From Caulobacter sp. (GTDB lineage: Bacteria > Pseudomonadota > Alphaproteobacteria > Caulobacterales > Caulobacteraceae): DNA of 64,000 bases. Every line of letters starts with the position of its first letter. Within the stretch, counting starts at the first letter, position 1. Of the stretch, positions 1 to 64,000 are shown piece by piece. The notes under the pieces are model-generated. The model made no database searches. It was not told where the DNA came from and saw nothing but the letters and a program-made list of their open reading frames with translations. The stretch is from assembly GCA_028291265.1 (NCBI GenBank), contig JAQGIK010000056.1, positions 62,001 to 126,000 of the forward strand, written 5' to 3'. Made by a program: the position numbers and the translations under genes.

Positions 1-54
1 GAGCTGCGCCAGGTATTGCTGGACGGGATGCTGCACGGGTTGGTGGCGGACTAA
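1..54 (+). CDS. 3' end of an unidentified gene (partial)
   Basis: Frame 1 reads 17 codons followed by TAA, ending in the peptide DGMLHGLVAD. Most of the gene lies left of the window, so no family can be assigned. The helical, hydrophobic ending would fit the C-terminal dimerisation helix of a regulator such as TetR, but that is only a guess. An inverted repeat element begins about 30 bases downstream. Confidence 0.4.
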   Translation, partial: ELRQVLLDGMLHGLVAD

Positions 55-87
55 ACCTGCCTGATCCATTCAACCCATCTAAACTAC

Positions 88-195
88 CGCTCATCCCGGC
101 GAATGCCGGGACCCAGATGACGGAGCGCGGTCGTTTGGGTATCTGCTTCCGACTCGGCAGATGAATCTGGGCCCCGGCATTCGCCGGGATGAGCG
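88..195. repeat. Inverted repeat element, family A variant
   Basis: The left arm (88-117) and right arm (166-195) are 30 bases each and pair with a single mismatch. Each arm also contains its own short hairpin (CCCGGC...GCCGGG). The arm core, ending in GGGACCCAG, resembles the family A elements at 7753-7872 and 14455-14573. The right arm ends just before the ribosome binding site of the next gene, so the element fills the whole intergenic space. Confidence 0.8.
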
Positions 196-208
196 GAAGG
201 GGAGTGGG

Positions 209-1012
209 GTGCGCGCCATCGCGATCATCGGATTGGGCGTATTCCTGACGATGGCAACCGCCGCCCAGGCCTCACCTCGCGTCGTCTCCCTCGACCAGTG
301 CGCCGACCAGTATGTCCTGGCCCTCAGCCCGCGCGAGAGCATCGTCGGCCTGAGTTACCGCGCCGACGACGCCGACTCCCACCTGAGGGCGCTGGCCAAG
401 GGTCTGCCCCAACGCCGCATCACCACCGAGAGCATTATGGCCGCCCGGCCGACGCTGGTCGTCCGGTACTGGGGCGGCGACGCCCGGCTGGAAACGGCGC
501 TCGCCACCCACGGCGTCAAGGTCGTGAAGATCGAGGACGCCACCGATTTCGACGGCGTGCGGGCCAACGTCCGGACTGTGGCCGCCGCGCTGGACCAGCC
601 GGCGCGGGGCGAGGCCATCGTCGCAGACATGGACCGGCGGCTGGCGGCGTCAAAGGGCGCCTGGAAGGGGCGGAGCGGGCTCTACCTGACGCCCAGCGGC
701 TACACGGCCGGGAAGGGGACCTTCATCGACCGCATCCTCGCCGCCGCCGGCGTTCGCAACGCCGCGCCGCAGGCCGGGTTCGCGCCGGTGCGGCTGGAGG
801 ATGTCGTGATGGGGCCGCCGCGCGGCTATGTGCTGGGCTTCTTCGACCAGCTGTCGGCCGCTTTCGAACGGTGGGGCATGGGACGGCACAGGGCGCTGCA
901 GAAGCGGCTGCCCGACCAGACCCTGGCCAGTCTGCCGGCCTCGGTGCTGAGCTGCCCAGGCTGGTTCGCGGCCGAAGGGGTCGAGGCGCTGGCCAGGGCG
1001 GCGCCGCGATGA
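209..1012 (+). CDS. ABC transporter substrate-binding protein (cobalamin/iron-chelate type)
   Basis: Predicted periplasmic binding protein of 267 aa, the BtuF/FecB-like partner of the permease and ATPase that follow. I chose the GTG at 209: it has a purine-rich AAGGGGAG at 197-204, and it gives a clean Sec signal peptide (hydrophobic run, cleavage after AQA near residue 21). The in-frame ATG at 161 lies inside the upstream repeat and would add 16 unlikely residues. The mature protein begins with the typical PRVVSLDQCADQYVLAL strand and shows the two-lobed pattern of the family (ARPTLVV in lobe one, YLTPSGYTAG entering lobe two). Its stop overlaps the permease start (ATGA). The substrate cannot be decided from sequence; no cobalamin riboswitch is recognisable upstream. 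Confidence 0.8.
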   Translation: MRAIAIIGLGVFLTMATAAQASPRVVSLDQCADQYVLALSPRESIVGLSYRADDADSHLRALAKGLPQRRITTESIMAARPTLVVRYWGGDARLETALATHGVKVVKIEDATDFDGVRANVRTVAAALDQPARGEAIVADMDRRLAASKGAWKGRSGLYLTPSGYTAGKGTFIDRILAAAGVRNAAPQAGFAPVRLEDVVMGPPRGYVLGFFDQLSAAFERWGMGRHRALQKRLPDQTLASLPASVLSCPGWFAAEGVEALARAAPR

Positions 1013-1992
1013 GCCGGACCGCGACGCTGCTGCTCGGCGGCCTGCTGATCCTCGTCCTGCTCGCCGGGCTGCTGCTCGGCGAGACGACGCTGACGCCCGC
1101 CCAGTACGGGCAAGCCTTCGCCCACCCTGGCTCACCGGCGGGCGAGGTGTTGTGGACCATCCGCCTGCCGCGCGCCCTGATGGCGGCGCTGATCGGCGGC
1201 GGCCTGGGCCTGGCCGGGGCGGCGTTGCAGGGGCTGTTGCGCAATCCGTTGGCGGACCCGGGCGTGCTGGGCGTCTCGGCCTTCGCCGGACTGGGGGCGG
1301 CCCTGACCATCGCGCTCGGGCTGTCGGCCGTCACCGGGGCGGTCGAGGCCGGCGCCCTGGTCGGCGCCCTGGCCGCGGGCCTGCTGGTCTCGGGACTGGC
1401 GGCGCGGTTTCGCGAGCCCGAGGCGCTGATCCTGCTGGGGGTCTCCCTGTCCTCGCTCGGCGGCGCCCTGACGGCGCTGATCTTCAACTTCTCACCCTCG
1501 CCGGTGGCGACGGCGGAGGTGATGAACTGGCTGCTCGGTTCGGTGGCCAACCGCGACTTCGGCGACATCCTGCGGGCGCTCGTTCCGATGACGCTCGGCG
1601 CCGGGCTCTGCCTGTGGTCTGCGCGGGGCCTGACCATGCTGACGCTCGGCGAGGAGACCGCGGCCCTGAGCGGCCTGCCGATGGCCAGCCTGCGCACCGC
1701 CGCCGTGGCCGGCGCGGCGCTGATGACCGGAGCCGCCGTCGCCGCCGCCGGCGTGGTTGGCTTCGTCGGCCTGGCCGCGCCGCATCTCGTTCGCCGGCTC
1801 AGCGGCGACGATCCCGGCAAGCTGCTGATCCCCTCGGCCGTGGCCGGGGCCATCCTGCTGACCGCCGCCGACCTGATCAGCCGGGTGCTGCCCAGCGAGC
1901 AGGAGCTCAAGCTCGGCGTCGTCACCGCCCTGGTCGGAGCGCCGCTGTTCGCCCTCGTCGCCTGGCGCGCCTCGCGGAGCTGGCGGGCATGA
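1009..1992 (+). CDS. FecCD/BtuC family ABC transporter permease
   Basis: Polytopic inner-membrane protein of 327 aa, the usual length for FecCD permeases, starting at an ATG that overlaps the previous stop by 4 bases. It contains about nine or ten hydrophobic segments and the family hallmarks IRLPRALMAALIGGGLGLAG near residue 50, LRNPLADPGVLGVSAFAGLG soon after, and VGFVGLAAPHLVRRL near residue 250, which forms the loop that couples to the ATPase. It would form a dimer that carries a cobalamin, haem or ferric-siderophore type substrate across the inner membrane. Its stop again overlaps the next gene (ATGA), so the three genes are almost certainly one translationally coupled operon. Confidence 0.9.
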   Translation: MSRTATLLLGGLLILVLLAGLLLGETTLTPAQYGQAFAHPGSPAGEVLWTIRLPRALMAALIGGGLGLAGAALQGLLRNPLADPGVLGVSAFAGLGAALTIALGLSAVTGAVEAGALVGALAAGLLVSGLAARFREPEALILLGVSLSSLGGALTALIFNFSPSPVATAEVMNWLLGSVANRDFGDILRALVPMTLGAGLCLWSARGLTMLTLGEETAALSGLPMASLRTAAVAGAALMTGAAVAAAGVVGFVGLAAPHLVRRLSGDDPGKLLIPSAVAGAILLTAADLISRVLPSEQELKLGVVTALVGAPLFALVAWRASRSWRA

Positions 1993-2741
1993 GCTGGGTC
2001 TTCACCGACGTTCACGCCGGTCCCGCCGGCCGGGCGGTGCTGAAGGGCGTGAGCCTCACCGTCGCGCCGGGCGAGATGGTCGGGGTGCTCGGCCCCAACG
2101 GGGCCGGCAAGACCACGCTGTTGCGCGCGGGCCTTGGCCTGCTGCCGCTGCAGGCCGGGCAGGTCCAGCTCGCCGACAAACCCATCGCCGAGCTAAAGCC
2201 CGCGATGCGAGCCCGCGCCGCCGGCTACCTGCCGCAGGAGCGCCGGGTCGGCTGGAACCTCGCCGCCCTGCGCATCGCCGAGCTGGGCGCGCCGGACCTG
2301 CCCGAGGGCCAGGCCCAGGCGTTGGCCGCCGCCTGCCTGGCCCGCGTCGGCCTGGAAGGCTTCGAGGGCCGCGGCGTGCTCGACCTCTCCGGCGGCGAGC
2401 GGGCCCGGGTGCTGCTGGCCCGGCTGCTGGCCACGCGCGCGCCGTTGCTGGTCGCCGACGAGCCGACGGCCGGGCTCGACCCCGACGCCCAGTTCCTGGC
2501 CCTCGACCTGCTGGCGCAGGAAGCGGCCAGGGGCGCCGGCGTGGTCCTCACCCTGCACGACCTGGCCCTGGCCGCGCGGGTCTGCAGCCGCCTGGTCGTG
2601 CTGCACGACGGCCGGGTCGCCGCCGACGGCGCGCCGCGCGAGGTGCTGACACCCGCCACCCTGCGCACCGTCTTCGGCCTCGACGGCGCCTTCATCGACA
2701 CCGAGGATGGCCCGGTGCTGGTCACCCGCCGCGCGCCTTAA
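1989..2741 (+). CDS. ABC transporter ATP-binding protein (FecE/BtuD/HmuV-like)
   Basis: Cytoplasmic ATPase of 250 aa energising the FecCD-type importer. The Walker A motif GPNGAGKTT is at residues 35-43, the ABC signature is LSGGERARV, Walker B is LLVADEPTAGLD, and the switch histidine lies in VVLTLHDLALAARV. All catalytic motifs are intact. The ATG overlaps the permease stop by 4 bases. The gene order binding protein, permease, ATPase is standard for cobalamin and iron-chelate importers. Nothing in the sequence fixes the substrate. Confidence 0.9.
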   Translation: MSWVFTDVHAGPAGRAVLKGVSLTVAPGEMVGVLGPNGAGKTTLLRAGLGLLPLQAGQVQLADKPIAELKPAMRARAAGYLPQERRVGWNLAALRIAELGAPDLPEGQAQALAAACLARVGLEGFEGRGVLDLSGGERARVLLARLLATRAPLLVADEPTAGLDPDAQFLALDLLAQEAARGAGVVLTLHDLALAARVCSRLVVLHDGRVAADGAPREVLTPATLRTVFGLDGAFIDTEDGPVLVTRRAP

Positions 2742-2752
2742 GAGGACTTCGC

Positions 2753-3514
2753 TTGCTGCTCGCCCGCGCCCTTGCCGTCCTGCTGCTCCTGGTTCCCGCC
2801 GTGGCGGTCGCGCAGGCGCGGGCGCCGATCCAGTCCTACGAGGTGGTCGCCAGCTTTCCGCACGACACCGGGGCCTTCACCGAGGGTCTCTTCTTCCAGG
2901 ACGGGGTGCTCTACGAAAGCACCGGCCTGGAGGGCCGCTCCGACATCCGCAAGGTCGATCCGGCCAGCGGCAAGGTGCTGCAGAAGCGCGATCTCGACCC
3001 AAAGTACTTCGGCGAGGGCATCGTCGCCTGGAAGGGCAAGCTGGTCGAACTGACCTGGCGGGACGGCATCGGTTTCACCTACGATCTCAAGACCTTCGAG
3101 CCGAAATCCACGTTCAGCTATCCGGGCGAAGGCTGGGCCCTGACCCATGACGGCAAGCGCCTCATCATGAGCGACGGCACCGCCGAGCTGCGCTTCCTCG
3201 ATCCGGAAACCCTGGCCGAGACCGGCCGGGTCAAGGTCACCGACGGCGGGGGAGAAGTCGTCAACATCAACGAGGTCGAATGGGTCGAAGGCGAGGTCTG
3301 GGCCAACATCTGGCAGACCGACTGGATCGCCCGCATCGACCCGGCCACCGGCAAGGTGAAGGCCTGGATCGACATGACGGGCCTGTTGCCGGCGGCCGAC
3401 CGCACCGGCGGCGAGGACGTGCTCAACGGCATCGCCTACGACGCCAAGGGCAAGCGGGTGCTGGTGACGGGCAAGTTCTGGCCGAAGCTGTACGAAATCC
3501 GGGTGAAGCCCTGA
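2753..3514 (+). CDS. Glutaminyl-peptide cyclotransferase (secreted)
   Basis: Predicted exported enzyme of 253 aa that converts N-terminal glutamine to pyroglutamate. The chosen start is TTG at 2753, with AGAGGA at 2741-2746 as ribosome binding site, 11 bases after the ATPase stop. A Sec signal peptide covers about residues 1-22 (cleavage after AVAQA). The mature chain shows the beta-propeller repeats of the plant/bacterial glutamine cyclotransferase family, including FPHDTGAFTEGLFFQDGVLY, YFGEGIVAWKGKLVELTW and VWANIWQTDWIARIDP, and ends in the family's GKFWPKLYEI motif. Spacing suggests co-transcription with the ABC genes, but a functional link is not obvious. Confidence 0.88.
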   Translation: MLLARALAVLLLLVPAVAVAQARAPIQSYEVVASFPHDTGAFTEGLFFQDGVLYESTGLEGRSDIRKVDPASGKVLQKRDLDPKYFGEGIVAWKGKLVELTWRDGIGFTYDLKTFEPKSTFSYPGEGWALTHDGKRLIMSDGTAELRFLDPETLAETGRVKVTDGGGEVVNINEVEWVEGEVWANIWQTDWIARIDPATGKVKAWIDMTGLLPAADRTGGEDVLNGIAYDAKGKRVLVTGKFWPKLYEIRVKP

Positions 3515-3515
3515 G

Positions 3516-5570
3516 CTACCGCCCCGGCGTCCCGGCAACGCTATAGCTGTAGCCGCCCCGCCGCAGGTCGGCCGACAGGGTCAGCGGCGTCGTCCCCCCG
3601 TTCAGGCGGGCCCTGTAGACCTGCATGGTCTCCAGCGTGCGCATGACGTAGTTGCGGGTTTCGCTGAACGGGATGCATTCGATGTAGTTCAGCGGGTCGG
3701 TGGAACCGCCGCGCGGGTCGCCGCAGGTGGTCACCCACTGACCGGGGCGGCCCGGGCCGGCGTTGTAGCCGGCGGCGGCCATGGCGTAGCTGCCGCCGAA
3801 ATTGCCGGTCATGTCGCCGAGGTAGCGCGAGCCCAGCTTCATGTTGAACGGACCGTCGAACAGGCGGTCGGTCGAGTAGGTCTCGCCGAGCAGCCGGGCG
3901 GTGTCGCGCCCCGTGCCGTCGAGCAGCTGCATCATCCCCATGGCCTTGGCGCCGCTGCGGGCGTTCGGGTCGAAGTTGCTTTCCTGGCGGGCGATGCTGA
4001 GCACGAAGGCCGGCTCGGCGGCGCCGGGCACCTGGGGCACGGAGAGGATGGGATAGCCGCGCTCGGGCAGGATGAAACCGCGCTGGGCGGCGGTGCGGAC
4101 GGCGCGCATGCCCAGGTCCTGGTCGCCGGCGGCGCGGGCCAGATCGACCAGCAGGGCGGATTCGGCCGCGGTCGGCAGGATGTCGTCGATGTGGAGGACG
4201 AAGGTGCGGAACTGGTCCTTGAGGCCAAAGCCCTGCAGCAGCCGGGCGGCGCGGACGATCTCGCGGCCGTCGAAGCGGCTGCGGTCGGCCTGGGTGATCT
4301 GCGGGTCCTTGCCGAGGGTCAGGGTGGCGAGGCCGGCCTTCTCGGCGGCCAGTTGGCCGTAGAAGACGGTGAGGTGGCGCGCGCCCTGCCTGTAGAAGGC
4401 CTGGGCTTCGGCCATCTTGCCCAGCGCCTCTGCGGCGCGGCCCTGCCAGTAGAGGGCGCGGCCCTGGGTGATCGGCGAGACGCCGGCCGCGGCCAGCCTG
4501 GCGAAGTGGCGCTCGGCCGAGGTGGCGTCGCTGAGCTTGGTCAGGGCCAGCCAGCCGGCGTAGAACTCGGCCTCGGCGGCGTCGGCGCCGGTGGTCATGC
4601 CGCAGTCGCGGGCGATGTTGTAGGCGGCCCGGTAATTGCGCTCCTGCAGGGCGCTGGCGATCATCCGGCGCTTGTCGGGCCAGCTGCGGGCGGCGGCGTC
4701 CTCGGTCGGGGCGCCCTTGATGCCCGCCGACAGCGAGAAGGCCAGCGAGGTCTGGCCGCGCTTGTAGAAATAGAGCGACTGCTCCCAGATCACGCCCGGA
4801 TGGCGGCGCTGTTCGTCGGTCAGCTGGGCGACCTTGTCGTTGGCGTCGCTGCGCCCCGACCGCAGGGCCATGCGCGCCTCGGCCAAGGCCTTGTCGGGAC
4901 CGGTCAGGGTGGCGGCCAGATCCTGGGCGGCGGGTCCTTGCGGGCCCCACATCAGGAGGTCGGCCCGGGCGCTGTTCTCGGCTTCGCTGAGGTAGCCGCC
5001 GAAGCGGGTCCGCATCGCCGTCTGCTGGTCGAGCTCGAAGAGCTTCGTCGTCCACCAGCGCTGGATCAGTTCGCGGGCCTGGCTCTCATAGCCGGTCGCC
5101 AGATAGGCGGCGGCCAGGGCCATGGCTCCCTGGGCCGTGGCCGGCTCGGCCCCGCCGAACCAGTCGATGATCTTGGCCGGCGGCAGGTTGCCGGTTTCCA
5201 GCAGCTTCTCGGCGGCGATCTGGCGGCCCTGGGCGCGGGGCCAGCCGGCCAGGTCGCGGCGGGCCGAGTCGGCCTCGAAGAAGCTCATCGAGTCCGGCGC
5301 GCCGTCGGCCAGGGCCCAGACGGCGATCTTGCGGGCCAGCGGATCGTTGATGCCGCCGATGGCCGTGCGCACCTGGGCGCCGTCGCCGGCCTTGGCGGCG
5401 GTCAGGGCCATCTGCAGATATTGCGCGTCGCCTTCGCCGGCCATCTCGTAGCCAGGCAGGGGCGGGGCGGTCAGGCGGGCGGCGGCCTGGGTCATCGCCG
5501 AACCGGCCATCGCCAGCGCCAATATCGCCCCGCCGCCCGCCAGCCAGACCCTGCCTGCGCCGATCCTCAA
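3516..5570 (-). CDS. Soluble lytic murein transglycosylase (Slt-like)
   Basis: Cleaves the glycan strand of peptidoglycan, producing 1,6-anhydro-MurNAc ends, in the periplasm. The long N-terminal part is alpha-helical and TPR/superhelix-like, as in Slt70. The catalytic SLT domain occupies the last 170 residues; the catalytic Glu is about residue 530 in ARQESNF, followed by GAMGMMQL-type and AGYNAGPGR motifs. I chose TTG at 5570 because GGGAGG lies just upstream and the protein then begins directly with a basic and hydrophobic signal segment (LAGGGAILALAMAG). A start at 5657 would add 29 Gly/Cys-rich residues overlapping the likely promoter region shared with divergent dapA. Length 684 aa is normal. 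Confidence 0.88.
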   Translation of the reverse strand: MRIGAGRVWLAGGGAILALAMAGSAMTQAAARLTAPPLPGYEMAGEGDAQYLQMALTAAKAGDGAQVRTAIGGINDPLARKIAVWALADGAPDSMSFFEADSARRDLAGWPRAQGRQIAAEKLLETGNLPPAKIIDWFGGAEPATAQGAMALAAAYLATGYESQARELIQRWWTTKLFELDQQTAMRTRFGGYLSEAENSARADLLMWGPQGPAAQDLAATLTGPDKALAEARMALRSGRSDANDKVAQLTDEQRRHPGVIWEQSLYFYKRGQTSLAFSLSAGIKGAPTEDAAARSWPDKRRMIASALQERNYRAAYNIARDCGMTTGADAAEAEFYAGWLALTKLSDATSAERHFARLAAAGVSPITQGRALYWQGRAAEALGKMAEAQAFYRQGARHLTVFYGQLAAEKAGLATLTLGKDPQITQADRSRFDGREIVRAARLLQGFGLKDQFRTFVLHIDDILPTAAESALLVDLARAAGDQDLGMRAVRTAAQRGFILPERGYPILSVPQVPGAAEPAFVLSIARQESNFDPNARSGAKAMGMMQLLDGTGRDTARLLGETYSTDRLFDGPFNMKLGSRYLGDMTGNFGGSYAMAAAGYNAGPGRPGQWVTTCGDPRGGSTDPLNYIECIPFSETRNYVMRTLETMQVYRARLNGGTTPLTLSADLRRGGYSYSVAGTPGR

Positions 5571-5693
5571 CCCATTCCCTCCCGAACAATCACATCCCCC
5601 GCCCATTGCGAAGCAACAGGCCCCCTCATATTGTCCGCCCCCAATCCATAGCCGCAAGTGAATGCGGCGAACTGACGGCCCTTTTTACACGCC

Positions 5694-6578
5694 ATGTTCC
5701 AATCCCCCTTCAAGGGCGTCCTTCCCGCCCTGGTGACCCCTTTTCGCGATGGCGCCCTCGACGAGAAGGCCTTCGTGGCCCTGGTCGAGCGCCAGATCGC
5801 CGGCGGCGTGCACGGCCTGGTGCCCGTCGGCACCACCGGCGAGACCGCCACCCTCAGCCATGAGGAGCACCGGCGGGTCGTCGAACTGTGCGTCCAGACC
5901 GCCCGCGGCCGGGCGCCCGTCATCGCCGGGGCCGGCAGCAACGCGACGGCCGAGGCCATCGAGCTGGCCCGGCACGCCAAGGCGGTCGGGGCCGACGCGG
6001 CCCTGATCGTCTCGCCCTACTACAACCGCCCCAGCCAGGAAGGCATCTATCAGCACTACAAGGCGATCAACGACGCCGTGCAGCTGCCCATCCTGGTCTA
6101 CAACGTGCCCAGCCGCACCAGCTCGGACATGACCAACGAGACGCTGGAACGGCTGTCCAAGCTGCCCAACATCGTCGGCATCAAGGACGCCTCGGGCGAC
6201 ATCGGCCGGATGTCGCAGCAGCGCGTCTCCTGCGGTGAAGAGTGGATCATGCTGTCGGGCGACGATCCGAACGGCGTCGGCTATGTCGCCCAGGGCGGCC
6301 ACGGCTGCATCTCGGTGACGGTCAATGTCGCGCCGGAAGCCTGTTCGGCCATGTACAACGCCTGCCTGAGCGGCGACTTCGAGACCGCCCGCTACTGGCA
6401 GGACCGCCTGATCCTGCTGCACAAGGCGATGTTCGCCGACGCCTCGCCCAGCCCCGCCAAGTTCGCCCTGGCGACGCTGGGCCTGTGCTCGGAAGAGTGC
6501 CGCCTGCCCATCAGCCCCTGCTCGGAAGCCGCCCGCACCCAGGTCCTCGACGCGATGCGCGCCGCCGGCGTGCTCTGA
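5694..6578 (+). CDS. dapA: 4-hydroxy-tetrahydrodipicolinate synthase
   Basis: Condenses pyruvate with aspartate semialdehyde, the first committed step to lysine and meso-diaminopimelate for the cell wall. The 294 aa length is typical. Schiff-base Lys164 lies in VGIKDASGD, Tyr136 in YNVPSRT, and the Thr pair at 47-48 in PVGTTGE, all intact. It is divergent from the lytic transglycosylase, with about 120 bases between the two starts. No strong ribosome binding site precedes the ATG, but the start matches family N-termini. The stop overlaps the smpB start by one base (TGATG), so the two are coupled. Confidence 0.96.
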
Positions 6579-7048
6579 TGGCCTCGAAAGCAACGAGTGG
6601 GGGCCTGATCGCCGAGAACCGGCGGGCGAAATTCGACTACTTCCTCGAGGACCCGATCGAGGCCGGCATCATGCTGCTCGGCACCGAAGTGAAGTCCCTG
6701 CGCAACGGCCGGGCCAACATCGCCGAGTCCTACGCCGCGGTCGAAAACAACGAGATCGTGCTGATCAACGCCGACATCCCGCCCTACGCGGGCGGCAACC
6801 GCTTCAACCACGAGCCGCGGCGGCCGCGGAAGCTGCTGCTCAAGAGCAAGCAGATCAGCAAGCTGATCGGCGCCGTGCAGCGCGAGGGCCGGACCATCAT
6901 CCCGACCCGGCTTTACTGGAACGAGAAGGGCCTGGCGAAGCTGGAGCTGTGCCTGGCCAAGGGCAAGAAACTGCACGACAAGCGCGAAGCCACGGCCGAA
7001 CGTGACTGGCAGCGCGACAAGGCGCGGCTGCTGAAAGACCACGGCTGA
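6578..7048 (+). CDS. smpB: SsrA-binding protein SmpB
   Basis: Binds tmRNA and brings it to stalled ribosomes for trans-translation. It is 156 aa, as expected. It has the OB-fold core motifs [20 protein letters not shown] and [14 protein letters not shown], and the basic C-terminal tail ([20 protein letters not shown]) that enters the mRNA channel. The ATG overlaps the dapA stop by one base; dapA-smpB adjacency is common in Alphaproteobacteria. Its stop codon directly abuts the stop of the convergent uracil-DNA glycosylase with no spacer, so transcripts from the two sides must overlap or terminate inside coding sequence. Confidence 0.96.
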
Positions 7049-7705
7049 TCAGTCGATCAGTTCGCGCACCCGCTTGAAGATGTCCTCGAACATGGCCGGC
7101 GTCAGCCGCCCCGTGTTCGTGTTCAGCCGTGAGCAGTGGTAGCTGTTGATCACCCGGTAGGGGCCGGCGTCGAACTCCGAACCGTGGCCCGGGGCGCCGG
7201 TCGAGCCCTTGAGGTTCAGGGCCCGCAACAGGCTGCGGCGCGAAACGTCGCCGAGCGTGACGATGACCTTCAGGTTGGGCATGGCGGCCAGGGTGTTCAC
7301 GAAGAACGGCCGGCAGGTCTTCTCCTCCGAGGTCTCCGGCTTGTTCAGCGGCGGGGCGCAGCGGACGGCGTTGGTGATCATGCAGTCGGTGAGCTGCAGG
7401 CTGTCGTCGGGCCGGGCCTCATAGGTGCCGGTGGCGAAGCCGGTCTTCTTCAGGGTGTCGTAGAGCAGCCAGCCGGCGTGGTCGCCGGTGAAGGGCCGTC
7501 CCGTGCGGTTGGCACCGGTGCGGCCCGGGGCCAGGCCGGCGACCATCAGCCGGCCGTTCCAGTCGCCGAACGACGGAGCCGGGCCGTTGTACCAGTCGGG
7601 GTTCTGCCGCTGGTTCTCGCGGCGGTACTCGACCAGGCGTGGGCAGAGCGGGCAGTCGCGCGGCGGCTCGGGGGAGGACAGGTCGACGGTCTGATCGGCG
7701 TGCAT
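7049..7705 (-). CDS. Uracil-DNA glycosylase, family 5 (UdgB)
   Basis: Removes uracil and other deaminated bases from DNA in base-excision repair. At 218 aa it has the iron-sulfur cysteines of families 4/5 (CPLCPRL near the N-terminus, further Cys in CAPPLNKP and CRPFF). Motif 1 is GLAPGRTGANRTGRPFTGD, in which Ala-Pro replaces the Glu/Asp of other UDG classes; this is the family 5 hallmark. Motif 3 is HCSRLNTNTGRLTP. I chose ATG 7705, with AGGTGAGG upstream, over the in-frame GTG at 7714. It is convergent with smpB. Assignment to family 5 rather than 4 rests on motif 1. Confidence 0.87.
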   Translation of the reverse strand: MHADQTVDLSSPEPPRDCPLCPRLVEYRRENQRQNPDWYNGPAPSFGDWNGRLMVAGLAPGRTGANRTGRPFTGDHAGWLLYDTLKKTGFATGTYEARPDDSLQLTDCMITNAVRCAPPLNKPETSEEKTCRPFFVNTLAAMPNLKVIVTLGDVSRRSLLRALNLKGSTGAPGHGSEFDAGPYRVINSYHCSRLNTNTGRLTPAMFEDIFKRVRELID

Positions 7706-7752
7706 GGACCTCACCTAGCGCGAGTCGGAAATTTCCGACTTGCCCCCCCACA

Positions 7753-7872
7753 CCGATCATCCCGACGAAAGTCGGGACCCAGCTGGCAAGCAGCATGAGA
7801 ATTCAACTCTGAACAGCATCAGCCCCGCACCGCAGGTGGACACTGGGTCCCGACTTTCGTCGGGATGATCGG
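7753..7872. repeat. Inverted repeat element, family A
   Basis: Perfect 30-base inverted repeat with arms 7753-7782 and 7843-7872, separated by 60 bases. Each arm contains a compact hairpin (CCCGAC, loop GAAA or TTTC, GTCGGG). Six T residues follow the right arm. A closely related element lies at 14455-14573 and a variant at 88-195. It occupies the gap between two minus-strand genes. Confidence 0.85.
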
Positions 7873-7885
7873 ATTTTTTAGACCA

Positions 7886-8488
7886 CTACAGCTCGTCCTC
7901 GGCCTCGATCTCGGCGCGGGTGCGGTTGTCGTAGCCGCCGCCACGCGGGGCCGGGCCGCGCGACGGTCGGCCGATGATGTCGCCGAGGTCGGCGAGGTCG
8001 ATGAAGGGGTCGGCCTGGCGGCGCAGGTCGTCGCTGATCATCGGCGGCTGGCTCTTCACCGTCGAGACGACGCTGACCCGCACGCCCTTGCGCTGGACGG
8101 ACTCGACCACGGACCGGAAGTCGCCGTCGCCGCTGAACAGCACCAGGTGGTCGGCCTTTTCGGCCATCTCCATCATGCCGACGGCGATCTCGACATCCAT
8201 GTCGCCGCGCCAGCGGTCGCGGCCCTGGCTGTCGGTGAACTTGCGGGCCGTCTTGGTGACCAGGGTGAAGCCGTTGTAGTCCAGCCAGTCGACCAGCGGC
8301 TTGATCGGGCTGTAGTCGTCGCCCTCGACGATGGCGGTATAGTAGTAGGCCCGGATCAGCACGCCGCGCCGGCGGAACTCGTCCAGCAGCTTGCGGTAGT
8401 CGATGTCGAAGCCCAGGGCCTTGGCCTGGGAATAGAAATTGGCGCCGTCGATAAACAGGGCCAGCTTCTCGGTCGGATAAAAGGTCAC
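7886..8488 (-). CDS. NYN domain protein, LabA/DUF88-like
   Basis: Predicted PIN-like ribonuclease-fold protein of 200 aa. The N-terminus LALFIDGANFYSQAKALG carries the first acidic residue of the NYN active site; further acidic positions are in RGDMDVEIAVGMMEMA and LFSGDGDFRSVVESVQRKG, the most recognisable family signature. About 30 disordered residues rich in Gly, Arg and acidic amino acids close the protein. Family members are linked to RNA metabolism; no specific target is known. It is divergent from folK across about 40 bases. Confidence 0.85.
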   Translation of the reverse strand: MTFYPTEKLALFIDGANFYSQAKALGFDIDYRKLLDEFRRRGVLIRAYYYTAIVEGDDYSPIKPLVDWLDYNGFTLVTKTARKFTDSQGRDRWRGDMDVEIAVGMMEMAEKADHLVLFSGDGDFRSVVESVQRKGVRVSVVSTVKSQPPMISDDLRRQADPFIDLADLGDIIGRPSRGPAPRGGGYDNRTRAEIEAEDEL

Positions 8489-8530
8489 GGTTTCAAATCC
8501 TTGGATAAAATATCTAACTTCGATGACGCC

Positions 8531-9076
8531 GTGATCGTCGCCCTCGGGAGCAATCTTCCCGGTGACTATCCCGACGTTCCGGCCCTGCTGCAGGCGGCGC
8601 TAAAAGCGTTCCCCGCCCACGGCCTGACCGTGGTCGCCAGATCCGCCTGGTGGCGCTCGGCCGCCTGGCCCGATCCGGCGCTGCCTGCCTATACGAACGG
8701 CGTCGTCATTGTCGAGACGGGGTTGAGTGTGGCGGAGACGCTAAGCGCCCTGCACGCCATCGAGGCCGACTTTGGCCGGGTGCGGCAGGAGGCCAACGCG
8801 GCCCGCACGCTGGACCTCGACCTGATCGCCCATGGTCGGACAGTGACCGGGGAGGGGGCGGTGCAGGTCCCGCATCCAAGAGCTCATGAACGGCGCTTCG
8901 TGATGGGACCGCTGGCCGAGCTCGCCGGCGATTGGCGGCATCCGGAGTCGGGAGAAACGGCCGAGGCGCTGGCCTTGAAGGCCTCCGTTGGCGCCGACGC
9001 CCACCCGATCCCTTCTCCCGCTCGTCGGGAGAAGGTGGCCCCGAAAGGGTCGGATGAGGGCAGCGCCAGCGATTGA
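8531..9076 (+). CDS. folK: HPPK: 6-hydroxymethyl-7,8-dihydropterin pyrophosphokinase
   Basis: Transfers pyrophosphate from ATP to 6-hydroxymethyl-dihydropterin in folate synthesis. Family motifs are VALGSNLPGDY at the N-terminus, ALHAIEADFGRVRQ in the middle, and the substrate and metal motif RTLDLDLIAHG followed by VPHPRAHERRFVMGPLAELA. There is no ATG; I chose GTG 8531, which starts directly at the conserved strand, though TTG 8501 is an in-frame alternative. The last 20 or so residues (from HPIPSPARREKVAPKG) are encoded by a family B repeat element (9011-9061), so the C-terminus has been extended or replaced by repeat sequence. The catalytic core is intact. Confidence 0.88.
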   Translation: MIVALGSNLPGDYPDVPALLQAALKAFPAHGLTVVARSAWWRSAAWPDPALPAYTNGVVIVETGLSVAETLSALHAIEADFGRVRQEANAARTLDLDLIAHGRTVTGEGAVQVPHPRAHERRFVMGPLAELAGDWRHPESGETAEALALKASVGADAHPIPSPARREKVAPKGSDEGSASD

Positions 9077-9162
9077 AGGCTGGCAGGTTCAGGGCGTCTC
9101 GAGCCGGTGCTGCCCTCATCCGACGGCTTCGCCGCCACCTTCTCCCGACAAGCGGGAGAAGG
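9011..9162. repeat. Pair of inverted family B repeat elements
   Basis: Two copies of a ~51-base element face each other: 9011-9061 forward and 9112-9162 inverted. Each consists of an 8-base hairpin (CTTCTCCC/GGGAGAAG) followed by GGTGGC, a second short hairpin, and TCGGATGAGGGC. The first copy lies inside the folK reading frame; the second ends just beyond the stop codon of the opposite-strand DUF1801 gene. The same paired arrangement recurs at 12403-12579. Confidence 0.88.
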
Positions 9163-9166
9163 AACA

Positions 9167-9640
9167 CTACAAAGTCGGCCGCCGTGGCCGCTGCTTGGCC
9201 GAGATCGAGTTCACCACCATCCGTCCGGCCGGCGAATCGGGGATCGCGACCGGCGTCCGTTCCAGCGCCTGATCGATCAGCGCCGCGATTCCCGCGTCGG
9301 CCAGCATCTCCGGCCCCGTCAGCCTCACATGCCGCACCCGCGCCCCGCCGCCCTTCAACACCTTGTCCGGATCGTCCAGCCCCGCCCCGCGCAGGAAGCA
9401 CAGGGTCACATGCCTGGGCAGGGCCAGCACCGACAGCACCGCGTCCGAAACCCGCGTCGGCGGCCCGAAACCGGCCACCAGGCCCTGATAGTTGTCGTAG
9501 ATCAGCACATCGGCCCCGGGCATCCGCGCCCGCAGCCGCTCGACGCACTCCAGGAACTGCGCCGCAATATGCGGCTCATACTTCGCGGCAAACGCCAGAA
9601 GCGCTGTGTGCGCCTCACTCTCGCCCCCATGACCGCTCAT
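9167..9640 (-). CDS. DUF1801 family protein
   Basis: Protein of 157 aa matching the YdhG/DUF1801 alpha/beta fold, seen in ADVLIYDNYQGLVAGFGP, VLALPRHVTLCFLRGAGLDDP and the ending KGGGARVRHVRLTGP. No catalytic residues are known for the family and there is no signal peptide or membrane segment. Its stop codon sits 5 bases from the repeat at 9112-9162, which probably serves as a transcript end for both it and convergent folK. Its start is divergent from rpoZ, about 85 bases away. Confidence 0.75.
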   Translation of the reverse strand: MSGHGGESEAHTALLAFAAKYEPHIAAQFLECVERLRARMPGADVLIYDNYQGLVAGFGPPTRVSDAVLSVLALPRHVTLCFLRGAGLDDPDKVLKGGGARVRHVRLTGPEMLADAGIAALIDQALERTPVAIPDSPAGRMVVNSISAKQRPRRPTL

Positions 9641-9725
9641 CTTGCGACCTCATCTTGCGGCGTTGCACAATAGCGCGCAAAACACTATGTAGCCCGGTTC
9701 CACCGGCACTGCTGAAGAGATATCC

Positions 9726-10085
9726 ATGGCCCGCGTCACCGTCGAAGACTGCATCGAGAAGGTTCCCAACCGCTTTGGTCTGGTCCTGCTGGCCGCCCAT
9801 CGCGCCCGGGGCATCTCGGCCGGCGCGGCCCTGATGGTCGACCGCGACAACGACAAGAACCCCGTCGTCGCCCTGCGTGAGATCGCCGACGACGTCGTCG
9901 ACAATGACGGCCTCAAGGAACATCTGATCACCACGCTGCAACGCGTCGATGAGCGGACCGAGGCCGAGGAAGAGGCGGAAACCGTCGCCCTGCTGTCGGA
10001 TCCGACCCACATGCAGATGAGCGAAGCGGAACTGATCCGCGCGCTGCAGAGCGACCGCGACGGCGGTCAGGAGGAGCGGTACTGA
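9726..10085 (+). CDS. rpoZ: RNA polymerase omega subunit
   Basis: Small RNA polymerase subunit that helps assemble beta-prime and forms part of a ppGpp binding site in proteobacteria. Its length is 119 aa. The N-terminal core [20 protein letters not shown] and [13 protein letters not shown] are the conserved omega motifs; the C-terminal part is acidic and variable. It lies directly upstream of the (p)ppGpp synthetase gene, the usual proteobacterial order, with about 100 bases between them that remain open in the frame of the next gene. Confidence 0.96.
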
Positions 10086-10183
10086 GCCCCGAAGGCTCAG
10101 AACCCCTCATTCTGGAGGCGGCCGAAGAGGCCGCCCCCCACCCCCTCACGCCTATCAGGCCTGAACCGACCGCCGCCCAGAAG

Positions 10184-12370
10184 GTGGCGGCGCGGCCCAA
10201 ATACATGCGCCAGTACGAGCTCATCGAGCGCGTCCGCGCCTATGAGCCCGACGCCGACGAGGCGCTGCTCAACAAGGCCTATGTCTACGCCGTCCGTATG
10301 CACGGCTCGCAGACCCGGGCTTCCGGCGATCCCTATTTCGCCCATCCGGTCGAGGTGGCCGGCATCCTCACCGAATACCGGCTCGACACCGCCTCGATCA
10401 TCACCGCCCTGCTGCACGACGTCATCGAGGACACCTCGGCGACCCGGCAGGACATCGAGAACCTGTTCGGGGCCGAGGTCGCCGAGCTGGTCGAGGGCGT
10501 CACCAAGCTCTCCAAGCTGGAGCTGACCGCCGACTACGCCCGCCAGGCCGAGAACCTGCGCAAGTTCATCCTGGCCATCTCCAAGGACGTCCGCGTCCTC
10601 TTGGTGAAACTGGCCGACCGCCTGCACAACATGCGGACCCTGAACTTCATCCAGAAGCCGGCCAAGCGCGAACGCATCGCCCGCGAGACGCTGGAAATCT
10701 ACGCCCCGCTGGCCCGCAACATCGGCTGTCACCGCATCTGTTCGGAGCTGGAGGAGCTGGCCTTCGAACAGCTCAACCCGATGGCCCGCACGGCCATCAT
10801 CCGCCGCCTGGAGATCCTGCGCGGCGAACAGGGCAAGGCGGTCAGCACGGTCAGCGGCGACATCACCCGCCTGCTGGAAGCCGACGGCATCGGCAACCGC
10901 GTCTTCGGACGGGAAAAGAACGCCTTCTCGATCTGGCGCAAACTGCAGAGGAAGTCGGTGGGCTTCTCGCAGCTCAGCGACATCTACGCCTTCCGGGTGA
11001 TCGTCGACTCCGAGGCCGACTGCTACCGGGCCCTCGGCCTGATCCACCGCGCCTGGCCCTGCGTGCCCGAGCGGTTCAAGGACTTCATCTCGACGCCGAC
11101 GCGCAACAACTACCGCTCGATCCACACCACGGTGATCGGCCCCAAGGGCATGCGCATCGAGATGCAGATCCGCACCGAGGCCATGGACCGCGTGGCCGAG
11201 GACGGCGTCGCCGCCCACTGGCGCTACAAGAACGAATCCTACGGCTTCGACGTCGAGCACATGGAGGCCGAGGGCGGCCGCGACCCGCTCCACAACCTGC
11301 GCCAGCTGGTGGCGGTGCTGGAACACGGCGGCGACGCCGAGGACCTGGTCGAGCACGCCAAGCTGGAGATGTTCCTCGACCAGACCTTCGCCTTCACCCC
11401 GAAGGGCAAGCTGGTCAGTCTGCCGCGCGGGGCCATGCCGTTGGACTTCGCCTACGCCGTCCACACCGATGTCGGCGACAGCACCATCGGGGCCAAGATC
11501 AACGGCGAGCTGAAACCCCTGCGCACCCCGCTGGTCAACGGCGACGTGGTCGAGATCATCAAGGGCGCCAAGCCGGCCGTGCCCCCCGACTGGCGCAGCC
11601 TGACGGTCACCGGCAAGGCCCGCAGCGCCATCCGCCGCCACATCCGCCAGACCGAGAAGGAAGAGTTCCTGCGGCTCGGCAAGGCGGCCCTGTTCCAGTC
11701 CTTCGAGCGGGTCGGCAAGAGCCGCACGGGGGTCTCCCTGCGGCCGGCGCTGGAACGCCTCGGCGTGCCGACCGACGACGACCTCTACGACGCCATCGGC
11801 CGCGGCCGCATCCAGCCGATGCAGGTCATGGAGGTGGTCTTCCCGGGCATGGACGATACCGCCCGCGCCGCCGCCGTCGCCCACCGCGCCATCGAGGACG
11901 GCGCCGGCGCCCGCATCTTCGTGCGCGGCACGGGCCTGGCCCCCGGCGTGACCCTGCACTTCATGCCCTGCTGCACCCCGGTGCCCGGCGACCGCATCGT
12001 CGGCATCATGCGCGAGGGGGTCAACGAGGTGGACGTCCACACCATCGACTGCCGCAACCTGGCGCAATACGAGGACCAGGGCGACCGCTGGCGGGATCTC
12101 GCCTGGACCCTGGAAGCCGACCGCAACACCGTCAGCCACGCCAAGCTGCGGGTCACCATCCTCAACACCCCCGGCGTGCTGGGCGAGGTCTGCACCATCA
12201 TGGGCGAGGCGGGCGGCAACATCACCGGCCTGAAGATGACGCATCGGCAGGAAGACGTGTTCGACGTCGACGTCGACCTGGACGTGACGGACAACCGGCA
12301 CATCACGACCATCATCGCCGCGCTGCGGGCCTGCCCCAGCGTCGAGGGCGCCGAGAGGCCGATGGGCTGA
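10184..12370 (+). CDS. spoT: Bifunctional (p)ppGpp synthetase/hydrolase
   Basis: Single Rel/SpoT enzyme that makes and degrades the stringent-response alarmone. Domains in order are HD hydrolase (HDVIED, His78-Asp79), synthetase (GREKNAFSIWRKL, DIYAFRVIV, MQIRTEAMDRVAEDGVAAHW), TGS (FAFTPKGKLVSLPRGAMPLDFAY), a Cys-containing zinc-finger-like region (HFMPCCTPVPGDRIVG) and a C-terminal ACT/RRM domain. Both catalytic halves look intact, as expected where it is the only long Rel. The GTG at 10184 gives 728 aa; the ATG at 10205 begins at the conserved MRQYELIERV and is an equally good start. It is probably co-transcribed with rpoZ. Confidence 0.95.
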   Translation: MAARPKYMRQYELIERVRAYEPDADEALLNKAYVYAVRMHGSQTRASGDPYFAHPVEVAGILTEYRLDTASIITALLHDVIEDTSATRQDIENLFGAEVAELVEGVTKLSKLELTADYARQAENLRKFILAISKDVRVLLVKLADRLHNMRTLNFIQKPAKRERIARETLEIYAPLARNIGCHRICSELEELAFEQLNPMARTAIIRRLEILRGEQGKAVSTVSGDITRLLEADGIGNRVFGREKNAFSIWRKLQRKSVGFSQLSDIYAFRVIVDSEADCYRALGLIHRAWPCVPERFKDFISTPTRNNYRSIHTTVIGPKGMRIEMQIRTEAMDRVAEDGVAAHWRYKNESYGFDVEHMEAEGGRDPLHNLRQLVAVLEHGGDAEDLVEHAKLEMFLDQTFAFTPKGKLVSLPRGAMPLDFAYAVHTDVGDSTIGAKINGELKPLRTPLVNGDVVEIIKGAKPAVPPDWRSLTVTGKARSAIRRHIRQTEKEEFLRLGKAALFQSFERVGKSRTGVSLRPALERLGVPTDDDLYDAIGRGRIQPMQVMEVVFPGMDDTARAAAVAHRAIEDGAGARIFVRGTGLAPGVTLHFMPCCTPVPGDRIVGIMREGVNEVDVHTIDCRNLAQYEDQGDRWRDLAWTLEADRNTVSHAKLRVTILNTPGVLGEVCTIMGEAGGNITGLKMTHRQEDVFDVDVDLDVTDNRHITTIIAALRACPSVEGAERPMG

Positions 12371-12402
12371 CAAGCCATCGTGGGTCGGACGGCTGACGCC
12401 GT

Positions 12403-12579
12403 CCCTTCTCCCGCTTGTCGGGAGAAGGTGGCCCCGAAGGGGTCGGATGAGGGCGGCACCGGTTCCAGCCGATCATCCACATTCTGGCGCCGTCAGCGCC
12501 GCCGCCAAACTTCCACCTTCCGTTCTGCCCTCATCCGTCGGCCTACGGCCGCCACCTTCTCCCGACAAGCGGGAGAAGG
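12403..12579. repeat. Second pair of inverted family B repeat elements
   Basis: Copies at 12403-12454 (forward) and 12527-12579 (inverted) enclose about 70 bases without a gene. They match the pair at 9011-9162 in sequence and in facing orientation. The right copy ends about 13 bases before the ATG of the AAA ATPase gene, so the purine-rich GGAGAA that serves as its ribosome binding site lies immediately beside the repeat. Confidence 0.88.
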
Positions 12580-12592
12580 ACCGGAGAAATTC

Positions 12593-13114
12593 ATGACCCA
12601 CCACATCCTCACAGGCGCCCCCGGCGCCGGCAAAACTATCATCCTGCGTGGCCTCGAACGCGCCGGCCTCGCGGTCGTCGAGGAAGCCGCCACCGACGTC
12701 ATCGCCTGGGCCGACGCCACCGGCGTCGAGCGCCACTGGGAAGACCCCGGCTTCTGCGCTGCCATCCTGGCACTGCAACAGCAGCGGGAGGGAAACGCGC
12801 CGACCGGGACGGTGATCTTCGACCGCTCGCCGGTCTGCACCCTGGCGCTCTCGAGGTTCTTGGCCCGTGAGCCCTCGGCCGCGTTGCAGGCTGCCGCCAT
12901 CGCCTGCCGCGATCGCTACGCCCGCCAGGTCTTCTTCGTCGAAAGCCTGGCCACCATCGTCAACACCTCGGCCCGCCGCATCAGCCTGGAGGACGCCCGC
13001 CGGTTCGGCGACCTGCACCGGCAGGTCTACGCCGACCTCGGCTTCGAGCTGATCGACATCCCGCCGGCATCGCCCGCCGACCGGCGCGACCTCATCCTCT
13101 CGCGGCTGCGTTAG
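12593..13114 (+). CDS. AAA family ATPase / nucleotide kinase-like protein
   Basis: P-loop NTPase of 173 aa. Walker A is TGAPGAGKT at residues 7-15 and a DxxPV-type motif is VIFDRSPVCTLAL in the middle; the fold resembles the NadR C-terminal kinase/AAA_28 group. EEAATDVIAWA after the P-loop is also typical. It is likely a small-molecule kinase or NTPase of unknown substrate. The ATG at 12593 is preceded by CCGGAGAA, directly after a repeat element. It stands alone between two intergenic regions. Confidence 0.72.
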   Translation: MTHHILTGAPGAGKTIILRGLERAGLAVVEEAATDVIAWADATGVERHWEDPGFCAAILALQQQREGNAPTGTVIFDRSPVCTLALSRFLAREPSAALQAAAIACRDRYARQVFFVESLATIVNTSARRISLEDARRFGDLHRQVYADLGFELIDIPPASPADRRDLILSRLR

Positions 13115-13205
13115 TCAGGCCGCCGCGCTTTCCGCTTGCGTCACCCCACGCTTTCGAACGATTGTTTGAACCAAGAACAGAACAATCGCTCGAGGAGACG
13201 CACCG

Positions 13206-14441
13206 ATGGCCATCGATTTCGAAATCCCGCCGGAAGCCAAGGCAGTCCGTGAAAAGGTCCGCCAGTGGGTCGCCGACGAGTGCATCCCGGCCGAGAAGCT
13301 GATCCACGACAAGGACAGCTACAGATCGGTCCTCGCCGACCTGCGCGGCAAGGCCCGCGCCCAGGGCCTTTGGCTGCCCTTCATCCCCACCGAATACGGC
13401 GGCATGGGCCTCGGCCCGCTGGCCAACGCCCTGGTGCAGATGGAACTCGGCAAGAGCCACCTCGGCGCCCTCAGCATGAACAGCCAGGGGCCGGACGACG
13501 CCACCATGCTGACCCTGCTGGCCCACGGCACCGACTACCAGAAGGAGAAGTTCCTCAAGCCGCTGCTGAACGGCGAGAAGCGCGTCTGCTACTCGATGAC
13601 CGAAAAGGCGGCCGGCGCCGACGCCACCGGCATGCAGACCCGGGCGGTCAAGGACGGCAACGAGAACTACGTTCTCAACGGCGAGAAGTGGTTCAGCAGC
13701 GCCGCCAGCGCCGCCGACATCGCCGTGGTCATGGCCAAGACCGACCCCGACGCTCCGCGCCACCAGCGCTTCTCGACCTTCATCGTCGAGCTGCCCAATC
13801 CCGGCTACCGCATCATCCGCGACATCGGCACCATGGCCGCCGAAGGCCCGCTCAGCCACATCATGGGCGGCGGCCACAGCGAGATCGAGATCAAGGACCT
13901 GGTCGTCCCGGCCGAGAACCTGCTGGGCGGGGAAGGGCAGGGCTTCAACATGGGCCAGCACCGCCTGGCCTACGGCCGCCTGCGCCACGGCATGCACAAC
14001 GTCGCCATGGCCCAGCGGGCGCTCGACATGGCCACCGAGCACGTCATCAGCCGCGAGACCTTCGGCCGCAAGCTGAAGGACCGCCAGGGGGTGCAGTGGA
14101 TGCTGGCCGACTGCGCCAGCGAACTCTACATGGCCCGGCTGATGCTGATCCACATCGCCTACAAGGCCGAGAAGGGCATGGACCTGCGGCAGGAAAACTC
14201 CATCGCCAAGGTGTTCCTGGCCCACATGGTGCACAAGGTCGTCGACACGGCGATTCAGCTGCACGGCGCGCTCGGCTACTCCACCGACCTGCCGCTGGCC
14301 CGCTGGTACACCCACATCCGCAGCCAACGCCTGGTCGACGGGCCGGATGAGGTTCACCGCTGGACGGTGGGCCGCAACGTCATCAAGGCGTTCGAACGTG
14401 AGGGCACGACGGCCTCGGCGGCGGGTGGGGATATTCTCTAA
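13206..14441 (+). CDS. Acyl-CoA dehydrogenase (ACAD11-like)
   Basis: FAD-dependent enzyme of 411 aa that introduces a trans-2 double bond into acyl-CoA. The N-terminal helical domain, beta domain (CYSMTEKAAGADATGMQTRA, NGEKWFSSAAS) and C-terminal helical domain (GRLRHGMHNVAMAQRALDMA, RETFGRKLKDRQGVQWMLAD, QLHGALGYSTDLPLARWY) are all present. HRWTVGRNVI near the end resembles the ACAD10/11 subgroup. A possible ribosome binding site (GAGGAG) precedes ATG 13206 by about 8 bases. The physiological chain length is not predictable. Family A repeats lie just after its stop and may end its transcript. Confidence 0.88.
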   Translation: MAIDFEIPPEAKAVREKVRQWVADECIPAEKLIHDKDSYRSVLADLRGKARAQGLWLPFIPTEYGGMGLGPLANALVQMELGKSHLGALSMNSQGPDDATMLTLLAHGTDYQKEKFLKPLLNGEKRVCYSMTEKAAGADATGMQTRAVKDGNENYVLNGEKWFSSAASAADIAVVMAKTDPDAPRHQRFSTFIVELPNPGYRIIRDIGTMAAEGPLSHIMGGGHSEIEIKDLVVPAENLLGGEGQGFNMGQHRLAYGRLRHGMHNVAMAQRALDMATEHVISRETFGRKLKDRQGVQWMLADCASELYMARLMLIHIAYKAEKGMDLRQENSIAKVFLAHMVHKVVDTAIQLHGALGYSTDLPLARWYTHIRSQRLVDGPDEVHRWTVGRNVIKAFEREGTTASAAGGDIL

Positions 14442-14454
14442 CCCCACCCAAATT

Positions 14455-14573
14455 CCGATCATACCGACGAAAGTCGGGACCCAGCTGGCAGGCCGTGCAA
14501 GGGTCCGCTCTGATCAGCGCCAGCCCCGCTCCGTGAGCGGACACTGGGTCCCGGCTCTCGCTGGGATAGTCGG
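14455..14573. repeat. Inverted repeat element, family A (imperfect)
   Basis: Arms 14455-14484 and 14544-14573 are related to the arms at 7753-7872 but pair imperfectly, with several substitutions in the right arm. The spacer also shares a short segment (CAGCCCCGC) with the 7.8 kb copy. Five T residues follow the right arm, so it could act as a terminator for the upstream acyl-CoA dehydrogenase gene. Confidence 0.75.
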
Positions 14574-14600
14574 ATTTTTGTGTTCAAGACGGAGCGCACG

Positions 14601-15632
14601 ATGCCCGAACCCATCCTCGACCCCGACCTGCCGATCATCGATCCGCACCACCACCTGTGGGACCGCACGGCGATGCTCCCCCACCTCCCGGCGCCGACCC
14701 ACGGTTTCGAGCAGATCGTCCGGCGCGTCCCCCGCTATCTCCTCGACGAACTGCGGGCCGACATGAACAGCGGCCACAACGTCATCGCCACCGTCTACAT
14801 GGAATGCGGCGCCTTCTATCGCCCCGGCGGCCCGCCCGAACTGACACCCGTCGGCGAGACCGAAGCCGTCAACGGCCTGGCCGCCATCGCCGACAGCGGC
14901 GTCTACGGCCCGGCCAAGCCCTGCGCCGGCATCGTCTCCCACGCCTACCTGACCCGAGGGGCCGCCGTCCGCGAGGTCCTTGAGGCCCACATGGCCGCCA
15001 GCCACCGGTTCCGCGGCGTCCGCCACAGCGCCTCTCACGACCCCGACAGCGGCGTCCTGGGTCCCCTGGTCCGCCACCCCGCCGGCGTCTACCGCGATCC
15101 CGCCTTCCGCGAAGGCTTCGCCCAGCTCGCGCCCTTGGGCCTCTCCTTCGACGCCTGGCTGCTCGAACCGCAACTCCCCGACCTCATCGACCTGGCCCGC
15201 GCCTTCCCGGACACCCAGATCGTCCTCGACCACGTCGGCACCCCGCTCGGCATCGCCAGCTACAGGGGCCGCCGCGAGGAGCGCTTCGACATCTGGCGGA
15301 GCAACATCCGCAAGCTGGCCGAACTGCCCAACGTGGCGGTGAAGCTCGGCGGCCTGGCCATGGTCTTCCCGGGCTTCCCGTCCTGCCTCTCCGACAGCCC
15401 GGCCCCCTCGGCCCAGCTGGCCCAGGAATGGGGCCCCTATCTCGAAACCTGCATCGAGGCGTTCGGACCGACACGCGGCATGTTCGAGAGCAACTTCCCG
15501 GTCGACATCCTCTCCTGCAGCTACGCCACCCTGTGGAACGCCTTCAAGGTCTTCGCCAAGGGCTATTCGGCCGACGAGAAGACGGCGCTGTTCAGCGGCA
15601 CGGCGGCGAAGGTCTACCGGCTGGACCTCTAG
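14601..15632 (+). CDS. Amidohydrolase family 2 protein
   Basis: TIM-barrel metal-dependent hydrolase of 343 aa. The metal-binding motif [11 protein letters not shown] is at residues 12-22; later strands give [28 protein letters not shown] (a metal or substrate His-Asp region) and FESNFPVD near the C-terminus. It resembles the group containing 2-pyrone-4,6-dicarboxylate lactonase and related aromatic-acid and lactone hydrolases; the actual substrate is unknown. I chose ATG 14601, with ACGGAGCG upstream, over GTG 14580. pyrE follows after 26 bases and may be co-transcribed. Confidence 0.82.
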
Positions 15633-15658
15633 GCGGCAGAATCTGCTATGGCCGTCCC

Positions 15659-16243
15659 ATGACCAGCGAAGACGTTCTCGAGGAATTCCGCGCCGCCGGC
15701 GCCCTGCGCGAAGGCCACTTCGTGCTGTCCAGCGGCCTGCACAGCCCGGTCTTCCTGCAGAAGAACCTGGTCTTCGCCCAGCCGGACCGCTGCGCCCGGC
15801 TCTGCAAGGCGCTGGCGGAGCTGATCGTCGCCAAAGTCGGCAAGCCCGACCTCTGCATCTCGCCGGCCGTCGGCGGCATCATCCCGGGCTACGAGACGGC
15901 CCGCCAACTGGGCGTCACCTCGCTCTACGTCGAGCGCGAAGGCGGCGAGTTCAAGTTGCGCCGGGGCTTCCAGGTCGAGCCCGGCGACAAGGTGGTCATG
16001 GTCGAGGACATCGTCACCACCGGCCTCTCCAGCCGCGAATGCATAGCCGCCATCCATGGGGCCGGAGCGACGGTCATCGCCGCCGCCTGCATCGTCGACC
16101 GCTCGGGCGGCAGGGCCGACGTCGGCGTGCCGCTGATCGCCTTGGCCACCCTCGACGTCCCGGCCTATGCCGCCGACGCCCTGCCACCCGAACTGGCGGC
16201 CATCCCGGTGCAGGATCCGGGCAGCCGGCGGCTGGCGAAGTAG
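15659..16243 (+). CDS. pyrE: Orotate phosphoribosyltransferase
   Basis: Converts orotate and PRPP to orotidine 5'-phosphate in pyrimidine synthesis. It is 194 aa. The PRPP-binding signature [14 protein letters not shown] lies in the second half, [17 protein letters not shown] marks the N-terminal hood and FKLRRGF the flexible catalytic loop region. The sequence matches the alphaproteobacterial form. A family C inverted repeat starts 13 bases after its stop. Confidence 0.95.
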
Positions 16244-16256
16244 CGGGTCCGTCGTT

Positions 16257-16368
16257 GCGTCCTTCGACACGCTCGCTACGCGGGCTGCTCAGGATGACTG
16301 ATTTGAGTGCAATTCAACAAAGCTAGTCATGCTGAGCAGCGGCTTCAGGCCGCGTGTCGAAGCACGCA
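16257..16368. repeat. Inverted repeat element, family C
   Basis: Two imperfectly complementary arms of about 43 bases (16257-16299 and 16325-16368) share the outer core CTTCGACACG and the inner core GCTGCTCAG-ATGACT, with a variable middle. A second copy is at 20807-20918. It lies between pyrE and the convergent VOC gene, so it may end both transcripts. Confidence 0.85.
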
Positions 16369-16376
16369 CCGTCCCA

Positions 16377-16847
16377 TCACCCCTTCGCCGCCGCCTCCAG
16401 CGGGGCGATGTCGAGCTTGACCATGGTCATCATCTTCTCGGTGACCCGCTTGACCACGGCCGGGTTCGCGTCGTTCATCAGTTCGCGCAGGCGCGCCGGG
16501 ACGATCTGCCACGACAGGCCCCAGCGGTCCTTCAGCCAGCCGCACTGTTCGACGTTGCCGCCCTCCTTGAGGGCGTCCCAGAGGCGGTCGATCTCGGCCT
16601 GGCTGTCGCATTCGACCATGATCGAGAAACTGTGGTTGAAGGGGTCGAGCGGGCCGGCCTCGATGGCCATGTAGTTCTGGTCGCCGAGCCTGAAGCTGAC
16701 GATCTTGACGCTGCCGGCCTTGCCGGAGGGGTTGTCGGCCATGACCGCCGAGCGGTCCTCGATTCCCGAGCCGGGGATCAGGGAGGTGTACAGGCGGACC
16801 GCCGCGTCCAGGTCCTTCTCGAACCACAGGTGCTGGGTGACTTTCAT
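16377..16847 (-). CDS. VOC superfamily protein (PhnB-like)
   Basis: Protein of 156 aa with two beta-alpha-beta-beta-beta modules of the vicinal oxygen chelate fold, in the subgroup often named PhnB or 3-demethylubiquinone methyltransferase-like. Diagnostic segments are QHLWFEKDLDAAVRLYTSLI at the N-terminus, FNHSFSIMVECDSQAEIDRL, and the family's GWLKDRWGLSWQIVP. The start is ATG 16847. Enzymatic activity is not established for this subgroup. It is divergent from pdxJ across about 190 bases. Confidence 0.85.
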   Translation of the reverse strand: MKVTQHLWFEKDLDAAVRLYTSLIPGSGIEDRSAVMADNPSGKAGSVKIVSFRLGDQNYMAIEAGPLDPFNHSFSIMVECDSQAEIDRLWDALKEGGNVEQCGWLKDRWGLSWQIVPARLRELMNDANPAVVKRVTEKMMTMVKLDIAPLEAAAKG

Positions 16848-17037
16848 GACTGCGTCCTTCTCATCCGACGGCCTTTGAGCGCCTCGGCGCGGCGGCCGTT
16901 CCAACCCAAGGACGGTCCGGCGCCGGCAAATCCGACAGCCCCCGGCAAAAATCAGGCGCCGAACGTGACCGCGCCGGCCCTTTCCCGCCGGGCGGGCGGG
17001 TCCTAAGTAGGAGGCACAGCCTGTCGGACCCCCGCCC

Positions 17038-17802
17038 ATGACCCTGCGCCTCGGCGTCAACATCGATCACGTCGCCACCATCCGCAACGCGCGGGGGGCC
17101 AGCTATCCCGAGCCGACGCGGGCGGCCGAGATCGCCCTGCTGGCCGGGGCCGACGGCATCACCGCCCATCTGCGCGAGGACCGGCGGCACATCTCCGATG
17201 CCGACATCGACGCGCTGGCCGACCTCTGCCGCAAGCGCGGCAAGCCGCTGAACTTCGAGATGGCCGTCACCGACGACATGGTCGCCATCGCCCTGGCCCA
17301 CCGGCCGCACGCGACCTGCCTGGTGCCCGAGCGCCGCGAGGAGGTCACCACCGAGGGCGGCCTCGACGTCGTGCGCGGCGGCAACCGGGTGCGCGACGCC
17401 GTCCAGACCCTGCGCGCCGCCGGCAGCCGCGTCTCCCTGTTCATCGAGGCCGACCCGGCCCAGATCGCCGCCTCGGCCGACGCCGGCGCCCAGGTCATCG
17501 AACTGCACACCGGCGCCTTCTGCGACGCCGCCCGGGCCGGCGAGACCGACCGCGCCGCCGCCATCCTCGCCCGCCTGACCGCCGGCGCCGCCCAGGCCGC
17601 CCAGCTCGGCCTCGAAGTCCACGCCGGCCATGGCATCGACTACGCCACCGTCGGCCCCGTCGCCGCCATTCCGCAACTGGCCGAGCTCAACATCGGCCAC
17701 TTCCTGATCGGCGAGGCCATCTTCGTCGGCCTGGCCGAGGCCATCCAGCGCATGCGCCGGCTGATGGACGCCGCCCGGGCCAGCGCGGAGCGGGCCGCGT
17801 GA
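17038..17802 (+). CDS. pdxJ: Pyridoxine 5'-phosphate synthase
   Basis: Closes the pyridoxine ring from 1-deoxyxylulose 5-phosphate and aminoacetone phosphate, the last step of the DXP-dependent vitamin B6 pathway. It is 254 aa. The N-terminal [16 protein letters not shown], the [12 protein letters not shown] motif with catalytic and phosphate-binding residues, the Glu in NFEMA, and VHAGHGIDY near the C-terminus are all intact. Its TGA overlaps the GTG start of acpS, a pairing conserved widely in Proteobacteria. Confidence 0.96.
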
Positions 17803-18212
17803 TCATCGGCCTGGGTTCCGACCTCTGCGATATCCGCCGCATCGACAAGACCCTTGAGCGTTTCGGCGGCCGCTTCGTCCAGCGCCTCTATACCGACATC
17901 GAGCAGGCCAAGTCCGACCGCCGCAAGGACCGCGCCGCCAGCTACGCCAAGCGTTTCGCCGCCAAGGAAGCCTGCGCCAAGGCGCTCGGGACCGGCGTCC
18001 CCCGCCGGGGCGTCCACTGGAAGGACATGGGGGTGGTCAACCTGCGCTCCGGCGCCCCGACCATGGCCCTGACCGGCGGCGCGGCCGATCGTCTCGCCCA
18101 GATCATTCCTGAAGGGATGGAGGCGAGGATTCACGTCACCCTGACGGACGATCATCCCTACGCCCAGGCCTTCGTGATCATCGAAGCCTTGCCCATCCAA
18201 GTTACGCCATGA
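17799..18212 (+). CDS. acpS: Holo-[acyl-carrier-protein] synthase
   Basis: Transfers 4'-phosphopantetheine from CoA to the acyl carrier protein of fatty acid synthesis. It is 137 aa from a GTG start that overlaps the pdxJ stop by 4 bases. Metal-binding Asp lies in [14 protein letters not shown] and the conserved Glu in [25 protein letters not shown] and [13 protein letters not shown] complete the family pattern. lepB follows after about 100 bases, so it may have its own promoter. Confidence 0.95.
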
Positions 18213-18312
18213 AGGCGAACTAACAGGCGCTCCGCTTGCCGCCGCTGTATTCAGCGTCTAACCAGTCCCGCTGGGCGTTTCGCCCCCAAGTCTTGAAGAG
18301 AATCACGCGCCG

Positions 18313-19164
18313 ATGACCGACGCCACCGTCACCGAGGCCGAACCGCAGGTCGTCGCCGCTCCGGAACCCGAGGACAAGCCGCCGCCGACCTTCGTCCAGG
18401 AGGTCGTCGAGATCGCCAAGACGGTGGCCTATGCGCTGCTGATCGCGCTGGTCCTGCGGATTTTCCTGTTCCAGCCCTTCACCATTCCGTCGGACTCGAT
18501 GGAGCCCAACCTGCTCCACGGCGACTACATCATCGTCAACAAGTTCTCCTACGGCTACTCCAAGCACTCGATCCCGCTCAGCCCGGGGCTGTTCAAGGGC
18601 CGCATCTTCGGCTCCAAGCCGCACCGCGGCGACATCGTCGTGTTCAAGCTGCCGGCCGACAACAAGACCGACTACATCAAGCGCGTCATCGGCCTGCCCG
18701 GCGACCGCATTCAGGTCCGCGGCGGCGTGCTGTACGTCAACGAAAAGGCCCTGCCCAACGTCCAGGTGACCCGCAACGACGCCGCCGACATGGACCGCGT
18801 CCGCCGTCAGGAAACCTCCTACGACAACAAGACCTACGTCACCTACGCCGGGGCCGAGTACGGCTACGTCAACAACACCGGCGTCTTCCTGGTGCCCCAG
18901 GGCCACTACTTCATGATGGGCGACAACCGCGACAACTCGCTGGACAGCCGCGTCGAGCCCAACTACGCCGCGCCCCGCCAGGGCGGCGTCGGCTTCGTGC
19001 CGGCCGAGAACCTGGTCGGCAAGGCGCAGATCATCCTGCTCAGCTGGTACGCCCCGTCCGACCCCTACGACACCGGGCCGCGCCACGAGGGCGCCTCGCT
19101 GTTCAAGCCCTGGACCTGGTTCACCGAAGCCCGCCCGAGCCGGTTCTTCCACATCCTCAAGTGA
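18313..19164 (+). CDS. lepB: Signal peptidase I
   Basis: Inner-membrane serine protease that removes Sec and Tat signal peptides. It is 283 aa. The cytoplasmic N-terminus is acidic and proline-rich, followed by one transmembrane helix (TVAYALLIALVLRIFLF). The nucleophile Ser is in PSDSMEPNLL, the general-base Lys in DYIKRVIGLPGD, and the last conserved box is GDNRDNSLDSR. The periplasmic part contains insertions typical of alphaproteobacterial LepB. It is followed within 5 bases by rnc, so lepB-rnc-era form an operon. Confidence 0.96.
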   Translation: MTDATVTEAEPQVVAAPEPEDKPPPTFVQEVVEIAKTVAYALLIALVLRIFLFQPFTIPSDSMEPNLLHGDYIIVNKFSYGYSKHSIPLSPGLFKGRIFGSKPHRGDIVVFKLPADNKTDYIKRVIGLPGDRIQVRGGVLYVNEKALPNVQVTRNDAADMDRVRRQETSYDNKTYVTYAGAEYGYVNNTGVFLVPQGHYFMMGDNRDNSLDSRVEPNYAAPRQGGVGFVPAENLVGKAQIILLSWYAPSDPYDTGPRHEGASLFKPWTWFTEARPSRFFHILK

Positions 19165-19168
19165 AGAC

Positions 19169-19876
19169 TTGGCTGAAATGAACGCCCGGGTCCTGGCCGT
19201 AGAGGCGCTCGAACGCCGCATCGGCCACACCTTCGCCGACCGCGACTTGCTGGAACGCGCTCTGACGCACTCCTCGGTCGGCGACGGCGCCATCAAGGTG
19301 CGCCACAACGAGCGGCTGGAGTTCCTCGGCGACCGGGTGCTCGGCCTGCTGGCCTCCGAACGCCTGCTGGCCCTCTATCCGGAGGCCAAGGAGGGCGAGC
19401 TGTCGCCGCGCCTGGCCAACCTCGTCAACGGCAAGGCCTGCGCCCGCGTCGGCCGGCGGCTGGATCTGGGCATCGCCCTGCGGATGAGCGGCTCGGCGAC
19501 CAAGATGGGCGTGCGCGACAACGACGGGGCCCTGGGCGACGGCGTCGAGGCCCTGATGGCGGCCATCTACATCGACGGCGGGCTGGAGACGGCCAGGGCC
19601 TTCTTCCTGTCCGCCTGGGCCGACGAGTTCGACCATCTGGAGGCGCCGCGCTCCAAGGACGCCAAGACCCGGCTGCAGGAATGGGCCATGGGCCTGCGCC
19701 TGCCGGTCCCGGCCTACACGGTCGTCGAACAGTCGGGACCGGCCCATGCGCCGCGTTTCATTGTAGAGGTTGCCGTGCGGGGCTATGAGAGCGAACGCGG
19801 AGAAGGGGGGTCTCGGCGCGAAGCGGAAAAGGCTGCGGCGTTGATCATGCTGCTGAAACAGGAAGGCAAAGCATGA
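19169..19876 (+). CDS. rnc: Ribonuclease III
   Basis: Cleaves double-stranded RNA, including the rRNA precursor. It is 235 aa. The nuclease signature NERLEFLGDRVL is near residues 47-58, the second acidic cluster is DGVEALMAAIYIDGG, and a C-terminal double-stranded RNA-binding domain (KTRLQEWAMGLRLPVPAY to EAEKAAALIML) is complete. The TTG at 19169 and the ATG at 19178 are both possible starts, differing by three residues. The stop overlaps the era start (ATGA). Confidence 0.96.
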   Translation: MAEMNARVLAVEALERRIGHTFADRDLLERALTHSSVGDGAIKVRHNERLEFLGDRVLGLLASERLLALYPEAKEGELSPRLANLVNGKACARVGRRLDLGIALRMSGSATKMGVRDNDGALGDGVEALMAAIYIDGGLETARAFFLSAWADEFDHLEAPRSKDAKTRLQEWAMGLRLPVPAYTVVEQSGPAHAPRFIVEVAVRGYESERGEGGSRREAEKAAALIMLLKQEGKA

Positions 19877-20805
19877 CCCGGGCAGGTTTCGTCGCCATCA
19901 TCGGCGCGCCCAACGCTGGCAAGTCCACCCTCACCAACCGGCTGGTTGGCGCCAAGGTGTCCATCGTCACTCAAAAGGTTCAGACCACGCGCTTCCCGGT
20001 GCGCGGCGTCGCCATGGCCGGCGAGGCGCAGATCATCCTGCTCGACACCCCCGGCATCTTCACCCCCCGCCGCAAGCTGGACCGCGCCATGGTCCGCAGC
20101 GCCTGGGCCGGTGCCGACGACGCCGACGCGGTGGTGCACCTCGTCGACGTCCAGGCCGAACTGGCCGTGCAGGACAAGACCGCCAAGCCGGCCGACAAGC
20201 GCGGCGTCATCGACGTCCAGACCATCATCGAGAACCTGCAGGGCTCGAAGAAGAAGGTCATCCTGGCGCTCAACAAGATCGACGGCGTCAAGCGCGAGCG
20301 GCTGCTGGCCGTCTCCCAGGCCCTGTTCGAGACCGGCGTCTACACCGAGGTCTTCATGATCAGCGCCGCCGACGGCAACGGCGTCGACGACCTGAAGGCC
20401 CGCATGGCCGAACTGATGCCGGAGGGCCCCTGGCTCTATCCGGAAGACCAGACCGCCGACATCCCGGCCCGCCTGCTGGCCGCCGAGATCACCCGCGAGA
20501 AGCTTTACCTGCGCGTCCATGAGGAACTGCCCTACGCCGCCAGCATCGAGACGGTGGCCTTCGAGGAAAAGCGCGACGGCTCGGTCCGCATCGAACAGAC
20601 CATCTTCGTCGAGCGCGAGGGCCAGCGGGCCATCGTCATCGGCAACAACGGCCAGACCCTGAAGTGGATCGGCCAGAAGAGCCGCGAGGAGCTGGCCGAA
20701 CTGTTCGAACGCAAGGTTCACCTGTTCCTCCACGTCCGGGTCCGCGAGAACTGGGCCGAGGAACGCGAGGCCTACTCGGCCATGGGACTGGATTTCGACG
20801 TCTAG
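19873..20805 (+). CDS. era: GTPase Era
   Basis: Ras-like GTPase that binds 16S rRNA during 30S maturation. It is 310 aa. G1 is GAPNAGKSTL, G2 lies around QTTRFPVRG, G3 is DTPGI, and G4 is NKID. The C-terminal KH domain contains the GNNGQTLKWIGQKSREEL loop. Its start overlaps the rnc stop by 4 bases. A family C repeat follows its stop directly. Confidence 0.97.
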   Translation: MTRAGFVAIIGAPNAGKSTLTNRLVGAKVSIVTQKVQTTRFPVRGVAMAGEAQIILLDTPGIFTPRRKLDRAMVRSAWAGADDADAVVHLVDVQAELAVQDKTAKPADKRGVIDVQTIIENLQGSKKKVILALNKIDGVKRERLLAVSQALFETGVYTEVFMISAADGNGVDDLKARMAELMPEGPWLYPEDQTADIPARLLAAEITREKLYLRVHEELPYAASIETVAFEEKRDGSVRIEQTIFVEREGQRAIVIGNNGQTLKWIGQKSREELAELFERKVHLFLHVRVRENWAEEREAYSAMGLDFDV

Positions 20806-20806
20806 T

Positions 20807-20918
20807 ACGTCCTTCGACACGCCCGCTATGCGGGCTGCTCAGGATGACTGACGGTAGTGCAGGTTCAAAAAACTAGTCATGCTGAGCAGCGGCCGTAGGC
20901 CGCGTGTCGAAGCACGCA
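20807..20918. repeat. Inverted repeat element, family C (second copy)
   Basis: This copy has the same architecture as 16257-16368: outer core CTTCGACACG, inner core GCTGCTCAG-ATGACT, and a variable middle. It begins 2 bases after the era stop and ends about 18 bases before the next gene, filling the intergenic space. Confidence 0.85.
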
Positions 20919-20936
20919 CCCAAGACAGGGCCATTC

Positions 20937-21428
20937 ATGCGTCTCCTCTTCCTGATCCTCGCCCTGCTGGCGACGCCGGCCATGGCCCAGCCCACCGGCG
21001 CGGAGCGGGCGATCAATGTCACGCTCGATACGCTGCACGAGGCGGCGTCGAAGGCCGACACCAAGCGCTACTTCCCGCTCTATGCGAAGGACGCCATCTA
21101 CATCGGCTCCGACGCCGCCGAACGCTGGACCCTCGCCGAATTCCGCGCCTTCGCCGAGCCCTACTTCGCCAAGGGCAAGGGCTGGACCTACAAACCCCGC
21201 GAACGCCACATCGTCGTCACCGACAATCCCTGCAAGTGCATCGCCTGGTTCGACGAACTGCTGGACAGCGAAAGCTACGGCACCAGCCGGGGAACGGGCG
21301 TGATGGTGCTGGAAGACGGCCAATGGAAGGTGGCGCAATACGCCCTGACCTTCCCGATGCCCAACGACCTGGCCCACGGGTTTACGGACCAGATCAAGGC
21401 GTTCGAGGCGAAGGCCAAAGCCAAGTAG
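20937..21428 (+). CDS. Secreted NTF2-like (SnoaL/DUF4440) protein
   Basis: Protein of 163 aa with a Sec signal peptide (LLFLILALLATPAMA, cleavage near residue 18) and one NTF2-like cone fold. Typical segments are YFPLYAKDAIYIGSDAAERWT, FRAFAEPYFAKGKGW and the closing strand GQWKVAQYALTFPMPNDLA. Family members include ketosteroid isomerase-like enzymes and non-catalytic binding domains; no activity can be assigned. The C-terminus ends in a short Lys/Ala stretch. The ATG 20937 lies just after a family C element. Confidence 0.75.
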   Translation: MRLLFLILALLATPAMAQPTGAERAINVTLDTLHEAASKADTKRYFPLYAKDAIYIGSDAAERWTLAEFRAFAEPYFAKGKGWTYKPRERHIVVTDNPCKCIAWFDELLDSESYGTSRGTGVMVLEDGQWKVAQYALTFPMPNDLAHGFTDQIKAFEAKAKAK

Positions 21429-21458
21429 CCGGCGGACGACGACTCGTCCGCGCCCGTT

Positions 21459-21618
21459 CCCCACCCCCTACCGTCATCCTAGGGCTTGTCCCTAAGATCC
21501 CGCTCTCCGCTCGCTCTCACAGTGGGGTGGAGGCGCGGCCGCGCCTCCAGGGCAGGGTTCGCGGCGGCCGAACCCGGGATCCTAGGCACAAGGCCTAGGA
21601 TGACGGTAGGGGGTGGGG
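21459..21618. repeat. Long inverted repeat element, family D
   Basis: Perfect 25-base inverted arms at 21459-21483 and 21594-21618 end in CCGTCATCCTAGG. The loop contains a strong internal palindrome (TGGAGGCGCGGCCGCGCCTCCA-like, about 21529-21549) and a smaller one around GTTCGCGGCGGCCGAAC. It sits between two convergent genes, where it could fold into a large hairpin on either transcript. Confidence 0.85.
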
Positions 21619-21622
21619 GCGC

Positions 21623-22354
21623 CTATTGGCCGCCTGCCACCTTCAGCCCCATGAAATAAGCCCGCCGCTCCAACTCGAAATGCTCCAGCGCGGCCCGCAG
21701 CGTCGTGCGCGCCATGGTCGCCCCGTGCTTTTCCAGGAAGGCCTCCAGCCGCGGCCGGTCCTTGTCGCAGGTCCGCAAGGCCCAGCCGACCGCCTTGTGG
21801 GTCAGGTCGTGGGGGTCGTCCAGCAGGATCTCGGCGATGGCGTAGCTGTCGTCGTGGTCGCCCTTCAGGGCGAAGTGCAGCGTGGCGAGGATGGCCGTCC
21901 GCCGCTCCCACAGGCTGTCCGACCGGGCCAGCCGGTAGAGGACATCGCGCGGCCTGTCCCACAGGTAGCGGCCGACTACCCGCCAGGCGGCGAGGTCGAC
22001 CAGGTCCCAGTTGTTGATCCGGTCGTGCCGCCGCAGATAGAGGCCGTAGAGGTCCTTCAGCCGCTGCGCCGAGCATCCCTTCGCCGTCGCCGCCTTGCCC
22101 ATGATGCTCAAGGCTCCGGCCCGCGCCTCATGCACCTCGTCCTCGAGCAGCTTTTCCAGCTCCTCGACCGGCATGGCCAGGTAGCCTTCGGAGACCTTGA
22201 ACAACGTCCCCATCTTCACGCCGATGAAGACGTCGCCGGCCCCGTAATCGCCCTCGCCGGCCTTGAAGTAGCGCTGGATCTTGCGCAGTTCCTCGTCGGA
22301 CTGGTGTGTCCGCAGCTGCGCCATGAAAGCGTCGGCGGTCTGGTCCTGCGCCAT
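21623..22354 (-). CDS. DNA alkylation repair protein, AlkD-like
   Basis: HEAT-repeat DNA glycosylase homologue of 243 aa. The characteristic segments are RRHDRINNWDLVDLAAW (active-site Trp and Asp), LARSDSLWERRTAILATLHF (active-site Arg region) and HKAVGWALRTCDKDRP. It would excise N3- and N7-alkylated purines without base flipping, as shown for Bacillus AlkD. All three catalytic positions appear present. It is divergent from recO across only 49 bases, so the promoters must overlap. Confidence 0.86.
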   Translation of the reverse strand: MAQDQTADAFMAQLRTHQSDEELRKIQRYFKAGEGDYGAGDVFIGVKMGTLFKVSEGYLAMPVEELEKLLEDEVHEARAGALSIMGKAATAKGCSAQRLKDLYGLYLRRHDRINNWDLVDLAAWRVVGRYLWDRPRDVLYRLARSDSLWERRTAILATLHFALKGDHDDSYAIAEILLDDPHDLTHKAVGWALRTCDKDRPRLEAFLEKHGATMARTTLRAALEHFELERRAYFMGLKVAGGQ

Positions 22355-22403
22355 ATCGTTCCGCCCCTGTGCATCCGTGGCCGACGCAGGCTATCTCACC
22401 GGC

Positions 22404-23135
22404 ATGGAATGGGAAGACGAAGGCTATATCCTGTCGGCGCGGCTGCATGGCGAGTCCGGGGCGATCATCGACCTGCTGACCGAGCGCTACGGTCGCCACG
22501 CCGCCCACGTCTCGGGCGGCGGCTCGCGTCGCCTCAAATCGATCCTGCAGCCGGGCGCCAAGGTGCTGGCCAGCTATCACGCCCGAGTCGAGGGCCAGCT
22601 CGGTTCGGCCCGCGTCGAGCCGATCGGGGAGGGGCCGTCCGAACTGTTCGACGACCGCCTGGCCCTGGCCGGCCTCGCCGCCGCCGCCGCCGTGGCGGCC
22701 GGGGCCTTGCCCGAGCGCGAGCCACATCCTGGGGCCTTCCACGCCTTCGACGCCCTGATCGGCGCGCTGGGCAACGCCGACATCTGGCCCGCCGTCTTCG
22801 TGCAGTTCGAGGCCGGCTTGCTGAGCGAAATGGGCTTCTCCCTGGACCTGAGCAAATGCGCCTCGACCGGCGTCACCGAGGATCTGGTCTGGGTCAGCCC
22901 GCGCACCGGCCGGGCCGTCAGCCGCGAGGCCGGCGAGCCTTATGCCGACCGCCTGCTGCCCTTGCCGCCCTTCATGCTGTCGCCGCGCAACGGCCTTGGC
23001 GAGGGCGACATCCGCGCCGGCTTCGACCTGACCGGCCACTTCCTGGAGCAATACGTCTTCGGCCCGCTCAACAAGCCGCTTCCCCCCGCGCGCGTCTGGC
23101 TTTTGGAGCGACTCTCCGACGCTGGGCGGCTATGA
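22404..23135 (+). CDS. recO: DNA repair protein RecO
   Basis: Mediator that helps load RecA at single-stranded gaps with RecR. It is 243 aa. The N-terminal OB-fold starts with WEDEGYILSARLHGESGAIIDLLTERYGRH, followed by the KSILQPGAKVLASY strand; the C-terminal helical part contains FVQFEAGLLSEMGFSLDLSKCASTG. The zinc-finger cysteines of some RecO proteins are largely missing, as is common in this class. It is followed by hairpins and then parC. Confidence 0.93.
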   Translation: MEWEDEGYILSARLHGESGAIIDLLTERYGRHAAHVSGGGSRRLKSILQPGAKVLASYHARVEGQLGSARVEPIGEGPSELFDDRLALAGLAAAAAVAAGALPEREPHPGAFHAFDALIGALGNADIWPAVFVQFEAGLLSEMGFSLDLSKCASTGVTEDLVWVSPRTGRAVSREAGEPYADRLLPLPPFMLSPRNGLGEGDIRAGFDLTGHFLEQYVFGPLNKPLPPARVWLLERLSDAGRL

Positions 23136-23163
23136 AGCCTCCCCCCGAAGCGGCCGGGGTCCC

Positions 23164-23190
23164 CACCCTTTTCACAGAGTGAAAAGGGTG
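23164..23190. terminator. Hairpin after recO
   Basis: An 11-base perfect stem (CACCCTTTTCA, 23164-23174, with its complement 23180-23190) closes a 5-base loop 28 bases after the recO stop. No T-run follows on the plus strand, so it may stabilise the 3' end rather than act as a classical intrinsic terminator. Confidence 0.5.
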
Positions 23191-23204
23191 TGAATTCATA
23201 GGAG

Positions 23205-23254
23205 TAGAGCATGTCCGGGCGGCGAACCGCACACACTTCGCCTGACATGCTCTA
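23205..23254. repeat. Inverted repeat upstream of parC
   Basis: 11-base perfect arms TAGAGCATGTC (23205-23215) and its complement (23244-23254) enclose 28 bases that extend the pairing partially. It lies 29 bases before parC and could be a small dispersed repeat or a regulatory dyad. Confidence 0.5.
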
Positions 23255-23282
23255 GAGTAGCGCCGACTGATTCTGGACCGAT

Positions 23283-25514
23283 ATGACCCTCCACACTCCC
23301 CCGCCGGGTGACGGCGACCGTATCCTCGACGAACCGCTGACCGAGGCCCTCTCGCGGCGCTACCTGGCCTATGCCCTGTCGACCATCACCGGCCGGGCCC
23401 TGCCCGACGTGCGCGATGGCTTGAAGCCCGTTCACCGCCGCATCCTCTATGCGCTGCACGAGATGCGGCTGAACCCCGGCGCGGCCGCCCGCAAATGCGC
23501 CAAGGTGGTCGGGGAGGTGATGGGTAATTTCCACCCGCACGGCGACCAGGCGATTTACGACGCCCTCGTCCGCCTGGCCCAGGACTTCAGCCAGCGCTAC
23601 CCGCTGGTCGACGGCCAGGGCAACTTCGGCAACATCGACGGCGATAACGCCGCCGCCATGCGCTACACCGAGTGCCGGATGACGCAGGCGGCCAGCCTGC
23701 TGCTCGACGGCATCGACGAGAACGCGGTCGACTTCAAGCCGACCTACGACGGCCAGGACGAAGAGCCGGTGGTGCTGCCGGCCGGCTTCCCCAACCTGCT
23801 GGCCAACGGCTCCAGCGGCATCGCCGTCGGCATGGCCACCTCGATCCCGCCGCACAACGCCGGCGAGCTGATCGACGCCTGCCTGCTGCTGCTGCAACGT
23901 CCCGAGGCGACCACCGCCGACCTGATGGAGCGGGTGAAGGGCCCCGACTTCCCGACCGGCGGCATCATCGTCGAGCCCCAGCATTCCCTGCTCGAAACCT
24001 TCGAGACCGGCCGCGGCGGCGTGCGCCTGCGCGCCCGCTGGCACAAGGAAGAGACCGGTCGCGGCACCTACCTGATCGTCGTCACCGAGGTGCCGTATCA
24101 GGTGAAGAAGGCCGAGCTGGTCGAGGGCCTGGCCGAGCTGATCGAGAACAAGAAGGCCCCGCTGCTCGGCGACGTGCGCGACGAGAGCGCCGAGGACGTG
24201 CGCCTGGTGCTCGAGCCCAAGACCCGCAACGTCGAGCCGGAAGTCCTGATGGAGAGCCTGTTCAAGCTCTCCGACCTGGAGGTCCGCTTCCCGGTCAACA
24301 TGAACGTGCTGGATCGCGGCACGCCGAAGGTCATGGGCCTGAAGGCCATTCTCAAGGCCTTCCTCGATCACCGCCGCGAGGTGCTGATCCGCCGGGCCCG
24401 CTTCCGGCTGGAGAAGATCGAGGCCCGGCTGCATGTCCTCGACGGGCTGCTGGTCGCCTACCTCAACCTCGACGAGGTGATCCGCATCGTCCGCTACGAG
24501 GAGGAGCCGAAACAGAAGCTGATCGCGGCCTTCGACCTCTCGGAAATCCAGGCCGACGCCATCCTCAACACCCGCCTGCGCCAACTGGCCCGGCTGGAGG
24601 AGATGGAGATCCGCCGCGAGCACGCCGAGCTGGCCGAAGAGCGCGACGGCATCATCGGCATGCTGGCCTCCGACGAGCAGCAGTGGAAGCTGGTCGGGTC
24701 GGGCCTTGCCGCCATGCGCGACGTGGTCGGCATCGGCACGGCCGTCGGCCGCCGCCGCAGCGATTTCGCCGACGCCCCGACCATCGACGTCGAGGCTGCC
24801 TCGGAAGCCTTCATCCCGCGCGAGCCGATCACTGTCATCCTGTCGGACAAGGGCTGGATCCGCGCCGCCAAGGGCCGGGTCGAGGACCCTTCGGAGCTGA
24901 AGTTCAAGGAGGGCGACAAGCTCGGCTTCCTGGTCCCGGCCGAGACCACCGACAAGCTGCTGATCTTCGCCTCCGACGGCCGCTTCTTCACGCTCGACTG
25001 CTCCAAGCTGCCGAGCGCCCGGGGCCATGGCGAACCGCTGCGGCTGATGGTCGATCTCGACGACCGGGTGAAGATCATCGACGTCTTCCCGCACAAGGCC
25101 GGCCGCAAGCGCATCCTGGCGTCGAAAGAGGGCTACGGCTTCATCATGCCCGAGGACGAGGCCCTGGCCTTCCGCCGGGCCGGCAAGCAGGTGCTGAATG
25201 GCGCGGCAGTGGTGTCCCTGGAAGTGACCGGCGACCAGATGGGCGTCGTCGGCGACAACGGCAAGATCCTGATCTATCCGCTTGAAGAACTTCCGGAAAT
25301 GCCGCGCGGCAAGGGCGTCAAGCTGCAGTCCTACCGCGAGGGCGGCCTGCGCGACGCCACGGTGTTCAACGCCGAAACCGGCGGCTTCTGGATCGACGCC
25401 GCCGGCCGCACCCGCGAGTGGACCGACTGGAAGGACTGGTCCGGCCGCCGGGCCGGGGCCGGCAAGCTGGCTCCCAAGGGCTTTCCGACCAGCAAGAAGT
25501 TCCGGCCGCGCTAG
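23283..25514 (+). CDS. parC: DNA topoisomerase IV subunit A
   Basis: Breaks and rejoins DNA to decatenate replicated chromosomes, with ParE. It is 743 aa. The catalytic Tyr is residue 128 in [11 protein letters not shown]; the DNA gate region [14 protein letters not shown] and the helix [17 protein letters not shown] are present, and the C-terminal beta-pinwheel blades follow from about residue 500. The positions equivalent to quinolone-resistance sites of E. coli ParC (Ser80, Glu84) are Gln and Asp here. The stop overlaps the convergent winged-helix gene by 3 bases. Confidence 0.96.
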
Positions 25515-25807
25515 CCGCCGACCAGCTTGCTCATCGCTTCCAGATAGCGCCCGAAGGCTGCCCGGCCCTCGGGCGTGATCCGGGCCTGGGTCAGGGGCTT
25601 CAAGCCCACGAAGCTCTTCTCGATGGCCACGTAGCCGGCGTCCTGCAGCTTGCGCAGGTGGATCGACAGGTTGCCCTGGGTCGCCTCCAGCACCGTCTTG
25701 AGCTCGGTGAAGTCGGCGACCTCGGCGTCGGCGAGATAGGCCATGATCCCCAGCCGCAGGCGGCCGTGGATGACCTCGTCGATGCCGCCGATGTCGAATC
25801 TCGGCAT
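25511..25807 (-). CDS. Small winged-helix transcriptional regulator
   Basis: A 98 aa single-domain regulator. IHGRLRLGIMAYLADAEVAD leads into FTELKTVLEATQGNLSIHLRKLQDAGYVAIEK, a helix-turn-helix plus wing of the HTH_27/ArsR-PadR type. It has no effector domain and no metal-binding cysteines. Its ATG overlaps the stop of the upstream membrane protein gene by one base, so it is the last gene of a three-gene minus-strand operon. It probably autoregulates this operon; the dyad at 27689-27715 is a candidate site (inference). Confidence 0.85.
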   Translation of the reverse strand: MPRFDIGGIDEVIHGRLRLGIMAYLADAEVADFTELKTVLEATQGNLSIHLRKLQDAGYVAIEKSFVGLKPLTQARITPEGRAAFGRYLEAMSKLVGG

Positions 25808-26421
25808 CAGGCGCCCTTGCTCCGCGCCATGACGATGCCGGGCAGCATCAGGAACAGGAACAGGCAGAGGCCGCAGATCACCAGATAGACCGGCTGGCCG
25901 CGGGTCAGGCCCATCAGGGCGGCGCTGACCAGCCAGCCGAGCGCCGTGCCCAGCATCCACAGCCTGCGCCGCAGCTGCCAGGCCGCGTACCAGGCGCCGC
26001 CCAGCACGGCGAAGACCACGGCCGGATAGAACAGCCAGACCCGGAAGTCGCCCGACTGCAGGTAGGGCGGCAGGAAGATGACCAGCAGGACAAGGTTGAT
26101 CATGCCGGTGGCGCTGAAGAAGGCCGTGACCGCGCGCCCCGTCGTACCCTGGGGCTTGAGCGCCGTGCCCGCGCGGATGATGGCGACGGTCAGGTAGACC
26201 AGGAAGACTGCCGTCGGACCGAAGACGAACAGCAGGGTGACCGGGCCCGGTGGGTTGAAGCCCAGGATCTGGGCCCCGTGGAACAGGCACTGCAGGCCGT
26301 AGAGCAGGCCGCCGGCGGCGAACATCCGGCCGGTGAAGCGCCAGACCTCGCCGCTGTCGCCGCCTCCGACCACGGTCTTCAGATAGGCGAGGTCCTCGCG
26401 GGCGCTTTCGACGTCGGTCAT
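25807..26421 (-). CDS. Polytopic membrane protein of unknown function
   Basis: Protein of 204 aa with a soluble N-terminal stretch of about 30 residues and five or six hydrophobic segments (for example VTLLFVFGPTAVFLVYLTVA, AVTAFFSATGMINLVLLVIF, YPAVVFAVLGGAWYAAW, and a final VICGLCLFLFLMLPGIVM). I recognise no named family. It is common to find such proteins encoded beside small HTH_27-type regulators, and both gene junctions here are one-base overlaps, so it is translationally coupled to the acyltransferase upstream and the regulator downstream. Confidence 0.75.
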   Translation of the reverse strand: MTDVESAREDLAYLKTVVGGGDSGEVWRFTGRMFAAGGLLYGLQCLFHGAQILGFNPPGPVTLLFVFGPTAVFLVYLTVAIIRAGTALKPQGTTGRAVTAFFSATGMINLVLLVIFLPPYLQSGDFRVWLFYPAVVFAVLGGAWYAAWQLRRRLWMLGTALGWLVSAALMGLTRGQPVYLVICGLCLFLFLMLPGIVMARSKGA

Positions 26422-27638
26422 CAGGCGATTCCTTCACGGAGTTGCGGCAGAGGCTTCGCACGCCACGGGATGCGGCGTCCATTGAGCAGCCAGCCGACAA
26501 AGGTGTGGCGGACCAGGAGTTCGTAGGTGATCAGGGCCGGGGCCAGGGTCCCAACCAGGATCAGGCCGTACTTGAGCGGCCAGGCCAGCGGCACGTCGCG
26601 CAGGGCGACCTGCAGGGCCATCACCAGCGGCATGTGGACGATGTAGATCCAGTAGCTGGCGTCGGCGAGGTAGCGTCGGACCGGGCTGTGGCCCGACAGA
26701 AAGGTCAGCGCCGCGCCGATCAGGCCGAAGGTCCAGTTCCAGATGGCGAAGGCGTAGACGGCGCAGTAGGCGGCGCGCAGGCTCTCGTCGGTCAGGGTCC
26801 CGCCGATCGGCAGGCCGCGCGCCATCAGGTAGCCGGCCGTGGTGGCGGCGACGGCGGCCAGCAGACGGATCGGCCAGCGACGGGTGAAGGCCTGGATCAA
26901 TCCCGCCTGCCGCTGCAGCAGCCAGCCGAAGCCAAAGGCGGTCCCATAGGCCGTGAGGGCGATGGCGCCGGGGATCAGGGTCTGGTCGGGCGTCGGCACG
27001 CCGAGCCAGGGCATCAGCGGCGTGGGCTTCAGCCAGAAGGCCAGGGCCACCGGCGCGGCGAGGATCACCGGTCCGACCATGTTGCGGGTCAGGAAGGCGG
27101 TCAGGCCGTCGACGAGGCGGGCGAAATGGCCGCCGCGGTCCAGCACCTTGCCGACGCCGCGCAGGAGCAGCATGGCCGTGTAGAAGATCAGCAGCACCCA
27201 CAGGAACCACAGGTGCATCAGCGGAAAGCTGGTCGGCGTCAGGGGTGGCGATTTCGGCGGCTCCTTGGGCAGGGCGCCCATGACGTCGATGGTCAGCCAG
27301 ACCACCACGGCGATGAAGGCCATCAGAACCAGCGGCCAGAAAATCGACAGCGGCGCGGCGATCCGCTTCGCCCGGTCGATCACAAAGCCCTTCAGGCCCC
27401 GCCGCTCCAGCAACAGGCGGCCGAAATAGCCGGCGATCAGGAAGAAGACCGTCATCCGGAAGATGTGCAGCGTGAAGAAGGTGATCGCCATGACCTCGCT
27501 GCGCTGATCGTCCATGACGATCCAGGCCTGGGGCCCGGGCAGGAAGGACAGGGTGGCGTGAAAGGCCACGCCCAGCAGCAGGGCGAATCCCCGGACGGCG
27601 TCCAGGGCGTGAAGGCGTTCGGTCGGCGCCGGGGTCAT
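26421..27638 (-). CDS. Acyltransferase 3 family membrane protein (OpgC-like)
   Basis: Integral membrane acyltransferase of 405 aa with about ten transmembrane helices. The N-terminal RLHALDAVRGFALLLGVAFHA holds the conserved Arg and His of the acyltransferase 3 family; FFLIAGYFGRLLLERRGLKGF and PLMHLWFLWVLLIFYTAMLL match the glucans-biosynthesis protein C/OpgC-like subgroup, and YWIYIVHMPLVMALQV is the C-terminal family signature. Such enzymes acylate (often succinylate or acetylate) carbohydrates at the membrane; the substrate is unknown. It is the first gene of the operon that ends in a winged-helix regulator. Confidence 0.85.
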   Translation of the reverse strand: MTPAPTERLHALDAVRGFALLLGVAFHATLSFLPGPQAWIVMDDQRSEVMAITFFTLHIFRMTVFFLIAGYFGRLLLERRGLKGFVIDRAKRIAAPLSIFWPLVLMAFIAVVVWLTIDVMGALPKEPPKSPPLTPTSFPLMHLWFLWVLLIFYTAMLLLRGVGKVLDRGGHFARLVDGLTAFLTRNMVGPVILAAPVALAFWLKPTPLMPWLGVPTPDQTLIPGAIALTAYGTAFGFGWLLQRQAGLIQAFTRRWPIRLLAAVAATTAGYLMARGLPIGGTLTDESLRAAYCAVYAFAIWNWTFGLIGAALTFLSGHSPVRRYLADASYWIYIVHMPLVMALQVALRDVPLAWPLKYGLILVGTLAPALITYELLVRHTFVGWLLNGRRIPWRAKPLPQLREGIA

Positions 27639-27688
27639 TGGCGAAGCTCCATGGACGCCCCTCCGGCGTCTGATGTCGCCCTTCTATC

Positions 27689-27715
27689 AGACAAGTTTAA
27701 AATGTAAACAAGTCT
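27689..27715. promoter_or_regulatory. AT-rich dyad, candidate operator in divergent promoter
   Basis: The left half reads AGAC-AA-GTTTA and the right half TAAAC-AA-GTCT, separated by 5 bases; 9 of 11 positions per arm are complementary. It is the most AT-rich stretch of this 160-base divergent intergenic region between the acyltransferase operon (start 27638) and the beta-lactamase-like gene (start 27802). A dimeric winged-helix protein such as the one encoded at 25511-25807 is the obvious candidate ligand (inference). Confidence 0.55.
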
Positions 27716-27801
27716 ATTGAGTTCGAGCCCTTGCCGGTTCCTGAACGCCGGTTACTCTTCCGGCCAAGGCCGCAAAGGCCAGAGGGGGCAAGAGACTCGG
27801 G

Positions 27802-29109
27802 ATGACGTTCAAGAGATCACTGCTGGCGGCGCTGGCCGTCGGCGCGCTGCTGGCCGGGCCGGTTTCGTCGCCGGCCCTGGCCCAGGCCAAGGCGCCGACG
27901 CTGGCGTCCGCGCCCCGTCCCGAGTCGCTGGGCTTTTCCTCGGAGCGTCTGGAGAAGCTCGACGCCCGGATGAGGGCGCTGGTCGACAAGGGCGCCGTGC
28001 CCGGCGTGGTCATCTACGTCGCCCGCCACGGCAAGGTCGTGCACCAGTCGATCTACGGCAAGGCGGACCTGGCGACCGGCGCGCCGCTGCGGGAGGACAC
28101 CCTCTATCGGATGTACAGCCAGACCAAGCCGGTCACCGGCGTGGCGATGATGATCCTGTTCGAGGAGGGCCGCTGGAAACTCGACGAGCCGGTGACCAAA
28201 TACGTGCCGGAGTTCAAGAACCTCAAGGTCTACAAGGGCGTCGACGCCAAGGGCCAGCCGATCCTCGAGCCCATCGCCCGCTCGGCGACCATGCGCGAGA
28301 TCATGACCCACACCGCCGGCTTCGCCTACGGCCTGGTCACCGACAACCCCGTGGACAAGGCCTATCGGGACTCCGGTTTGCTGGGCTCCAAGGACCTGCA
28401 TGAGGTGATGACCCAAGCCAGCAAGCTGCCGCTGGCCAGCCAGCCGGGCGAGGCCTGGCGCTATTCCATCTCGGTCGATATTCAGGGCTACATCATCGAA
28501 AAGCTGTCGGGCCAGTCGCTGCCCGACTTCATGGAAAGCCGCATCTTCAAGCCGCTCGGCATGAAGGACACCGCCTTCTGGGCGCCGCAGGCCAAGCAGG
28601 CGCGGCAGGCCAGCCTCTACATGTACGACCGCGACAAGGGTGTCGTCGTGCCGGCCGAGGGCTTCATGGTGCTGGATGTCTCCAAGCCGCCGACGGCGGC
28701 CAATGGCGGCGGCGGCCTGGTCTCGACGCTCGGCGACTACGCCCGCTTCGCCCAGATGCTTGGCAACGGCGGCGAGCTGGACGGGGTGCGCATCCTCAGC
28801 CCCTCGACCGTCAAGCTGATGGCCGCCAACCACCTGACCGACGCCCAGCTGGCCAAGCAGCCGCTCGGCCCGGGCGTCGGCTTCGGCCTCGACGTCGGGG
28901 TGATCATGGACCCGGCGGCGGCGGGCACGCCGGCGGGGAAGGGCACCTACAGCTGGGGCGGCGCGGCTGGCACCTGGTTCTGGGTCGATCCGGAGAACGA
29001 CGTGGTGGTGCTGGGCATGATCCAGGTGCTGGGCGGCGGCCAGGTTCTGCGGCTCGACGAACTCAGCCAGCAGCTCATCTATTCGGCCCTGGTGGACCCG
29101 TCCAAGTGA
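27802..29109 (+). CDS. Serine hydrolase, beta-lactamase/class C-like (EstB type)
   Basis: Exported protein of 435 aa in the class C beta-lactamase/penicillin-binding-protein-like esterase group. A signal peptide ends after PALAQA (about residue 28). The SxxK motif is SQTK in LYRMYSQTKPVTGVAMM, the YxN position is YSI in WRYSISVDIQGYIIEKLSG, and the C-terminal segment AGTWFWVDPENDVVVLGMIQ is typical. Active-site Ser and Lys are present; the Tyr motif ends in Ile-Ser instead of Asn, usual in esterases and D-Ala peptidases of this family. True lactamase activity is not implied. Its stop overlaps the next start (GTGA). Confidence 0.85.
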   Translation: MTFKRSLLAALAVGALLAGPVSSPALAQAKAPTLASAPRPESLGFSSERLEKLDARMRALVDKGAVPGVVIYVARHGKVVHQSIYGKADLATGAPLREDTLYRMYSQTKPVTGVAMMILFEEGRWKLDEPVTKYVPEFKNLKVYKGVDAKGQPILEPIARSATMREIMTHTAGFAYGLVTDNPVDKAYRDSGLLGSKDLHEVMTQASKLPLASQPGEAWRYSISVDIQGYIIEKLSGQSLPDFMESRIFKPLGMKDTAFWAPQAKQARQASLYMYDRDKGVVVPAEGFMVLDVSKPPTAANGGGGLVSTLGDYARFAQMLGNGGELDGVRILSPSTVKLMAANHLTDAQLAKQPLGPGVGFGLDVGVIMDPAAAGTPAGKGTYSWGGAAGTWFWVDPENDVVVLGMIQVLGGGQVLRLDELSQQLIYSALVDPSK

Positions 29110-29660
29110 CCGCTGAAAGCATGGAGCGGGAACGGCTGCTCAAGCCCTATCTTCGGCCGGACGAGCGGCTGGTCTGGACTGGGGCGCCCGCCCGCGGCCT
29201 GGTCCTGACGGCGCAGGACATCTATCTGATCCCGTTCAGCCTGATGTGGGGCGGCTTCGCCATCTTCTGGGAATCGACGGTGCTCGGCACCGGCGCGCCG
29301 GGCTTCATGGCGCTGTTCGGCATACCGTTCGTGCTCATGGGCCTGTTCATGATCTTCGGCCGCTTCATCGCCGACGCAATTCTTCGCAACGGCATGGTCT
29401 ACGGCCTCACCGACCGGCGCGCCCTGATCCTGCGCCGGACCTTCGGCGAGTCGCTGACCACCGTCGGGCTGGGCGACGACATCGGCCTGGACCGCCAGGG
29501 CGGCGGCGCGGGCACGGTGCGCTTCGGGCCCAAACAGTCGATCTTCGGGATGGGCCGCGGCGTCGCCTGGAGCATCTGGATTCCGAGTCTGTCGCCCGTG
29601 CCGCAATTCCTGCGCATCCCGGACGCCGACCGGGTCTACGCCCTGGCGACCGGCCACTGA
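29106..29660 (+). CDS. PH-domain-like membrane protein
   Basis: Protein of 184 aa. It begins with a soluble segment (LLKPYLRPDERLVWTGAPARGL), then two transmembrane helices (IYLIPFSLMWGGFAIFW and FMALFGIPFVLMGLFMIFG), then a beta-rich bacterial PH-like domain starting at YGLTDRRALILRR. The GTG at 29106 overlaps the previous stop; ATG 29121 is an alternative. Proteins with this layout occur near LemA and HtpX-like protease genes, as here, suggesting a membrane quality-control role (inference). Confidence 0.75.
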   Translation: MTAESMERERLLKPYLRPDERLVWTGAPARGLVLTAQDIYLIPFSLMWGGFAIFWESTVLGTGAPGFMALFGIPFVLMGLFMIFGRFIADAILRNGMVYGLTDRRALILRRTFGESLTTVGLGDDIGLDRQGGGAGTVRFGPKQSIFGMGRGVAWSIWIPSLSPVPQFLRIPDADRVYALATGH

Positions 29661-29718
29661 TCCTCTGGCGGCGCGACGGCGGTTCGGCTAGCGTCGGACG
29701 CCTTTCCAGGGGAACGCC

Positions 29719-30288
29719 ATGACCGGCCTGATCATCCTTGTCGTCATCGTCGCCGTGATCGGCCTGATCGTTGTCGGGATCTACAACCGGCTGGTGACGC
29801 TGAACGCCCGCGCCGACCAGGCCTTCGCCGACATCGACGTGCAGCTGAAACAGCGCCAGGACCTCATCCCCAACCTGGTCGAGACGGTGAAGGGCTACGC
29901 CGCCCACGAGAGCGGCACGCTGGAGGCCGTGGTCGCCGCCCGCAACGCCGCCGCCGGCGCCCGGACGGTCGATGAGAAGGTGCAGGCCGAAGGCGTCCTC
30001 AGCGGAGCCCTGCGCCAGCTGTTCGCGGTGGCCGAGGCCTATCCGGACCTCAAGGCCAACACCAACTTCCTGAACCTGCAGGACCAGCTGGCCGACCTGG
30101 AGAACAAGCTGGCCGCCGCCCGCCGCTTCTTCAACAACGCCGTGGCCGAGTTCAACGCCGCCCGGCGCGGCTTCCCGGCCGTGGTGTTCGCCGGCCTGTT
30201 CGGCTTCGGCAAGGACCGCACCCTCTACGACGTCGGGACCGACAGCCGCGCCGCCTTGGACGCCGCCGCGCCCTCCGTGAAGTTCTAG
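29719..30288 (+). CDS. lemA: LemA family membrane protein
   Basis: Protein of 189 aa with one N-terminal transmembrane helix (LIILVVIVAVIGLIVVGIYN) and a coiled, four-helix extracytoplasmic domain. Family signatures are YNRLVTLNARADQAFADIDVQLKQR, DLIPNLVETVKGYAAHE, YPDLKANTNFLNLQDQL and the closing VVFAGLFGFGKDRTLYDV. The molecular function of LemA is not settled; it frequently sits beside membrane-bound M48 proteases or TPM-domain proteins, as it does here (protease 4 bases downstream). No catalytic residues. Confidence 0.93.
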   Translation: MTGLIILVVIVAVIGLIVVGIYNRLVTLNARADQAFADIDVQLKQRQDLIPNLVETVKGYAAHESGTLEAVVAARNAAAGARTVDEKVQAEGVLSGALRQLFAVAEAYPDLKANTNFLNLQDQLADLENKLAAARRFFNNAVAEFNAARRGFPAVVFAGLFGFGKDRTLYDVGTDSRAALDAAAPSVKF

Positions 30289-30292
30289 GCCC

Positions 30293-31291
30293 ATGGGGCC
30301 CGTCGGCCTCTACACCCACATCCAGGCCAACAACACGCGGTCGGCCGTCCTGCTGGTCGGCTTTCCCGTCCTGCTGACCGGTCTGATCTGGGCCCTGACG
30401 CTCGGGCTGATGGGGGCGGGGGTGCTGCCCTCGACCGGATCGGTCGCCGGCGACCTGGCCCGCGCCACCCAACTTCTCGTCGTGTCCCTGCCGCTGGCGG
30501 TCGTCGTCTCGGTCGTCTGGTTCGCCATCGCCTACTTCGCCAACCAGACCATCATCGACCTCGCCACAGGCGCGCGGCCGGTTAGCAGGCAGGATGAGCC
30601 TGCGCTCTACAACCTGCTGGAAAACCTCTGTATTTCGCGTGGTCTTCCGACGCCGTCTCTGCGCATCATCGAAAGCGAGGCGCTGAACGCCTTCGCCACC
30701 GGCCTGAACCAGAAGCAGTACAGCGTCACCGTCACCCGCGGCCTGATGCAGACCCTCAACAAGGACGAGCTGGAGGCCGTGCTGGCCCATGAGCTGACCC
30801 ACATCCTCAACAAGGATGTCCGCACCATGGTCATCGCCGCGGTGTTCGCCGGCATCATCACTCTGCTGGCCGAGGTGATGTTCCGGGGCATGCGGTTCGG
30901 GCGCATCGGCGGCAGTTCGGACCGCAACAAGGGCGCGGGCCTGCTGCTGATCATCGCCTTCGCGGCCGCCGCCATCGGCTACATCCTGGCCATCGTCATC
31001 CGCATGATGCTGTCGCGAACACGGGAGTATGTCGCCGACGCCGGGGCGGTGGAGTTGACCAAGAACCCCGACGCCATGATCGGCGCCCTGCGCAAGATCA
31101 GCGGCCACGCCCACATCGACGGGCCGGACTCGATCCGGGCCATGTTCCTCGACGACGGCAAGGCGGACGTGATGGACATCTTCGCCAGCCATCCGCCGAT
31201 CGAGAAGCGGATCGAGGCGCTGGTGAAATACGCCGGCGGCCATGACCTGCCGGTGACCGAGCCCGAGGCTGTGTCAGGCCCGTGGGGCTAG
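30293..31291 (+). CDS. Membrane-bound M48 zinc metalloprotease (HtpX-like)
   Basis: Protein of 332 aa. The zinc motif HELTH is at residues 166-170, and the third ligand Glu lies in SRTREYVADAGAVEL. Two N-terminal helices (VLLVGFPVLLTGLIWALTLG, LLVVSLPLAVVVSVVWFAIA) and two more after the HEXXH place the active site at the cytoplasmic membrane, as in HtpX. The C-terminal IFASHPPIEKRIEAL is a family mark. The LemA-M48 arrangement suggests quality control of membrane proteins. It overlaps the convergent bpt gene by 4 bases. Confidence 0.92.
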   Translation: MGPVGLYTHIQANNTRSAVLLVGFPVLLTGLIWALTLGLMGAGVLPSTGSVAGDLARATQLLVVSLPLAVVVSVVWFAIAYFANQTIIDLATGARPVSRQDEPALYNLLENLCISRGLPTPSLRIIESEALNAFATGLNQKQYSVTVTRGLMQTLNKDELEAVLAHELTHILNKDVRTMVIAAVFAGIITLLAEVMFRGMRFGRIGGSSDRNKGAGLLLIIAFAAAAIGYILAIVIRMMLSRTREYVADAGAVELTKNPDAMIGALRKISGHAHIDGPDSIRAMFLDDGKADVMDIFASHPPIEKRIEALVKYAGGHDLPVTEPEAVSGPWG

Positions 31292-32130
31292 GTTTGGGGG
31301 GCTGACGGCTCTTTGCGCCCAAGCTTGGGCATGTCCGGTCCGCGCGAGGCCTTGTTGGCCTCGAGGATGGCTTCGGCGCGAGCGATCTCGCGGGCCGAGA
31401 TCAGGCCCCAGCCGTTGGGGCGCAGGATCTCCAGCGGCGAGAAGCGCACCTTGTAGGTCATCTTCTCGCTGCCCGGCACCCAGTAGCCCAGGTAGACGTG
31501 CGGCAGCTCATTCATCGCCGCCTGGATCAGGTTATCGAGCACGATGAAGGCGCCGAGGCTGCGCCGCGCCAGGTCTGGATCGTAGAAGCTGTAGACCAGG
31601 GACAGGCCGTCCCCCATGACGTCGATCAGCACGCAGGCCAGCAGGTCCCCGGGCCCGCGGTCCTTCGACGGCGTGCGGTATTCGACGATGTGGGTGCGGA
31701 CCGTGGTGTCCTCGACCATGGCCACATAGTCGGGCCAGGTCATCTCGGCCATGCCGCCGTCGGCGTGGCGGGTCAGCAGGTAGCGGCGCAGCAGGTCGAA
31801 CTGCTCGGTCGTCGCCTCGGCCTCGACCACGTGGCGGCGCAGGTCCTCGTTGCGGCGCAGGATCTTCCGCTCCGACCGGCTGAAGATGTAGTCCTTCACC
31901 GGGATGCGGGCCGAGGTGCAGCTGTTGCACAGTTCGCAGGCCGGGCGGTAGGCGATGTTCTGGCTGCGGCGGAAGCCGCTCTGGGTCAGGCTGTCGTTGA
32001 TGGCCGCGCCGTCGGCCTGGGGCAGGTGGGCGAAGACCTTCCGCTCCTCGCGCCCCGGCAGGTAGGGACAAGGCGACGCAGCGGTCAGAAAGAACCGCAT
32101 TCTCCCTGAAGCTGGAAAATGATGCGTCAC
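31288..32130 (-). CDS. bpt: Aspartate/glutamate leucyltransferase (Bpt)
   Basis: Transfers Leu or related residues from aminoacyl-tRNA to proteins with N-terminal Asp or Glu, feeding the N-degron pathway via ClpS-ClpA. It is 280 aa. The N-terminal Cys-rich motifs CPYLPGREERKVFAHL and YRPACELCNSCTSARIPV and the GNAT-like core GYWVPGSEKMTYKVRFSPLE are diagnostic of the bacterial Ate-like group. Bpt is favoured over eukaryote-like arginyltransferase from the motif set. Its last 4 bases overlap the convergent protease gene. Confidence 0.92.
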   Translation of the reverse strand: MTHHFPASGRMRFFLTAASPCPYLPGREERKVFAHLPQADGAAINDSLTQSGFRRSQNIAYRPACELCNSCTSARIPVKDYIFSRSERKILRRNEDLRRHVVEAEATTEQFDLLRRYLLTRHADGGMAEMTWPDYVAMVEDTTVRTHIVEYRTPSKDRGPGDLLACVLIDVMGDGLSLVYSFYDPDLARRSLGAFIVLDNLIQAAMNELPHVYLGYWVPGSEKMTYKVRFSPLEILRPNGWGLISAREIARAEAILEANKASRGPDMPKLGRKEPSAPQT

Positions 32131-32246
32131 GCTACTCGCCCGCCTCTTCGGCTGCCCAACCCTTCAAGCCCGCACCGCGAGCCCGCCCGTTGGAGAGAGA
32201 TTAGGGGGCATGAACCCCGGCCGCGCAAGGGGTTCAAGCGTCGCAT

Positions 32247-33140
32247 CTACTGGTCCGGCGGTAATACTGGCGCTTCGCGCAGCAGCACGATGGCTATGCG
32301 TCGGTTACCCGCCAGAGTGGGATCGTCCGGGTAGAGCGGATCGGAATTGGCCTTGCCCGACACCTGATAGATGCGGTCGGCGTCGACGCCGGCGCCCTGC
32401 AGGATCAGCCGCGACTGGTCGGCCCGCGCCGCCGACAGCGACCAGTCGCCGCCCGAACGGCTGCCGTCGGCATTGGCGCTGGTGTGGCCGCTGACGGTCA
32501 CGCGGTTGGGAAGCTGGTTGATGATCTTGGCCACGGCGCGCAGCAGGATGCGGGCCCGGTCGTTGGGGGCGGCCATGCCCTCCTTGAACATCGAGCGGCC
32601 TTCCTGGTCGACCAGCTGGATACGCAAGCCTTCCGGGGTGATGTCGATCTGGATCTGTTTGCTGAGCTCGGCCAGCTCCGGCATCTCCTGCAGCGCCTGG
32701 CGCAGGCTCTGGGCGGCCGAGGCGAAGTTCTCGGCGTCGCGCTTCTCCAGCTCCTTGCGCAGGGTGTCGGTGCTGGTCTGGGCCAGTTCGCCGCCGGCCT
32801 GGTTCTCGATGCGCTCGCTGGGTTTCGATTCGGGGCTCTGCTCCTCGACGATGTCCATCGAGCCGCTGGCCTTGGCGCCGTCTTCGCCGAGCGCCGTGCC
32901 GCCCAGGATGCCACCCGAACCGCTGGTGGTCTCCGAGACGCTAGCCGGGGCGAAGTAGTCGGCGATGCCGCGCTTCTGCTCGGGGCTGGTGGTGTTGATC
33001 AGCCACATCAGCAGGAAGAAGGCCATCATGGCGGTGACGAAGTCGGCGTACGCGACCTTCCAGGCGCCGCCGTGGTGACCCCCGCCGACGACTTTCTTCA
33101 CCTTCTTGATGAGGATCGGCCGGTCACCCCCGATCGCCAT
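32247..33140 (-). CDS. motB: Flagellar motor stator protein MotB
   Basis: Stator subunit that anchors the motor to peptidoglycan and carries the ion-conducting Asp. It is 297 aa. The single transmembrane helix is VAYADFVTAMMAFFLLMWLI (about residues 29-48), with the critical Asp in YADF. A plug-like and acidic linker follows, and the C-terminal OmpA-like peptidoglycan-binding domain contains RVTVSGHTSANADG, LSAARADQSRLILQGAGV and GNRRIAIVLL. I chose ATG 33140 because the N-terminal KKVKKVVGGGHHGGAWKVAYADF matches the family. motA is not adjacent. Confidence 0.94.
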   Translation of the reverse strand: MAIGGDRPILIKKVKKVVGGGHHGGAWKVAYADFVTAMMAFFLLMWLINTTSPEQKRGIADYFAPASVSETTSGSGGILGGTALGEDGAKASGSMDIVEEQSPESKPSERIENQAGGELAQTSTDTLRKELEKRDAENFASAAQSLRQALQEMPELAELSKQIQIDITPEGLRIQLVDQEGRSMFKEGMAAPNDRARILLRAVAKIINQLPNRVTVSGHTSANADGSRSGGDWSLSAARADQSRLILQGAGVDADRIYQVSGKANSDPLYPDDPTLAGNRRIAIVLLREAPVLPPDQ

Positions 33141-33233
33141 GCTTAACGCCCCGCTTAACCTTGATCGAGGCAACCTCGCGCGGGCGCGTTAAGATGGTGT
33201 TTCGAAGCAGCCGATCCGAAGGATTCTCCCCGT

Positions 33234-34088
33234 ATGAAAGTCGCGTTTGTCGGTCTGGGCGTCATGGGTTTCCCGATGGCCGGGCATCTGGCCAGGGCCG
33301 GGCATGAGGTCAGCGTCTACAACCGCTCGCCGGAGAAGGCGCAGCGCTGGGTCGCGGCTCACGGCGGCCGGGCAGGGGACACCCTGCACCACGCCACCCA
33401 CGGGGCCGAACTGGTCGCCCTCTGCGTCGGCAACGACGACGACGTGCGCGGCGTGGTCGCCGAAGTCCTGCAGTCGATGGCCGAGGGCGGCGTCATCGTC
33501 GACCACACCACCACCTCGGCCAAGGTCGCCCGCGAGATGGCCGACCTGGCCGAGGCCACCGGCCGCCGGTTCCTCGACGCGCCGGTCAGCGGCGGCCAGG
33601 CGGGGGCCGAGAACGGCCATCTTACTATTATGGTGGGCGGCGACGAGGCCGCCTTGGCCCGCGCCGAGCCGGTCATCGGCGCCTACGCCAAGGCCATCAA
33701 GCGAATCGGCGGCCCGGGCCACGGCCAACTGGCGAAGATGGCCAACCAGATCTGCATCGCCGGCGTCGTCCAGGGCCTGGCCGAGGCGGTCCATTTCTGC
33801 GCCCAGGCCGGCGTGGACCCGCAGAACGTCTTCGACGCCATCAGCAAGGGCGCCGCCCAGTCCTGGCAGATGGACAACCGCTGGGCGACGATGGTGCAGG
33901 GCAAATTCGACTTCGGCTTCGCGGTCGACTGGATGCGCAAGGACCTGGGACTGGTGCTCGATGAGGCGGAAGCGAAGGGGGCGACGCTGGAGATGACGAA
34001 GTTGGTCGACGGCTACTATGCGGAGGTCCAGGCGCTGGGCGGCAACCGCTGGGATACGTCGAGTCTGGTGGCCAGACTGGCCAAGTAA
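33234..34088 (+). CDS. NAD(P)-dependent beta-hydroxyacid dehydrogenase
   Basis: Member of the 3-hydroxyisobutyrate/tartronate semialdehyde reductase family, 284 aa. The Rossmann dinucleotide motif is VGLGVMGFPMAGHL at residues 6-19, the substrate motif is DAPVSGGQAGAENG near residue 118, and the catalytic Lys lies in GHGQLAKMANQICIAG. Downstream segments KDLGLVLDEAEAKGATLEM are typical. The natural substrate cannot be predicted; glyoxylate or succinic semialdehyde reductases are also in this family. It is divergent from motB. Confidence 0.88.
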   Translation: MKVAFVGLGVMGFPMAGHLARAGHEVSVYNRSPEKAQRWVAAHGGRAGDTLHHATHGAELVALCVGNDDDVRGVVAEVLQSMAEGGVIVDHTTTSAKVAREMADLAEATGRRFLDAPVSGGQAGAENGHLTIMVGGDEAALARAEPVIGAYAKAIKRIGGPGHGQLAKMANQICIAGVVQGLAEAVHFCAQAGVDPQNVFDAISKGAAQSWQMDNRWATMVQGKFDFGFAVDWMRKDLGLVLDEAEAKGATLEMTKLVDGYYAEVQALGGNRWDTSSLVARLAK

Positions 34089-34115
34089 CGTCCCTCCCAA
34101 GTCGGGGAGGGATGG

Positions 34116-36497
34116 CTACTCCGTCTTCGCCGGCGCCGCTGGCGGCCCGGCCGGCGGATTGACCGCCGCCTGGGCGGCGCTGGCCTTGGCGATCACTTCG
34201 CGGCCGTAGGCTTCCGCCTCGCCCACGGTGGTGATGGCGGCGACCTGCGCCTCGATGGCGGCGATTTCGGCCTCGTCGCCGCGCGCCAGTTCGACGTCGG
34301 TCTTGGCCAGGATGTTGACGAAGCCGCGGGTGTTGCCGGTCTCGGGCAGGGGGGCGTTGGGGTCCGTCGCCGGCGCCACGCGGGGCGGTTCCGGGGCGAC
34401 GGCGCTCAAGGTTGGCGGACAGTCGGTGCGGGGCGTCGGCAGCGACAGCTGGGCCAGCACGGTGTTGGCGGCGGCGTCGCGGGCCGTCATCGGGGTTAAG
34501 CCGAACAGCGCCTCCAAAGTCGCCGGCACCGACGCGTGGTCATAGAGCGTCGTGTCGACCACCCCCTTGGGGATCAGCGGCGAGACCAGCACCGCCGGCA
34601 CCCGGATGCCGTACCAGTCGAACAGGAAGCCGCCGCTGTTGATCTTCAGGTCCTGCGGACTGCCGTCGTTGGGCGTCGGCGCTTTCGTCGGCTGCACGCT
34701 GTCATAGAAGCCGCCATGCTCGTCGTAGGTGATGATCAGCAGGCTGCGTTCCCACAGCGGCGAGTTGCGGATGGCCTCGTAGGTCGCCTTGATCAGACCC
34801 TCGCCGCCGGCCATCGAATCCATCGGATGCTGCGAGGAGCCGCCCTCGTAGGAGCCGCCGGTGGTGTCGCCGTAGTTGGGCTCGATGAAGGTGTAGGCGT
34901 AGGGGTAGGGACCCTGCACATCGGCGGCGAAGGCCCCGAAGTTGTTGGTGTTGACCTTGTAGGTGATGCCGGCCAGCGCCGCGACCTGCGGAATGCCGCC
35001 GAACACCGGCCCGTTCTCGTCGACATAGACCCGCCATTGCAGGCCGGCCGCGGCCAGCTTGTCGTAGATCGACGAACCGCTGGGATAGACGAAGCCGCCG
35101 CCAGGCGTTTCCCAGGCCACGGTCTGCAGGCCGCTCGGCGAATCCGCCCAACCGCCCGACGAGGCGCCATGAACGAAGAAGCGGTTGGGCCAGGTCGGCC
35201 CCGGCACCGAGGCGTGCCAAGCGTCGCAGATGGCGAACTGGGTGGCCAGTTCGTAGATCACCGGCAGGTCGGTCTGGGTGGTGAAGCCGAGCATCGGGTC
35301 GCCGTATTCGGGCGGCGTCGGCTTGCTCGGGTTGTTCGAGGTGATCTCGGTGACCGTCGTGGCGTAGTTGCTGACGAAGCCGGTGTTGACCACCGGCCCG
35401 TTGTAGGCCGTCCACGGCGTGCGGGTCTGTTTGTTCGGGCCGGTGTACTGCACGCCCCACTCGGGGCCGCACAGCTGTTCCAGGGTGTCGAACCATTCGT
35501 GGCCGGGGTCGGTCGGCATGGCGAACGGGGCGCCCGGCCCGACCGGGTCGCTCTGGACGACGGGCGGAACGGGACTGTTCGGGTAGTTGCTGCTGTCATA
35601 GCTGTTGGTCGTGCCGGCCGGGGCGCGGGTGATGCCCTGGATGTCCGACTGGCCGAAGACGTTCTCGAACGAATGGTTCTCCAGCATCAGCACGAAGATG
35701 TTGTCGATCAGCGTGTAGGGGCCGGTCTTGGTCATCCCCGCCGAGCAGCCGCCTGACGGCAGGTTGATGGCCAGGCTGCCGAGGTTGACCGTCAGGGGCA
35801 GGTTCTGGCCGACGTCGGCCTGCTGCAGCTGGCATTCCTTCCAGTTGGTGATGCTGGCGAAGCCGCTGCTCGTATAGACGCCGGGGCTGGGCCCGTCCTT
35901 CACCGCCGCCTTGACGGCCCAGTAGTCGAGCACGAAGCCGACGTTCAGGCCGACCCGGAAATAGACGGTCAGCGGCCCCACGGTCTGGCCCGGCGTCGCC
36001 GTCCAGGTGGCGCTCTGGGTGCCGTCGGTGCTGTTGTTGTGGAACAGGGTCAGGGTGGCGTTGCCGCCGGTGTTGTTGGTCAGATACGCCTGCGCCGACA
36101 TCCGGGCGACCGGGTTCATCGGCGTCGAGCCGCCGCCGGACTTCAGGTTGATGAAGAAGCTGGTGCTGCTGACCGTGAACATCAGGTTCTGGCCGGCGTC
36201 GGCGCCCTGCAGCTGGTATTCCTTCCAGCTCGAGTACTGCAGGATGCCGGTGCTTTCGAAGCGGCCGGGCGTCGAACCGCCGGTGACGACGATCTCGCAG
36301 GCCCAGTAGTCGAGGACGGTGAACGACCCCCAGCCGGTGTTGAAATGCACGGTCAGCGGCCCGACCGTCTGGCCCGGCGCCGCGGTCCAGGTGGCGCTCT
36401 CGGTGCCGTAGTCGCTGTTGTTGTGCCACAGCTGGATCTTGGCCGTGCCATCGCTGGTGTTGGTGACGAAGACCTGGGCGGTGCGTGGCGTGGACAT
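34116..36497 (-). CDS. Phosphoesterase (phospholipase C/acid phosphatase family) with duplicated N-terminal domain
   Basis: Large protein of 793 aa. Residues about 5-120 and 133-250 form two tandem copies of one beta-rich domain (both contain LxHNNS, ESATWTA or QSATWTA followed by PGQTVGPLTV, VLDYWA and SWKE/NWKE...QLQ). The catalytic phosphoesterase domain follows: DNIFVLMLENHSFENVFG near residue 270, WPNRFFVHGASS, TYDEHGGFYDSVQP and LYDHASVPATLEALFG, consistent with the metal and nucleophile sites of the PLC/AcpA superfamily. An Ala/Pro-rich tail of about 100 residues ends the protein. There is no recognisable signal peptide at ATG 36497. Substrate (phospholipid or phosphomonoester) is unknown. 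Confidence 0.85.
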   Translation of the reverse strand: MSTPRTAQVFVTNTSDGTAKIQLWHNNSDYGTESATWTAAPGQTVGPLTVHFNTGWGSFTVLDYWACEIVVTGGSTPGRFESTGILQYSSWKEYQLQGADAGQNLMFTVSSTSFFINLKSGGGSTPMNPVARMSAQAYLTNNTGGNATLTLFHNNSTDGTQSATWTATPGQTVGPLTVYFRVGLNVGFVLDYWAVKAAVKDGPSPGVYTSSGFASITNWKECQLQQADVGQNLPLTVNLGSLAINLPSGGCSAGMTKTGPYTLIDNIFVLMLENHSFENVFGQSDIQGITRAPAGTTNSYDSSNYPNSPVPPVVQSDPVGPGAPFAMPTDPGHEWFDTLEQLCGPEWGVQYTGPNKQTRTPWTAYNGPVVNTGFVSNYATTVTEITSNNPSKPTPPEYGDPMLGFTTQTDLPVIYELATQFAICDAWHASVPGPTWPNRFFVHGASSGGWADSPSGLQTVAWETPGGGFVYPSGSSIYDKLAAAGLQWRVYVDENGPVFGGIPQVAALAGITYKVNTNNFGAFAADVQGPYPYAYTFIEPNYGDTTGGSYEGGSSQHPMDSMAGGEGLIKATYEAIRNSPLWERSLLIITYDEHGGFYDSVQPTKAPTPNDGSPQDLKINSGGFLFDWYGIRVPAVLVSPLIPKGVVDTTLYDHASVPATLEALFGLTPMTARDAAANTVLAQLSLPTPRTDCPPTLSAVAPEPPRVAPATDPNAPLPETGNTRGFVNILAKTDVELARGDEAEIAAIEAQVAAITTVGEAEAYGREVIAKASAAQAAVNPPAGPPAAPAKTE

Positions 36498-36724
36498 GGC
36501 TGGACCCCCGGCGCGACATCGGGGTCGCGCCCGCTAGAGCGGCGATTGAAAAGGGACTTTGGTGGCTGGCGCGGGCCATCCGCCCGGCGCGTGACCGACA
36601 CTATGGCGCGGCCGCCGAACGCGAGTCAACGTGTAGGGGCGATGATTGTAAGACAACTAGAAATGGTACATCCCCGACTGGGAAAAGGGGTTGCGCAGCG
36701 AAACTACAGAAGTAGTCTTGCCGC

Positions 36725-37069
36725 ATGATTGGCGCGACACTGTCCTTCATGCTGGCCTTCCAAGGCTCCCAACTGCTCGCCCCGGCGGATATTATTTGGC
36801 TGCGAATGCCGAGCGGCCAGGAAGTCAGCCGGATCGTGCCGAAGACGACAGCCAGACCCTGGACCGGCAGTTTCGAAATTCACTGCACCATTGCGGCGAG
36901 CGGAAATCTGACTGGCTGCGTGGCGCCCGATGCGCCGGAGGGTGCGCCGGCATCGGAATTTTGTCTGAAGATCGCCCGCTATTTTCAGGCCGCGCCCCGG
37001 ACCCGCTCCGGAGTCCTGACAGCAGGCCGGTCGGTCCGCATTCCGATCCGGTTGATGTCGGTCGACTAG
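36725..37069 (+). CDS. Small secreted protein with TonB C-terminal-like domain
   Basis: Protein of 114 aa with a short hydrophobic N-terminus (ATLSFMLAFQGSQLL) and a domain resembling the TonB C-terminal fold: GSFEIHCTIAASGNLTGCVAPDAP, the helix FCLKIARYFQAAP and the strand SVRIPIRLMSVD. Paired cysteines (CTIAASGNLTGC) are typical of the free-standing versions found in Caulobacteraceae. It has no proline-rich spacer, so it is not a true energy-transducing TonB. The flanking region 36600-36720 is less GC-rich than its surroundings. Confidence 0.6.
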   Translation: MIGATLSFMLAFQGSQLLAPADIIWLRMPSGQEVSRIVPKTTARPWTGSFEIHCTIAASGNLTGCVAPDAPEGAPASEFCLKIARYFQAAPRTRSGVLTAGRSVRIPIRLMSVD

Positions 37070-37088
37070 GGCCAATCGGTGTTTGGGT

Positions 37089-37751
37089 CTAGGCGAGCAG
37101 CTTCGCCCGGATCGCCGGTTCCATCGTCGCCCAGTCGTCGGCCCAGACATGTCGCGCCGGATCGGTCGGAGCGTAGGGGCGCAGGCGTTCGTCGGCGATC
37201 ATCTGGAAGCGGACCACGTCCGGCGCGTCGGCGGCGACCGATTCGAGGTTGGGCAGCAGGTCGTCGATGAAGCCGACCTTGCCGCTGGTCCGCGCCGCCA
37301 GGTCCCGCACGATGGGGCCCTTGAGACCGCTGTTGACGATCATCGGATAGTGCAGGCCGTGGGTCCGCAGCCAGCCCATGCGGGCGGACCGGCCATGGTC
37401 GGGGGCGTTGGTCAGGATGAGCACGGTCATGTCGGCGCTGAGCCGCTCCAGCGCCGCCGCCGCGCCCTCGACGGGTTGCAGGTCGTCGGCCCCGTCGCGG
37501 AAGAAGTCGTCGAACAGGGCTTTGCCGGTCGGCATGTCGACGCAGCCCTCGGCCCCGACCTTGTAGATGTTCTGGAACAGGGCGAAGCGGTCGATCCGCA
37601 TCTCGTAGCCGTGGCGGCCGACGAAGGTCCCGAAGCCCTCCATGAACCGCGCCAGCACTTCGTCGACGTCGACGATCAGCAGCGGCCGCGCCGGATCGAC
37701 GGGGACAGCCTGGGCGGCTTCGGTGGCGGTCAAGGTTTCGAGGGCTGTCAC
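37089..37751 (-). CDS. HAD superfamily hydrolase-like protein
   Basis: Protein of 220 aa with all four HAD motifs: DxD in LIVDVDEVLARF (residues about 25-36), the Thr in VLILTNAPDHGRSARMGWL, a Lys in SGLKGPIVRDLA, and FIDDLLPNLESVA. The substrate is unknown; a nucleotidase- or phosphatase-like role is most likely. It is divergent from divK, with about 100 bases between the starts that hold the divK regulatory signals. Confidence 0.8.
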   Translation of the reverse strand: MTALETLTATEAAQAVPVDPARPLLIVDVDEVLARFMEGFGTFVGRHGYEMRIDRFALFQNIYKVGAEGCVDMPTGKALFDDFFRDGADDLQPVEGAAAALERLSADMTVLILTNAPDHGRSARMGWLRTHGLHYPMIVNSGLKGPIVRDLAARTSGKVGFIDDLLPNLESVAADAPDVVRFQMIADERLRPYAPTDPARHVWADDWATMEPAIRAKLLA

Positions 37752-37753
37752 GA

Positions 37754-37768
37754 TTAGCGCAGGCTTAA
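37754..37768. promoter_or_regulatory. CtrA-type binding site upstream of divK
   Basis: TTAG-N7-TTAA at 37754-37768 matches the CtrA consensus TTAA-N7-TTAA with one mismatch and exact spacing. It lies 85 bases before the divK ATG and also at the start of the divergent HAD gene. CtrA control of divK transcription is known in Caulobacter crescentus; its use here is inference. Confidence 0.6.
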
Positions 37769-37798
37769 GGATATTCGTGCGATCTGACCCATGGAAAC

Positions 37799-37819
37799 GG
37801 ACTCAGGTGAGTCCTTTTT
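37799..37819 (+). promoter_or_regulatory. Hairpin followed by T5 in the divK leader, with two GANTC sites
   Basis: GGACTC, loop AGGT, GAGTCC, then five T residues, 34 bases before the divK start. It looks like a weak intrinsic terminator or attenuator. Each side of the stem is also a GANTC site (37800-37804 and 37809-37813), the recognition sequence of the cell-cycle methyltransferase CcrM. Confidence 0.5.
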
Positions 37820-37852
37820 CCCACGCATTCCGGTCTAAAGGTCGAACGCTAG

Positions 37853-38218
37853 ATGGCGAAGAAGGTCCTCATCGTCGAGGATAACGAGCTCAATATGAAG
37901 CTCTTCCACGACCTGCTCGACGCGCAAGGGTATGAAACCCTTCAGACGCGCGAGGGCCTGTCCGCCCTGTCGCTGGCCCGCGAACACCGGCCTGACCTCA
38001 TCCTGATGGACATCCAGCTGCCCGAAATCAGCGGCCTGGAAGTGACCAAATGGCTGAAGGAGGACGACGACCTTAGCCATATTCCGGTCATCGCCGTCAC
38101 CGCCTTCGCCATGAAGGGCGATGAGGAACGTATCCGCGAAGGCGGCTGCGAGGCCTACATTTCCAAACCGATTTCGGTGTCCCACTTCCTGGACACCATC
38201 CGCCGCTTCCTGGGGTAG
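37853..38218 (+). CDS. divK: Single-domain response regulator DivK
   Basis: Essential polarity and cell-cycle regulator in Caulobacter that is phosphorylated by DivJ, dephosphorylated by PleC, and controls the CckA-CtrA relay. It is 121 aa: a receiver domain only, with the phosphorylation site Asp53 in [10 protein letters not shown], acidic residues Glu9-Asp10, the conserved Thr in [14 protein letters not shown] and Lys in YISKPISV. The sequence [20 protein letters not shown] is characteristic. pleD starts 4 bases downstream, the conserved operon. A CtrA-like site and GANTC sites lie upstream. Confidence 0.97.
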
Positions 38219-38222
38219 GGCG

Positions 38223-39587
38223 ATGAGTGCACGCATTCTTGTGGTCGACGACATCGAGGCCAACGTCCGCCTGCTCGAGGCCAAGCTGACGGCCGAGTAC
38301 TACGAGGTGCTGACCGCCTGCGACGGGCCGACGGCCCTGGCCATCGCCGCCGCCGAGAAGCCCGACATCGTCCTGCTCGACGTCATGATGCCCGGCATGG
38401 ACGGCTTCCAGGTCTGCCGCCGGCTGAAGGACGATCCCGAGACCCGCCACATCCCCGTCGTGCTGGTCACGGCGCTCGACGGCCGCTCGGACCGCATCGA
38501 GGGCCTCGAGGCCGGGGCCGACGAGTTCCTGACCAAGCCGATCGACGACGTGATGATGTTCGCCCGCGTGCGCAGCCTCACCCGCCTGAAGCTGGTCATC
38601 GACGAACTGCGTCAGCGCGAGGAATCGGGCCGCCGCATGGGCGTCATCGCCGGCGCCGCCTCGCGCCTGGGCGGCGTCGGCGGCCGCATCCTGATCGTCG
38701 ACGACAACGAGCGCCAGTCGCAACGCATCGCCGCCGAACTGGCCGTCGAGCACCGTCCCGTGGTCGAGAGCGACTACGACAAGGCCCTGATGACCGCCCG
38801 CGGGCCGGTCGACATCATCATCGTCAACGCCGCCGCCAAGGCCTTCGACGGCCTGCGCTTCTGCGCCGCCCTGCGCTCGGACGAGGTCAGCCGCAATATT
38901 CCGGTGCTGGTCATCGTCGATCCCGACGACCGGCCACGGCTGGTCAAGGCGCTGGAGATCGGCGTCAACGACATCCTCACGCGCCCGATCGATCCGCAGG
39001 AACTGGCCGCGCGGGCCCGCACCCAGATCAAGCGCAAGCGCTACACCGACTACCTGCGCCAGAACCTCGACCATTCGCTGGAGCTGGCCGTCACCGACCA
39101 GCTGACCGGCCTGCACAACCGCCGCTACATGGAAACCCAGCTGGCCGCCCTGGTGAAACGGGCCTGCATGGGCGGCGAGCCGGTGGCCGCCCTGATGATC
39201 GACATCGACCACTTCAAGAAGATCAACGACAGCTTCGGCCACGACGCCGGCGACGAGGTGCTGCGCGAATTCGCGGTGCGGCTGGCGACCAATGTCCGGG
39301 CTGTCGACCTGCCCTGCCGCTATGGCGGCGAGGAGTTCACGGTGATCATGCCCGGCACCCGCCTGGCCGACGCCGAGCGGATCGCCGAGCGCATCCGGCT
39401 GCATGTGGCCGGCTCGCCGTTCCGGGTGGCCGGCGGCAAGGAGCTGTTGACGGTGACCATCTCGGTCGGCGTCGCCTGCACGGTCACCGACCTCGATACC
39501 CCCGAAACCCTGCTCAAGCGGGCCGACGGGGCGGTCTACGAGGCCAAACACGCCGGCCGCAACCGGGTCATCGCCCGGGCCGCCTGA
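38223..39587 (+). CDS. pleD: Diguanylate cyclase response regulator PleD
   Basis: Makes cyclic di-GMP to drive the swarmer-to-stalked transition. It has the same 454 aa length as the Caulobacter protein. Domains: receiver 1 (phospho-Asp53 in VLLDVMMPGMD), receiver-like adaptor 2 (from about residue 155, with ILIVDDNERQSQRI), and the GGDEF domain with active site GGEEF in CRYGGEEFTVIMPG. The inhibitory I-site RxxD (RAVD) lies 5 residues before GGEEF, so product feedback inhibition is expected. It follows divK by 4 bases. Confidence 0.97.
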   Translation: MSARILVVDDIEANVRLLEAKLTAEYYEVLTACDGPTALAIAAAEKPDIVLLDVMMPGMDGFQVCRRLKDDPETRHIPVVLVTALDGRSDRIEGLEAGADEFLTKPIDDVMMFARVRSLTRLKLVIDELRQREESGRRMGVIAGAASRLGGVGGRILIVDDNERQSQRIAAELAVEHRPVVESDYDKALMTARGPVDIIIVNAAAKAFDGLRFCAALRSDEVSRNIPVLVIVDPDDRPRLVKALEIGVNDILTRPIDPQELAARARTQIKRKRYTDYLRQNLDHSLELAVTDQLTGLHNRRYMETQLAALVKRACMGGEPVAALMIDIDHFKKINDSFGHDAGDEVLREFAVRLATNVRAVDLPCRYGGEEFTVIMPGTRLADAERIAERIRLHVAGSPFRVAGGKELLTVTISVGVACTVTDLDTPETLLKRADGAVYEAKHAGRNRVIARAA

Positions 39588-39782
39588 TTCGACCCGCTGC
39601 GGGCGTTTTCGACATAACGACGATATCAGTCCACAGTTTTGGGCGGCTTTGTGGCAGTGGGCGCCCCATTTCAGGGTCACTAAACTCTGGATTTCTCCGA
39701 GGTCTGACCTAAGACGAGTAACAGAGAGTCGCGGCTGTCGGCTACTCAACGTAACGGTGTGTTCCGAAGGGGCGGCTGGGGC

Positions 39783-40190
39783 ATGGAAACGCGTACGAGG
39801 TCCGCCTGGCTCGCGCTGGGCCTGGGCCCGGTGGCTGCGATCATCGCCACCGTCCGCCAAGTCATCAATGGCCTGTGGTGGCCCTACTGGATGGACGACG
39901 TCCTGGTCGGCGTCCTGCTCGGCATCGCCGGCTGGCTGGTGATCAGGGGCAGCGACAGCACCCGCGCCCGCCTGCTCTGCGCCGCCTGGGGTGGCATGCT
40001 GCTGGTGCTGTGGGGCTCGACCTTCGGCCATTTCGAGACCCTGCCGGGCGAGGGCTACACGCCCCATCTGACCTTGATCAGTATCACCATGCTGGCCCTG
40101 CTGGGCCTGGCGGTGCTGGGGCTGTTCTGGAGCCTGCCGACCACCCAGAAGCCGTTCATCGGCACCCGCCCGCCGAAAGACAAGGCCTGA
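39783..40190 (+). CDS. Small membrane protein of unknown function
   Basis: Protein of 135 aa with four predicted membrane segments (LALGLGPVAAIIATVRQVI, MDDVLVGVLLGIAGWLVI, LLCAAWGGMLLVLWGSTFG, LTLISITMLALLGLAVLGLF). No family is recognised. ATG 39783 has a purine-rich AAGGGGCGG upstream; GTG 39759 is an alternative. About 195 bases separate it from pleD, including a less GC-rich segment, so it probably has its own promoter. The rpmG terminator hairpin follows its stop. Confidence 0.65.
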   Translation: METRTRSAWLALGLGPVAAIIATVRQVINGLWWPYWMDDVLVGVLLGIAGWLVIRGSDSTRARLLCAAWGGMLLVLWGSTFGHFETLPGEGYTPHLTLISITMLALLGLAVLGLFWSLPTTQKPFIGTRPPKDKA

Positions 40191-40203
40191 CCCCACAAAG
40201 CAA

Positions 40204-40229
40204 AACGCCCGGCGGTGAGGCCGGGCGTT
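40204..40229 (-). terminator. Intrinsic terminator of rpmG
   Basis: A perfect 10-base stem (AACGCCCGGC and complement) closes a 6-base loop. On the minus strand it is followed by TTTTGCTTTG, fitting a terminator 25 bases after the rpmG stop. On the plus strand it also lies just after the stop of the 39783-40190 gene, so it may act in both directions. Confidence 0.8.
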
Positions 40230-40253
40230 CGTCATCAGGTATGGCTGCAAAGC

Positions 40254-40421
40254 CTACTTGATCTTGCCTTCCTTGAACTCGACGTGCTTGCGCACGACGG
40301 GATCGTACTTCTTCAGGACCATCTTTTCGGTCTTGGTGCGGGCGTTCTTCTTGGTGACGTAGAAGAAGCCGGTGTCCGCCGTGGAGTTCAGGCGGATCTT
40401 GATGGATGCCGGTTTGGCCAT
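40254..40421 (-). CDS. rpmG: 50S ribosomal protein L33
   Basis: Protein of 55 aa: [16 protein letters not shown] at the N-terminus, then [17 protein letters not shown], and [18 protein letters not shown] at the C-terminus. It is the Cys-less form of L33 typical of Alphaproteobacteria, lacking the zinc-ribbon cysteines, so it does not need zinc. A strong terminator follows on the same strand. In this region it stands alone between genes for a membrane protein and Nudix hydrolases. Confidence 0.96.
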
Positions 40422-40513
40422 AGCAATATCCTCATGGCCGTCGGGCCGAATTCTCGCGAGGCGCGGAACATACGCATGGATCGCGGGAAGTCAACCGCCC
40501 GCCCGGCCGCCGT

Positions 40514-41071
40514 TCAGATAAGGGTCTTCAGCCGCGCCCTGCCATGGCGGTAGGTGAACAGGAACGGCGGATCGCCGGCCATCAGGGCGTCGAGGATGGC
40601 CTCGGTGATGTCGAACAGCGGCAGCCGGCGCGCCTCGGGCAGGGGGCGGTAGGCCAGTTCGCTGAGCTCGTCCGAGTCGGCCAGGGTTCCGGTCATGTCG
40701 GCCGCGTCGGCTTTGAAGAACCGCGCGTGGAAGCGGACCGGACTGTTGGTCGGGGTGATGGCGCGGGCGGCCAGGGTCAGGGGCGCGTCGGCCGGCAGGG
40801 TCAGGCCCGTCTCCTCGAAGGTCTCGCGCACCGCGGCCGCCGCCAGGGCGCCGGCCAGGCGGCCCGGGGCATGGGTCAGGCGGGCGCAGAGGGGGGAGAG
40901 GTGACGCGGCCGCTCCCTGTCCGCCGGGTCGACGGCGCCGCCCGGGAAGACGAAGACGTCGGGGGCGAAGCGCGACTTGCGCGGCCGCTTGCCCATCAGC
41001 ACCTCGGCCTTCGGGCCTGCGCCCCGCAGCAGGATCAGGCTGGCCGCGTGGCGGGGACGGACGATGCTCAC
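40514..41071 (-). CDS. Nudix hydrolase (second of tandem pair)
   Basis: Protein of 185 aa. The Nudix catalytic helix is AVRETFEETGLTL, with a longer than usual insertion before it, as in the NUDT8/NUDT19-like CoA and nucleotide pyrophosphohydrolases; FVFPGGAVDPAD precedes it. The GTG start at 41071 overlaps the stop of the upstream paralogue by 4 bases. It shares RPRHAASLILLR and ARAITPTNSPVRFHARFF with the neighbouring gene, showing a tandem duplication. The C-terminal FLFTYRHGRARLKTLI is distinct. Substrate unknown. Confidence 0.82.
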   Translation of the reverse strand: MSIVRPRHAASLILLRGAGPKAEVLMGKRPRKSRFAPDVFVFPGGAVDPADRERPRHLSPLCARLTHAPGRLAGALAAAAVRETFEETGLTLPADAPLTLAARAITPTNSPVRFHARFFKADAADMTGTLADSDELSELAYRPLPEARRLPLFDITEAILDALMAGDPPFLFTYRHGRARLKTLI

Positions 41072-41793
41072 AGATAGTCCAGCCGCCGGGCGCCCTGGAG
41101 GAAGCGCATGAAGGGGGCCGGCCGTTGCGCGCCCTGGAGCCGCTCGGCGACCTCGGCGACCACGAAGCGGGTGATGTTGGGCAGGTCCAAGGCCCGGACC
41201 TCGTCGAGGTCGACCCAGGCGATCTCGTCCAGCTCGCCGCAGTCGGGCTGGCGGTCGAGGCTGACCAGGGCCTCGGCGTCGGCCATGAAGAAGCGGGCGT
41301 CGAAGCGGCGCGGCCGGTAGGGGGGGGTGATGGCCCGGGCCACGAAGCTCAGGGCCGCCAGGTCCGGCGCCGCCCCCTGGGCCAGGAAGTCGCGCCAGGC
41401 CCCGGCGCCGGGGCGCGTCGGAGCGGGTTTGGCCAGCAGCAGGCCGACCTCCTCGAAGGTCTCGCGCACCGCCGCCATGGCCAGGGCGCGGGGCAGGGCG
41501 GGGGACCTGTGGCGCAGGGTCTGGGCCAGCCTGGCCTCGGTGTCGGGACCCAGCTCGCTGGCCGAGGGGGCGGTGAAGTCGCCGCGGTCGACCCGGCCGC
41601 CCGGGAACACCCACTTGGACGGCATGAAGGCATGGCCCTTGGCCCGCCGGCCCATCAACAGGCGGGGCTTGGCGCCGTCCCGCCGCACGACGATCAGGGT
41701 CGCCGCATGCCTGGGGCGCACCGCCTTGCCGGTCTCGCGCATCGCGCCGTCGCTGCGCGGGTCGTAATTGGGGTCGAGGATCGGCTTGGTCAT
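41068..41793 (-). CDS. Nudix hydrolase (first of tandem pair)
   Basis: Protein of 241 aa. The Nudix helix AVRETFEEVGLLLA carries the catalytic Glu residues, with WVFPGGRVDRGDF before it. RPRHAATLIVVRRDG and ARAITPPYRPRRFDARFFMADAE align with the downstream gene. Compared with it, this copy has an additional N-terminal extension and a longer insert (about residues 125-145). The family hydrolyses nucleoside diphosphates linked to another moiety; members with this layout often act on CoA derivatives. The pair is translationally coupled. Confidence 0.83.
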   Translation of the reverse strand: MTKPILDPNYDPRSDGAMRETGKAVRPRHAATLIVVRRDGAKPRLLMGRRAKGHAFMPSKWVFPGGRVDRGDFTAPSASELGPDTEARLAQTLRHRSPALPRALAMAAVRETFEEVGLLLAKPAPTRPGAGAWRDFLAQGAAPDLAALSFVARAITPPYRPRRFDARFFMADAEALVSLDRQPDCGELDEIAWVDLDEVRALDLPNITRFVVAEVAERLQGAQRPAPFMRFLQGARRLDYL

Positions 41794-42128
41794 GGGGTGA
41801 GTGTACGAGCCTGCGGCCGGGGCGAAAGTATGCTGTTGGGGAAGCTGAAGAGTGGTCGGCGGTCGAAATGCCGATGCGATCGACGCGAAGCCGATTCTAA
41901 CATTGTCAGATGAAAAAATCTTCAGTTATTTCAGTTGATTAAGACCAACATGATGGCGCCATTGAACCCTCTGTCGTGGTCCAGGACACCAACCTTGCAC
42001 CACCTTTCAGTCCAGCTTGCTCCTCCTCGAACCCCTTCGGATGGTGACGCAGCGACGGTGGCGAACGCGCGGGTCGGGGCCTGACAGGATTGGTCGCCGG
42101 AAGAATTTGAATCCAGGGTACGGACGAC
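41794..42128. other. Gene-poor interval
   Basis: The 335 bases between the first Nudix gene and the DUF4424 gene contain no convincing reading frame. A segment around 41895-41955 is clearly more AT-rich than the rest of the window. I see no tRNA, strong hairpin or family A-D repeat in it. The part next to 41793 should hold the promoter of the Nudix pair. Confidence 0.5.
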
Positions 42129-43151
42129 CTAGTCCATGCGCAGGGGTTCAAGGATCAGGATCTCCAGGTCGCTGGTCGGGCGATAGTCCTTCTTGGTCAC
42201 CTCGAACCGCGTCGGTCCGATCTTCTTCACGCCGGTGGCGCAGAAGCTGACCAGGTTGTCGGCCGCGCCCTTGTCGATCACCAGGCGGAAATCGCCGATC
42301 GGCTTGGCCCAGTTGGCGCCGGTCTTCAGCACATAGGCGACGCGCTTTTCGGTGTAGCCGCTCATCGTGCCTTCGGCCTTGGGGCCCTTCCTGTTCAGCG
42401 CGGCCAGGAAGCCGGCGTCGACGCAGTACTTCTTGCGCTCGGCGTTGATCGAGGCCTGGAACTCCGGGTTGTCCGGCGAGGACATGCCGACGATGGTGTC
42501 GACGCTGCCGCCGACGGCGGGGATGTAGCGGTGCTCGACCTCGACGACCTTTCCGGCCGGGAAGGTCTGGCTCCAGTAGAAGGTGGTCTTCAGCACCCAG
42601 GCCGGTTCGTGGTGCGACTCCCAGCCCTTGCCCTGGTCGTATTCGTTGACCCAGGCGATGCCGAGCTTCACCGCTTCGGCCTGATCGGCCTTGCTCAAGC
42701 CATCCAGCGCCTTGCCGGCCTCGGGCCGATGGGCGGCCAGCGGGACCTTGTGGGTCTTCAGCCAGGCGGTACGGTCGACGCCGTCGACAATGGCCTTCTG
42801 CTCGACCTGGGCCTTGACCGGCTGTCCGTCGACCAGGGTGTGGAACTGCAGCAGGTTTGTGGCGTCGTCGCTCGGCAGGCCGTTGTCGCTCTCGAAGAAG
42901 CCCATGCCGCCGATGTCGGGCATCGGGAAGGCGACGACGGTGCTGACCGGCGCGACCGAGGTGTTCTGGAAGCGGTACTTCACCACCACCTCCTTCTGGC
43001 TGATGAACAGGTCCTCGGACCGCATCTCGATGCTGTCGGTGGTTTTCAGGACCAGGCCGCCGGCGGCCAACTCGGCGGTGGAGTCGTTGGCGAGGGCCGT
43101 ACCCGCACAGAGCAGGGCGGCCAGCGCCGCCCCCGACAGCCATCGTTTCAT
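42129..43151 (-). CDS. DUF4424 family secreted protein
   Basis: Exported protein of 340 aa. The signal peptide is KRWLSGAALAALLCAGTALA (cleavage near residue 21). The mature protein starts with NDSTAELAAGGLVLKTTDSI and ISQKEVVVKYRFQN, and later contains VEVEHRYIPAVGGS, all typical of DUF4424. It is rich in beta strands, with no known catalytic residues. The ATG overlaps the last 4 bases of rnr, so the two are coupled although functionally unrelated on current knowledge. Confidence 0.8.
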   Translation of the reverse strand: MKRWLSGAALAALLCAGTALANDSTAELAAGGLVLKTTDSIEMRSEDLFISQKEVVVKYRFQNTSVAPVSTVVAFPMPDIGGMGFFESDNGLPSDDATNLLQFHTLVDGQPVKAQVEQKAIVDGVDRTAWLKTHKVPLAAHRPEAGKALDGLSKADQAEAVKLGIAWVNEYDQGKGWESHHEPAWVLKTTFYWSQTFPAGKVVEVEHRYIPAVGGSVDTIVGMSSPDNPEFQASINAERKKYCVDAGFLAALNRKGPKAEGTMSGYTEKRVAYVLKTGANWAKPIGDFRLVIDKGAADNLVSFCATGVKKIGPTRFEVTKKDYRPTSDLEILILEPLRMD

Positions 43152-45505
43152 CGCCGCTTTCCCCCGCCCTTGCCGCTCTTGCCAGGCCCCCGGGAGAAAC
43201 CCGGACCACCCTTGCGCGGCGGACCGCCCCGCGTATTGCCACCATCCCTGAACTGACGTCGCACGCCAAGCCGCGGCTTGGGCGCATTGGGGTCGGCCTT
43301 GGCCGGCTCGCTGAGCATTTCGAACAGCAGGCCGCCGGTCACCGGCGTCGCCTCGCGCAGCTTGACCTCGACCGCCATGCCCAGGGGCCAGCGCGCGCCG
43401 GTGCGTTCGCCGACCAGGGCATGCAGCCGCTCGTCGTGGACGAAGTATTCCTCGCCAAGCGTCGAGACCGGGACCAGGCCGTCGGCGCCGGTCTCCTCCA
43501 GCCGCACGAACAGGCCGAAGCGCGTCACGCCGGTGATCCGGCCGGGGAAGGTCGCGCCGACCCGGTCGGCCAGGAAGCTGGCCACATAGCGGTCGGTGGC
43601 GTCCCGCTCGGCGGCCATGCTGCGGCGCTCGGCGAAGGTGATCTTCTCGGCGGTGTCCTTGATCTGGCTGATGTCGCCGTCGGTCAGGCCGTCGTCGCCG
43701 AGACCCAGGGCCCGGATCAGCGCCCGGTGCACGATCAGGTCGGCATAGCGCCGGATCGGGCTGGTGAAGTGGGCGTATTTCGCCAGGTTCAGGCCGAAGT
43801 GGCCGATGTTGTCGCTGTTGTAGTGGGCCTGCATCTGGGTGCGCAGGACCACCTCGTTGACGATCGGCGCGTGCGGCCCCTCGCGGGTCTCGGCCAGCAG
43901 CTTGTTGAAGCGGTCGGTGCGCGGCGCCTCGCCCTTGTTCCAGGGGATGCCGAGCGTCTCGAGGAACTCGCCCAGCGACTGCATCTTCTCCATCGAGGGG
44001 GTGTCGTGGACCCGGTAGATCAGCGGCGTCTTCTTCTGCTCCAGGGTCTCGGCGGCGCAGACGTTGGCCTGGACCATCATCTCCTCGATCAACCGGTGGG
44101 CTTCCAGGCTGCGGCGGCGCTCGATGGAGACGATCTCGCCTTCCGGATTGAAGCGGATGCGGCGCTCGTCGCTCTCGATGGCCAGGGGCGACCGCGCGCG
44201 GCGGCCCGCCAGCATGACGTGGTAGGCGGCCCATAGCGGCTTGATGATGCTGTCGACCAGCGGCCCGGTCTGGTCGTCGGGCCGGCCTTCGCTGGCCGCT
44301 TGGGCCTGTTCGTAGGAGAGCTTGGCGGCCGAGCGCATCAGGCCGCGGACGAAGCGGTGGCTGCGTTTCCGCCCATCGGCCCCGAACACCATCCGCACGG
44401 CCATGGTCGCCCGGTTCTCGCCTTCGCGCAGGCTGCACAGGCCCGCCGACAGCCGCTCGGGCAGCATCGGCTCGACCCGGTCGGGGAAGTAGGTGGAGTT
44501 GCCCTTCTCGCGCGCCTCGGCGTCGAGCGCCGTGCCGTGGCGCACGTAGGCGGCGACGTCGGCGATGGCCACCCAGACCACCCAGCCGCCTTCGTTGCGG
44601 GCGTCGTCGTCGGGATGGGCGTAGACGGCGTCGTCGTGGTCGCGGGCGTCGGACGGGTCGATGGTGATCAATGGCAGGTCGCGCAGGTCCTCGCGGCCCT
44701 TCAGGGTCGGTTCCCGCGCCGCTTCGGCCTCGGCCTCGGCCTGCGGGCTGAAGCCGGTCGGGATGCCGTGGGCGTGGATGGCGATCAGGGATGCGGCGCG
44801 GGGCTCGTCCTCGCGGCCGACCACCTCCAGCAGCTTGCCGTTCTTGGGACCGTAGCGTTCCCGCGGGCCGCCCAGCTGGATCTGGGCGACGACCAGGTCG
44901 CCGTCCTTGAGGTCGCGGCCGTCGTGCTCGCTGAGCAACAGCACATCGCGGCTCTTGCGGTCGACCGGTTCGACGCGGATCTCGCGGCGCACCTTGCGGA
45001 CCACGCCGAGGATCTTGTGGGCGCTCTGGCCCAGCCGCTTGATGATGCGGGCCTCGACCTCGCCGTTCTCCAGCCGCTCGTAGCGGACCAGCAGCTTGTC
45101 GCCGAGGCCAGGGGCGCCCGCCGTCTTCTCGGCCGCGTCCGGCGCCAGTCGTGCCAGCGGCGCGTCGTCGCCGCCCTTGCTCAGCCGCACGAAGAGGTCG
45201 CCGTCGGCATCGCGCTCGACCACTTCGGCGACGCCGACTGGCGGCAGCGCCCCGGCCTCGGCGAAGCCGCGCCGGCCGCGTTTGCCCAAATCCCCCTTGG
45301 CCTCGAGCTCACGCAGCATCTCGCGCAGCGCCCGCCGATCGGCGCCCTTCAGCCCGAAGTGACGGGCGATGTCGGCCTTCCCGGCCTCGCCGGCGTCGCG
45401 CAGGAAGGCGATCAGCGTTTCCTTGTCGGGCAGACCTTGAGGGACCTTGGCGGACGTCTTCTTCGAGACCGTGGGCGCGCGGGAGAATGTGGGGGGCTTA
45501 GCCAT
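43148..45505 (-). CDS. rnr: Ribonuclease R
   Basis: Processive 3'-to-5' exoribonuclease of the RNB family that degrades structured RNA. It is 785 aa: an N-terminal helix-turn-helix-like domain (about 25-75), cold-shock domains, the RNB catalytic core (ITIDPSDARDHDDAVYAHPD with the metal-binding Asp cluster, and YAHFTSPIRRYADLIVHRAL), an S1 domain (FPGRITGVTRFGLFVRLEETGADGLV), and a basic Gly/Arg/Lys-rich tail. All catalytic residues are visible. Downstream DUF4424 overlaps by 4 bases. Confidence 0.95.
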   Translation of the reverse strand: MAKPPTFSRAPTVSKKTSAKVPQGLPDKETLIAFLRDAGEAGKADIARHFGLKGADRRALREMLRELEAKGDLGKRGRRGFAEAGALPPVGVAEVVERDADGDLFVRLSKGGDDAPLARLAPDAAEKTAGAPGLGDKLLVRYERLENGEVEARIIKRLGQSAHKILGVVRKVRREIRVEPVDRKSRDVLLLSEHDGRDLKDGDLVVAQIQLGGPRERYGPKNGKLLEVVGREDEPRAASLIAIHAHGIPTGFSPQAEAEAEAAREPTLKGREDLRDLPLITIDPSDARDHDDAVYAHPDDDARNEGGWVVWVAIADVAAYVRHGTALDAEAREKGNSTYFPDRVEPMLPERLSAGLCSLREGENRATMAVRMVFGADGRKRSHRFVRGLMRSAAKLSYEQAQAASEGRPDDQTGPLVDSIIKPLWAAYHVMLAGRRARSPLAIESDERRIRFNPEGEIVSIERRRSLEAHRLIEEMMVQANVCAAETLEQKKTPLIYRVHDTPSMEKMQSLGEFLETLGIPWNKGEAPRTDRFNKLLAETREGPHAPIVNEVVLRTQMQAHYNSDNIGHFGLNLAKYAHFTSPIRRYADLIVHRALIRALGLGDDGLTDGDISQIKDTAEKITFAERRSMAAERDATDRYVASFLADRVGATFPGRITGVTRFGLFVRLEETGADGLVPVSTLGEEYFVHDERLHALVGERTGARWPLGMAVEVKLREATPVTGGLLFEMLSEPAKADPNAPKPRLGVRRQFRDGGNTRGGPPRKGGPGFSRGPGKSGKGGGKRR

Positions 45506-45540
45506 GACGCTGGCATAACGCGCCAGGCGCCCGAGCGCAC

Positions 45541-47106
45541 CTACTGCGTGACGAGCAGGGTGTAGCCGAGCGTCCGCTTCTCGCCCGGCGCCAGCACGAC
45601 GGGCATCACCCGCCCACCATCGCGCGCCACCAGCTTGGCGCTGGAGGCGGTCACCTTGTAGATCCTGCCATAGTCCAGCAGCCGGAGTTCAAAGGCGGCC
45701 GGGGCGGCGGTGTTGTTCTCGGCCTCGAAGGCATAGACGAACTGGGTCCTGCGTTTGCCCTTGCTGGTCTGACTGACCAGCTTCGGCGTCACCTGGATCT
45801 GCCGCGAGTCCTGCAGCACCAGGTCGAACGGGGCGCCGACGGCGCTGTTCTCGAATTTGAATTCGCCGGCCAGCAGGTGGCCGTTGGCTGTTTCCTGGCC
45901 GATCATGGCGTTGCCGCCCGGCAGGGGCCGGCCGAGGCCGGTCTCCTTGCGGTTCTTCATCCGCAGCATGAGCTGAACCGGCAGGTCCTTCTGATCGGGA
46001 TTCCAGGTCGCGCCCGGCCAGCTGGTGAAGCGGTAGACACGGTCGAACGCCACGCCGTCGGCATCGAGCATCAGCAGCTGCTTGGTCTGCCGCGCCGCGA
46101 CCGTGGTCGGGTAGGGCAGGGTGTAGAGTTTGTAGTCGCCCAGTTCCGACTGCTCCGCCTCTTTGGCGGCCGGCGGCGGCGCTGGGGGCGGCGGCGGCGG
46201 TGGCGGGGCCATAGCCATCGGCGCGTTGGCCTGGATGCGGTTGCCAGTGACGACGACGTCGCCGTACTCGTCATAGGCAAAGTTCAGGCCCGTCGGCCAG
46301 CAGGCCGGGCTCTTCGACTTGCCGTAGGCGACGGTCGCCCGGGTGCGCCAGCTGCGCGCCACGTCGCCGGCCACCACCTGGGTCGGGGCGTCGGTGAAGG
46401 TGGTGGCGCTGTCGTTGCTGAGGGTGATCCAGCCGGTCAGGTCCAGGGTCTTGCCGTCGGGCCGCACCGTGGCGACGTAGTTGGCTTTCCAGTTGAGACC
46501 CACGGCCAGATAGGTCAGCCGCACCCGGTAGGTCCCGGCCGCCTTGGCGCGAACCGTCATCGACAGGGTCGGCTCGGGGCTGAGGCTGTCGGGGATCTTG
46601 TCGAACACCAGCCGCTCGGGCTCGCCGCTGCAGCCCAGCGCCTCGATGCCGCCGTCGACCTCGAGCACCACGCCGTTGGGGCCCGAGCGCAGCACCGCCG
46701 GGCGAACCGTCTCGACGCCGGTGACCGGATTGGTCCGCACCAGCCGCACCGGCTCGCCGATGGCGGCGGCGACGATCGAGCCGGGGCTCATCAGGTTGTA
46801 GTCCTGGTTGCGCTCGACCATCTGGGCCGGCAGCCCGTCCAGCGCCGCCGTCGCCGGCACGATGCCGGCCGCCACGCCGCGGAAGGTGACCTTGCTGTGG
46901 CCGGCCTGGACCTCGACGGTCCGCCATTCGGTAACCAGGGCCAGGCCCGAGCGGCCGTCGTAATAGCCGCGCGCGCCGTAGGGGTCCTGATAGATGGTCA
47001 GGGCCACGGAGTCGGGTTTGGCCGAGACGCTTTGCGCATGCGCCGCCACCGGCCCTGTCAGCAGGGCCAGCGCAACACTCAGCGCTGTCAGCCAGGACCG
47101 GCGCAT
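45541..47106 (-). CDS. DUF4139 domain protein (paralogue 1)
   Basis: Exported protein of 521 aa. A Sec signal peptide ends after VAAHAQ (about residue 25). The DUF4139 pattern is seen in VERNQDYNLMSPGSIVAAAIGEPV, LTYLAVGLNWKANYVATVRP, LTGWITLSNDSATTFTDAPTQVVAGDV, and KQLLMLDADGVAF. A proline-rich insertion (eight consecutive Pro) lies at about residue 305, and an unusual YGDVVVTGNRI segment just before it resembles the plug start of TonB-dependent receptors. Function unknown. It starts 4 bases after the stop of the second DUF4139 gene. Confidence 0.8.
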   Translation of the reverse strand: MRRSWLTALSVALALLTGPVAAHAQSVSAKPDSVALTIYQDPYGARGYYDGRSGLALVTEWRTVEVQAGHSKVTFRGVAAGIVPATAALDGLPAQMVERNQDYNLMSPGSIVAAAIGEPVRLVRTNPVTGVETVRPAVLRSGPNGVVLEVDGGIEALGCSGEPERLVFDKIPDSLSPEPTLSMTVRAKAAGTYRVRLTYLAVGLNWKANYVATVRPDGKTLDLTGWITLSNDSATTFTDAPTQVVAGDVARSWRTRATVAYGKSKSPACWPTGLNFAYDEYGDVVVTGNRIQANAPMAMAPPPPPPPPAPPPAAKEAEQSELGDYKLYTLPYPTTVAARQTKQLLMLDADGVAFDRVYRFTSWPGATWNPDQKDLPVQLMLRMKNRKETGLGRPLPGGNAMIGQETANGHLLAGEFKFENSAVGAPFDLVLQDSRQIQVTPKLVSQTSKGKRRTQFVYAFEAENNTAAPAAFELRLLDYGRIYKVTASSAKLVARDGGRVMPVVLAPGEKRTLGYTLLVTQ

Positions 47107-47110
47107 GGGG

Positions 47111-48448
47111 TCAGTAGCCGCTGTCGACCGTGAACGTCAGGATGGTCTCGCCATTGGCCGGGACGGGAACGTCCCAGGCCAGGGTCTGGGCGTTGAGCCG
47201 GGCCGACTTGAGGCTTTCCTCGATCAGCTTGCCGTCGCGCCCGAGGCCGCCTTGCCGGACCTGCACGACCACCGGCTCGGGCCGGGCGTTGCGGACCACA
47301 TAGCTCATCGCATAGCGGGTCTTGGTGGCGCTCTTCTTGTCGGTCGTGACCACGGTCGGGGTCAGGGTGACGTCGAAGGCCTGGCCGGTCTGGATCGAAA
47401 GGTCGGAGCCGGCCGGGGTGTGGCCGATCTCGTTCTCGCCGATGAACTTGGGATTGCCCTGCTGGTCGCGGACGTAGAAGCGCACGGCGCCGGCCGGCAT
47501 CGGCTCGCCCTGGCCGCCGAATTCCAGCTTCACGGCCGCCGAGATCGGCTGCTCGCGGCTGGCGAAACCGCCGAGATCGACGCGGTAGGCCTTGCGGGCC
47601 GGAGCCCCGATGACGTCCAGGAAGCTGACCTGCTTGGTCTGGTTCTGGGCGATCGTCGTCCGCTCCTTCAGCGGATAGAGGTAGTAGTCGGCCAGCGGCA
47701 CGGCCGTGCCGGTCAGGGTTCCGGCCGAACTCACCGCCGGTGGCGAGTAGCGGATGCCCGAGCCGACATTGCCGGCCACCAGCTGCACCTCGGCGTCGGC
47801 GAAATCGACGCCGGTGCTGTTGCTCAGCGTCACCCAGCCCTGGACGTCGATCTTGCCGTTCTTCTCGTCGAACAGGGCGACGTAGTCGGCGTTCCAGCCC
47901 ATGCCGTTGGTCAGGTAGGTCAGCTTGGCGGCGCGAGGACCGGCCTGGGCCGAATCCACCGTCACCGACAACGTTGGCCGGGCCCGCAGGTTCGGCGGCG
48001 CCTTGTCGAAGATCACCCGGGTCGGCACGCCGTCCTCGCGCAGGATCTCGATGCGGTCGCCGATCTGCAGCACGACGCCGTTGTTGACGGCCAGCACCTT
48101 GGCGCGTTCGGTGGTCTGCTGGCCGTTGCCGGGGTTGGTGCGGACGATGGTCACCGTCTCGCCGACGGCCTTTTCCATCAGGGTCTGGGGGCTGAGCAGA
48201 TCGTAGTCGAAGTTCTGCTCGATGATCGAGATGCCGGGGGCCGACAGGGTGACGGTCTCGGAGCGGATCTGCGGCGAGACGTCCTTGAACTCGATGCGCT
48301 GGCGGCCGGCGCTCAGGGTTTCGGTGCGGGTGTCCTCCACCAGGGTCTGGCCCGAGTTGTAGATGGTCACCGAGAGCTGGCGCGGCTGCGCGGCGGCTGT
48401 GGTGGCGGCGAGCGCGAGCACGCTGGCGGCGAGGAGAAGACGACGCAT
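47111..48448 (-). CDS. DUF4139 domain protein (paralogue 2)
   Basis: Exported protein of 445 aa. I chose ATG 48448, giving the signal peptide RRLLLAASVLALAATTAAA. The domain pattern parallels its neighbour: IIEQNFDYDLLSPQTLMEKAVGETV, LTYLTNGMGWNADYVALFDE, VQGWVTLSNSTGVDFADAEVQLVAGNV, and KQVSFLDVIGAPARKAYRV. It lacks the proline-rich insertion of paralogue 1. The two genes are separated by 4 bases and evidently arose by duplication. The family has no assigned biochemical activity; beta-rich structure suggests a surface or periplasmic scaffold (inference). Confidence 0.8.
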   Translation of the reverse strand: MRRLLLAASVLALAATTAAAQPRQLSVTIYNSGQTLVEDTRTETLSAGRQRIEFKDVSPQIRSETVTLSAPGISIIEQNFDYDLLSPQTLMEKAVGETVTIVRTNPGNGQQTTERAKVLAVNNGVVLQIGDRIEILREDGVPTRVIFDKAPPNLRARPTLSVTVDSAQAGPRAAKLTYLTNGMGWNADYVALFDEKNGKIDVQGWVTLSNSTGVDFADAEVQLVAGNVGSGIRYSPPAVSSAGTLTGTAVPLADYYLYPLKERTTIAQNQTKQVSFLDVIGAPARKAYRVDLGGFASREQPISAAVKLEFGGQGEPMPAGAVRFYVRDQQGNPKFIGENEIGHTPAGSDLSIQTGQAFDVTLTPTVVTTDKKSATKTRYAMSYVVRNARPEPVVVQVRQGGLGRDGKLIEESLKSARLNAQTLAWDVPVPANGETILTFTVDSGY

Positions 48449-48523
48449 GGAACGACCCCGCTTGAATTTACAAAGGCAAGTTTGCATGGCTCCGCAGGCC
48501 TGTCGATAGCCATTTGCGGGATG

Positions 48524-48808
48524 TCAGCCGCGACGGCGCATGCGCCTGGCCCGGCGCGCCAGGACCAGGCCGACGATCAGGCAGATGATCCCGGGCAGCA
48601 TGCAGACCAGGCCGAAGACGGCGAAGACGATCAGAAAGCCGAACCCGTAGCTCGGAGCCCCGTCGAGGATGTAGGACCCGCTCACCGCCAGGGTGCAGCC
48701 GCCGGTCAGGAACAGCCAGACGGCGCCGAGGGTGATCAGAATGCGCGCGCCGACGCTCTTCTCGTAGGCCTCGCCCGAGGGCGGAAAGGGCGGCGGCGGA
48801 TTGATCAT
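48524..48808 (-). CDS. Small two-helix membrane protein
   Basis: Protein of 94 aa with a cytoplasmic proline-rich N-terminus (MINPPPPFPPSGEAYE), two membrane segments (ILITLGAVWLFLTGGCTLAVSG and FLIVFAVFGLVCMLPGIICLIVGLVL) and a basic tail. It shares the core GGCTL and the pattern PG(I/L)xxLxxG with the 81 aa protein encoded upstream, so the two are paralogues. Its ATG overlaps the stop of that gene by 4 bases. It ends the radical SAM gene cluster. Function unknown. Confidence 0.72.
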   Translation of the reverse strand: MINPPPPFPPSGEAYEKSVGARILITLGAVWLFLTGGCTLAVSGSYILDGAPSYGFGFLIVFAVFGLVCMLPGIICLIVGLVLARRARRMRRRG

Positions 48809-49050
48809 CGTCGGGGCCGCAGGACAAAGCGGCCGAGCAGCAGGAACACCAGGCCCGGGACGGCGCAGATCGCCCCGACGACCACGCACAGCAACAGCCA
48901 CCCCAGGAAGCCCTGGCCGCCGCCGGACCCGAGCATCTGGACGGAGAAGACAAGGGTGCAGCCGCCGCACAGCACCATCCAGAGGATGCCGACGGTGGCC
49001 AGCGCCCGGCCCCAGAATTGCCTGACCGGCCCGATGTCCTGTTCGCTCAT
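48805..49050 (-). CDS. Small two-helix membrane protein
   Basis: Protein of 81 aa with two membrane segments (ALATVGILWMVLCGGCTLVFSV and LGWLLLCVVVGAICAVPGLVFLLLG) and an RPRR end. GGCTL and VPGLVFLLLG match its neighbour. Its start overlaps the radical SAM gene stop (ATGA) and its stop overlaps the next start (ATGA), so it is translationally coupled on both sides. It could be a small partner of the membrane-associated enzymes encoded upstream (inference). Confidence 0.72.
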   Translation of the reverse strand: MSEQDIGPVRQFWGRALATVGILWMVLCGGCTLVFSVQMLGSGGGQGFLGWLLLCVVVGAICAVPGLVFLLLGRFVLRPRR

Positions 49051-50483
49051 GGCAGCCGTCCCTGTCCCCTGGCCAGCGCCGCCGCGCCCTCGGCGCCGGA
49101 GCGGTAGAAGGTGTTGTAGGTGTCGAAGGGGATGATCCGGCCGTCGGGCTCGACGAAGTGGACGCAGGACCGCTTCACCGTCCCGAGGTCGAAATTGTAC
49201 CGGTCGAGGAACTGGCTGATCACCACCCGGAAGGTGTGTTCGTAGGCGAGGTCCTCCGGCACGGCGGCCTGCGGCAGGCAGCAGAGCAGGCTGGCCAGCT
49301 TGTCCGAGGTGTCGGCCTGGGCGGTCGACAGCGACAGCAGTTCGAACACCCGCTGCTGCAGCTCCGGATAGCCTTCGAAGGTGACGGTGTTGGGGGCGGC
49401 CGCGACGAACAGCTCGCGCGGCAAGAGCGAGGTCACCGGCGTCACCGTCTGGCCGTCGCGCAGGCCGTAGCCGATGCAGATCTGGTCGGGGTTGCAGGGC
49501 AGGGGGATCAGATCCTCGAGGCCGAAGACCCCGGCCTTGGCGATCTCGCGGCGGATCTGGCTGGCCAGCATGCGGTTGGTCTTGGGATCGAAGCCGTCGT
49601 TGCGGCCGGCGTCCTGGATCGGCTGGAAGGTGACGCCGCGCACGCACCGCCACTGGAGGGCGAAGCGCACGGTTTCGGCGATGTCCTGGTCGTTGACGCC
49701 CTTCTTGATGGTCGAGACCAGGGTGGTGGAGATGCCGGCCGCTTCCAGCGCCTCGAGCGCCTCGATGCGGACCCTGGAGAGATCGGCGCCGCGGATGTCC
49801 TTCAGGGCCTCGGGGCGCAGGCTGTCGAACTGCAGATAGACCTCGAACCTGGGCATGTAGGCCGCCAGCTTCTGCGCGAAGCCGGGCTCGCGGGCGATGC
49901 GCAGGCCGTTGGTGTTGATCATCAGGTGGCGGATGGGCCGGCGTTTGGCGGCGTCGAGGATCTCGAAGAACTGCGGGTGCAGGGTCGGCTCGCCGCCGGA
50001 GATCTGCACCAGGTCGGGCTCGCCCTCGCTGGCCACCAGGATGTCGAGCATGTGCTCGATCTCGGCCAGAGGCCGGTGACCGGTGCGCTTGATCGAGCTG
50101 TCGGCGAAACAGACCGGACAGGAGAGGTTGCAGGCCTCGTTGACCTCGACGATGGCCAGACAGCTGTGCTGTTCGTGGTCGGGGCAGAGGCCGCAGTCAT
50201 AAGGACAGCCGAAATCGGTCTTCGTGTGCGGGGCCAGCGGCCGGTCGCCGGGCTTCAGCCAGTCCTTCTGGGCCTTCCAGTAGTCGAGGTCGTCGCTGAT
50301 CAGCGTTTTCTGGACGCCGTGCTCGCGGCAGCGCTTCTGGTAGAAGACATCCTGGCCCTCGACGAGGATCTTGGCCGGGACCAGGGCCAGGCAGACCTCG
50401 CACAGGCTGGTGGTCTGGCCGAAGAACAGGTAGGGCGCGACCTTGCGGATCGGAGCGTCAGCCGCCGGCGCGGGCTCGCCCAA
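49047..50483 (-). CDS. Multi-cluster radical SAM protein, MJ0619/Tes-like
   Basis: Protein of 478 aa. The radical SAM motif CNLSCPVC is at Cys118, 122, 125. Before it come a rubredoxin-like set (Cys28, Cys31, Cys52 in SLCEVCLALVPAKI and KRCREHG) and the segment GCPYDCGLCPDHEQHSC (Cys93, 97, 100, 108); more Cys occur in LPCNPDQIC, LLCC and RSCVHF near the C-terminus. From memory this layout is that of the MJ0619/tetraether lipid synthase-like family, which joins lipid chains; no search was possible. A TTG start at 50483 is the only good start, since TGA lies in frame just upstream. It overlaps the repaired end of the Lgt-like gene by 26 bases and the next small membrane gene by 4. Confidence 0.8.
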   Translation of the reverse strand: MGEPAPAADAPIRKVAPYLFFGQTTSLCEVCLALVPAKILVEGQDVFYQKRCREHGVQKTLISDDLDYWKAQKDWLKPGDRPLAPHTKTDFGCPYDCGLCPDHEQHSCLAIVEVNEACNLSCPVCFADSSIKRTGHRPLAEIEHMLDILVASEGEPDLVQISGGEPTLHPQFFEILDAAKRRPIRHLMINTNGLRIAREPGFAQKLAAYMPRFEVYLQFDSLRPEALKDIRGADLSRVRIEALEALEAAGISTTLVSTIKKGVNDQDIAETVRFALQWRCVRGVTFQPIQDAGRNDGFDPKTNRMLASQIRREIAKAGVFGLEDLIPLPCNPDQICIGYGLRDGQTVTPVTSLLPRELFVAAAPNTVTFEGYPELQQRVFELLSLSTAQADTSDKLASLLCCLPQAAVPEDLAYEHTFRVVISQFLDRYNFDLGTVKRSCVHFVEPDGRIIPFDTYNTFYRSGAEGAAALARGQGRLP

Positions 50484-51173
50484 GGTCGTTTCGCCAATAG
50501 ACCATCAACCCCGCCGACAGGATGTGGAAGAGGTTAAACGGGCCCAGGACCGCTGGATAGGGCTTGAGGAACTCCCAGACGAAACGCTGGCGCCGTAGGC
50601 GATGCAGAGGGCGTAGAAGCCGCGCTGCAGGGCCCAGGGCCGCCGTCTGGCCAGGCCGAACAGGTAGGCGGCCAGGAAGACGGCCATGGTCAGGGACTCG
50701 TAGATCTGCACCGGATGGCGGCCGACGCCGTCGCCCAACTCGACGGCCCAGGGCAGGGATGTGGGCGAGCCATAGGTGCCGTCGGTCAGGCCGGTGAACA
50801 GGCAGCCCCAGCGGCCGATGACGACGCCGAGCGCGAACGGGGCGGTGAACACCCCGCCGGTCGAGCCCTTCACGCCGCGCACGGCCTTGTAGAGCTCGAC
50901 CCCGACGATGGCCCCGACCAGGGCCCCCGCGACGCTGTGCGACAGGGCGGGGTGGGGTCCCTGCAGGCTGCTGAGCGACCCCGCCAGCCAGGCGCCGGGC
51001 ACGGCGCCGAGGGCCAGGGCCACGAAGTAGCCGGGGCCGGTCTTCATGGCCAGCGCCTGCGTCGCCTCCCGCAGCCGCCAGCGCGACACGGCCCAGCCAA
51101 GCGCCAGGCCGCCGCCCCAGGCCAGCAGGTCGAAGACGATGTGGGCGTAAGGCGCGGTGGGGACGTGGATCAT
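50458..51173 (-). pseudogene. Lgt-like (prolipoprotein diacylglyceryl transferase family) gene with one-base frameshift
   Basis: The frame from ATG 51173 gives an integral membrane protein with Lgt-family features: VVIGRWGCLFTGLTDGTYGS around residue 118, SLPWAVELGDG, and RHPVQIYESL near residue 152. After GFYALCIAYGA (residue 195) this frame turns into low-complexity Ser-rich sequence and stops at 50505. Adding one base near 50589 restores QRFVWEFLKPYPAVLGP, NLFHILSAGLMVYW and a stop at 50458, a natural Lgt-type C-terminus (238 aa). So either this copy is disrupted or there is a sequence error. It is shorter than and distinct from a canonical Lgt, which must be encoded elsewhere. topA lies 20 bases upstream on the same strand. 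Confidence 0.75.
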
Positions 51174-51193
51174 GCCGTCCCCACCGGCTCAGG

Positions 51194-53860
51194 TCAGGCC
51201 TTGGCCTTGGGCGCGGCCTTCTTCGCCGCCGCCTTCTTCTTGGCGACCACGGCCTTGCCGGCGATGCGCTTCTCGGCCGGATTCTTGGCCGGCGGCTTGT
51301 CGCCCGGCTTCTTGGCGGCCTTCACCGCCGGAGCCTTCTTCGCCGCCGCCTTCCTGACCGGTTTCTTGCCGCCGCCTTTGGCGACGCGCTCGGCGATCAG
51401 GCCGACGGCCTCCTCGAGGGTCACCTCCAGCGGGTCCTTGCCGCGCGGCACATTGGCGTTGGTCGAGCCGTGCTTGATGTAGGGCCCGAAGCGGCCCGAC
51501 AGGATCTTGATCGGCGCGCCGTCTTCCGGGTGGTTGCCCAGTTCCTTCAGCGCCGAGGCCTGACCCCGCGCGCCACGTCCGCCGGCCCGCTTCTCGGCCA
51601 GCACCGCCACGGCGCGGTTCAGGCCGACGTCGAACACCTCGTCGGCGCTCTCCAAGTTGGCGTAGGTGCCCTCGTGCAGCACATAGGGTCCATACCGGCC
51701 GATACCGGCCTGGATCATCTTGCCGCCCTCGGGATGCGGCCCGACATCGCGCGGCAGCTCCAGCAGGCGCAGGGCCTTGTCGATATCCATCGTTTCCGGC
51801 GACCAGCCCTTGGGCAGGCTGGCCCGCTTGGGCTTCTCGCCGGCCTCTTCGACATAGGGGCCGAAACGGCCGTTCTTCAGCCACACCGCCTGCATGGTCT
51901 TGGGGTTCACCCCCAGCTCGCGGTCAGTGACCTCGGCGGCGTCGCCGTCGCCTTCCGACTGGGCGATCGGCCGGGTGAAGCGGCACTCGGGATAGTTGGA
52001 ACAGCCGATGAAGGCCCCGAACTTGCCGGTCTTCAGCGACAGGCGGCCGGTGCCGCAGGTGGTGCAGAGGCGCGGGTCGGAGCCGTCTTCCTTCTGCGGG
52101 AAGATGTGCGGGCCGAGGCTCTCGTTGAGGGCGTCGAGCACCTGGCTGACGCGCAGCTCGCCGATGCCGTCGGCGGCGGCGTGGAAGTCGGTCCAGAACT
52201 CGCGCAGCAGCGCCTTCCAGTCCAGCTTGCCGTCGCTGACCAGGTCGAGCTTCTCTTCCAGCCCGGCGGTGAAATCGTATTCGACGTAGCGGGCGAAGAA
52301 CTGCTCGAGGAAGGCCGTGACCAGCCGTCCCTTGTCCTCGGGGATGAAGCGGTTCTTCTCCATCCGCACATAGGCGCGGTCGCGCAGCACGGTCAGGATC
52401 GAGGCGTAGGTCGAGGGCCGGCCGATGCCGAGCTCTTCCATCTTCTTGACCAGGCTGGCTTCCGAATAGCGCGGCGGCGGTTCGGTGAAGTGCTGGTCGG
52501 CCTTGACGTTCAGCACCCGGGCGGCGGCGCCCTCGTTGACGGCCGGCAGGCGGGCGCCATCCTCGTCCTCGGCGTCGTCGCGGCCCTCTTCGTAGACGGC
52601 GAGGTAGCCGGGGAACTGGATGACCTGGCCGGTGGCGCGCAGGCCGGTGTGGCCGTCGCCGCTTTCCAGCTCGATGGTCGTGCGTTCGATGCGGGCCGCT
52701 TCCATCTGGCTGGCGATCATCCGCTTCCAGATCAGCTCGTAGAGCCGGCCCAGATCGCCATCGAGGCGCAGCTTGCCGGGATTGCGGTTCAGCGAGGTCG
52801 GCCGGATGGCTTCGTGGGCTTCCTGGGCGTTCTTGGCCTTGGTCTTGTAGATGCGGGCGCTCTCGGGGACGTAGTCCTTGCCATAGAGGCCGGCGATGAC
52901 CTCACGGGCCTCGGTCAGCGCTTCCGGCGCCGCCTGCACGCCGTCGGTCCGCATGTAGGTGATCAGGCCGACGGTCTCGCCGCCGATGTCGATGCCCTCG
53001 TACAGCTTCTGGGCCGCCTGCATGGTGCGCTGGGCGTTGAAGCCGAGCTTGCGGCTGGCTTCCTGCTGCAGGGTCGAGGTGGTGAAGGGCGGGGGCGGGG
53101 AGCGCCGCGCCGGCTTCTTCTCGACCGAATGGATGCTGAAGGCGGCGGCCGAGACGGCGTCGCGCGCCGCATGGGCGGTCGCCTCGTCGCCCAGGTCGAA
53201 CTTGGTCAGCTTCTTGTCGGCGTGCTTGACCAGGCGGGCGGTGAAGGGCTCGGCCCCGGCCGAGACCTCGGCGTCGACGCTCCAGTATTCCTGGGTGCGG
53301 AACTTCTCGATCTCGACCTCGCGGTCGACGATCAGGCGCAGCGACACCGACTGCACGCGGCCGGCCGAGCGCGAGCCCGGCAGCTTGCGCCACAGCACCG
53401 GCGACAGGGTGAAGCCGACCAGATAGTCGAGCGCCCGCCGCGCCAGGTAGGCGTCGACCAGTTCCATGTCGATCTGGCGCGGGTGGGCCATGGCGTCGAG
53501 CACGGCGGTCTTGGTGATGGCGTTGAAGGTGACGCGGCTGACGGCCTTGTCCTTGATCGCCTTCTTCTTCTGCAGGATCTCCAGGACGTGCCAACTGATG
53601 GCCTCGCCTTCGCGATCCGGGTCGGTGGCCAGGATGATGCCGTCGGCGCCCTTCAGGGCGTCGGCGATGTCGCTGATGCGTTTGGAGGACTTGGCGTCCA
53701 CCTCCCAGAACATCGCGAAGTCCTCGTCCGGCTTCACCGACCCGTCCTTCGACGGCAGGTCGCGGACGTGGCCATAGGACGCCAGAACGGTGAACCCGGG
53801 CCCCAGATATTTGTTGATGGTCTTGGCCTTGGCCGGGCTCTCGACGACGACGACGTGCAT
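51194..53860 (-). CDS. topA: DNA topoisomerase I
   Basis: Type IA topoisomerase that relaxes negative supercoils. I chose ATG 53860 (888 aa), which begins at the conserved MHVVVVESPAKAKTINKYLG; TTG 53881 would add seven residues. The Toprim acidic motif is ATDPDREGEAISWH, the catalytic Tyr302 is in GLITYMRTDG, a single C4 zinc motif is CTTCGTGRLSLKTGKFGAFIGCSNYPEC, then repeated topo C-terminal modules (KPKRASLP, GRYGPYVLHE, SGRFGPYIKHG) and a Lys/Ala-rich tail typical of alphaproteobacterial TopA. Confidence 0.96.
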   Translation of the reverse strand: MHVVVVESPAKAKTINKYLGPGFTVLASYGHVRDLPSKDGSVKPDEDFAMFWEVDAKSSKRISDIADALKGADGIILATDPDREGEAISWHVLEILQKKKAIKDKAVSRVTFNAITKTAVLDAMAHPRQIDMELVDAYLARRALDYLVGFTLSPVLWRKLPGSRSAGRVQSVSLRLIVDREVEIEKFRTQEYWSVDAEVSAGAEPFTARLVKHADKKLTKFDLGDEATAHAARDAVSAAAFSIHSVEKKPARRSPPPPFTTSTLQQEASRKLGFNAQRTMQAAQKLYEGIDIGGETVGLITYMRTDGVQAAPEALTEAREVIAGLYGKDYVPESARIYKTKAKNAQEAHEAIRPTSLNRNPGKLRLDGDLGRLYELIWKRMIASQMEAARIERTTIELESGDGHTGLRATGQVIQFPGYLAVYEEGRDDAEDEDGARLPAVNEGAAARVLNVKADQHFTEPPPRYSEASLVKKMEELGIGRPSTYASILTVLRDRAYVRMEKNRFIPEDKGRLVTAFLEQFFARYVEYDFTAGLEEKLDLVSDGKLDWKALLREFWTDFHAAADGIGELRVSQVLDALNESLGPHIFPQKEDGSDPRLCTTCGTGRLSLKTGKFGAFIGCSNYPECRFTRPIAQSEGDGDAAEVTDRELGVNPKTMQAVWLKNGRFGPYVEEAGEKPKRASLPKGWSPETMDIDKALRLLELPRDVGPHPEGGKMIQAGIGRYGPYVLHEGTYANLESADEVFDVGLNRAVAVLAEKRAGGRGARGQASALKELGNHPEDGAPIKILSGRFGPYIKHGSTNANVPRGKDPLEVTLEEAVGLIAERVAKGGGKKPVRKAAAKKAPAVKAAKKPGDKPPAKNPAEKRIAGKAVVAKKKAAAKKAAPKAKA

Positions 53861-53996
53861 GAAGTGTGGCTTGAATCTCAAATGCGGGAGGCCGATGGGC
53901 CCCCCTCAAGGGCGCGGAAGGTGCGTCGCCCGATGGGGGAATGTCAACGCACGGTCGAATCAAGTGGTGTCTGCGGGCCAAATTGCCACGGTAGCG

Positions 53997-54026
53997 GCCA
54001 CCTTCTCCCGACAAGCGGGAGAAGGA
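53997..54026. repeat. Partial family B repeat element
   Basis: The hairpin half of the family B element (ACCTTCTCCC, loop, GGGAGAAGGA) in the inverted orientation, without the TCGGATGAGGGC half. It lies between divergent topA and the ExoD-like gene, and is single here rather than paired. Confidence 0.75.
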
Positions 54027-54126
54027 CCCCCTTTTCGAGGTCGCGTCTCATCCAACAATCGACAAGATTTCCATTTCTTCACGGGCGCGTGAAATGCGCC
54101 TCCCTATATACTCGCCACCAAGCCCC

Positions 54127-54774
54127 ATGACCGAGTCTGCCCATCCGCCCCGCGTCTCCGAAATCCTCGCCGGCATCGCCGCGCAGGAGCATGAGACCGT
54201 GTCGGTCAGCGACGTCACCCACGCCTTCGGCGACCGGGCGTTCGGGGCGCTGATGTTCGTGTTCGCCGCGCCGCTGGCCCTGCCGATGCCGCCGGGGGTT
54301 TCGGCGGTGCTCGGCGCGCCGCTGCTGTTCATCACCGTGCAGTGGATGATCGGCCGCGATCACCTGTGGCTGCCGGGGGTGATCGCCAACCGCACCATGA
54401 GCCGCACCGACTATGTGGCCCTGATGGGCAAGCTGACGCCCTACCTGGCCTGGCTGGAGCGGCGACTGCGCCGCCGGCTGACCATCCTCTACGGGCCGAT
54501 CATCGACCGGCTGACCGGGCTGTTCTGCGTCATCCTGGCGACCATCGTCTTCCTGCCGATCCCGTTCGGCAACATGCTGCCCAGCTTCGCCATCGCCGCC
54601 TTCGCGCTTGGCCTGGCCGAGCGGGACGGCGTCGCCGCCTTGCTCGGCTGGCTGAGCGGCCTGATCAGCATCGGCATCCTGGCCCTGCTGTGGAAAGCCA
54701 TCGTCGCCGCCACCCTGGTCTTCTTCGGGGTGCTCGGCGGCAACCTCGGCTGGTTCGCGGGTCTGTTCAGCTAG
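54127..54774 (+). CDS. ExoD-like membrane protein
   Basis: Protein of 215 aa in the ExoD family named after a Rhizobium exopolysaccharide synthesis gene. It has a soluble N-terminus (VSEILAGIAAQEHETVSVSDV) and about four membrane segments; GDRAFGALMFVFAAPLALPMPPG and LERRLRRRLTILYGP are typical, and FLPIPFGNMLPSFAIAAFALGLAERDG is the strongest family signature. ATG 54127 was chosen over ATG 54094, because CTATATACTC near 54105 looks like promoter sequence. Biochemical role is uncertain. It overlaps the convergent esterase by 4 bases. Confidence 0.82.
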   Translation: MTESAHPPRVSEILAGIAAQEHETVSVSDVTHAFGDRAFGALMFVFAAPLALPMPPGVSAVLGAPLLFITVQWMIGRDHLWLPGVIANRTMSRTDYVALMGKLTPYLAWLERRLRRRLTILYGPIIDRLTGLFCVILATIVFLPIPFGNMLPSFAIAAFALGLAERDGVAALLGWLSGLISIGILALLWKAIVAATLVFFGVLGGNLGWFAGLFS

Positions 54775-56354
54775 GTTCCCTGCTGGATGAAGGGGACCTT
54801 CTCGAACAGCCGCCGCTCTTCGCCGCGCGGGTCGTCAACCAGCTTCGGCTCGACATTCCAGACCATCGTCTGCCGCCGCGCCAGCGAATAGGGCTCCCAG
54901 CGCGGCAGGCCTTCGCCGTTCGGATCGCCGCTGTACGCAAAGCGGATGAAGGCGTCCATCATCAGGCCGCTGACGCGCTTCGCATCTTCTCCCGTCCCCG
55001 TGATCACCCCCGGCGCGTCCAGCGTCCCGAACACCAGGGGGATGTCGAGGGTATGGGGCGCGCCCCACATGCCGCCGTCCTTGGGCGAGGCCCAGTCGAG
55101 CTGGTAGGCGAACACCGGCGAGCCCTGTTTCGCCCGCAGTTCGGCCTCGACGATAGCGGCCCGCCAGGAGCGCGAGGCGGTGGTGGCGGCGAAGAAGACG
55201 TCGCTCGGCGAATAGGCCGGATAGAGCTCGCGATAGCGGCCGATGACGAGGCCCGGGTCGATGTCGACCCGCATGTTGGCGACCAGCTTGCCGGGCAGTT
55301 CGTCCCAGGTCAGGGCGTACATGGCCGGGTCGCTGAAGAAGCCGCGCGTCTCGTCGTGGGTGTTGCCGATCATCATCGGGATGGCGGCGCTCTGCCGCGG
55401 GGCGTCGGGATAGAAGGGATGGCGGGTCAGGCTGCGCTCGTCCAGCACCGGTCCGAAATAGAGACCGCCCGAACCGATCACCGGATCGGTCGCCCCCAGC
55501 GCCTCGACGATCCGCGCCGCGGGCACGGTGGCCAGGTCTTCGGGACGGACCTTCAGGGCGTCGAGCAGCGCCTGTGTCCGCCGCGTGGCGTTGCCGGGGC
55601 CCGAGGCGGTCAGCTGCTGGCCGCTCATGGTGGCGGCCCGGTGGAACAGGCCCCCGGCCGCCGGCATGGCCATCAGGGTGGCGATCTTGGCCCCGCCGCC
55701 GGACTGGCCGAACAGCATGACCCGGTCCGGATCGCCCCCGAAGGCGGCGATGTTGTCCCGCACCCACTGCAAGGCCAGCACCAGGTCCAGCATGCCGGCG
55801 TTGCCCCCATCGAGGTACCTGCCCTCGAAGCCGGGAATCAAGCGGTTGAAATAGGCGTAGCCGAACGGGCCCAGCCGGTGGTTGGCGGTCACCACCACGA
55901 CATCGCCCCGGATCGCCAGCCGCGCGCCGTCGTACCAGGGGCTGGAGCCCGTCCCGGTCATGTAGGCGCCGCCGTGGATGTAGAGCATCACCGGCCGCTT
56001 CGCCGCGTCGGCGCCGGGCGTCCAGACGTTGAGGAACAGGCAGTCCTCCGACTGATCCTCCTCCTTGCCCCGCTGCGGCGAGGCGTGGCCGTAAGATGTG
56101 CAGGGCAGGGGCGTCTTCCACGGCGTCGGCGCGGCCGGCGGCTGAAAGCGGCGCGGCCCGGTGTCGGCCCCGTAGCGGACGCCCTTGAAGACCAGCAGGC
56201 CGTTCTCCCGCAGGCCCTGCACCGGCCCGTGAACCGTCCGCACGACGGGATCGCCGCGCTTTGCCGAAGCGTTTCCGGCCAGCGCCATCGTCGCCAGACC
56301 GGTCGTCGCCGCCAGAACGCGACGCCGGCTGATGAGGGGTGTTTCGCTGCTCAT
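54771..56354 (-). CDS. Carboxylesterase type B, Tat-exported
   Basis: Alpha/beta hydrolase of 527 aa. The twin-arginine signal is SRRRVLAATTGLATMALAG near the N-terminus. EDCLFLNVWTP and the oxyanion motif YIHGGAYMTG are typical of the family; the nucleophile is in LFGQSGGGAKIATLMAMPAA, and the acidic and His triad members lie in NTHDETRGFF and GAPHTLDIPLVFG. It would hydrolyse carboxylic esters outside the cytoplasm; the substrate is unknown. The catalytic set appears intact. A short GH43-like gene remnant starts 54 bases from it on the other strand. Confidence 0.9.
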   Translation of the reverse strand: MSSETPLISRRRVLAATTGLATMALAGNASAKRGDPVVRTVHGPVQGLRENGLLVFKGVRYGADTGPRRFQPPAAPTPWKTPLPCTSYGHASPQRGKEEDQSEDCLFLNVWTPGADAAKRPVMLYIHGGAYMTGTGSSPWYDGARLAIRGDVVVVTANHRLGPFGYAYFNRLIPGFEGRYLDGGNAGMLDLVLALQWVRDNIAAFGGDPDRVMLFGQSGGGAKIATLMAMPAAGGLFHRAATMSGQQLTASGPGNATRRTQALLDALKVRPEDLATVPAARIVEALGATDPVIGSGGLYFGPVLDERSLTRHPFYPDAPRQSAAIPMMIGNTHDETRGFFSDPAMYALTWDELPGKLVANMRVDIDPGLVIGRYRELYPAYSPSDVFFAATTASRSWRAAIVEAELRAKQGSPVFAYQLDWASPKDGGMWGAPHTLDIPLVFGTLDAPGVITGTGEDAKRVSGLMMDAFIRFAYSGDPNGEGLPRWEPYSLARRQTMVWNVEPKLVDDPRGEERRLFEKVPFIQQGT

Positions 56355-56408
56355 GAGGCGATGATACCGGTTACCTTCGATATTTCACGCAGTTTTCGCG
56401 AGCATCCC

Positions 56409-56709
56409 ATGATGATCGATCGACGAACAGCGCTGGGCCTGGCGGCGGCATCGACGGTGGCCTCCGCCGCCAAGGCCGCGCCGCGATGGCCAGCCTCGTC
56501 GTCTCTTCCTTCGCCTGACCAACGACGAGCAGACCGTCAGCCTGCACACCAGCCCCGATGGCCTGGCCTGGACCCGCCACGACGTCCGCTTGGAGGTCAA
56601 CGGCTACCACCACAACACGGCGGGCGACTTCCTGAGCCTGCGCCCGGGCCTCTACGCCTCGGGACAAGGCGAGGCCCGCTTCCGCAACCTGCGCCACCGG
56701 GCGCTCTGA
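56409..56709 (+). pseudogene. Remnant of an exported GH43-like glycoside hydrolase
   Basis: The first frame starts at ATG 56409 and gives a typical signal segment (MIDRRTALGLAAASTVASAA), then runs into meaningless Pro/Arg-rich sequence. From about 56482 a different frame reads RRLFLRLTNDEQTV, SLHTSPDGLAWTRHDVRLEV, NGYHHNTAGDFLSLRPGLYA and ARFRNLRHRAL before TGA 56707, resembling the C-terminus of family GH43 beta-xylosidase/arabinosidase-type enzymes. The catalytic propeller between the two ends is missing. This looks like a gene reduced by a large internal deletion plus a frame change. Family assignment is by pattern memory. Confidence 0.6.
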
Positions 56710-56747
56710 GGCTTTCTGCACAGGGCTTGCTGGTGTAGTCCGGGCCC

Positions 56748-57524
56748 ATGAGCACGACCGATACCTGGACCGTCGCCGGCCGCACCTTCAGCTCCCGCCT
56801 GATCGTCGGCACCGGCAAGTACAAGGACTACCAGACCAACGCCGACGCCGCCCGCGCGGCGGGGGCCGAGATCGTCACCGTGGCCGTGCGCCGGGTGAAC
56901 CTGACCGACCGGACCCAGCCGCTGCTGATGGATTTCGTCAAGCCGGACGAGTTCACCTACCTGCCCAACACCGCCGGCTGTTTCACCGGCGAGGAAGCGG
57001 TGCGCACCCGGCGCCTGGCCCGCGAGGCCGGCGGCTGGACCCTGGTCAAGCTGGAGGTGCTCAGCGACCCCAAGACCCTCTACCCCGACATGGAAGAGAC
57101 CCTGCGGGCCCTCAAGCTGCTCGTCGCCGAGGGCTTCGACGTCATGGTCTACTGCACCGACGATCTGGTCTATTGCCGCAAGCTGGAGGAGGCGGGGGCC
57201 GCCGCCATCATGCCGCTGGGGGCGCCGATCGGTTCGGGGCTGGGCATCCAGAACAAGGTCAACCTGCGCCTCATCGTCGAGCAGACCACGGTGCCCGTCC
57301 TCGTCGACGCCGGAGTCGGCACGGCCAGCGACGCCACCATCGGCATGGAGCTGGGCTGCGACGGCATCCTGATGAACACCGCCATCGCCGAGGCGAAGGA
57401 TCCGATCCTGATGGCCAGCGCCATGAAGCATGCGGTCATCGCCGGCCGCGAAGCCTACCTCGCCGGCCGCATGCCGCGCCGCCTGTATGCCGATCCGTCA
57501 TCGCCGCTGGCCGGCCTCATCTAA
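56748..57524 (+). CDS. thiG: Thiazole synthase
   Basis: Forms the thiazole ring of thiamine from 1-deoxyxylulose 5-phosphate, dehydroglycine or iminoglycine, and ThiS thiocarboxylate. It is 258 aa. [21 protein letters not shown] starts the barrel, the Schiff-base Lys is in [18 protein letters not shown], and [17 protein letters not shown] and [11 protein letters not shown] bind phosphate. All are intact. No thiS, thiO or thiE is next to it, and no TPP riboswitch is recognisable; the 38 bases upstream follow a gene remnant. Confidence 0.95.
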
Positions 57525-57579
57525 AAGTCGCCATTGTTCCGTAGTGGTCTAACCTGACGAGTCTTGGGAGGGACGGCGC

Positions 57580-59211
57580 ATGAAGACCGCATGGCTGCTG
57601 GGCGTGGGCCTTGCCATCCTGGTTCCAACCGCCCAGGCGGCGCAGTCGGCCCAGGCGTATCGGCCGCCGGCCCTTTCGCCCATGTGCCTCACCGCCGACA
57701 GCGAGGGCGGCCCGGCCGAGGCCAAGCCGCTGAAACCGCCGCCGATGTCGGCCGACTTCGGCAACGGCCGGTTCAAGGTCGGCGCCAACGCCGAGGGCCA
57801 GCGCTGGTTCGACTATGGCCTGCAACTCGGCTGGGCCTTCAAGCACGAGGAGGCCACCGCCGCCTTCGCCGAAGCCATGCGGCTGGATCCCGACTGCGGC
57901 ATGTGCGCCTGGGGCCATGCCTGGTCGCTGGGGCCGACGATCAACTTCGGCATCGGGCCGGAGGACCTGGTCAAGGCGCGCGAGGCCGCGGCCAAGGCCA
58001 ACGTCCTGCTGGCCAAGGGCAGCGAGCGCGACCGCGAACTGGGCGCCGCCCTGACCCTCCGCTACGCCGGCAAGGGCGACAACAGGGCCTTCGCCAGGGC
58101 CATGGACGCCCTGGCCACCAAATACCCCACCGAGGATCCGATCTGGGTCTGGGCCGCCGACGCCTGGATGATCGCCGACCAGCCGGCCCGCTCGATGCCG
58201 CTGCTGGAAACCGTCCTGGCCCGCAGCCCGAACGACGCCGGCGCCATCCACTTCTATATCCACGCCAGCGAATGGATCGGTTCGCCCGGCAAGGCCGAGG
58301 CCTACGCCGACAAGCTGCAGGCCATCGCGCCGGCGGCCAGCCACCTGATTCACATGCCATCGCACACCTACTACCAGATCGGCCGCTACAAGGACGCCGC
58401 CCGCGCCAACCTCGACGCCATGGATGTCGACGCGGCCTGGGTGAAGCGCACCGATGGCCCCGCCGATCTCTTCAAGGTCGGCTACTACGGCCACAACGTG
58501 AACTTCGCGCTGGGCGGGGCCATGATGGCCGGTGACGCCCAGGCGGCGCTGAAGATCGGCGGGGTGTACCGCGCCATCGACATGGCCAAGGTCAACCCCT
58601 GGATCCGGGCGGGCTCGTCGGTGAGCTGGTTCGCCTATGGCCGCTACGGCGACATCGACCAGCTGCTGGCGGCGCCCAGGCCGACCCATCCGCTGCACCG
58701 GGCCATGTGGCGCTATGCCCGCGGCGAGGCGCTCAGCCGCCGGGGCGACGCCGTCGGAGTGCGGGCCGAGGCGGCGGCCATCGCGGCGGCGCGGCCGGCC
58801 ATCGCCAAGGGCGATTCCAGCGACTACATCGCCTTCGTCGATGTCGCCCATGAGGTGCTGCTCGGCCGGGCGGCGATGCTGGAGAACAACCCGCGCGAGG
58901 CGGCCCGCCATTACTACAAGGCGTCGCTGCAGCAGGAGCGGGACCTGCAGGGCCGCGATCCGCCCCCCTGGTGGTACCCGGTCCGCCGCTCCTACGCCGC
59001 CGCCCTGCTGGCTTCGGGCCAGACCGACAAGGCGCTGAAGGAGACGGACAAGGTCCTGGCCAAATGGCCCCACGACCCCCTGACCCTCGTCGTCGCCAGC
59101 CGCGCCGAAGCCAGGAAGGGCAGGGCGGACGCCGCCGGCGAGCGGATGAAACAGGCCGGGCGTGAGTGGGCGGGGCCGAGTCTGGTCTCGGTTTCAGCGG
59201 GCCAGATCTGA
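57580..59211 (+). CDS. Exported TPR-repeat protein of unknown function
   Basis: Protein of 543 aa with a signal peptide (TAWLLGVGLAILVPTAQA). Repeated helical pairs follow; the clearest TPR-like units are FDYGLQLGWAFKHEEATAAF, FYIHASEWIGSPGKAEAYAD and SHTYYQIGRYKDAARANLDA. Conserved His residues cluster in AIHFYIHASE and HLIHMPSHTYYQIG, and MRLDPDCGMCAWGHAW contains a CxxC. Such proteins occur widely in bacteria without a known role; the His and Cys positions suggest possible metal or haem binding (inference). It is followed convergently by the DsbA-like gene 3 bases away. Confidence 0.7.
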   Translation: MKTAWLLGVGLAILVPTAQAAQSAQAYRPPALSPMCLTADSEGGPAEAKPLKPPPMSADFGNGRFKVGANAEGQRWFDYGLQLGWAFKHEEATAAFAEAMRLDPDCGMCAWGHAWSLGPTINFGIGPEDLVKAREAAAKANVLLAKGSERDRELGAALTLRYAGKGDNRAFARAMDALATKYPTEDPIWVWAADAWMIADQPARSMPLLETVLARSPNDAGAIHFYIHASEWIGSPGKAEAYADKLQAIAPAASHLIHMPSHTYYQIGRYKDAARANLDAMDVDAAWVKRTDGPADLFKVGYYGHNVNFALGGAMMAGDAQAALKIGGVYRAIDMAKVNPWIRAGSSVSWFAYGRYGDIDQLLAAPRPTHPLHRAMWRYARGEALSRRGDAVGVRAEAAAIAAARPAIAKGDSSDYIAFVDVAHEVLLGRAAMLENNPREAARHYYKASLQQERDLQGRDPPPWWYPVRRSYAAALLASGQTDKALKETDKVLAKWPHDPLTLVVASRAEARKGRADAAGERMKQAGREWAGPSLVSVSAGQI

Positions 59212-59214
59212 CCG

Positions 59215-59991
59215 CTACTTGCCGCGCTTGGCCTTGGCGATGGCGGCTTTCAGCACCTCGGCCTGGGCGCCGCTGACGAAGTCGCCCTCGACGAAGAAGG
59301 CCGGGGTGCCGTTGATGCCCATGTCCTTGGCCAGCGCGCGCACGTCGAGCAGGTATTGCTGCTGTTCCGGGGTCTGTTCCAGCGCCCGCACGGAGGCCGG
59401 GGCGATGCCGTTGCGGGTCAGCAGGTCATCGACCTGCGCGTCGGTCAGCGGCCGTTGGGCGATCATCTCGAAGTGGCTGTCGGCGAACAGGCCCTTGCCG
59501 TTCAGGGCCCGGGCGGCGGCGGCTGCGTATTCCGAAGTCGGCCCGAAGTTGCCCAGCGTGTAGTCCTTGAACACGAACCGAACGTCGGGATTGTCGCGCG
59601 CCAGCTGGGCGATGTCGGGGGCGATGACCTTGCAGTAGGTGCAGTTGTAGTCGAACAGCTCGACCACGGTGACCTTGCCCTTGGGGTTGATCACGAAGTC
59701 CCGCTTGTCGTGCTGCAGCTGCACCTTGTGGCTGGCGAACTGCTTCTCGATGACCGCCTCTTCCTCGGCCATGGCCTTCAGTTGCAGGGCCTGCTGCGCC
59801 TCGATGAGGATCTCCGGGTGTTGCAGGATATAGGCCCGCACCTTGTCGCCGAAGTCCTTGTCGACCTTGACGGTCTGGGCCGCGGCGATGGCGTCCGGAT
59901 CGACCTTTGTGCTGTCGGTCTTCTTCTCACAGGCATTCAGGCCGACCGTGGCGGCCAGGGTGATGACAAGCGGGATCGTCGAGCGGCGCAT
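59215..59991 (-). CDS. DsbA-family thiol-disulfide oxidoreductase, lipoprotein
   Basis: Protein of 258 aa with a lipoprotein signal (LAATVGLNAC, lipidated Cys about residue 21). An N-terminal helical segment (RAYILQHPEILIEAQQALQL) resembles the trimerisation stalk of ScsC/DsbA-like proteins in Alphaproteobacteria. The thioredoxin active site is FDYNCTYCKV, and the cis-Pro loop is GINGTPAFFVEGDFVSGAQ. It would oxidise or isomerise disulfides in the periplasm from the membrane. The upstream M48-TPR protease gene starts on the same strand and ends 33 bases before, so they may share an operon. Confidence 0.88.
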   Translation of the reverse strand: MRRSTIPLVITLAATVGLNACEKKTDSTKVDPDAIAAAQTVKVDKDFGDKVRAYILQHPEILIEAQQALQLKAMAEEEAVIEKQFASHKVQLQHDKRDFVINPKGKVTVVELFDYNCTYCKVIAPDIAQLARDNPDVRFVFKDYTLGNFGPTSEYAAAAARALNGKGLFADSHFEMIAQRPLTDAQVDDLLTRNGIAPASVRALEQTPEQQQYLLDVRALAKDMGINGTPAFFVEGDFVSGAQAEVLKAAIAKAKRGK

Positions 59992-60024
59992 GAATGTCTC
60001 TTGGTCGTTTCGAGGCAGGTCCGC

Positions 60025-61434
60025 TTACGGGCGGGCGATGGCGCCTTCCTTGGCGAGGTCCTGCAGGTCCTCGCGGCTGGGGTTGGCGGTCAGGACGATG
60101 TCGGTGGCCCGGCGCCAGCCGACGCTGTTCTTGTCGAGCAGGTCGCGGGCCCGCATGGCGAAGCCGCGCGCCTCGTTCATGCCGCCCAGGCTGTAGTAGT
60201 ATTCGGCCGTCGACAGGCGGGCCAGGCCCTCCTCGCCCTTGGCGTCGTAGGCCTGGGCCAGCAGCCGCCAGGCGTCCGGGATGTCCTCGTGGATCAGCGA
60301 GCGCTTGAGCATCTCGATGCCCTCGTCGCGCTTGGCCGGGTCGTCGAGGTTGATCAGCGTCTGGCCGAGGTTGATGCGCAGCAGCGGCGCGTCGGGCTTG
60401 AATTTCACCGACTGGCGCTGCGGATACTCGGCCTCCTTGGCGCGGGCGAACTCGAACAGCATCTGGCCCTTGAGTTCCCACAGGTAGGCGTTCTCGGGCT
60501 GCTCGGTCAGCAGGGTGTCGACCATGCCGACGGCGCGGTTGACGTCCTTCAGCCGATAGTAGGCGATGGCCCGGGCGTAGCGGGCCGGATAGCTCTTGTC
60601 GGTCTCGGCATACTTGATCAGCGCCACCTGCGGCTGGGTGAAGGCGACGATCTTGGCCTTCATGACCTCGTGGGCCTCGATCTCGGCCGGGGTATCGACG
60701 ACGTTGTAGTGCGGCTGCTGTTCGACCCGCGTGCGCAGCATCTCGATGCGGTCCGAGGACAGCGGGTGGCTGCGGAAATAGGGGAAGCGCCGGGCTTCCT
60801 GGAAGACTTCCTGGTAGCGGAACTTGTCGAAGAACTCGACCAGACCCTTGCTCGACTGGCCGGTCTTCTCGAGGAAGCCGACCGCCGCCTGGTCGGCGCG
60901 GCCTTCCTGCTCACGGCTGTAGCCGAGCATGCCCAGCGTGCCGAAATACCCCGAGTTGCCGATCAGCATGGCCCCGGCGTCGGGCGCCCCGGCCAGCAGG
61001 GCCAGAACCCCTAAGCCCATCGTCAGCAGCATGGGCCGCAGGCCGGCGTTCTGCATGTCGCCGGAGCGCAGCGGGTGGGCGCCGGCCAGGTGTCCGACCT
61101 CGTGGGCCATGACGCCCTTGAGCTGGTTGGGGTTCTCGGTCTCGAGGATCAGGCCGGCGTTGAAGCCCAGCACCTGGCCTTGGGTGGCGAAGGCGTTGAG
61201 GCTCTTGTCGCCGACCAGCAGGATGGTGACATCCTTGGGCGTCAGCCCGGCCGCGGCGATCAGCGGATCGGCCTCGGCGTGGAGGATTTCCTCGATCTCG
61301 GTGTCGCGCAGCAGCGACACGCGGTCTTCCTGGGCGAAGGCCGGCAGGCCGGCGGACAGCACGAGGCTGGCCGCCGCCAGGCCGGCGATGGCCGCCTTCA
61401 GCGGCCGCCAGGAAGAGAATGCGCGGGAGCTCAT
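60025..61434 (-). CDS. Periplasmic M48 metalloprotease with TPR domain (BepA-like)
   Basis: Protein of 469 aa with a signal peptide ending near PAFAQ (residue 35). The zinc motif HEVGH is at 111-115 and the third ligand in YSREQEGRADQAAV. The second half consists of TPR-like helices (KSYPARYARAIAYYRLKDVN, ENAYLWELKGQMLFEF, PDAWRLLAQAYDAKG). This layout is that of BepA/YfgC-type proteases, which control outer-membrane protein assembly, as known in E. coli. It lies between rne and the DsbA-like gene on the same strand. Confidence 0.9.
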   Translation of the reverse strand: MSSRAFSSWRPLKAAIAGLAAASLVLSAGLPAFAQEDRVSLLRDTEIEEILHAEADPLIAAAGLTPKDVTILLVGDKSLNAFATQGQVLGFNAGLILETENPNQLKGVMAHEVGHLAGAHPLRSGDMQNAGLRPMLLTMGLGVLALLAGAPDAGAMLIGNSGYFGTLGMLGYSREQEGRADQAAVGFLEKTGQSSKGLVEFFDKFRYQEVFQEARRFPYFRSHPLSSDRIEMLRTRVEQQPHYNVVDTPAEIEAHEVMKAKIVAFTQPQVALIKYAETDKSYPARYARAIAYYRLKDVNRAVGMVDTLLTEQPENAYLWELKGQMLFEFARAKEAEYPQRQSVKFKPDAPLLRINLGQTLINLDDPAKRDEGIEMLKRSLIHEDIPDAWRLLAQAYDAKGEEGLARLSTAEYYYSLGGMNEARGFAMRARDLLDKNSVGWRRATDIVLTANPSREDLQDLAKEGAIARP

Positions 61435-61490
61435 CGGGTCAGGTTACTCCGTTTGCGCCCCCGCGCATCACCAAGACTAGTGCGGGTTGA

Positions 61491-64000
61491 TCACCGGCGC
61501 CACCAACCCTTCTTGGGTTTTTCCGGCGGGGCGGTGATTTCGTTCGGATCGGGCTCGGCTGGAGCCGCCGGTTCCGGAGCCGCAGCAGGCTCGGGCGCAG
61601 CGACGGCGACCGGTTCCGGCGCAGGCTCGGGAGCCGGGGCAGGGACCTCGGCGACCGGTTCGGCGGCGATCGGTTCCGGGGCGGCTTCCACCGCTTCCGG
61701 CGCCGCTTCGACGACATCCTCGACCGGCTTGGCCTTGGCGCGGCTCTTGCGCGGCTTCTTGGCCGGGGCCTCGGTCGGCAGTTCGACCCAGACCTCGTCG
61801 GTGAACGGCGCCGCGGTCTCCAGGGTGGAGATCGGCGGATCGATCATCGCCTCGACCGGCGCGGCCTGTTCGGCCGGCAGGGCGGCTTCGGCGCCGTCGG
61901 CGACAACCTCGTCACGGGGCTCGCGCGGGCCACGGTCACGGTCTCGGCCACGACGACGGCCACGGCCGCCGCGTTCGCCACGCTCGCGCTCGGGCCGCTC
62001 GCCACGCTCGGGCGTCGGACCTTCGTCGTTTTCGACCAGCGCGGGACGTTCCGGCGCATGGTCCGGATCGCGGACGGCCAGCATGCCGCCGCCCTCGAGG
62101 GTGGCCGGATCGTGCCATTGGAAGGTGTCGTCGCCGAACGGCACGCGCGGGCGGGCCCAGGCGAAGCCGTCCTTGGGACGATCTTCCTCACGGCTGCGGC
62201 GACCGCCGCGACGGCCGCGACGCCGGCGGCGTCCGTCCTTGTCGAACTCGTCGTCGCCGCCGGCATCGGCGTCGACCTCGCCGTCCTCGCGTTCGCCGAC
62301 AGCGGCGTCGGCGTCGGCGGCCACGGCCGGACGTTCATCGCCCTCCTCGTCGCGGCGACCGCCACGGCGGCGGCGCCGACGGCGGCCATCGCGGCTGTCG
62401 TCGTCACGGCGCGGCTCGCGCTCGGCGCCCTCGCGGCGGGCGGGACGGTCTTCGGAGACCTCGTCGTCGTCGCCCTCGATGATTTCTTCGTCGTCTTCCT
62501 CGTCGTCGGGCGGCACGAAGTCGTCGTCGTCATCGACCAGCGCCTGGCTCGGCAGCGCCAGCACCGAGGTGTCCAGGGCGTGCAGGCTGTGCTCGCCCAG
62601 GGCCGTGCGCTCCAGCTCATGCTCGGCATGGGCCAGGGCGTCGTCGACCTGGAGGGTGACGTACAGGTGGTGGACCTGATGGATGCGGGCCAGGTGGGCG
62701 CGCTTCTCGTTGAGGATGTAGAGCGCCACGGCGGCCGGGACCTTGAGGGTCAGCTCGCCGCCGCCGCGCAGGGCTTCCATCTCCACGGCGCGCAGGGCCG
62801 ACAGGGCGCTCGACTCGACCGAGCGAACCCGGCCGACGCCTTCACAATGCGGGCAGACGTGGGTGGTGCCTTCCAGCACGCCGGTGCGACGCCGCTGGCG
62901 GCTGATTTCCATCAGGCCGAAGGAGGAGATGCGGCCCATCTGAACGCGGGCCCGGTCGTCCTTGAGATTGTCCTTGAGGACCTTCTCGACGGCGCGGTTG
63001 TTCTTCGACTCCTCCATGTCGATGAAGTCGATGACGATCAGCCCGGCCAGGTCGCGCAGACGCAGCTGGCGGCAGGCCTCCTCGGCCGCCTCCATGTTGG
63101 TCTTCAGCGCGGTCGCCTCGATGTTGCGCTCGCGCGTCGCCTTGCCGGAGTTGACGTCGACGGCGACCAGCGCCTCGGTCTGGTTGATCACCAGGTAGCC
63201 GCCCGAACGCAGCGGCACGACCGGGCTGTAGATCTGCGACAGTTGGGTCTCGATCCGGTGCGCCACGAACAGCGGCGTCGGCTCGCGGTAGGCCATGACC
63301 TTGGCGGCCTGGCTGGGCATGATCATCCGCATGAAGTCGCGGGCTTCCTTGTACCCGGCCTCGCCCTCGACCTGGACGCTGTCGATGTCCTTGTCGAACA
63401 GGTCGCGGATCGCCCGCTTCACCAGGTCCTCTTCCTCATAGATGAGGGCGGGGGCCACGGAGTTGAGCGTCGTGTCGCGGATGTTTTCCCACAGCCGCAT
63501 CAGGTACTCGTAGTCGCGCTTGATCTCGGCCTTGGTGCGCTTGGCGCCGGCCGTGCGGACGATGAGGCCCAGGCCCTTGGGAACGCCCAGGCCCTGGACG
63601 ACGGTCTTCAGGCGCTTGCGGTCGGTGACCGAGACGATCTTGCGCGAAATGCCGCCGCCCCGGTCGGTGTTGGGCATCAGCACGCCGTAACGGCCGGCCA
63701 GCGACAGGTAGGTGGTCAGGGCCGCGCCCTTGTTGCCGCGCTCTTCCTTGACGACCTGGACCAGCATGATCTGCCGGCGACGGATGACGTCCTGGATCTT
63801 GTACTTGCGCATGAGGCGGCGACGGCGGCGCTCGACCTCTTCTTCCATGTCGTCGTCATCGTCGTCCGAGGCGGACGACTTGCCCGAGCGTTCGGCGTGA
63901 TCGTGATCCTCGCCGTTGTGGTCTTCGCCATGCGACTCGTCGTGGCCGTTGTCGTCCGAAGCCTCGGCCTGCTCGCCGTCCTCCGACGCTTCGATCGACG
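61491..64000 (-). CDS. rne: Ribonuclease E (5' part outside window)
   Basis: The frame stays open to the right edge, so the N-terminus is missing. From the edge it reads a strongly acidic, His-rich stretch (about 50 residues up to SSASDDDDDMEEEVERR), an insertion in the S1 domain region, then KYKIQDVIRRRQIMLVQVVKEERGNKGAALT, the catalytic core (LVAVDVNSGKATRERNIEATA, GLIVIDFIDMEESKNNRAVE), and the zinc-link CPHCEGVGR. The C-terminal half is long, disordered, Arg/Asp-rich then Ala/Pro/Glu-rich. It ends EKPKKGWWRR, the GWW motif that binds PNPase in Caulobacter. It seeds the RNA degradosome. Confidence 0.96.
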   Translation of the reverse strand, partial: SIEASEDGEQAEASDDNGHDESHGEDHNGEDHDHAERSGKSSASDDDDDDMEEEVERRRRRLMRKYKIQDVIRRRQIMLVQVVKEERGNKGAALTTYLSLAGRYGVLMPNTDRGGGISRKIVSVTDRKRLKTVVQGLGVPKGLGLIVRTAGAKRTKAEIKRDYEYLMRLWENIRDTTLNSVAPALIYEEEDLVKRAIRDLFDKDIDSVQVEGEAGYKEARDFMRMIMPSQAAKVMAYREPTPLFVAHRIETQLSQIYSPVVPLRSGGYLVINQTEALVAVDVNSGKATRERNIEATALKTNMEAAEEACRQLRLRDLAGLIVIDFIDMEESKNNRAVEKVLKDNLKDDRARVQMGRISSFGLMEISRQRRRTGVLEGTTHVCPHCEGVGRVRSVESSALSALRAVEMEALRGGGELTLKVPAAVALYILNEKRAHLARIHQVHHLYVTLQVDDALAHAEHELERTALGEHSLHALDTSVLALPSQALVDDDDDFVPPDDEEDDEEIIEGDDDEVSEDRPARREGAEREPRRDDDSRDGRRRRRRRGGRRDEEGDERPAVAADADAAVGEREDGEVDADAGGDDEFDKDGRRRRRGRRGGRRSREEDRPKDGFAWARPRVPFGDDTFQWHDPATLEGGGMLAVRDPDHAPERPALVENDEGPTPERGERPERERGERGGRGRRRGRDRDRGPREPRDEVVADGAEAALPAEQAAPVEAMIDPPISTLETAAPFTDEVWVELPTEAPAKKPRKSRAKAKPVEDVVEAAPEAVEAAPEPIAAEPVAEVPAPAPEPAPEPVAVAAPEPAAAPEPAAPAEPDPNEITAPPEKPKKGWWRR

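Follow-up and report, generated by a model that had tools for sequence, protein, structure and literature searches.

The window analysed here, a 64,000-nucleotide stretch of a Caulobacter sp. contig, carries at positions 48524–51173 four minus-strand genes, delimited by open reading frame (ORF) scoring. An Lgt-like membrane protein of the LGT family has its main frame, as sequenced, at 50505–51173; this ORF contains the GR..C signature (with the Arg143 equivalent) and the motif RHPVQIYE, and the frame is lost near 50587. An off-frame tail at 50458–50589 on the same strand holds the segment QRFVWEFLKP, the site of the Arg239 and Glu243 equivalents in intact relatives. There follow a Tes-like radical SAM enzyme of 478 aa with a TTG start (49047–50483) and two small two-helix membrane proteins, one of 81 aa (48805–49050) with the motif VLCGGCTL and one of 94 aa (48524–48808) with FLTGGCTL. 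Cys31 of the former (codon 48958–48960) and Cys38 of the latter (codon 48695–48697) are the conserved cysteines of a G-x-C motif. The gene order and family calls of the initial annotation stand after ORF and profile checks, as do its two 4-nt overlaps, both of which read ATGA. The 26-base overlap that it placed between the Lgt-like gene and the start of the radical SAM gene is absent as sequenced, with the Lgt-like ORF stopping at 50505 and a 21-nt gap separating it from 50483; the overlap appears only if reading crosses near 50587 into another frame and ends at 50458. No Rfam matches were found within 44000–56000.

The radical SAM protein exceeds the Pfam cut-offs for Radical_SAM (90.8 bits) and Zn_ribbon_HMPTM (62.3 bits). 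Its proposed membership of the Tes/MJ0619 fold family is confirmed by a match to the Tes structure entry 7TOL (E 4.9e-59), by a profile match to Tes covering positions 13–459 of 470 (E 7e-100), and by structure comparison: the AlphaFold2 model (mean pLDDT 81.9) aligns to 7TOM and 7TOL with TM scores of 0.79 and 0.77 over about 496 columns (E 1.6e-36), and the next structure match after the Tes entries is MoaA (TM 0.41, E 9.3e-11). The cysteine layout is as originally described and does not vary among the 39 aligned relatives, comprising a rubredoxin-type site (C28-X2-C31-X20-C52-X2-H55), an N-terminal auxiliary cluster (C93-X3-C97-X2-C100 plus H103) and the SAM cluster (C118-X3-C122-X2-C125). 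The enzyme thus resembles archaeal Tes (GDGT-MAS, MJ0619), which joins two saturated lipid chains tip to tip through a C–C bond, in its whole-length fold, its rubredoxin-type site, its N-terminal and SAM clusters and its C-terminal auxiliary domain (Tes ligands numbered after the accessible part of PMC9433317). The candidate C-terminal auxiliary ligands are C330, C401/C402 and C440; unlike Tes, the window enzyme offers C330 and C401/C402 for this role, and Ile422 stands where Tes has Cys438.

Identity with Tes itself is nevertheless not supported. Against the Tes model NF045702 the protein scores 260.7 bits, under the equivalog cut-off of 450, and Met439 and Tyr459 of archaeal Tes align with Ser423 and Phe443. 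According to the sections of PMC9433317 available to us, Met439 and Tyr459 are completely conserved in 1000 archaeal homologues, and the M439A variant retains activity; the changed residues therefore limit the use of the Tes name, not the mechanism. The best-scoring curated family is the radical SAM (seleno)protein TrsS (NF045646), for which the accessible literature sections name no role; it is matched over nearly the whole length at 296 bits against an equivalog cut-off of 490, so that the enzyme does not fall into a radical SAM family with another proven role. One locus, from a Lachnospiraceae genome, does exceed the TrsS cut-off (580.3 bits); unlike the window locus, it has no adjoining Lgt-like gene and lies outside the Lgt-linked group in the tree. 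That group comprises 52 rows, includes the window enzyme and is separate from archaeal Tes (support 100/99). The tree holds 70 rows and is midpoint-rooted, up to 17 near-copies having been removed by hand along with rows shorter than 300 aa or containing X, and it carries a long-branch warning for the actinomycete, Lachnospiraceae and G453 rows; in view of the long branches, the root and the row selection, we rely on the 52-row group only. Four of its rows have no adjoining Lgt-like gene: L066 (at a contig end), L071, L072 (where one lies 4.4 kb off on the other strand) and L136. On the basis of the curated cut-offs, the residues and the tree, a plain Tes or TrsS was rejected as the identity of the enzyme.

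The Lgt-like neighbour does belong to the LGT family, as first annotated. The window copy scores 48.3 bits against the Pfam LGT model (PF01790; cut-off 24.9), scanned relatives score up to 124.9 bits, and a profile of the Lgt-like proteins matches E. coli Lgt (prolipoprotein diacylglyceryl transferase, 5AZB) at E 6.4e-15. A Foldseek search with the model of the Lgt-like protein, in a library that possibly does not contain 5AZB, gave nothing better than E 0.5. An ordinary cellular Lgt was rejected as its identity: TIGR00544 gives 14 against a cut-off of 118.9, a normal Lgt is encoded elsewhere in six of six genomes checked, and the two proteins coexist in all four carriers checked. Like E. coli Lgt, the 74 Lgt-like relatives keep Arg143 (73), Arg239 (73), Tyr235 (73) and Glu202 (72), and Glu243 is kept in 67 and replaced by Asp in 6; the window copy has Arg143 in its main frame and the Arg239 segment in a different one. 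Unlike Lgt, most of these 74 proteins are changed at His103 (V 29, A 21, L 10, E 8, M 3, I 2), Glu151 (Leu in 54), Tyr26 (His in 63) and Asn146 (Cys in 73). In the accessible part of PMC4728403, His103 of the HGGL motif is described as essential in E. coli Lgt and as the proposed binder of the lipobox peptide, and changes at His103, Glu151 and Tyr26 as inactivating. With these three residues replaced, a cysteine acceptor is not what a plain transfer of knowledge about Lgt would predict.

The pairing of the Tes-like and Lgt-like genes is real. Twelve of 398 sampled Pseudomonadota genomes contain the enzyme, and an Lgt-like protein scoring at least 198 bits occurs in exactly these 12 (next best 104.6 bits; first four or six candidates per genome scored), with both genes on one strand less than 0.9 kb apart. 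Among 61 relatives, the two proteins are found in the same four genomes, and within the genus the module is patchy, present in 3 of 37 genomes including that of the window. Across 89 radical SAM loci (16 duplicates were removed beforehand, and a few identical pairs such as L043/L104 and L083/L121 remain), 75 are accompanied by a co-oriented Lgt-like gene no more than 2.6 kb away, in either gene order. Records from Bacteroidota, Planctomycetota and Actinomycetota also contain the module, and a cultured carrier with an intact copy is Caulobacter ginsengisoli DSM 18695 (locus L075). The co-occurrence suggested for Caulobacterales and beyond is therefore strict and reaches into other phyla, and the Lgt-like neighbour is not missing from related genomes. 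A larger conserved neighbourhood was considered and rejected: when genes within 6 kb were clustered, only the pair was widely shared (57 and 38 loci), the third family being a small membrane family at 12 loci. Of ten further module proteins searched against Pfam, only the two Lgt-like ones exceeded a cut-off.

The module appears to have a third component, the small membrane proteins. Neither window protein exceeds the cut-off of any Pfam or NCBIfam family, and the two align with each other around GGCTL. Small membrane proteins are present in 60 of 75 modules, and in a branch that is mainly alphaproteobacterial, one lies directly behind the enzyme in 45 of 48 modules; two loci fetched afterwards carry the same kind of protein. 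A cysteine at the helix end is found in 82 of 91 small proteins versus 5 of 38 small membrane ORFs taken from the same loci as controls (which may include false genes), and at below 50% identity in 53 of 60 versus 4 of 34 (Fisher p 9.3e-14). When proteins were chosen without regard to the motif, Gly (97%) and Cys (94%) were the best conserved columns beside Met1 in 34 proteins of median identity 27%, a set that omits three modules lacking a first small ORF, sequences longer than 135 aa and those at least 70% identical to one kept. The G-x-C motif is predicted to sit at the outer, periplasmic helix end; in the motif-selected set, Lys and Arg number 110 before helix 1, 227 after helix 2 and 30 in the 30 residues behind the cysteine. 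Its context differs from that of a canonical lipobox. The pattern has exceptions: ORF searching finds no small membrane ORF in 15 of 75 modules, including Planctomycetota modules whose Lgt-like gene lies downstream; the small protein of actinomycete L144 lacks the cysteine. Among 14 loci without an Lgt-like gene, two have a small membrane ORF, that of L066 lying at a contig end and that of L145 being a methyltransferase. The initial annotation had treated the small proteins as mere partners, a role that these data do not support; the conserved cysteine makes them candidate acceptors.

Production or anchoring of an unusual membrane lipid is a possible function of the operon. We consider it possible, though we hold the view tentatively, that it constitutes a three-part lipid-modification module, in which the Lgt-like enzyme lipidates the G-x-C cysteine and the Tes-like enzyme couples lipid chains; we infer each chemical step, as well as the identities of donor, acceptor and product. 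Like Lgt, the Lgt-like enzyme would draw its diacylglyceryl group from phosphatidylglycerol, but with an altered acceptor site, and would pass it to the G-x-C cysteine of the operon's tiny membrane proteins, which lies at the periplasmic helix end in a lipobox-like place. From the cytosolic side, the Tes-like enzyme would abstract hydrogen at a chain tip near mid-membrane, acting on a chain of the small-protein lipid or of a neighbouring phospholipid, and two tips would then be coupled through a carbon–sulfur intermediate on the C-terminal cluster, as in Tes. The lipid so produced would be coupled or membrane-spanning, and the small protein would hold it. We likewise infer that such chain coupling would take place in a bacterium. 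In a more specific and unlikely form, the small proteins would be a hitherto undescribed class of lipidated micro-proteins: an Lgt paralogue would load diacylglyceryl onto the outside cysteine with no signal peptide being cleaved, and a bacterial Tes branch would join the chains of this lipid to a chain of the opposite leaflet to give a protein-bound membrane-spanning lipid.

A somewhat unlikely alternative is that the product of the module is a free lipid, chain-coupled or membrane-spanning, with the Lgt-like protein remodelling head groups with a lipid as acceptor, the Tes-like enzyme joining chain tips, and the small proteins only holding the enzymes at the membrane, with a structural or redox-active cysteine. 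The loss of His103, the residue tied to peptide binding, would fit such a role, as would the E. coli phosphatidic acid bound in the Tes active site, where head groups are held loosely (PMC9433317, in the part available), and the proposal, in the accessible portions of Zeng et al. and a Black Sea study, that membrane-spanning lipids are made by bacterial homologues of Tes. A free lipid, however, would explain neither the need for a relative of Lgt specifically nor the persistence of G-x-C beyond nearly all else in the small proteins, on the side where Lgt acts. Ribosomal-peptide-like systems typically consist of one or two small conserved-cysteine genes beside a radical SAM gene, and the module resembles this layout. 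It is nonetheless improbable that the radical SAM enzyme modifies the small protein, for example by a cysteine cross-link, with the Lgt-like protein lipidating or positioning it: the protein that matches its fold over the whole length is a lipid enzyme, curated peptide-maturase models score the window enzyme far below TrsS and Tes, and the cysteine is predicted to be periplasmic, away from the cytosolic radical SAM enzyme. In favour of a peptide-like system, related enzymes in haloarchaea and Mycolicibacterium are linked to methyltransferases, which shows that partners vary in this family.

A separate question concerns the state of the window copy, whose frame shift the initial annotation had missed. 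With an intact relative as query, the Lgt-like gene is recovered as two abutting matches in different frames; in one alignment, the catalytic tail is in frame in 17 of 17 other relatives. As sequenced, the window copy may therefore be inactive, or the shift may be an assembly error. That the module in this genome is a decaying remnant, with the Lgt-like catalytic tail lost and the remaining genes productless, we judge to be unlikely. The shift near 50587, the patchy presence in the genus (3 of 37) and a relative (G007) with a second, broken Lgt-like piece and no enzyme there are consistent with decay. Yet the radical SAM gene and both small genes are open, with all ligands and cysteines intact, and the genome is a draft of 198 contigs, which makes sequence error an equally easy explanation of the shift. 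Decay here would also have no bearing on the intact copies elsewhere.

In the accessible portions of the literature searched, bacterial Tes homologues are mentioned and a description of the module was not found. Two radical SAM enzymes are said, in the source sections available, to couple lipid chains: Mss, the bacterial membrane-spanning lipid synthase (PMC13274423), and Gms, the GMGT synthase. By their description they are among the closest known systems. The control set included Thermotoga maritima, which we take to carry Mss; the TrsS model matched nothing in it at E 1e-20, which argues against close kinship with Mss.

Bacterial Tes homologues have been proposed to produce branched tetraethers, which serve as climate proxies, on the strength of similarity cut-offs that the accessible source sections give as E <1e-50 (Zeng et al.) and E <1e-30 with 30% identity (PMC11868695, section 4.6). 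The window enzyme meets a Zeng-type E-value (4.9e-59 against the M. jannaschii Tes entry), yet it falls in a distinct group linked with an Lgt paralogue, a fixed partner that sets it apart from Tes. Searching with the TrsS model yielded 15 Planctomycetota-group loci; 12 have the Lgt-like partner, and two of the three partnerless loci group with archaeal Tes; partner genes can therefore separate likely tetraether makers from the Lgt-linked system. If the micro-protein reading were true, many of the bacterial genes at present classed with tetraether synthases would have to be reassigned to this system. More generally, a small-protein cysteine as acceptor would represent a new fate for Lgt-type chemistry, and would open the role of the bacterial Tes relatives to testing in aerobic bacteria that are easy to grow.

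Between topA (51194-53881; Topoisom_bac, 407.8 bits) and, on the opposite side, a minus-strand gene with a weak DUF4139 match (47111-48487; 33.9 bits), the window carries four minus-strand genes, one for a membrane protein of the LGT family, one for a radical SAM protein, and two for small membrane proteins; ATGA overlaps join the radical SAM stop and both small-protein starts. Beside this module, the minus strand encodes two adjoining secreted-looking proteins of related layout (45541-48487), one being the DUF4139 match and the other having no Pfam match.

The module is real and conserved, and its gene association is firm. In a set of 61 relatives, the radical SAM enzyme has full-length homologues in the genome of the window (G000) and in G007, G036, and G046, and the same four genomes have an Lgt-like match with E no higher than 5e-20; weaker Lgt-like matches (E 1e-7 to 1e-5) occur in G027, G034, and G036, the last being the normal Lgt of that genome. 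Across 398 Pseudomonadota genomes, the enzyme is present in 12 and an Lgt-like protein scoring at least 198 bits in the same 12, always on the same strand and separated from it by no more than 817 nt; the best Lgt-like score after these is 104.6 bits. With one genome scanned per species, 54 loci emerged. Their records belong to Alpha- and Gammaproteobacteria, Bacteroidota, Planctomycetota, and Myxococcota, and some record titles may reflect mis-binning (L052 and L053, titled Planctomycetaceae, fall among Sphingomonas relatives in the tree). Of 89 radical SAM loci overall, 75 have a same-strand Lgt-like gene no more than 2.6 kb away; no conserved neighborhood was found beyond this pair.

The TrsS radical SAM model is matched in 22 of 149 Planctomycetota-group genomes, and 12 of 15 fetched loci from this group have the Lgt-like partner, with gene order reversed in several. 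Four Planctomycetota-group modules (L077, L124, L125, and L127), with the Lgt-like gene downstream, carry upstream a zinc-ribbon-bearing membrane ORF where the small G-x-C protein would be expected. A distant version of the module lies on plasmids of Mycobacterium branderi and M. avium (L142, L143), where four genes follow one another: one annotated as 'prolipoprotein diacylglyceryl transferase family protein', two for small membrane proteins, and one for a radical SAM protein. In contrast, homologues of the same radical SAM superfamily on plasmids of haloarchaea and Mycolicibacterium vanbaalenii (L140, L141, L145) are followed directly by a methyltransferase gene rather than an Lgt-like one. 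One Pseudomonadota MAG (G453; L083, L116, L120-L123) has five TrsS-model matches; L116 is Lgt-linked, and the four others (L120-L123) have no Lgt-like gene in reach.

The enzyme matches Pfam Radical_SAM and Zn_ribbon_HMPTM. Its top NCBIfam models, TrsS (296 bits; cut-off 490) and the archaeal tetraether lipid synthase Tes (260.7 bits; cut-off 450), both fall below cut-off, and both are matched by all 39 aligned relatives at E 1e-30 or better. The sole strong solved relative is GDGT-MAS (7TOL/7TOM), at E 4.9e-59 with a single sequence and 7e-100 with a profile. An AlphaFold2 model (pLDDT 81.9, pTM 0.84; residues 381-410 poorly predicted) aligns with 7TOM over its full length (TM 0.79), with MoaA as the next structure at 0.41. 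Of the metal ligands given for Tes (Lloyd et al., PMC9433317), those of the rubredoxin-type iron, N-terminal cluster, and SAM cluster all occur here and are invariant in 39/39 relatives. The C-terminal cluster region, however, differs: Tes Cys438, Met439, and Tyr459 align to Ile422, Ser423, and Phe443, and candidate ligands here are C440 (invariant) and C330, C401, and C402 (at least 90% conserved in the 39 relatives).

In a 70-row tree of radical SAM proteins, one group (support 100/99) takes in 52 rows; the Lgt-like gene lies upstream in 47 of them, downstream in one, and is not adjacent in four. The Methanocaldococcus jannaschii Tes clusters with L126 and L135, both without an Lgt-like gene. 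Seven partner-bearing rows (three actinomycete, four Planctomycetota-group) fall outside the 52-row group, although their placement is unsure because of long branches.

A profile of the Lgt-like family aligns to E. coli Lgt (5AZB) with E 6.4e-15. Among 74 relatives, Gly142 is kept in 74, Arg143, Gly154, Tyr235, and Arg239 in 73 each, Glu202 in 72, and Glu243 in 67 (Asp in six). Other sites have changed: 73/74 have Cys for Asn146, 63 have His for Tyr26, 54 have Leu for Glu151 (the residue types covering 71 include no Glu), and at least 73 carry another residue in place of His103. At all four of these sites, six ordinary Lgt proteins agree with E. coli. E. coli mutants of Arg143, Arg239, His103, Glu151, and Tyr26 are reported as inactive, and a role in peptide binding has been proposed for His103 (PMC4728403). 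With the arginines and their companions retained and His103, Glu151, Tyr26, and Asn146 changed, the Lgt-like protein seems to retain the donor-side chemistry of Lgt and to have remodelled acceptor and selection sites. A normal Lgt is found in 6/6 genomes checked, the Lgt-like protein being additional in the four carriers. A Foldseek search with a model of an intact Lgt-like relative (pLDDT 94.0) returned no match, which counts against the Lgt reading.

At least one small membrane ORF lies in line with 60 of 75 modules, compared with 2 of 14 loci lacking the Lgt-like gene; the ORF search found none in the other 15 modules. A cysteine following a small residue at the end of a hydrophobic helix occurs in 82/91 module small ORFs versus 5/38 control small membrane ORFs, and in 53/60 versus 4/34 after relatives above 50% identity are dropped (p 9.3e-14). 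Within the mainly alphaproteobacterial branch, defined by a radical SAM score of at least 770 (48 modules), a small ORF begins no more than 15 nt from the radical SAM stop in 45 modules, and 43 have G-x-C. Across 34 non-redundant small proteins of this branch (median identity 27%), Gly (97%) and Cys (94%) are the most conserved columns beside Met1. Charge distribution suggests that both ends lie inside and the cysteine outside. In other lineages the small proteins are dissimilar but share the layout, namely a Lys/Arg stretch, a helix, and then a Cys behind small residues; an exception is L144, whose small membrane ORF lacks the cysteine. The pattern also holds in two gammaproteobacterial-type loci retrieved once it had been recognised: in L147, two small proteins behind the enzyme each have a first helix ending in GGC, and in L146 an 81-aa protein containing GLC is encoded immediately ahead of the Lgt-like gene.

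The window's own copy of the module may be broken. The frame of its Lgt-like gene shifts near 50587, the main ORF stops at 50505, and the Arg239/Glu243 segment with the residues after it, as placed in relatives, lies in another frame ending at 50458; an intact relative as query recovers two abutting pieces (G000:C118:112586-113173 and 112494-112589). This genome is a draft of 198 contigs, so the shift may be a sequence error or a true mutation. Many relatives have intact copies. In the same genus, G007:C1:3947194-3947495 (L091, L094) holds a second, broken Lgt-like fragment in two frames (47-61% identity to an intact relative), where no radical SAM match was reported; this suggests that module copies are being lost.

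Bacterial Tes homologues have been described previously: Zeng et al. report 456, with branched tetraethers guessed as products (PMC8941075), Lloyd et al. note their existence and that their products are not known (PMC9433317), and a Black Sea study counts them, stating that none were tested (PMC11868695). We found no account of the Lgt link or of the small proteins among the open-licence papers that our searches listed.

Lgt uses phosphatidylglycerol and modifies cysteines at the periplasmic face (PMC4728403), and Tes, which binds two lipids in two pockets, couples them at their chain tips through a carbon–sulfur intermediate on its third cluster (PMC9433317). It is from gene association that we infer a chemistry for the module. 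The small protein would offer its cysteine on the side where the Lgt-like enzyme acts and would be lipidated first by that enzyme; lipid tips meet mid-membrane, in reach of the Tes-like enzyme, where chain coupling would follow. This order of events, the small protein lipidated and chains then coupled, is the reading that accounts most simply for all three parts. Among the points against a cysteine acceptor of the usual type, the loss of His103 weighs most. The module gives a lead to its substrate that is strong, if indirect.
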